A stretch of DNA of 20,656 nucleotides, taken from positions 1 to 20,656 of IMG/VR virus record IMGVR_UViG_3300046413_000742; one strand, given 5' to 3'. Shown piece after piece: positions 1 through 20,656 of this stretch (positions within the stretch are counted from its first letter, which is position 1; every line of letters starts with the position of its first letter). This DNA is from a virus. A program made the translations under genes and the position numbers. The notes beneath the pieces were generated by a model. That model searched no databases, had not been told where the DNA came from, and saw only the letters and a list, made by a program, of their open reading frames with translations.

Positions 1-404
1 CTTCTAAAGCGGAACGTCAGCGTTACCTTCAAGAAGTGTCCTCTATGCGTGTCCAGCAAGGACAAGAGCAAGTAGCAGCCGCACAGCGTGTTAATGCCTC
101 CGCTAGGAAAGCCCGTGAAGCTCGTGCAACGGCTCGTGTGAGCGCTGGGGAAGCAGGAGTAGCAGGACTTAGTGTTGATGCTCTTATCAATGACCTTACT
201 AAGCAAGAAGCAGAATATAGCTTTGCTACACAACAGCAACTACAGATGAACGACGTAGGCCGCTCAATGCAGCTAGAAAATGCTGGGCTTAGTTTCACTA
301 ACAACATGCTTCGTATCAACAAGCCTATCGAACAACCTAATTACCTTGGAGCTGCTCTTAGTGGCGCTCAAACAGGAATGTCCACTTATTCAACTCTTAA
401 ATAA
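1..404 (+). CDS. Internal virion (ejection) protein, gp14-like, 5' truncated
   Basis: The reading frame is open from the window edge (first full codon at base 3), so the N-terminus lies outside; about 134 residues are visible. The visible part is Ala/Gln/Arg-rich and helical, with a segment resembling ARATARVSAGEAGVAG followed by LSVDALINDL and then ENAGLSFTNNMLRINKP. This pattern is typical of T7 gp14-type internal core proteins, which are ejected into the host envelope and form part of the DNA translocation channel. Position supports the call: it directly precedes a gp15-sized gene and a gp16-sized gene, the T7 order 14-15-16. An in-frame GTG at 36 and ATG at 45 exist but are unlikely starts because similar coding sequence continues upstream. 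Family assignment is by pattern and synteny. Confidence 0.75.
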   Translation, partial: SKAERQRYLQEVSSMRVQQGQEQVAAAQRVNASARKAREARATARVSAGEAGVAGLSVDALINDLTKQEAEYSFATQQQLQMNDVGRSMQLENAGLSFTNNMLRINKPIEQPNYLGAALSGAQTGMSTYSTLK

Positions 405-409
405 TAATA

Positions 410-2512
410 ATGCGTAAACAAGTACAACTAGACCTAGGAACACCAGCCCTACGCCCTACAGCAGCACGCGGAGGACAATACAGCGTGGCTGTTCAAGCTA
501 CACCTAAGACCAACTCAGCGTTACAGCTAGCACAGGCGTTACGGATGACTCCACAAGTTCTAGGACAAGCTACAAATATCGCTAAAGACCTAGGAGCTGA
601 GGCTGCCGCATCTACTATGGACGTAGAGGCCGCACTTAATGACACAGAGACTAAGGGTATCTTAGGCTACGATAAGGCTTACCAGCAAGGTCTCGTTAAG
701 CGTCACTTCGTAATGAACGAGGAGGCGATCAAAGAGCGCTTCTTGAACATCTCTCGCGCTGATGAATCACTTAAACAAACACCAGAGGAGTTCATAGCGA
801 CAATGGAGGGTGAGCGCAAAGCGTTTGCTGATGAGTTGTTAGACCAGTTTGGTGGTAATGCTAACCGTGAGCAAGCTATTCAAGCACTCACAGGTTCCTT
901 TGTAGATAACCTACGAGACGAAGCTACAGCCGCTTGGATAGACAACAAGAAAGACCAAGCCTTTATGCAACTCTCTGCTGACACCTCTGACATCATTAAG
1001 AAGAAGGGTGTTATTGCTGGACTACAACACGCTCGCGCTGAGATGAACGCTTGGGCTCTAGACCTTAAGCCTTCTGAAAAAGCCGCTAAGCTCCGTGGTA
1101 TTGTTACTGCTGATGCCGCTGTGTTGATAGAGCAAGGTAAAGTCTCTCAAGCTGAAGCTCTGTTAAATGAAGCTTCAACTTATTCCCTACACGGTAACGC
1201 TAAGCTCTTTGGCTCTGCTGCGGGTAAGGAAGAGATTACAACAGTTCGTAAGGCTATCAAGAGTGCTCGTAGTTCCCTTGAAGATTCTATGAAAGACCGC
1301 ATGGATAACGTGGAGCGTCTAAGCGATACCACATTTACCGCTATGCTTAACCCTTTGATGGGTTTTGATGCTAAGCGTAAATCTATGCTTCAAACACTCG
1401 TGGCTTCCAATGTGTCAGAAGCAGATGCCACCGCTAAAATAGATGAGATGTTCAACGAGGGTATGTCTTCTAACGACATGTTCCAAGCTTGGGCATCCTT
1501 AGTTACTGAATTTAGTATTGATGGAAGTGACGTTAGCCAAACACTACTAGGCTCCATACAAGATGACTTTCTACGTGTTACCAAGGACGGTTTATTCGCT
1601 AAGCCACAACTAGGCATCACCACTGAGGCACAATACGACGAAGCTAACAAGACCATGCTTGAGTATATGCTAAAGAACCCTACAGCATCCCTAGCATCTA
1701 TTCCACTCGGAGCTAATGTTCCTAAGTCGGACACACGAGTTCAAGAGATGTTTGTTACCAACAGCAACGCCGTTAAGTGGCGCAACGATGAGTCCTCTCA
1801 ATTCAAATTTTACTCTGATAAATACACATCAGAAATAACTAGCGATAAATCTCTAGGTGTTAATTTCGCTGGTGAATTTAAATCTATTCTCCGTCAAGAA
1901 GCTCAAGGCGTCTGGGATGCCTCTGGGCGTGATATGAATGAGTTTAACACTCTAATCCAAGCAAAGGCCGACGAGATAAAAGCAGATGTAGTTAAGGAAG
2001 CTAAAATTCAAAAAGCTCTTAATAGGCGATTAAAGGACATGGTTACTAGCGCGACCTCACAGTCAGAGAGTATCAGAGCTGCTAGACGTAGGGATGACCC
2101 TTTAGGCCCTGATGGTCTGCGTGACGATATTTACCCCCTACTACAGCTAAACAAGATGCCTAAAAATCAGGATGCTTTCGTCCCCGCTCTTCTTGAGGAG
2201 CGCAAACGTATGCTTGACGATAGATACGCTAGTGAACTTACTAAAGGAAGCTTATTGATCTTTGGTTTCCCTACCCTCGAAAGCTATGATGAAAAAATAC
2301 GAGCAACAGCTAGCATTGGTTTCCAAGACTTTGCCCTTGGTGGTGAGGTTCTTGATTCACTTAGCGATGCTTCAGAAGGTTGGGACATAGACAACCCAAC
2401 ACCAGAACAACAAAAGGCTATCCAGTTCTGGAAACGCCAAGGATACCGCTCATCAAGTGAGATTGATGACATTATCCGCGCACAAATATCTTATACATCC
2501 CTTACATACTAA
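410..2512 (+). CDS. Internal virion protein, gp15-like
   Basis: A 700-residue protein, close to the 747 of T7 gp15, lying between the gp14-like and gp16-like genes. The N-terminus (QVQLDLGTPALRPTAARGG) is the short basic/Pro segment common at the start of gp15-type proteins. The rest is helical, Ala/Lys/Asp/Glu-rich, with no membrane segment and no cysteine noticed. In T7, gp15 is ejected with gp14 and gp16 and forms the periplasmic tunnel of the DNA-ejection machine. The start ATG lies 5 bases after the previous stop within TAATAATAATG; no Shine-Dalgarno is visible. The stop overlaps the next start by one base (TAATG), suggesting translational coupling of the ejection proteins. No enzymatic motif was recognised. 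Assignment is by size, order and N-terminal pattern. Confidence 0.75.
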   Translation: MRKQVQLDLGTPALRPTAARGGQYSVAVQATPKTNSALQLAQALRMTPQVLGQATNIAKDLGAEAAASTMDVEAALNDTETKGILGYDKAYQQGLVKRHFVMNEEAIKERFLNISRADESLKQTPEEFIATMEGERKAFADELLDQFGGNANREQAIQALTGSFVDNLRDEATAAWIDNKKDQAFMQLSADTSDIIKKKGVIAGLQHARAEMNAWALDLKPSEKAAKLRGIVTADAAVLIEQGKVSQAEALLNEASTYSLHGNAKLFGSAAGKEEITTVRKAIKSARSSLEDSMKDRMDNVERLSDTTFTAMLNPLMGFDAKRKSMLQTLVASNVSEADATAKIDEMFNEGMSSNDMFQAWASLVTEFSIDGSDVSQTLLGSIQDDFLRVTKDGLFAKPQLGITTEAQYDEANKTMLEYMLKNPTASLASIPLGANVPKSDTRVQEMFVTNSNAVKWRNDESSQFKFYSDKYTSEITSDKSLGVNFAGEFKSILRQEAQGVWDASGRDMNEFNTLIQAKADEIKADVVKEAKIQKALNRRLKDMVTSATSQSESIRAARRRDDPLGPDGLRDDIYPLLQLNKMPKNQDAFVPALLEERKRMLDDRYASELTKGSLLIFGFPTLESYDEKIRATASIGFQDFALGGEVLDSLSDASEGWDIDNPTPEQQKAIQFWKRQGYRSSSEIDDIIRAQISYTSLTY

Positions 2513-5500
2513 TGAGTCTTACCGAAGAAGAAAAAGCAGCTTTCAACGCTATCCGTAGTGGCAACGTCGCCCCTCCAATTCCAGAGGAAGAGACACCCAT
2601 AGAACCTGAAGTACAGGCTGAGGCTGACATGGAGATTGCCCAGAGTGGCCCTTCAGCGATGCAACAGCTACAAGGTCTAGGTATTGAGATGGGTGGTACT
2701 ATCGCTGGAACATATGCCACCACTAAAGCCCTACAAACACAACGAGTAGCTAGGGGACTGAGCTTTCTAAAGAACATCCGTAGAGCTGGTCAAGTTGCCG
2801 TTACTGCTGGAGTTGCTGGCCCACAAGCTGCCGAACCAGTAAGCACCGTTGGGGGATTAGTTACCTTTGGTTTAACTGAAGGAGCTTGGGCGCTCGGTAG
2901 TAACTTTGTAAAACAAGAATATTTTAAAGCTCTAGGTGTCCAAGAGGAGACCTCAGGCGGGGAGCTACTAGCCTCCGCTTTACTTGTTGGCCCTTTGATT
3001 AGCCAAGGACGTAAGATTCCCAAGATAGGACAGGTGTTTGATACATCTATGATCAACTCCCGTAAGTGGCGCGTAGGCGCTCACGTGGTACAAGGATCGA
3101 TTATTGGTTCCGTAGAGAGTTCTATTAGACAAACCTTTGACCTAATGGCTGATGAAGATGCTAGTATTGGCGACTTTAGCATGTCTGACTTGTTCACAGG
3201 TGCTGCTGGTGGTGCTGCCTTTGGTGGTGCTCTCGGATTAGGTAGTGATACGATTGGACTCATAAAGACCTACAGAGCTGTTGTAGCTCGCAGTAAGGTT
3301 GAGATGAGAGGTTCCCTAGTTGAACGCCTAGCAAAGCTCGACAAGGCCATTGCTAAAGCTCAGAAGATAGGAATGAACCGAAATCGTATTGTTGCTGAAA
3401 TGCAAGCGGCAAAAGTTAAAGAAGAACTAGATCAACTAGACGCAGTTCACGATTCCATCGATGAGAAGTTAGCTGAAACAGAAGCTGCTGTAGAGTCTCT
3501 AAATGCTCCTAAGGAAACCCCAGCGGTTACTGAGGAACAAGTAAACCTAGCCAATGATTGGGATGCTAGAAAAGCATCCGAGGGTGAGGAAGTTACCCCC
3601 ACTAATTTAGAGGGTGTAGATGTTGTTGAAGCCCCAGAAGCGTCAGCGACTACTGCGACACCTAAAGACACCCCAGAGCCTACCCCCGCTCCTAAGACGC
3701 CCTTCCAAGCCCTCATGGATGACTACGACGCAGCCATTGCTGAACAAAGTCAAGGACGAGGTGCTGACCAAATCATTAAGCTAAATAAGCACTTCAACGC
3801 TATCTCGGATGACTTCGCTAAGAAGGCTGATGCTCTCATAGCCAATCCAAACGCTGAGAGTGTTGATGAGTTGTTAGCAATGCTGGATGAATACACAGCG
3901 TTTGACGCTAAGGATGCGGAGCTAAAACAAAAGACGGGGCAAGACCTACGAGCTCAAGCACGAGATGCAGAAAACATAGCACTTGAAAGAGAGCCTATGT
4001 CTGAAGCACGCGCGATACGCAATCAGGCACTCAAGGCTGTCCGCGAGAAGCTCCAAGCGATGAAGGATGACGTTGACGGAGCTGAGATGCAAAAGCTCGT
4101 AGAGGACATCTTCACCTACCCAGAGCCAGTCAAAAAAGGTAAGAGCACTAGAACTCCGAGCCCTGATGAAGCTTTCATGCCTCCACCTAAAGATGGTGAA
4201 GCACCTACAGATACTCCAAAGGATGGAGAAGCTCCTACAGCTACCCCCAAAGACCCAGAGACACCTAAGCTTACACCAAAGGAACGCTCTATAGCTCGCC
4301 TACGGAAGAAGCTAGATGAACTACGTGCTATCCGTAGCGGTGAGCAAGACCCCAAAGCACCTAAGCCTAAGAAAAGGAAGAGTGCTGAAGAGAAAGACCT
4401 AGAGGAACGCATTAAGTTCTACCAAGGAGAGTCCAAGGAAGTTGATGCTATAGCGGCATCTCAAGAACGTATCCAAGTTCTCAGCGGCCTTATCCAAGGT
4501 AACAGTCCTTCTCAAATACGTCAGCAAATAGGACTTCCACCTAAGTTTCGCCCAGCGCACTCAACGCCTAAGAAGATTGAGACAACACTTACCAAGCTAA
4601 AGGCAACCGAAGCAAAGCTGATGAAGATACTTCGTCGCAAGCAAACAGATGCAATACTTAGTGATATGAGAAACGTCTTTGATCCTGAACACGGCTCTCG
4701 TAGCATCGTGGATACAGCTCTCAATGGCTACCTAACGGCTCGCACAGATGCTCTACTCAATCAGCCCTCAACAGCTACCACGGGTCTTCCTTCAGGCGCA
4801 ATCCGAGTTATCTTGGCTCCCCTCAAGCAGACAGGCAAGAATACCCTTCAAGCACTTAACCCTGCCGATAGAGCACTCAAGGGTGTTCCCATGACGCAGA
4901 GGATGAAGTTTGCAGCGGCGGACGTTCTAGCTACTGCTGATCAGTTAATAACCTTTGCTCAGAGTCCTATCGTCACATCTAAACAAGCTTGGCGTAATAC
5001 TGTTGATACATTTAAACAGGGAGGCTCAAGTGGTTACTTCTACAAGGATGCCAACAAGATTGACGTTCGGGATACCGCTGAGAACGCTGGTAACTCTTCT
5101 ATCAGAAACACTCGTCAAGTTTTACAGGGTGACATAAGAGCAAGAGCTAACGAGCAAAAGAGCGTAATCGTTCGTCAAGCTATGAAACTTATGGGGTCTG
5201 ACCCAGCGACAGCTTTAATGGCACTTTCTAAAGCCATCTGGAGTGGAGGTCGTCGCGGCGTAGGCGCTCTTGATGAGCCCTTTAATTTGATCCTACAAGG
5301 TCGCGGTATTCGTGCTGAGGCAATCAAAGAAGCCATCAAGCAACAAGTGAAACCTGAAGAAGTTGCTGGGTTCATCGATGATTACATTAAAAAGTCTAGC
5401 ACAATAGATGCCCAAGGCGTTAAACGCTTCAACTACCTAGATGAGAAGTATCGTAACACAGCCAACCAAACGCGTCGTGGATTGTTTCGCCCAGCAGACT

Positions 5501-7050
5501 TAGACAAGAATGACCCTAGGATGCTTATGGAAGAAACCTTGGTTCAGTCTATACGTTCTTGGACAGGAGGGGACTTAACAGCTTCTAAGTTCCTGTTCCG
5601 ATTCCTTCAGCCAATTATTACTACCCCTACGATTGCCTTGGCTCAACAGGGACGCATTGCAGCTCAAACTACTGGTCTTCCTGCGCTAGTTGATGTTGGG
5701 CAACGCTTGTATGCTGGGGGCGCTAAACGAGTAGGTAAACAAGGTAAGATTAGTAACGTAATGTCTGGTCGTATTAACAAGGAGATTAATGACCTAGAGA
5801 TCAAAGTAGAAGACCGCCGAGCTAAGACTAAAGAAAAAGGATTAGATAAAGATGAGCAAAAGAAACGCGATGAAGACTTAGCGGCTCACCAAGAGCAACT
5901 CAAAAGTCTACGCGACTACCGAGATGAGCAGACCTACGAGCAAATAGCTATGATGGCTCTGGGTATGGGAATAGTCTACACTTACTTTGAGCTTGGTAAG
6001 AATGGACTAGCTACTGGTGCTGGAGCTTTCTTTACACGAGATCAACGTAACCAAGGGGAGTTTCAGAAATATAGAATGTTGATGGATGAGGAATCCGAGG
6101 GCATAAACTATCTCTTGGCTGAGCCGATTCGTTTCCTAGCGGCATTCTCTGCTGACTTGGGAGCTTGGTCAGCACTTGAAGGTTCAACCACCGAGAAGCA
6201 AACCATAGGTAATTTCGTAACAAGCACGCTTGAGGCATATGCTACTGACGCTGTATTCACGACTAGCTTGCGTCACATGAAAGACTTGGCATTTGGTAAA
6301 GAGAAGTCTCGTACAGGTGCTATCATTGATATAGCTGCTGGTGGTATCCCTATCCCATCTGGGTTCCGATCAGCGCGTGTCTTAGATGACGAAAACTATT
6401 CAGTGTATGACGAAGGTGCTGATGTGGGCGATATGTTCTATCGAGCGTTCGATAAATCCGTGGGAACAGAAGCAGATAATTTCCGTGTAGATAAACTAGG
6501 AAGACCTCTAATGCGCCCAGAGCGAGGAGCTTTGAACTACGTCTTTAGATATGCTCCAGAAGACCGAGCTTACAGAATGACAGCCGAAGAAGAGGTTCGT
6601 AAAGTGCTCCGTAACGATGGCCTTAGCTACAACCTAATTCCAAAGATGACAGAGTTTAAAACCATCAATGGTACTCAAGTAAATCTAAAGGAGTTCACTA
6701 GTAGCGGTCGCTCGTTGTTCAACCTGTTCGCAGAGGTGGTCAACGATGGCGATGAGATGCTTCACGAGTTACACGACTTAGTGACAGATGAAGACTGGCA
6801 AATGGACTACGATAATTACACTGTAGAGCCTGACCCAGATAATCAAGACAAGCTATACAACAAAGGCATAGACCGTCTTAAAGAAGTTCGTCAGAAGCAC
6901 GTTGATCGCGCTGTTGACTACATCTCAGATGAATCTAACATCAATCTATATCGCAACAAAGACGGACAGACCGTTCACGAGTACATTAAAAGTCTTGAAG
7001 AACGCCCTGCACGCTCTGGAAATGTTCTCGAAAAACTTAACCAATTCTAA
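2512..7050 (+). CDS. Internal virion protein, gp16-like DNA-ejection protein (no lytic transglycosylase seen)
   Basis: At 1512 residues this is the largest gene in the window and longer than T7 gp16 (1318). It occupies the gp16 slot and starts on the base that ends the gp15-like stop. Visible architecture: an N-terminal region (1-220) with Gly/Ala-rich hydrophobic stretches; a Gly-rich segment at about 228-250 (FTGAAGGAAFGGALGLG); a coiled-coil-like Lys/Glu/Ala stretch at about 270-325; two Pro/Thr/Glu-rich linkers at about 360-400 and 555-600, the second repeating KDGEAPT; a long helical body; and a hydrophobic stretch at about 1145-1175 (IAMMALGMGIVYTYFELG). T7 gp16 begins with a soluble lytic transglycosylase domain; I see no such motif here. 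Its expected role is to span the inner membrane and pull or guide phage DNA into the cell. Composition and gene order support the family; detailed homology was not tested. Confidence 0.75.
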   Translation: MSLTEEEKAAFNAIRSGNVAPPIPEEETPIEPEVQAEADMEIAQSGPSAMQQLQGLGIEMGGTIAGTYATTKALQTQRVARGLSFLKNIRRAGQVAVTAGVAGPQAAEPVSTVGGLVTFGLTEGAWALGSNFVKQEYFKALGVQEETSGGELLASALLVGPLISQGRKIPKIGQVFDTSMINSRKWRVGAHVVQGSIIGSVESSIRQTFDLMADEDASIGDFSMSDLFTGAAGGAAFGGALGLGSDTIGLIKTYRAVVARSKVEMRGSLVERLAKLDKAIAKAQKIGMNRNRIVAEMQAAKVKEELDQLDAVHDSIDEKLAETEAAVESLNAPKETPAVTEEQVNLANDWDARKASEGEEVTPTNLEGVDVVEAPEASATTATPKDTPEPTPAPKTPFQALMDDYDAAIAEQSQGRGADQIIKLNKHFNAISDDFAKKADALIANPNAESVDELLAMLDEYTAFDAKDAELKQKTGQDLRAQARDAENIALEREPMSEARAIRNQALKAVREKLQAMKDDVDGAEMQKLVEDIFTYPEPVKKGKSTRTPSPDEAFMPPPKDGEAPTDTPKDGEAPTATPKDPETPKLTPKERSIARLRKKLDELRAIRSGEQDPKAPKPKKRKSAEEKDLEERIKFYQGESKEVDAIAASQERIQVLSGLIQGNSPSQIRQQIGLPPKFRPAHSTPKKIETTLTKLKATEAKLMKILRRKQTDAILSDMRNVFDPEHGSRSIVDTALNGYLTARTDALLNQPSTATTGLPSGAIRVILAPLKQTGKNTLQALNPADRALKGVPMTQRMKFAAADVLATADQLITFAQSPIVTSKQAWRNTVDTFKQGGSSGYFYKDANKIDVRDTAENAGNSSIRNTRQVLQGDIRARANEQKSVIVRQAMKLMGSDPATALMALSKAIWSGGRRGVGALDEPFNLILQGRGIRAEAIKEAIKQQVKPEEVAGFIDDYIKKSSTIDAQGVKRFNYLDEKYRNTANQTRRGLFRPADLDKNDPRMLMEETLVQSIRSWTGGDLTASKFLFRFLQPIITTPTIALAQQGRIAAQTTGLPALVDVGQRLYAGGAKRVGKQGKISNVMSGRINKEINDLEIKVEDRRAKTKEKGLDKDEQKKRDEDLAAHQEQLKSLRDYRDEQTYEQIAMMALGMGIVYTYFELGKNGLATGAGAFFTRDQRNQGEFQKYRMLMDEESEGINYLLAEPIRFLAAFSADLGAWSALEGSTTEKQTIGNFVTSTLEAYATDAVFTTSLRHMKDLAFGKEKSRTGAIIDIAAGGIPIPSGFRSARVLDDENYSVYDEGADVGDMFYRAFDKSVGTEADNFRVDKLGRPLMRPERGALNYVFRYAPEDRAYRMTAEEEVRKVLRNDGLSYNLIPKMTEFKTINGTQVNLKEFTSSGRSLFNLFAEVVNDGDEMLHELHDLVTDEDWQMDYDNYTVEPDPDNQDKLYNKGIDRLKEVRQKHVDRAVDYISDESNINLYRNKDGQTVHEYIKSLEERPARSGNVLEKLNQF

Positions 7051-7062
7051 CCCCAACTAATT

Positions 7063-7749
7063 ATGGCTAACAGCTACATTGAATATACCTCAGGACTCAC
7101 AGCAACTACCTACAGCGTTCCCTTCAACTTTCTGTCTATTACGGACGTCAACGTGAAGGGCTACAACGGAACCACTTGGAGTGACCTTACAGTCTCTTCT
7201 CGTGACGCCTCAGCAAAGACCGTAACACTCGACGGAGCACCCAGTGCTTACCAAAAGATACGCGTATGGCGTAACACTGGAACTACACAGCTAGTGGACT
7301 TCCAGAGTGGCTCTAGGTTGTCTGAGAGTGACCTCGACACAGCTTACCAACAAGGTTTGTTTGTGGCTCAAGAGGTTTCTGAGAATGCCTCCGCTAGTGG
7401 TTACCCTTTGACTGGTGCGGAAGGGCCTGCTGGAGCTGACGGAGCGGATGGAGCTGATGGAGCTGATGGAGCTGACGGAGCTGATGCTACTGCCCCGATT
7501 CCAGACGCAGGTGCTATTGGAGCTTACAGTTTTGGCAGACCCTTAACTACTGGAGCTATAGCAATAGGTGCAACATCTACAGCGTTTCATGCTTTTCAAC
7601 AGGACGAAGTATCAAACGTTGTAGCCTTTTACAACGGAAATGTTGTCAATGGAAATTCCTCTAGTCAGACTGGAACGTGGAGGTGCATGTCTGGATGCGG
7701 CGCCGACAATACGCGCGGTTTCGCAGGCTTGTGGCTCAGAATCTCATAA
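7063..7749 (+). CDS. Short tail fibre protein with T7 gp17-type N-terminus and collagen-like repeat
   Basis: The 228-residue product starts MANSYIEYTSGLTATTYSVP and continues with a pattern (VPFNFLSITDV, VTLDGAP, IRVWRNTGT, LVDFQSGSRLSESDLDTAYQQ) that matches the virion-anchoring N-terminal domain of T7 gp17 (about residues 1-110). A collagen-like block, six GAD triplets at about residues 124-141, follows. The C-terminus (GTWRCMSGCGADNTRGFAGLWLRIS) resembles the small tip domain common at the end of phage tail fibres. T7 gp17 is 553 residues, so this fibre lacks most of the shaft. It may be a genuinely short receptor-binding fibre or an adaptor for another fibre outside the window. The start is 12 bases after the gp16-like stop, in the context ACTAATTATGG without a Shine-Dalgarno. 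Confidence 0.85.
   Translation: MANSYIEYTSGLTATTYSVPFNFLSITDVNVKGYNGTTWSDLTVSSRDASAKTVTLDGAPSAYQKIRVWRNTGTTQLVDFQSGSRLSESDLDTAYQQGLFVAQEVSENASASGYPLTGAEGPAGADGADGADGADGADGADATAPIPDAGAIGAYSFGRPLTTGAIAIGATSTAFHAFQQDEVSNVVAFYNGNVVNGNSSSQTGTWRCMSGCGADNTRGFAGLWLRIS
7432..7485 (+). repeat. 9-bp tandem repeat (6 units) encoding Gly-Ala-Asp triplets
   Basis: Six consecutive copies of GGAGCTGAY or GGAGCGGAT lie in frame inside the tail fibre gene. Only third-position and one second-codon wobble differences separate the units. The unit encodes Gly-Ala-Asp, a collagen-like triplet. Slippage would change shaft length without breaking the frame. Confidence 0.9.
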
Positions 7750-7782
7750 TATAATTAACCCTCTCAATCCCATTAACCCAAA

Positions 7783-7944
7783 ATGATACCTGAAAACCCT
7801 TATACAACACCCTTTATAGCCACCAGTGGAATTATAGGAACACTAACCCTTGACCACATAAACACAGCCGTAGCTATAGGTGTTGGTCTTCTAACAATGT
7901 TCTATCTAGGTATTAAAATCTACAAAGAAATTACAAAGAAATGA
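7783..7944 (+). CDS. Small membrane protein, candidate holin (gp17.5 position)
   Basis: A 53-residue product (MIPENPYTTPFIATSGIIG...) with a mildly hydrophobic stretch at about 11-23 and a clear membrane segment at about 29-46 (AVAIGVGLLTMFYLGIKI), ending in a lysine-rich tail KEITKK. One or two short membrane helices with a positively charged end fit a small phage holin. It sits just after the tail fibre and before the terminase genes, which is where T7 carries its holin gene 17.5 (67 residues). Its stop overlaps the next start in ATGA, indicating coupling. No Shine-Dalgarno; the leader is A/C-rich. Function is inferred from position, size and hydropathy only; an unrelated small membrane protein is possible. 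Confidence 0.6.
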   Translation: MIPENPYTTPFIATSGIIGTLTLDHINTAVAIGVGLLTMFYLGIKIYKEITKK

Positions 7945-8090
7945 GTGAATGGATATCAACCTTATGGCCTGTAGCCGTGGGTTTTGTAACCCTAGTTATT
8001 ATCCTAGCCCGCATGCACTACAACCTCGAAAGTCTAAGTGAAAAGGTAAAAATACTTTTTGATTTTCATAACAAGAGAAACAATAAATGA
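7941..8090 (+). CDS. Small single-pass membrane protein in the lysis-packaging cluster
   Basis: A 49-residue product with a membrane segment at about residues 8-23 (LWPVAVGFVTLVIILA) followed by an amphipathic charged helix (NLESLSEKVKILFDF) and a basic end. The topology, an N-terminal anchor and a short helical soluble part, recalls a second lysis component such as an antiholin or a minimal inner-membrane spanin, but it is much shorter than T7 gp18.5. It overlaps the candidate holin by 4 bases and the small terminase gene by 4 bases (ATGA at both junctions), so all three are probably translated as a coupled unit. No family was recognised with confidence. Confidence 0.6.
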   Translation: MSEWISTLWPVAVGFVTLVIILARMHYNLESLSEKVKILFDFHNKRNNK

Positions 8091-8317
8091 GTAAAGAAAG
8101 TAACGAAAAACTCTATGGTCTCCAAGACCTCCTGATTGACGAGTTTATAAATCGCATCCAGAGCGGAGAGGCTTCCCCTAGTGACCTTAACGCTGCTCGG
8201 CAACTCCTAAAGGACAACCAAATAAGTGCGACTGTAACCAACGATAACCCTATGGCTAACCTAGTCAGTATCCTTCCCTTTGATGACGAAGGTGTTGACC
8301 GCGTAGCTTCTAAATAG
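8087..8317 (+). CDS. terS: Small terminase subunit (gp18-like)
   Basis: The 76-residue product (T7 gp18 is 89) begins with an acidic/basic helical region containing LQDLLIDEFINRIQSGEASPSDLNAARQLLKDN. The ASPSDLNAARQLLKDNQI pattern is characteristic of small terminases of T7-like phages, where it is part of a compact DNA-binding helical bundle. The C-terminus (LPFDDEGVDRVASK) is a short tail likely to contact the large subunit. It recognises phage concatemers and recruits TerL. The start overlaps the preceding stop (ATGA), and the stop TAG is directly followed by the ATG of the HNH gene, so packaging genes are tightly coupled even with the nuclease between TerS and TerL. Confidence 0.8.
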   Translation: MSKESNEKLYGLQDLLIDEFINRIQSGEASPSDLNAARQLLKDNQISATVTNDNPMANLVSILPFDDEGVDRVASK

Positions 8318-8542
8318 ATGAATAGGGATTACAAAAAGGAATACGAGAGCTACCACAAGAAGCCCGAACAGCGCCGAAGGAATGACGCTAGAAAGCAAGC
8401 AAGGCGGCTCATGGTAAAGAAACACGGGTCTTCTAAGCTTGCTGGTAAAGACATTGACCACAAGGACAGAAACCCCAAGAATAATTCTACAAGTAACCTA
8501 CGGATTCAATCCAAGAAGGAAAACCGAGGTCGTAACAAGTAA
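8318..8542 (+). CDS. HNH endonuclease, between small and large terminase
   Basis: A 74-residue, very basic protein. The C-terminal half carries an HNH-type beta-beta-alpha metal signature: DIDHKDRNPKNNSTSNLRI followed by ENRGRNK. The key residues are H48 preceded by D47, N60 before LRI, and N69, the spacing seen in small phage HNH nucleases. The N-terminal 40 residues are Arg/Lys-rich and probably bind DNA. It starts immediately after the TerS stop and ends 5 bases before TerL. HNH nucleases beside terminases are known in several phages to assist packaging-related cleavage; a free-standing homing endonuclease is the alternative. The motif is clear; the role is inference. Confidence 0.85.
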   Translation: MNRDYKKEYESYHKKPEQRRRNDARKQARRLMVKKHGSSKLAGKDIDHKDRNPKNNSTSNLRIQSKKENRGRNK

Positions 8543-8547
8543 CCTAT

Positions 8548-10212
8548 ATGGAAGTACCCCCACAGCTAAGAGACTTTAAGAACTTCCTATTTCTATGCTG
8601 GAAACAGCTTAACCTCCCTGACCCTACTCCGCTTCAATACAACATAGCGGATTACATGCAGAACGGGGATAGGCGTGCCATTGTGCAAGCGTTTCGTGGT
8701 TGTGGTAAGAGCTGGATTTGTTCCGCTTATGTGGTTCACCAGTTACTCTTAGACCCCTCGTTAAACATCCTTGTGGTGTCTGCTAGTAAGACCCGTAGTG
8801 ATGACTTCTCTACTTTCACCCTTCGTCTTATTAACGAGATGGAGATACTTCACCACTTGCGCCCTAAGGACAACCAGAGACAATCTAAGATAAGCTTTGA
8901 TGTTGGCCCAGCTCCAGCCTCTCACGCTCCCTCAGTAAAGTCCCTAGGTATCTCATCGCAGCTTACAGGTTCTCGTGCTGACATAATTGTAGCGGATGAC
9001 ATCGAGGTAGCCAACAACAGCGCTACGATGCTCATGAGGGAGAAGCTATCGGAACAAGTAAAAGAGTTCGACGCTATCCTTAAACCCGACGATACCTGTA
9101 AAATCCTCTTTCTAGGAACACCTCAGACCTTTGACAGTATTTATACAAAACTCCAAGAACGCGGCTATAAGAGCAAGATTTGGCCCGCTAGTTACATCAC
9201 ACAAAGCCACAACGAAAAGATTTATGAAGGATGTGTTGCAGACATCTGTGTAGACCCAGAGATGGAGAACAAGTCTACAGAGCCATTACGGTTCTCTGAC
9301 ATCGACCTAGCGGAACGTAAGATCAGTTATGGGTCTGCTGGATATACCATGCAGTTCATGCTAGATAGTAAGCTGTCTGATGTTGAGAAGTTCCCTCTGA
9401 AGATTAGTGACCTGATAGTAACATCCATTGACAACGAGGTAGCCCCTGAGCGCTATGTGTGGGCTAGAGACCCTCAGCTTGAGTGGGACTCTAGTGTTCC
9501 CAATGTGGCCTTTGCAGGGGAGAGATATTACCGACCCTTTAAGACACTCGGAGAGATGGTTCCTTACACTGGTAGTGTGCTCTCTATTGACCCCTCTGGT
9601 AGAGGTAAGGATGAAACAGGCTATGCGGTCTGTAAGATGCTCAACGGCACTCTATACGTCCCTGCTGCTGGTGGTTTGTCAGGTGGTTACTCCGAGGAAA
9701 CCCTAGAGGAACTCGCTGAGATAGCTAAGAAATACAAGGTGAACTACATCGTTACCGAGAGTAACTTTGGTGACGGGTTGTTCAATGAGGTTCTAAAGCC
9801 TGTGTTAAGTCGTATCTATCCTGTGAGCATTGAGGAGGTCAGACATAGCACCCAGAAGGAAAAACGTATCATAGACACCCTAGAGCCTGTCATGGCGGGT
9901 CACAGGCTTGTTATAGACCCCGATGTGGTCAAAGATGACTTTAAGACTATCCAGAAGTATCCCCACGAGTCCCAACTAAAATACTCCCTGTTCTACCAGA
10001 TGTCTCGACTAACAAGAGACCGAGGAGCTATCACCCACGATGATAGACTTGATGCCTTGTCTATGGCTGTTGCCTATTGGACAGAACAAATGGCTCAAGA
10101 TGCTGAAGTAAAGATGGCTGAGAGGAAGGTAGAGATGCTTGATAAGGAGCTACAGAGCTTCCAAGATGCCTACTATAAGAACAAAGGTGGAGGTAACACT
10201 CTTACTTGGTAA
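8548..10212 (+). CDS. terL: Large terminase subunit (gp19-like ATPase/nuclease)
   Basis: A 554-residue protein (T7 gp19 is 586) with both terminase domains. The ATPase domain has a Walker A at residues 48-56 (AFRGCGKSW), a Walker B at 144-153 (ADIIVADDIE) and a coupling motif at about 187-193 (LFLGTPQ). The C-terminal nuclease domain has its first acidic motif at about 345-357 (LSIDPSGRGKDET, D348), a second at about 402-410 (VTESNFGDG) and the final acidic motif at about 497-502 (THDDRLDAL). It cuts concatemeric DNA and pumps it into the procapsid. The stop is followed by a 313-base spacer, so this is the last gene of the compact late block. The start context is CCTATATGG with no Shine-Dalgarno. 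Confidence 0.95.
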   Translation: MEVPPQLRDFKNFLFLCWKQLNLPDPTPLQYNIADYMQNGDRRAIVQAFRGCGKSWICSAYVVHQLLLDPSLNILVVSASKTRSDDFSTFTLRLINEMEILHHLRPKDNQRQSKISFDVGPAPASHAPSVKSLGISSQLTGSRADIIVADDIEVANNSATMLMREKLSEQVKEFDAILKPDDTCKILFLGTPQTFDSIYTKLQERGYKSKIWPASYITQSHNEKIYEGCVADICVDPEMENKSTEPLRFSDIDLAERKISYGSAGYTMQFMLDSKLSDVEKFPLKISDLIVTSIDNEVAPERYVWARDPQLEWDSSVPNVAFAGERYYRPFKTLGEMVPYTGSVLSIDPSGRGKDETGYAVCKMLNGTLYVPAAGGLSGGYSEETLEELAEIAKKYKVNYIVTESNFGDGLFNEVLKPVLSRIYPVSIEEVRHSTQKEKRIIDTLEPVMAGHRLVIDPDVVKDDFKTIQKYPHESQLKYSLFYQMSRLTRDRGAITHDDRLDALSMAVAYWTEQMAQDAEVKMAERKVEMLDKELQSFQDAYYKNKGGGNTLTW

Positions 10213-10525
10213 CAAAGCCTTTTAAGTGGTTCTCTAAGTCCTTGATAATCAACAATAATTAAGGAGACTACAGTATAGGTAGAAGGGAAGAGGGTATTAG
10301 AACAAATAAGAAATATATTTTTATAAACTTGACTACTATTAAGAACAAACCTTAAAATAGTCCCTACTAGGAAACACTTAGTGATCCTTTGAAAAAGAGT
10401 GATTAAGTAGGTACTGGTAATAGGTTCCTCCCTTAAAGTGTCCCCTTATGTTGGAATAAGAGTGTTCCTTTAAAAGCACTGTAAAGTATTGACAGGTGAT
10501 AACTACCAACCAGTATTCCCTATAA
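10213..10525. other. 313-base intergenic region after TerL
   Basis: No gene is credible here. It holds a sigma70-like promoter (10329-10358), another -35-like TTGACA at 10489 without a good -10, and several CCTT(T)AAA(A)G-like words (10218, 10350, 10431, 10467). It is AT-rich with stop codons in all frames. By analogy with T7, the region behind gene 19 is where right-end repeats and the concatemer junction lie, but no terminal repeat can be seen in one copy of the sequence. Confidence 0.5.
10329..10358 (+). promoter_or_regulatory. Sigma70-like promoter after TerL
   Basis: TTGACT (10329-10334), an 18-base spacer and TAAAAT (10353-10358), each 5 of 6 to consensus. It would drive the small genes from 10526 rightward with host RNA polymerase. 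No experimental or comparative support. Confidence 0.4.
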
Positions 10526-10720
10526 ATGAAGCACACATTACTAATAATTTATATCTTAGTCACCTCAGGGTCACTAGTGATGCTTCATAAAGCCCTTAGA
10601 GCTTCAGAGGACAACATCGAAACACTTGCAAAGGTTCTAACGATCCACGAGGACACCCTTAGTGACCACAGAGGTGTTCTCCTTGAACTTATAAATCACC
10701 TTAAAGCTTCTTATCTATAA
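10526..10720 (+). CDS. Small membrane-anchored protein with helical tail, spanin-like
   Basis: The 64-residue product (MKHTLLIIYILVTSGSLVML...) has an N-terminal hydrophobic anchor at about residues 4-20, then a charged, coiled-coil-prone helix (ASEDNIETLAKVLTIHEDTL) and LLELINHLK near the end. The topology resembles an inner-membrane spanin or another small lysis accessory protein, though it is short for Rz. It is the first gene after the TerL spacer, downstream of a promoter-like pair, and is followed one base later by the next gene. No specific family was recognised; function is unassigned beyond a single-pass membrane protein. Confidence 0.6.
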   Translation: MKHTLLIIYILVTSGSLVMLHKALRASEDNIETLAKVLTIHEDTLSDHRGVLLELINHLKASYL

Positions 10721-10721
10721 T

Positions 10722-10832
10722 ATGGGAAAAGGATGCCAACCAAGAAAAGGACATAACCCAGCCAAGCAGCGTAAGAACTACGATGATATTGACTGGAGCA
10801 AAAAGCCTATACCTAAGAAACCCAAGAAATGA
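10722..10832 (+). CDS. Very small basic protein (36 aa)
   Basis: The product starts MGKGCQPRKGHNPAKQRKNYDDIDW and ends in a Lys/Pro-rich tail KPIPKKPKK. Tiny proteins opening with MGKG and a PR motif followed by a YDDI-like stretch recur in marine phages, usually as conserved hypotheticals. It starts one base after the previous stop and overlaps the next gene by four bases (ATGA), which supports real translation despite its length. No function is known. Confidence 0.65.
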   Translation: MGKGCQPRKGHNPAKQRKNYDDIDWSKKPIPKKPKK

Positions 10833-11080
10833 CCCCTCTAGAACAAGCCCAAGCACTCCTCGGAGAGCACTACAGGAACTATGTTCTTATTGTTCAGCCA
10901 GAGGACGCCCCTCACTCCTTTGATATGGCATCTAGTGACCCCTTTGCCACTACAGGGCTCCTAATAGAGTCCATGAAATACCACGATGCCTTTATGAACA
11001 CCTTCCAGTTGTCCGAGGATGACTTTGAGTGGGTAGAGGTGGACGATGATGACGAAGACATCGACGAAGACTTTTTATAA
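10829..11080 (+). CDS. Conserved-type hypothetical protein with acidic tail (83 aa)
   Basis: The N-terminal 60 residues form a compact-looking sequence (EHYRNYVLIVQPEDAPHSFD, then TTGLLIESMKYHDAFM), and the last 23 are almost entirely acidic (WVEVDDDDEDIDEDF). The acidic tail could mimic nucleic acid or bind a basic partner such as the preceding Lys/Arg-rich protein, to which it is coupled by an ATGA overlap. This pairing is inference. It is the last rightward gene before the terminator region; its stop codon falls in the first small hairpin. The family was not recognised. Confidence 0.7.
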   Translation: MTPLEQAQALLGEHYRNYVLIVQPEDAPHSFDMASSDPFATTGLLIESMKYHDAFMNTFQLSEDDFEWVEVDDDDEDIDEDFL

Positions 11081-11099
11081 CGTATATGTGTGTTACGTT
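11079..11099 (+). other. Small hairpin at the end of the late operon
   Basis: AACGTA (11079-11084) and TACGTT (11094-11099) are perfect inverted repeats around a 9-base TG-rich loop, overlapping the last stop codon. The stem is only 6 bp and no strong T-run follows, so it may be a weak terminator or an RNA 3' end protector. Confidence 0.35.
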
Positions 11100-11117
11100 T
11101 GTTTGTGTGTATGTGTT

Positions 11118-11156
11118 GACGCTCAGAGTGCCCCTTAAAAGCCTCTGGGCGTCTTT
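11118..11156 (+). terminator. Strong rho-independent terminator-like hairpin after the late genes
   Basis: GACGCTCAGAG (11118-11128) pairs with CTCTGGGCGTC (11143-11153) over 11 bp with one G-T wobble, around a 14-base loop that contains CCTTAAAAG. It is followed by TTTA only, so the U-tract is short. The position 38 bases after the last late gene fits an end-of-operon terminator for host or phage polymerase. Confidence 0.6.
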
Positions 11157-11233
11157 ACGTATGGTAACACCCTTGTGGAGCCTCTGAGGGCTTTATAGAG
11201 CGTTTCTGAGTGTCCTAAGGTCTAAAAGCCACA

Positions 11234-11248
11234 GTATCTCTAAGATAC
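11234..11248. other. Short perfect inverted repeat
   Basis: GTATCT, a three-base CTA spacer and AGATAC, with CCA/TGG able to pair again outside a 2x2 internal mismatch. Could be a protein-binding site or a small hairpin; function unknown. Confidence 0.3.
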
Positions 11249-11497
11249 CTTGGTTTTGGTATAAAAATCTGAGGGGGTATACGTATATAGCCGCGGAAAA
11301 ATTCCCCCCGATGGGGTCGGGATTCTGCGCCTGTTGTCGGCGTTTTGTCATCGCACGGGGGGTATGCCTTTGCTACTATGGACATGCGAAGGATATATAA
11401 TGTCTTTTGTGCAGCATCGAGGTTCATATCAAGGTATCATGATGCGTCGATGCGTTCACCTGTGTTTGTGAAATGCTGTGTTTTTGTGTTCTCACTC

Positions 11498-11548
11498 GGT
11501 AACACTCGGCACGGCTCACAGGTCACAAGGTAACACACGGCACGGCTC
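11498..11548. repeat. Pair of 20-bp direct repeats, 31 bp apart
   Basis: GGTAACACTCGGCACGGCTC (11498-11517) and GGTAACACACGGCACGGCTC (11529-11548) differ at one position, separated by 11 bases. A partial third echo (GGCACC, then GGCACGCCACGGC) follows. Three helical turns of spacing would place two bound proteins on the same DNA face. Candidate iteron, packaging or integrase-arm site; unassigned. Confidence 0.7.
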
Positions 11549-11563
11549 GGCACCTGCCCACAG

Positions 11564-11617
11564 AAAAGGCACGCCACGGCGCGACTCAGCGTCGCTTTGC
11601 TCACCATGTAACGTGCC
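11564..11617 (-). terminator. Leftward terminator-like structure after the two leftward genes
   Basis: On the minus strand GGCACG (11617-11612) can pair with CGTGCC (11573-11568), followed at once by TTTT. An inner perfect hairpin GCGAC-GCTGA-GTCGC (11595-11581) sits inside. It begins about 40 bases beyond the stop of the leftward gene at 11659, the right place to end leftward transcription. The outer stem is short with a long interior. Confidence 0.4.
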
Positions 11618-11658
11618 CTGCGCTATCCTACTAGCGACTGCTATATAACAAACAAAGT

Positions 11659-11868
11659 CTAGTGTATCTTAATATCTGTGTCCTCTGACACCTCGTAGTA
11701 TTTCTTGAGTTGCTCAATAGCATCCTCTGCGGTCTCACCCGAAGCACCTGTTATATAAGTGCGACCTGCGAACACCTGATAAGCACAACGCATCTGCCTA
11801 AAGCGGACGTTCAAAGAGCCACTTGGTAAGGCCTGCTTGTCTATTGATATTGTTGATAAAATTCTCAT
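11659..11868 (-). CDS. Small leftward hypothetical protein (69 aa)
   Basis: The product starts MRILSTISIDKQALPSGSLNVRF and ends ETAEDAIEQLKKYYEVSEDTDIKIH; the sequence has the balanced composition of a real small alpha/beta protein. It lies 3 bases downstream of the other leftward gene, so the two form an operon opposite to every other gene in the window. No Shine-Dalgarno is visible. No homolog recognised; it could be an early host-interaction protein or part of a lysogeny-specific unit, but there is no sequence evidence for either. A leftward terminator-like hairpin follows its stop. Confidence 0.6.
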   Translation of the reverse strand: MRILSTISIDKQALPSGSLNVRFRQMRCAYQVFAGRTYITGASGETAEDAIEQLKKYYEVSEDTDIKIH

Positions 11869-11871
11869 GAT

Positions 11872-12210
11872 TTATCTTGGGATAGATACTGGCAACTTGC
11901 TCTCTAGACTTTTAGCGGCTCTACGCATTGCTAAGACTTCACCTTTCGTGACATCTCCGAATGCAACCTCCTCATCTACGTTATTGAACCAAGTGCAGAG
12001 ATCACAGGCGTCATGCAACGCCCATTGATTTAATTGGGTCATAGGCTGTGGAACCCATCCATTTTCTAGTTCTTGCGTCAACTCGTCCTCAGTCTTATTA
12101 ACAACTGAGCGATCTAATTCAACGCCATGCTCATCTTCGAAACTCATCTCCCAGCAACCGCTAGTAAGCTCGTCTCTGATTAAGTTATATTCTCTCTGTG
12201 TTATGTTCAT
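11872..12210 (-). CDS. Leftward acidic hypothetical protein (112 aa)
   Basis: From the chosen start (MNITQREYNLIRDELTSG) the product is 112 residues, acidic, with Trp-rich patches (CWEMSFEDEHGVELD, ENGWVPQPMTQLNQWALHDACDLCTWF). A start 12 codons upstream (12246) is possible but adds a hydrophobic leader (MQCNFELFLLAV) and lies in the intergenic region, so the internal ATG is preferred; this is uncertain. It is the first gene of the two-gene leftward operon and is divergent from the rightward early genes. No DNA-binding or enzyme motif was recognised, so a repressor role cannot be claimed from sequence. Confidence 0.6.
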   Translation of the reverse strand: MNITQREYNLIRDELTSGCWEMSFEDEHGVELDRSVVNKTEDELTQELENGWVPQPMTQLNQWALHDACDLCTWFNNVDEEVAFGDVTKGEVLAMRRAAKSLESKLPVSIPR

Positions 12211-12438
12211 GACGGCCAGTAAGAACAACTCAAAGTTGCATTGCAAGGCCTAAATCAAATAAATCTAATATTTTTCTATAATAACCTAGTTGGCAGGTTT
12301 TTGTTCGGCTCTCAGCCTAGTGTTCAAGCGGCCTCCGAGACTTTCTTCATTTTTTATACGAAAAAGCTTGGCGCATGTCATAAATTAGTATCCACTCTTA
12401 TCCATCGCCAACAAACCAACCACTAAACACCTAATACA
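12211..12438. other. Divergent intergenic region between leftward and early rightward genes
   Basis: 228 bases with no gene. It must contain promoters for the leftward pair and probably for the rightward early genes. A perfect -10-like TATAAT is at 12277-12282 (+) with poor -35 matches. A short hairpin GGCT-CTC-AGCC lies near 12307. The last 30 bases turn CA-rich and match the leader style of the early genes. Confidence 0.5.
12277..12282 (+). promoter_or_regulatory. Possible -10 element of an early promoter
   Basis: Perfect TATAAT, but the 16-18-base upstream positions read ATCAAA-like rather than TTGACA. TTGCAA at 12241 is too far. Read in the other direction, the same bases give TATTAT for the leftward genes. 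Weak support for either. Confidence 0.25.
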
Positions 12439-12603
12439 ATGGATCATTCAAAATACACTCAAGACACTACAGTAGGCCACGTCACTACACTTGAAAAGGC
12501 CACTGAAACAGCTACTCAATGGCACAAGCCAGAGATCGGATATCACACTCAAGTTGTTACTAAAGACGGAGGCTATATTTGCCGCCTCGTTGTTAATGGC
12601 TAA
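12439..12603 (+). CDS. Small early hypothetical protein (54 aa)
   Basis: The product is MDHSKYTQDTTVGHVTTLEK... ending KDGGYICRLVVNG, a polar N-terminus and a likely beta-hairpin C-terminus. It starts in the context AATACAATGG after a CA-rich leader that resembles those of its neighbours, with no Shine-Dalgarno. It is the first gene of the rightward small-gene cluster. No family recognised; the call rests on the shared leader style, orientation and clean spacing. Confidence 0.55.
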   Translation: MDHSKYTQDTTVGHVTTLEKATETATQWHKPEIGYHTQVVTKDGGYICRLVVNG

Positions 12604-12628
12604 TACAAACCAACTAACTCCCACTATT

Positions 12629-12787
12629 ATGCAAAAACTAATTGACTCACTTATCTCTTCCAGAGATCAACTAACTCTCCAAATCATGATCGCTAGATTT
12701 GATGATGGCGACATGAAGCTACACGCCAGTCTCTGCAAATCTCGCGACGATCTAGATATCATCATCGATAGCATTACTAACCACTAA
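12629..12787 (+). CDS. Small early helical protein (52 aa)
   Basis: The product MQKLIDSLISSRDQLTLQIMI...SLCKSRDDLDIIIDSITNH is predicted all-helical, with heptad-like hydrophobics. The frame is open further upstream (ATG at 12597, and a TTG-type start at 12491), but those starts overlap the previous gene. The ATG at 12629 follows the CA-rich, G-free leader typical of this cluster, so it is preferred. The last codons and stop form part of a 19-bp repeat shared with the next intergenic leader. Function unknown. Confidence 0.55.
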   Translation: MQKLIDSLISSRDQLTLQIMIARFDDGDMKLHASLCKSRDDLDIIIDSITNH

Positions 12788-12790
12788 TAA
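12772..12790 (+). repeat. 19-bp leader repeat, copy 1
   Basis: CATTACTAACCACTAATAA, identical to 13007-13025 and, apart from a two-position swap, to 13479-13497. It spans the end of one gene and the leader of the next. It contains ATTA-N6-CACTAA, the arrangement of the T3 phage promoter upstream half. Confidence 0.8.
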
Positions 12791-12801
12791 CACATACTAC
12801 T

Positions 12802-12996
12802 ATGGACATCACACTACTACTACAAATCACCTCTCTTGTTCTTTTCATCACAGCTTGCATCTTAAAAATCACAAGCGAGCGCCGCAAGCACAGCAAAGTC
12901 CTTTCCGACTTCGACGCACGCCACGCAGCACGCACAGTAGAGCTCAACGCTTTAATTGCCATGATTGAGCAAGATAAAAAAGACGGCCTTATTTAA
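12802..12996 (+). CDS. Small single-pass membrane protein (64 aa)
   Basis: An N-terminal membrane segment at about residues 4-23 (TLLLQITSLVLFITACILKI) is followed by a basic stretch (SERRKHSK) and a helical, coiled-coil-like tail (ARTVELNALIAMIEQDKK). The positive residues after the anchor predict the tail inside the cell. The start context is CTACTATGGAC, a start environment shared with the genes at 13917 and 16391. No family recognised; early membrane proteins of phages often act on host envelope functions, which is only a general possibility. Confidence 0.6.
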   Translation: MDITLLLQITSLVLFITACILKITSERRKHSKVLSDFDARHAARTVELNALIAMIEQDKKDGLI

Positions 12997-13006
12997 TCAC
13001 CGCCAA

Positions 13007-13057
13007 CATTACTAACCACTAATAAAACACACAATAGGCCGTAAGGCCGACCTTACT
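13007..13057 (+). promoter_or_regulatory. Early-gene leader with 19-bp repeat (copy 2) and GGCC-GTAA-GGCC stem-loop
   Basis: The 19-bp repeat at 13007-13025 is followed by CACACAA and a perfect 4-bp stem-loop GGCCGTAAGGCC (13037-13048), then GACC and five bases to the ATG at 13058. The same arrangement with a different stem sequence precedes the gene at 13536. Could be a phage promoter plus an RNA leader element controlling translation. Confidence 0.5.
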
Positions 13058-13255
13058 ATGAAAACCACAGAACAACTCAACGAAATGTATGACACAATCC
13101 TAGAACTAGAGCTTTGCACCGTCGAAGAGCTAGAACTTGTTACATCAATCAACGGCTTCAACGAGCAAGCCATGAATGACATTGTATATGTCCGCGAAGG
13201 CTACAACACACTCGACCAGTATGTTGAGTATGTAAACGAGCAACTAGAAGCCTAA
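13058..13255 (+). CDS. Small acidic early protein (65 aa)
   Basis: The product MKTTEQLNEMYDTILELELC...YNTLDQYVEYVNEQLEA is strongly acidic and helical, with a short turn around residues 28-35 (TSINGFNE). Net charge is highly negative, as in small phage proteins that bind host factors or mimic DNA, but no family was recognised. It is preceded by the repeated leader and stem-loop described at 13007, 9 bases before the ATG. Confidence 0.6.
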   Translation: MKTTEQLNEMYDTILELELCTVEELELVTSINGFNEQAMNDIVYVREGYNTLDQYVEYVNEQLEA

Positions 13256-13285
13256 CCACTAACACTTACACGCCCACTACACACA

Positions 13286-13471
13286 ATGAAAACAAAACAA
13301 TACAAAGTAAAAGACTTAAACACAAACAAGGTTTTTAACTGGACGCTTCAAGACATCTTGAACGAGATTAACCGCGACCACTCGGCAGAATGGGAAGCGT
13401 ATGGTGAGACGGACTGGCGCGAAGGATGGGATGAATGGGCGGAGGGCGATTGTTTCACCCTTATTAATTAA
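13286..13471 (+). CDS. Small Trp-rich acidic early protein (61 aa)
   Basis: The product MKTKQYKVKDLNTNKVFNWTL...HSAEWEAYGETDWREGWDEWAEGDCFTLIN starts basic and beta-like and ends with a Trp/Asp/Glu-rich half (five tryptophans, one Cys). The composition is unusual but coherent, and the frame is fully used between clean leader regions. The start follows CACTACACACAATG. Function unknown. Confidence 0.6.
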   Translation: MKTKQYKVKDLNTNKVFNWTLQDILNEINRDHSAEWEAYGETDWREGWDEWAEGDCFTLIN

Positions 13472-13478
13472 TCACCAA

Positions 13479-13535
13479 CATTACTAACACCTAATAACAC
13501 ACAACCACACACAGAGCGCGACAGCGCGACCACCT
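13479..13535 (+). promoter_or_regulatory. Early-gene leader with 19-bp repeat (copy 3) and GCGC-GACA-GCGC stem-loop
   Basis: CATTACTAACACCTAATAA (13479-13497) differs from copies 1 and 2 at two neighbouring positions. It is followed by CA-rich sequence, a 4-bp stem-loop GCGCGACAGCGC (13516-13527), GACC and four bases to the ATG at 13536. The stem sequence differs from the 13037-13048 hairpin while pairing is kept. Confidence 0.5.
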
Positions 13536-13685
13536 ATGAACACACACAAACACACCAAGCGCAGCAGCGCACCTACTAAACTAGTCAAGACAGACAGCCA
13601 AGCCGAGAGCGCCTTTATTGTGTTTTCGTGCATCATCGTCGCAGGAATCCTGCTAATTGTAACCGTAATAATGGAGAACCTATAA
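13536..13685 (+). CDS. Small membrane protein with C-terminal anchor (49 aa)
   Basis: A basic, polar N-terminus (MNTHKHTKRSSAPTKLVK) is followed by a strong membrane segment at about residues 27-45 (FIVFSCIIVAGILLIVTVI) and a short ENL end. Positive N-terminus and C-terminal anchor predict the tail facing out. It is too small for any recognised family. The start is supported by the repeated leader and stem-loop immediately upstream. Confidence 0.55.
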   Translation: MNTHKHTKRSSAPTKLVKTDSQAESAFIVFSCIIVAGILLIVTVIMENL

Positions 13686-13691
13686 CACACA

Positions 13692-13886
13692 ATGAAACTA
13701 AGAAAATACCATTCAATAAAGGGAGCCGACGAATTGACAGCAATGCAATGTTTGCACGAAATATTCGACGAAGAATCAGACCCTTGCGGTGGAAACTCAT
13801 GGCTTGATGTCCGCGACGATTATCATAACTGCGAAAAAGAACGCAACCGCATAGACGCTATCCTGTCCAATCGAGAAATAGATTAA
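13692..13886 (+). CDS. Small early hypothetical protein (64 aa)
   Basis: The product MKLRKYHSIKGADELTAMQC...DPCGGNSWLDVRDDYHNCEKERNRIDAILSNREID is hydrophilic with a basic start and an acidic, helical remainder; three cysteines (C20, C32, C47) are spread out and do not make a zinc motif. It begins six bases after the previous stop in the context CACACAATG. GGAGAA lies about 13 bases from the ATG, too far for a normal ribosome site. Function unknown. Confidence 0.55.
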   Translation: MKLRKYHSIKGADELTAMQCLHEIFDEESDPCGGNSWLDVRDDYHNCEKERNRIDAILSNREID

Positions 13887-13916
13887 ACCACACACACAGG
13901 CAAACCGCCCTTCACT

Positions 13917-14099
13917 ATGGACAAACACACAACCACACTAAAGCGCTTCCAAGCGTACCACCTCGACTACCTTGCAAACTACCAGAGCGTCGGCTCCTAT
14001 GCTGTTGCTAAGGGGCTCACATATGAGACAGCTAAACACCGCTTGCAAACCGCCGCAAAGGTTCACGACCTAGTAGTTTCATCTAATCACACAAGCTAA
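13917..14099 (+). CDS. Small helix-turn-helix-like protein (60 aa)
   Basis: Residues about 25-46 (VGSYAVAKGLTYETAKHRLQTA) fit a helix-turn-helix: a first helix around SYAVAKG, Gly at the turn, and a recognition helix TYETAKHRLQ. The protein is basic and compact, as expected of a minimal DNA-binding regulator. It is the only DNA-binding regulator candidate between the leftward genes and the polymerase, so it could regulate the integrase or the repeat region before the polymerase; this is inference. The start is in CACTATGGAC. AAACCGCC occurs both in its leader (13902) and inside it (14047). Confidence 0.6.
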   Translation: MDKHTTTLKRFQAYHLDYLANYQSVGSYAVAKGLTYETAKHRLQTAAKVHDLVVSSNHTS

Positions 14100-14122
14100 C
14101 AAACAAACCGCCACAAACACCT

Positions 14123-14296
14123 ATGCAAGACATCACCGAGCGCCTTAACCTCGCACGCATACTAATAAACAACATGCTGGCTTCCCATCAGGGAACACCA
14201 GAAGCCGCCGTCAGATACGCCACGAGTCAATTAGACTTGCCACCAGACGTTACTTATTCACTCATTCAATACGCACGTAAACTAACCACCAAATAA
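14123..14296 (+). CDS. Small helical early protein (57 aa)
   Basis: The product MQDITERLNLARILINNMLASHQGTPEAAVRYATSQLDL...VTYSLIQYARKLTTK looks like three short helices. It begins in ACACCTATG after a CA-rich leader containing CAAACCGCC (14104-14112). Its end, stop and following bases (ACTAACCACCAAATAA) resemble the early leader repeats. No family recognised. Confidence 0.55.
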   Translation: MQDITERLNLARILINNMLASHQGTPEAAVRYATSQLDLPPDVTYSLIQYARKLTTK

Positions 14297-14304
14297 ATAA
14301 TAAT

Positions 14305-14526
14305 ATGCTAACACCACTACACGCACGCCCTAAAGAATACCGCAATCTATACAACGCAAACCGCGTAACAAACCGCGACAAAACTGTAGCCGCCATAGAC
14401 AGAGAATACCGCCAAGAAACCATAAAGATGGTCGATGAAGCTTGGAAGGCTTTCTGGGATAGACGGGGAGTAAAGAAACCGCCGCACGTATCTCATCAAC
14501 GGGTCGGGTGTTTTGATACACTATAA
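14305..14526 (+). CDS. Small basic early protein (73 aa)
   Basis: The product MLTPLHARPKEYRNLYNANRV...IDREYRQETIKMVDEAWKAFWDRRGVKKPPHVSHQ is basic, with a central amphipathic helix (EYRQETIKMVDEAWKAFWDRR). It is the last small gene before the spacer and integrase. The DNA contains two AAACCGCG and one AAACCGCC. A nucleic-acid-binding role is plausible from charge only. Confidence 0.55.
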   Translation: MLTPLHARPKEYRNLYNANRVTNRDKTVAAIDREYRQETIKMVDEAWKAFWDRRGVKKPPHVSHQRVGCFDTL

Positions 14527-14675
14527 CGTGACGTCACTTTTGAAATATAAGGAATTGATACCAGTTGGAAACTTATTCACAGATTCGAATCTTTGAATAT
14601 CTAAAGGGAGGATTCACAAAAAGGATTAAATGATCTTAAACTAAACGTAACATACACACACGGAAAGACTTAATA
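14527..14675. promoter_or_regulatory. Integrase upstream region, candidate attP/operator region
   Basis: 149 bases without a gene, between the early cluster and the integrase. It begins with the perfect 10-bp palindrome GTGACGTCAC (14528-14537) and contains a 26-bp near-perfect palindrome (14574-14599) plus a second ATTCACA (14612-14618). Phage attachment sites commonly lie beside the integrase, and the palindrome core TTCGAATC resembles the T-loop region of tRNA genes, common integration targets. No host sequence is available to confirm a core. Confidence 0.4.
14574..14599. repeat. 26-bp near-perfect palindrome upstream of integrase
   Basis: The left arm TATTCACAGATTC and right arm GAATCTTTGAATA are reverse complements except one position (C14580 against T14593). 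The central 12 bp AGATTCGAATCT is perfect. Candidate operator or attachment core. Confidence 0.75.
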
Positions 14676-15698
14676 ATGAGTATTAGAAAGAGCGGTAAAA
14701 ACGAAAACAAGTTCATGGCAGACTTCATGGTCAAAGGTGTAAGATACCGCCGCCAATGGCCTACCTACGAGGAAGCGGCAGCTTGGGAGTCAGAGCTTAA
14801 AAAGAGGATACGCCTAGGGATACCCTACACGGAGCTCTTAGAAGGCACTGGTGACTTCATCACGCTAGGAGAACTAGCAGACAAGACAATGGTTCGTTAC
14901 TGGGAGGGAACCGCCAACGAGCGCACCCAACGATCTAATGTAAAGATTGTTATTGAACACTTCGGGGAAGGCTACGATGTCTCCCAGTTAGATGTTGGAG
15001 CAGTCGATACCTTCATCTTTGCATTGGAGAAGAAAGGGCTGGCTAAGGCTACAATAAACCGCCGCCTGTCTTGCCTGTCTAGGATACTTACCTTTGGGGT
15101 AGATCGTGGGTTCCTCACGCACAAGCCTAAGATAGAGCAGAAGAAGCTATCTAACGGACGCATGAGGTTCCTTACCGAGGAGGAGGAGTATGAAATCATA
15201 GACACCTTAGAGGCCGCTGGTAAGGATGACTTCGCTAGGTTTTTTGAGTGGCAAATAGACACAGGTATGCGTCCTATCGAAGCTCGCCACATACCACAAA
15301 CCGCCGTAAGGGAAGACCCACAACACGGATGGCTGGTAGACTTGAGCAAGACCAAGAACAACTACCCTCGCACCATCTGGCTTACCGACAGGGCTTACAA
15401 GGCTTACGTTGCTTTATCGGATGAACAGTTCCCATTTGCTAGGTTCACCGAGTCTCGGATAGCAACAGCTTGGAAGTTCATACGGGAAGCCCTCAACGAG
15501 ACAGCCGACAAGGAGTTTGTGTTCTATCTTACAAGGCACACATGCGCGTCGAGGTTGGTTCAACGCAATGTTCCCCTTCAGATAGTCAAGGAGTGGATGG
15601 GTCACCGTAACTTTGAGATGACCTTGCGTTATGCAAAGCTTACTCCCACCAATATGCTTGACGCACGCAACGCTCTTCAACAATCTCACATACACTAA
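14676..15698 (+). CDS. int: Phage integrase, tyrosine recombinase
   Basis: A 340-residue, full-length integrase. The N-terminal basic arm-binding-like part is at 1-60 (MSIRKSGKNENKFMADFMVKG...). The SAM-like core-binding domain is at about 62-155 (LGELADKTMVRYW... AKATINRRLSCLSRILTFGVDRG). The catalytic domain is at about 165-325: box I Arg in DTGMRPIEARH (R199), the beta-hairpin Lys in SKTKNN (K225/K227), box II YLTRHTCASRL (R287, H288), then WMGHRNFEMTLRYA with H310 and the nucleophile Y319. The usual first His of the HxxR box is Tyr (Y284). It would insert the phage at an attB by site-specific recombination. It lies upstream of the RNA polymerase, so host polymerase could express it before the phage polymerase appears. 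GGAAAG about 9 bases before the ATG is the best Shine-Dalgarno-like site in the window. Confidence 0.95.
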   Translation: MSIRKSGKNENKFMADFMVKGVRYRRQWPTYEEAAAWESELKKRIRLGIPYTELLEGTGDFITLGELADKTMVRYWEGTANERTQRSNVKIVIEHFGEGYDVSQLDVGAVDTFIFALEKKGLAKATINRRLSCLSRILTFGVDRGFLTHKPKIEQKKLSNGRMRFLTEEEEYEIIDTLEAAGKDDFARFFEWQIDTGMRPIEARHIPQTAVREDPQHGWLVDLSKTKNNYPRTIWLTDRAYKAYVALSDEQFPFARFTESRIATAWKFIREALNETADKEFVFYLTRHTCASRLVQRNVPLQIVKEWMGHRNFEMTLRYAKLTPTNMLDARNALQQSHIH

Positions 15699-15709
15699 CA
15701 ATCAATTAA

Positions 15710-15738
15710 GCTGTCACAAGCAAACCGCCTGTGGCAGC
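15710..15738 (+). other. Hairpin downstream of integrase
   Basis: GCTGTCACA (15710-15718) pairs with TGTGGCAGC (15730-15738) over 9 bp with one wobble; the 11-base loop contains CAAACCGCC. No T-run follows, so a classical terminator is unlikely. It may be an RNA element of the next small gene, whose ATG is 15 bases downstream. Confidence 0.5.
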
Positions 15739-15752
15739 ACCTACCAATATTT

Positions 15753-15929
15753 ATGAAATCAGCACCAACACTATTCAAACCTACAGAAACACAACTGCTC
15801 ACAAGTGGCTTAAACGCTATGACCAAAGCTTGTGAAGCACAGGAGCTTCTCATTAAAAAGATGGAGGAGGACATAGCCGAGCTCAAAGCAAAGCTAACTC
15901 CCGTCGATGACTATTCTCCCGACCAATAA
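15753..15929 (+). CDS. Small coiled-coil protein (58 aa)
   Basis: The product MKSAPTLFKPTETQLLTSGL...ACEAQELLIKKMEEDIAELKAKLTPVDDYSPDQ has a strong coiled-coil heptad pattern at about residues 28-48 and a disordered acidic end. It probably oligomerises. It lies between the integrase and polymerase, after a hairpin leader; no family recognised. It could be an excision or regulatory partner by position, but nothing in the sequence proves it. Confidence 0.55.
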   Translation: MKSAPTLFKPTETQLLTSGLNAMTKACEAQELLIKKMEEDIAELKAKLTPVDDYSPDQ

Positions 15930-15938
15930 TAAACACCT

Positions 15939-16139
15939 ATGAAATATACACACACACTCGAAATGGACAACGAGCAAGGGGAACGATGCAACGTCGCTGT
16001 TGCTTTTCGCGCTGATCCCTTCAAGCGATTCGCTGGATTCACATCAATACACTCGGATAACCCTATCTACTCCGAAGACCTGCACCACCTAGAGCAGTTT
16101 ATAAGGATGGATAAAGATAAATGGGTGACAAATCGCTGA
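15939..16139 (+). CDS. Small early hypothetical protein (66 aa)
   Basis: The product MKYTHTLEMDNEQGERCNVAVAFRADPFKRFAGFTSIH... is likely a small beta-rich domain followed by a helix (SEDLHHLEQFIRM). The start context is AACACCTATG. Its last five codons and stop overlap the first TGACAAA repeat of the polymerase upstream region. Function unknown. Confidence 0.55.
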   Translation: MKYTHTLEMDNEQGERCNVAVAFRADPFKRFAGFTSIHSDNPIYSEDLHHLEQFIRMDKDKWVTNR

Positions 16140-16380
16140 CAAAGTTTGTCAAAACAGCTAAAACAAAGGCAAGTGCTAGGTGACAATAAAATGGAAAGGT
16201 TGTTGAAAATCAATAAGTTGACACCGTTGCAAAAAAAGTTACGATACTCCTCATTGGATAGTAAATGTCTTTTTTGTCACCTATTGCTGTAACCCTATTG
16301 ATAATTAAACATTTTTAAACAAACTGTTATCCGTTTTGTCTCTTACTTTTTATTTGCCTAGGTGACAAATCACTGACAAA
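16124..16380. repeat. TAGGTGACAA/TGACAAA repeat cluster upstream of the RNA polymerase gene
   Basis: Two 20-bp copies, GGTGACAAATCGCTGACAAA (16124-16143) and GGTGACAAATCACTGACAAA (16361-16380), differ at one base and flank the region. Two more GGTGACAA words lie at 16179-16186 (+) and 16274-16281 (inverted). Three copies extend to TAGGTGACAA. GACAAA-G-TTTGTC at 16138-16150 is a perfect inverted repeat. The last copy ends 10 bases before the polymerase ATG. The arrangement is what repressor or activator operators look like. Confidence 0.75.
16218..16245 (+). promoter_or_regulatory. Sigma70-like promoter of the RNA polymerase gene
   Basis: Perfect TTGACA (16218-16223), a 16-base spacer with an A-tract, and TACGAT (16240-16245, 4 of 6). 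It lies inside the repeat cluster, so repressor binding there would block it. It would let host RNA polymerase make the phage polymerase. Confidence 0.5.
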
Positions 16381-16390
16381 TCTTTTGACT

Positions 16391-18811
16391 ATGGACACAA
16401 AACTCACACAAGACGAACTCAACCACGATATGACCACCGTAGGCGTGGGTCGCTACCGTAACAAGGTAGAGGGAGCCCGCGCTCGTGGTATGGAATCTGA
16501 GACGTCTTATGGTCAGAGGCTGATACGTGGGGCGCTTCCTTCATATATCAAGGCCATTGATGAGGTGAAAGAAAAGTGGCGTCTAATTAAGAACAAAGGT
16601 CGGTGGCAGATAGACCTCTTAGAAATCCCTTCAGAGAAGATTGGGTTTCTTGTTATCCGCACCGTCCTAGACCAGCTTACACAGAACTCCAAGATGACCG
16701 CCATGTGCACCAAGGTGGGCAACGTCATCGACTATCAGCGCCGCTCCGAGTTCCTTGTTCGCAACAACCCAAAGGGTGAAGGGATTGTTCTAGGGGCTAC
16801 CCGTAAGAGCGGCTGGCAAGCTACCAAGAACCACATCCGTGTTAGCACCAAGCATGAGGTCGAGAAGGGTCTGATGGAGGAGCCACACTCGTGGACACGT
16901 AGAGATGTAGCCACAACAGGTATCAACCTTGTAGAACTCCTCAGGGATGTCACGGGGATCATTGAGTATCGGTTCATCACAGACACAGGCCGTAGAAACC
17001 CAACACGCTACGTCACAGCCTCAGCAGAGACCCTCAAGTGGATTGATGAGTTTAACTATCACAAGGAAATCATAAGCCCTTTCTGGTTACCTACAGTGGA
17101 CACACCAATGGAGTGGAAGAACGTCTGGGAAGGTGGCTACCGTCTTGAAGATACATCGCTGCCTAAGCTTCCATTTATCAAGACCACCAACATGGAGTTC
17201 CTTCGGGGTATTGAAGGTAAACTAGACGAGCCTATGGAGGCTTGTAACCTTATCCAGCAAACACCTTGGAAGATTAACGAGGACGTTCTCCAGACCATGC
17301 AGTGGGCTTGGAAGAACTCAGTAAAAGTTGGTGGTCTACCTAGCCGTGACGATGAGGTGATGCCCGACATCCCCGATGACTTCCACGAAAACAAGATAGT
17401 AAACCTTCAGTGGCGCACAATGGCCTCTGGTGTTCACAAGAGAAATATGAGCACACGCTCAAGACGCCTACTGGTGGCTAAGGTGCTTTACCTAGCCGAG
17501 AAGCTTACAGGTAGTCGGTTCTTCTATCCTTCACACTGTGACTTCCGAGGTCGGGTCTATAACATCCCTGCCTTTCTGGGTATCCAAGGCCCTGATATGT
17601 GTCGCGGGTTGCTTCGGTTCGCTAGACCTCAACGTATTAAGACAGCAACAGACCGCAAGTGGTTAGCCATACAAGGTGCTAACACTTGGGGCTACGATAA
17701 AGTCACACTCGACCAACGTGCTGAGTGGGCTGAGAACTTTTCCAAGGACGCTATCCGTATCGCTGCTAACCCTACCAAGGAGTTATTATGGACAGAAGCG
17801 GGTGACCCTTGGCAATTCCTTGCGTGGTGCTTTGAATGGGCCACACTACAGAACACGGGTAAGCTAGATACCTTTCTCCCAGTGAATATGGATGCCACCA
17901 ATAACGGCCTCCAGATTCTCTCTATGCTTACCCGTGACCCCTACGGGATGACTGCTACGAATGTGTTACCTACAGACACGCCAGCAGACATCTACGGGGT
18001 CGTTGCAAAACAAGCGGAGATCATCCTCAAGAAACAAGCAGAAGAAGGTGATGCTATCTCTAATGCTTGGGTAACCTTTGGGATAGACCGTAAGACAACC
18101 AAGCGCCCTGTTATGTGTTACTCGTATGGGCTCACTGAATACAGCAACCGCTTGTATATAGCTGACTGGTATGAAGACCAGATACACGGAGAAGGACGCA
18201 CGAGACCCTTTGATGAGAAGGAAAAGTATCTAGCTGTTCACGTTCTAGCCAAAGCAGTTTGGAAGGGTATTGAGAGTGTCTTAGAGAAGCCCAAGGAATG
18301 TATGAAGTGGTTCCAAGACTGTGCCGCTTTGCTTACCGAGGCTGAGCTTCCTGTTACTTGGGTTACACCCAGTGGCTTCCCTGTTCACCAAGAGTATTTC
18401 AACTTCACAAGTAAGAACATCAAGACTTGGATTAGCGGAACAGCTACTCACATTCGTTTCCGTGAGAACGACGATAAGCTATCCAAGGTTCGCCAGCGCA
18501 ACGGAGTGTCCCCTAACTTTGTTCACTCACTAGATGCTGCGGCTCTCCATAAAACAATCATCAAAGCCAACGAGGAAGAAGGAATCTATGACTTTGCATT
18601 TATCCACGACAGCTATGGAACACACGCTACAGGGTGCGAAGCTCTGAGTAAAAGTTTGAGAGATGTATTCATTTCTATGTTTAGCGTTGACCTCCTTAAA
18701 GATTGGAAACATCAACTAGAACAGCAATCGGGATTAGAACTTCCAGAGCCTCCAGAATATGGAACTGCTGACATCTCCAAAATCAAAGATAGCACGTATT
18801 TCTTCAGCTAA
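16391..18811 (+). CDS. Phage single-subunit DNA-directed RNA polymerase (T7 gp1-like)
   Basis: An 806-residue enzyme (T7: 883). Landmarks: DFRGRVYNIPAF at about 384-395; motif A VNMDATNNGLQILS with catalytic D501; motif B KTTKRPVMCYSYG with K571 and Y579; the specificity-loop region about 676-705; VSPNFVHSLDAAAL at about 706-719; and motif C FIHDSYGTHA with D740. Motif A differs from the usual DGSCNGLQH in using DATNNGLQI. It transcribes middle and late phage genes from phage-specific promoters. The ATG at 16391 (TTGACTATGGAC) is preferred over a TTG two codons upstream. It is preceded by the repeat cluster and followed after 54 bases by the ssDNA-binding gene. The full-length catalytic set indicates an active enzyme. 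Confidence 0.97.
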   Translation: MDTKLTQDELNHDMTTVGVGRYRNKVEGARARGMESETSYGQRLIRGALPSYIKAIDEVKEKWRLIKNKGRWQIDLLEIPSEKIGFLVIRTVLDQLTQNSKMTAMCTKVGNVIDYQRRSEFLVRNNPKGEGIVLGATRKSGWQATKNHIRVSTKHEVEKGLMEEPHSWTRRDVATTGINLVELLRDVTGIIEYRFITDTGRRNPTRYVTASAETLKWIDEFNYHKEIISPFWLPTVDTPMEWKNVWEGGYRLEDTSLPKLPFIKTTNMEFLRGIEGKLDEPMEACNLIQQTPWKINEDVLQTMQWAWKNSVKVGGLPSRDDEVMPDIPDDFHENKIVNLQWRTMASGVHKRNMSTRSRRLLVAKVLYLAEKLTGSRFFYPSHCDFRGRVYNIPAFLGIQGPDMCRGLLRFARPQRIKTATDRKWLAIQGANTWGYDKVTLDQRAEWAENFSKDAIRIAANPTKELLWTEAGDPWQFLAWCFEWATLQNTGKLDTFLPVNMDATNNGLQILSMLTRDPYGMTATNVLPTDTPADIYGVVAKQAEIILKKQAEEGDAISNAWVTFGIDRKTTKRPVMCYSYGLTEYSNRLYIADWYEDQIHGEGRTRPFDEKEKYLAVHVLAKAVWKGIESVLEKPKECMKWFQDCAALLTEAELPVTWVTPSGFPVHQEYFNFTSKNIKTWISGTATHIRFRENDDKLSKVRQRNGVSPNFVHSLDAAALHKTIIKANEEEGIYDFAFIHDSYGTHATGCEALSKSLRDVFISMFSVDLLKDWKHQLEQQSGLELPEPPEYGTADISKIKDSTYFFS

Positions 18812-18865
18812 CAGTCCGTTAGTTGAGCAGTAAAAACCACCGATAACAGGTAATAGTAAAACAAC

Positions 18866-19468
18866 ATGAGTAAAGTAATAACAACACCAAAAGGTAAAGC
18901 AGTATGGCCCCGCATAGACACACCAGACACCAAGTTTGATGAGGATGGTGTTTATAGTTGTAAGCTCCACGTAAGTGAAGGAGACTTCAAAGCTTTCGAG
19001 GCTTTAGTCCAGCCAACACTTGATGCCGCTTACGAGGCAGAGTGTAGCCGTCAAGGTAAAGACAAGATACGTATGGCAGCATCAGCTCCTCTGCGTATTA
19101 CCGACGAGGGCGACCACGAAATCTACGCTAAGCAAAAGGCTAAGGTTCACACCAAGTCCAAGGGAACCCTAGAGTTCTCTATCGCGGCAGTAGACAGCCA
19201 AGGTAAAAAGATTGCCATGCCTAAGATTGGTAGCGGTTCTACCCTCAAGATGGCAGTCGAAGTAAACACTTGGTTTGTTCCAAGTCAGGGCTTCGGTTAC
19301 TCCTTGCGTCTCCGCGCAGTCCAAGTGCTCGACCTAATTGAGTATGGTGGAGGTGATAGCTCCTTCGGCTTTGGTGCTGAAGCAGATGGCTACGTAGGTA
19401 GTGGTGAATCACTCAATGATGCCTTCGCGGTAGCTGATGAAGCGGAAACGACCAACGCGCCGTTCTAA
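18866..19468 (+). CDS. Single-stranded DNA-binding protein (gp2.5-like)
   Basis: A 200-residue protein (T7 gp2.5 is 232). The beginning (VITTPKGKAVWPRIDTPDTKFDEDG) followed by YSCKLHV, a central beta-rich region with GSGSTLKMAVEVNTWF, and GFGYSLRLRAVQVLDL match the OB-fold of T7-type single-stranded DNA-binding proteins. The C-terminus is acidic and ends in phenylalanine (VADEAETTNAPF), like T7 gp2.5, whose acidic tail with terminal Phe binds the polymerase and helicase. It coats ssDNA at the replication fork and promotes annealing. The 54-base upstream spacer contains GGTAATAG, also found at 10417, but no clear promoter. Its last 32 bases overlap the endonuclease gene. Confidence 0.88.
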   Translation: MSKVITTPKGKAVWPRIDTPDTKFDEDGVYSCKLHVSEGDFKAFEALVQPTLDAAYEAECSRQGKDKIRMAASAPLRITDEGDHEIYAKQKAKVHTKSKGTLEFSIAAVDSQGKKIAMPKIGSGSTLKMAVEVNTWFVPSQGFGYSLRLRAVQVLDLIEYGGGDSSFGFGAEADGYVGSGESLNDAFAVADEAETTNAPF

Positions 19469-19814
19469 GTTCCGTTCGAAGTTCGAAGAGACAGTAGCCT
19501 CCGCCTTAAATGCGGCGGGGGTTACCCACTCTTACGAGTCGATGAAACTGACTTACACGAAGGAGTGCAAATACACGCCTGACTTCGTTTTAGACAATGG
19601 AATTATACTGGAGGTAAAGGGCTATTGGGTAGCGTCAGACCGAACCAAACACCTACGAGTGAGGGAAGCACATCCCGAACTGGACATCCGCTTTGTATTT
19701 CAACGAGCATCAAACACACTAAGCAAAAAGAGCAAGACCACATACGGGGACTGGTGCGACAAACACGGGTTTCTGTGGTGCGAGAAAAAGCTCCCACACG
19801 AATGGACGACTTAA
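19437..19814 (+). CDS. Endonuclease I, Holliday-junction resolvase (gp3-like)
   Basis: A 125-residue protein (T7 gp3: 149) with clear family pattern: FRSKFEETV, YESMKLTY, KYTPDFVLDNGIILEVKGYW, DRTKHLRVREAHPELDIRFVF and TTYGDWCDKHG. Catalytic residues equivalent to T7 E20, D55, E65 and K67 are E17, D49, E59 and K61. It cleaves branched DNA, debranches concatemers before packaging and helps degrade host DNA. The start overlaps the ssDNA-binding gene by 32 bases and the stop overlaps the primase gene by 13, so the three are tightly coupled. The N-terminus is Arg/Lys-rich (MKRKRPTRRSKFRSKF). The shorter N-terminus is the main difference from T7. Confidence 0.93.
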   Translation: MKRKRPTRRSKFRSKFEETVASALNAAGVTHSYESMKLTYTKECKYTPDFVLDNGIILEVKGYWVASDRTKHLRVREAHPELDIRFVFQRASNTLSKKSKTTYGDWCDKHGFLWCEKKLPHEWTT

Positions 19815-20656
19815 CGGCTGTAGCCACACACCAACCTTGCGATGACTGCGGAAGCAGTGACGCCCTATCACACAACTCTGACGGAAGCACCAAGTGCTAT
19901 TCCTGCGGTCTCTTCACACCGAACAGAAACAAAACAAACACACCAACACATAACACACAAATGGAAGCACAAGTATCACCACTAGGATTTGTAAACGGAG
20001 AGTTCATGGAAATAGCCCCAAGGGGTATCCACAAAGACACATGCGTAAAGTATGGGTATCAAATCGGGGAGCTTAACGGTAAGCCCTGTCACGTTGCTAA
20101 CTATCGCAACCTAGACGGCACTCAGGTAGCTCAGAAGTATCGCTTTGCAGACAAGAGCTTTCACTGCAATGGCTCACCTAACTATTTCTTTGGTCAGAAC
20201 CTATGGCCCAATGGCGGTAAGAAGCTAGTCATCACTGAAGGTGAGATTGATTGCCTTACTGTTAGCCAGCTCCAAGGTAACAAGTGGCCTGTAGTATCGC
20301 TACCCAGTGGCGCTCAGTCAGCCAAGACAATCTTTAAGAAGCAACTTGAATGGCTATCCTCTTGGGAGGAAGTCATCGTTATGTTTGACGAAGACAAGGC
20401 TGGTCGTGAGGCTGCTGAGAGTGTTGCTCACATCCTTCCTGCTGGCACTTGCAAGATTGCTAGGTTGTCTATGAAAGACCCTAACGAGATGCTTCTAGCC
20501 AACAAAGGTGAAGAAGTAATCCAAGCTTTTTGGAACGCTAAGGTATGGCGTCCCGATGACATTGTAGATGGCACTGAATTGTATGAGCGCCTCACGGTTC
20601 CCAAGGAAAACGATAGCATCCCTTACCCTTACTATGGACTTAACTCTCTTACCCAC
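19802..20656 (+). CDS. DNA primase-helicase (gp4-like), 3' truncated by the window
   Basis: 285 codons are visible with no stop. The N-terminal zinc motif has Cys at 13, 16, 32 and 35 (CDDCGSSDALS... KCYSCG), as in T7 gp4A. A Thr/Asn-rich linker (about 40-53) precedes the polymerase domain, with HVANYRNLDGTQVAQKYRF, the TOPRIM Glu motif LVITEGEIDCLTV and the Asp motif EVIVMFDEDKAGREAAESV, then MKDPNEMLL. The helicase domain (Walker A) lies beyond the window. It synthesises lagging-strand primers and unwinds DNA. It overlaps the endonuclease end by 13 bases. An internal in-frame ATG at 19961 (codon 54), just after the zinc domain, sits behind a CA-rich leader and corresponds to the internal start that makes T7 gp4B, a helicase-only form. 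Confidence 0.95.
   Translation, partial: MDDLTAVATHQPCDDCGSSDALSHNSDGSTKCYSCGLFTPNRNKTNTPTHNTQMEAQVSPLGFVNGEFMEIAPRGIHKDTCVKYGYQIGELNGKPCHVANYRNLDGTQVAQKYRFADKSFHCNGSPNYFFGQNLWPNGGKKLVITEGEIDCLTVSQLQGNKWPVVSLPSGAQSAKTIFKKQLEWLSSWEEVIVMFDEDKAGREAAESVAHILPAGTCKIARLSMKDPNEMLLANKGEEVIQAFWNAKVWRPDDIVDGTELYERLTVPKENDSIPYPYYGLNSLTH

Follow-up and report, generated by a model that had tools for sequence, protein, structure and literature searches.

Gene order and the integrase

The window analyzed here, a 20,656-nucleotide stretch of DNA from a marine T7-like phage, encodes on its plus strand a 340-aa tyrosine integrase (positions 14676 to 15698), a small open reading frame (ORF) of 66 aa (15939 to 16139), and a T7-type single-subunit phage RNA polymerase (16391 to 18811). 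The polymerase matches PF00940 with an E value of 2e-93 and is 41% identical to the polymerase of Ayaqvirus S45C18. The integrase has predicted N-terminal arm-binding, core-binding, and catalytic domains and matches the PF00589 (E value, 7.5e-18) and phrog_1 integrase (E value, 2.2e-46) profiles. The enzyme encoded next to the site described below is intact, and its catalytic residues R199, H288, H310, and Y319 are invariant in 18 homologues.

In the AlphaFold model of the integrase (mean pLDDT of 80.5), residues 2 to 47 form a β-β-β-helix unit, i.e., a three-stranded sheet plus a helix, with pLDDT values of 72 to 83 in this block; on this model, they are the arm-binding domain. Fold searches match the model to Tn1549 Int, Xer, and lambda Int, with global TM-scores that are low (0.33 to 0.41) because the domain orientation is uncertain.

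Elements upstream of the polymerase gene

The first-pass annotation of this DNA described a cluster of operator-like words in front of the polymerase gene, and its elements are confirmed in the sequence. Two 20-mers that differ by a single base, GGTGACAAATCGCTGACAAA (16124 to 16143) and GGTGACAAATCACTGACAAA (16361 to 16380), both on the plus strand, bracket the region. Each consists of two putative arm-type integrase sites spaced by 11 bp, about one helical turn: GGTGACAAATC and GCTGACAAA in the left copy (the P arm), which is likewise placed in relatives, and GGTGACAAATC and ACTGACAAA in the right copy (the P' arm). Two further copies of the word GGTGACAA, one of them inverted, are found between the 20-mers. 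These are TAGGTGACAA (16177 to 16186, plus strand), a third left-side putative arm-type site that is mostly conserved in relatives, and TTGTCACCTA (16274 to 16283), an inverted putative arm-type site that reads TAGGTGACAA on the minus strand. The perfect inverted repeat GACAAA-G-TTTGTC is present as GACAAAGTTTGTC at 16138 to 16150; it combines the second arm site with an inverted half word and is kept in only part of the clade (the corresponding sequences are GACAAACTTTGTC in L008 and GACAAACATTGTC in L013). The last 20-mer, described as abutting the polymerase start, does lie near it but ends at 16380, 10 bases before the ATG codon at 16391, and no Shine-Dalgarno sequence is found between the two. 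The similarity of TAGGTGACA to the SP6 promoter is a resemblance only, the motif being the arm word.

The sigma70-type promoter reported inside the cluster, TTGACA-N16-TACGAT (16218 to 16245, plus strand), is directed toward the polymerase gene. Its -35 hexamer overlaps a predicted IHF-type site, AATCAATAAGTTG (16208 to 16220, plus strand; consensus, WATCAANNNNTTR). A putative crossover core, GGA-TAGTAAA-TGTC, occupies positions 16256 to 16269, with a proposed 7-bp overlap at 16259 to 16265; the limits of the half-sites and of the overlap are provisional. The promoter is located to the left of this crossover, and the polymerase is the first gene to the right of it. Alignment reveals another conserved element, ACAAACTGTTATCC (16319 to 16332), between the core and the right arm, which might possibly be a second site for a bending protein. 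A window-wide search for repeats that could represent promoters of the phage polymerase revealed nothing clear upstream of the polymerase gene.

The word GGTGACAA occurs four times in the whole window, always within the 16124 to 16380 stretch, a number reached in 0 of 100 dinucleotide shuffles of the window. Among 300 first-order Markov sequences as long as the window, none contains a pair of 20-mers with at most one mismatch and less than 300 bp apart; the window itself has further such pairs at 11497/11528, at 12769/13004, and in a 9-bp tandem repeat near 7440. The tandem repeat (7413 to 7493) is part of a likely tail fiber gene and encodes a Gly-Ala-Asp collagen-like stretch. A 45-nt sequence with CATTACTAAC..CTAATAA.ACA is repeated at 12752, 12987, and 13459, before small early genes, and might be a phage promoter or translation signal.

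The stop codon of the 66-aa ORF lies inside the P arm. The small ORFs that terminate at the P arm or within it differ between phages, with other ORFs found in the same place in L009, L013, L126, and L133, and the GTGA or CTGA of the P arm is able to supply their stop codon. From these sequences, the P arm seems to mark a border at which genes are exchanged.

Distribution of the words among related phages

Scanning viral contigs with the window polymerase yielded 80 loci with 40 to 100% identity. The nearest relatives carry word pairs at the same two positions, and alignment across related phages shows conservation of both the cluster and the sigma70-type promoter upstream of the polymerase. 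One of these relatives, G001, is a 37,897-base contig that is ~98% identical to the window; its ends overlap by ~89 bases (L201 and L202), and it is apparently a complete, closed genome. It contains four GGTGACAA words, three of them at the polymerase-upstream site, whereas TGACAAA-N4-TGACAA occurs exactly twice, both times at this site. The paired site is found exactly twice, at the attachment-site position only, in 6 of the 7 records possessing it. A third TGACAAATCACTGACAA pair is seen in G002 at 16515 to 16531 (L200), away from the attachment site, in a noncoding stretch with many GTGTTGCTAGGTGTT-like repeats.

Judged from these sequences, the word co-varies with the integrase rather than with the polymerase. 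In L028 and L030, the polymerases, which would be the regulated gene products in an operator reading, are 91% identical and the integrases are 73% identical, and the words differ, GTGACAA versus GGGACAA; the sites are thus not conserved with the polymerase. The window and L098 share GTGACAA with 55% identity between their polymerases and 64% between their integrases (70% in the N-terminal 60 residues). The window and L006 have 95% identical polymerases and ~60% identical integrases; the word is the same, and the core is swapped to tRNA-Leu(CAA). The words GGGCAAA, GTGACGG, or AGACAAA go with more distant integrases, and no comparable words are seen upstream of the polymerase in loci with the most distant ones (L041, L043, L044, and L072; 30 to 38% identity). 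The repeats are also absent from six relatives with no PF00589 match in their records, most of which are possibly fragments. Window-type sites with no integrase on the contig are found in L119, L126, L128, L130, L135, and L136, probably because these contigs are too short.

tRNA fragments between the repeats

tRNAs are the usual targets of tyrosine integrases, and tRNA halves at such a place are a mark of an attachment site. A tRNA 3' half, consisting of a T-arm, seven acceptor bases, and NCCA, is found in 19 of the 78 distinct upstream regions, where it lies between the clusters of repeats; two of these 19 hold whole tRNAs. Shuffled controls gave 2 hits in 3,900, and the T-stems in the real regions are several, different, and base-paired. 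The halves were recognized by their T-arm, acceptor, and CCA geometry with this shuffle control and fall below the Rfam gathering threshold, at which only the whole tRNA of L108 is detected. In L006, a tRNA-Leu(CAA) 3' half, read on the minus strand, takes the place of the inter-repeat stretch; other relatives have 3' halves of tRNA-Tyr or tRNA-Ala or 5' halves of tRNA-Leu(TAA), tRNA-Arg, or tRNA-His.

A whole tRNA-Leu(TAA) is located inside the attachment site of L108 (1653 to 1738) and L133 (3672 to 3760), beside a short core that copies the anticodon region. By sequence, these marine T7-like phages look like cases of tRNA-dependent lysogeny. The window core contains no tRNA sequence, and no tRNA is found in the rest of the window site or in the locus pieces L004 and L087 of G001, an arrangement other than that of tRNA-dependent lysogeny. 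A tRNA-Leu(TAA) half is also seen at the likely attachment sites of L193 (6183 to 6223), L194 (4568 to 4608), and L197 (1677 to 1717), which belong to seemingly unrelated integrase-bearing phages and have other repeated words; tRNA-Leu(TAA) thereby seems to be a common integration target. In the pelagiphage HTVC019P (L114, ~3200 to 3260), GGATTTGCAATCC, which resembles a tRNA-Cys anticodon stem-loop, lies between the integrase and the polymerase, which suggests that this phage shares the integrase-attachment site-polymerase layout.

The region as a probable attachment site

In all likelihood, positions 16124 to 16380 represent the phage attachment site (attP) of the integrase encoded at 14676 to 15698, because the words follow the integrase, flank tRNA targets, and are absent where no integrase is detectable. 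The words themselves are very probably arm-type binding sites of this integrase. The N-terminal domain of the integrase would bind the pairs at 16124 to 16143 and 16361 to 16380 and the single sites at 16177 and 16274, a bending protein such as IHF would bind at 16208 to 16220, and strand exchange would take place at a core near 16256 to 16269, with a 7-bp overlap that would correspond to the anticodon loop used by the tRNA-targeting relatives.

In the alignment with relatives, the stretch at 16256 to 16269 takes the place of the tRNA anticodon loop, and among window-type attPs its middle columns vary more than any others of the site. Five of the 10 differences between L016 and L018 fall inside the 7-bp overlap (P = 3e-7), as do 3 of the 7 differences between the window and L003 (P = 3e-4), the overlap having been chosen in both cases after the alignment was seen. 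An overlap exchanged with differing host targets would be the simplest reading of this variation, as in the coupling sequences of conjugative transposons, where the overlap is exchanged with targets; different fixed targets would also explain it. Genome searches for the window clade found no prophage, attL/attR junction, or host attB. A genome scan with the polymerase alignment returned only relatives with 27 to 35% identity, the exact tRNA-Leu 5'-half pattern was found in 0 of 398 genomes and the tRNA-Leu(CAA) pattern in 0 of 120, and an 18-base pattern around the right half of the core retrieved mostly unrelated contigs.

Alternative interpretations

The first-pass annotation read the words as operators, to which a phage repressor would bind to repress the polymerase promoter and hold lysogeny. 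A conserved promoter upstream of the polymerase gene does lie between the words, and for LUZ100 there is a published model with MarR operators (PMC10134795, citing its reference 14 for MarR proteins in temperate T7-like phages). However, the words co-vary with the integrase and not with the polymerase, flank tRNA targets, and are not seen in relatives without a detected integrase; the distance from the promoter to the outer pairs is 75 bp on the upstream side and more than 110 bp on the downstream side; and searches with the MarR_2 and HTH_3 repressor profiles gave no match in G001 or in three other relatives (G002, G003, and G008). Such repressor-held lysogeny is very improbable here, and the interpretation of the words as operators is very probably wrong. 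What stands of the proposed link to lysogeny is that the cluster belongs to the integration machinery, not that an operator silences the polymerase; if the region does control the polymerase, this would possibly be through integration rather than operator binding. The direct repeats at 11-bp spacing in an AT-rich intergenic region could also be taken for iterons of a replication origin adjoining the polymerase gene, but they follow the integrase type and flank tRNA pieces, and relatives that have neither an integrase nor the repeats must replicate as well, which makes an origin extremely unlikely.

A combined role would have the region act as attP while the intasome bound by integrase and IHF represses the promoter as a transient operator. 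The IHF-type consensus WATCAANNNNTTR is matched, as a predicted site, in 16 of the 17 window-type attPs and overlaps TTGACA in these 16, the shared core bases ATCAA and GTTGACA are invariant in all 17, and the P' arm is located at the translation start, ending just short of the ATG codon. Yet the overlap may just reflect the packing of elements in a short region, and this dual use is doubtful.

Promoter position and a proposed integration switch

In the attP reading, the position of the promoter relative to the crossover has a further consequence. TTGACA-N16-TAnnnT is found to the left of the core in 17 of 17 window-type attPs; the promoter score exceeds that of shuffled sequences in the left half, and most of these sites show nothing comparable in the right half. 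The tRNA-Leu(CAA) type likewise has TTGACA-N17-TTTAAT to the left of its core. A strong promoter left of the core is limited to these two types, with none seen on either side of the core in the other relatives. In each of the clades examined, the crossover lies 121 to 138 bp upstream of the polymerase.

Since the promoter lies to the left and the polymerase to the right of the crossover, integration should separate them. The promoter (16218 to 16245) would be left at the integrase end of the prophage and the polymerase at the other end, beside host DNA. It is conceivable, on this geometry, that the separation silences the polymerase in the prophage without a repressor. The lack of a MarR_2 or HTH_3 match in G001, together with the promoter geometry, makes such a switch plausible, and we tentatively propose that attP is a repressor-free switch in which excision restores the promoter, and in which the overlap of the window clade is exchanged freely, freeing the phage from tRNA genes. 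T7-like cyanophages with the integrase-attP-polymerase layout show integration without stable lysogeny. A literature search, with reference 14 of PMC10134795 (the key paper on temperate T7-like phages) lying outside its scope, found no earlier statement of attP as a switch.

For the silencing of the polymerase in integrase-bearing T7-like phages, the published models invoke a MarR repressor. With the supposed operators read as arm sites and the promoter placed beyond the crossover, the question of a repressor becomes a simple physical test. In other temperate T7-like phages, too, repeats around the promoter of the polymerase may be arm-type sites that have been mistaken for operators. The comparative set of attPs, with its many targets and arm words, is a resource for the study of integrase specificity.

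Comparison with known systems

The window site resembles lambda-type attPs in its direct pairs of putative arm sites to either side of the core and its IHF-type consensus, and the modeled β-β-β-helix N-terminal domain of its integrase is like that of lambda Int. It differs from lambda attP in being more symmetrical, and no Xis has been identified. To our knowledge, the arm words of the window are unrelated to those of lambda.

Among T7-like phages, junction PCR has proven that P-SSP7 integrates at a host tRNA-Leu, and S-TIP37 no longer integrates once int or attP is deleted (PMC8776855). In P-SSP7, the integrase gene ends at 5768, the tRNA-Leu half lies at ~5860 to 5900, and the polymerase starts at 6039; the ATATCTAG-containing word ATATCTAGCG is repeated at 5761 and 6008, flanking the tRNA-Leu half, and these repeats may well be arm sites. 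P-SSP7 thus shares with the window the integrase-attP-polymerase order and a repeated word ~250 bp apart around the core, nearly the same span, but differs in its arm words and in having a tRNA core and a MarR-like regulator, neither of which is detected in the window clade. LUZ100 and other temperate Autographiviridae with MarR similarly have an integrase just upstream of the polymerase in a putative lysogeny module (PMC10134795); unlike the window, LUZ100 has a MarR regulator, carries its tRNA-Leu ahead of int, and has a phage-specific promoter in front of its polymerase gene.

In phages with tRNA-dependent lysogeny, putative arm-site pairs are reported to flank attP (PMC10865867). L108 and L133 resemble these phages, with an entire tRNA-Leu(TAA) next to a short core that repeats the anticodon sequence, whereas the window phage has no tRNA at attP. 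In mycobacteriophage BPs (PMC4557955), attP is placed such that integration alters the expression of a key regulatory gene, as it would in the window. However, integration of BPs restructures the repressor gene itself, whereas in the window the polymerase would lose its promoter.
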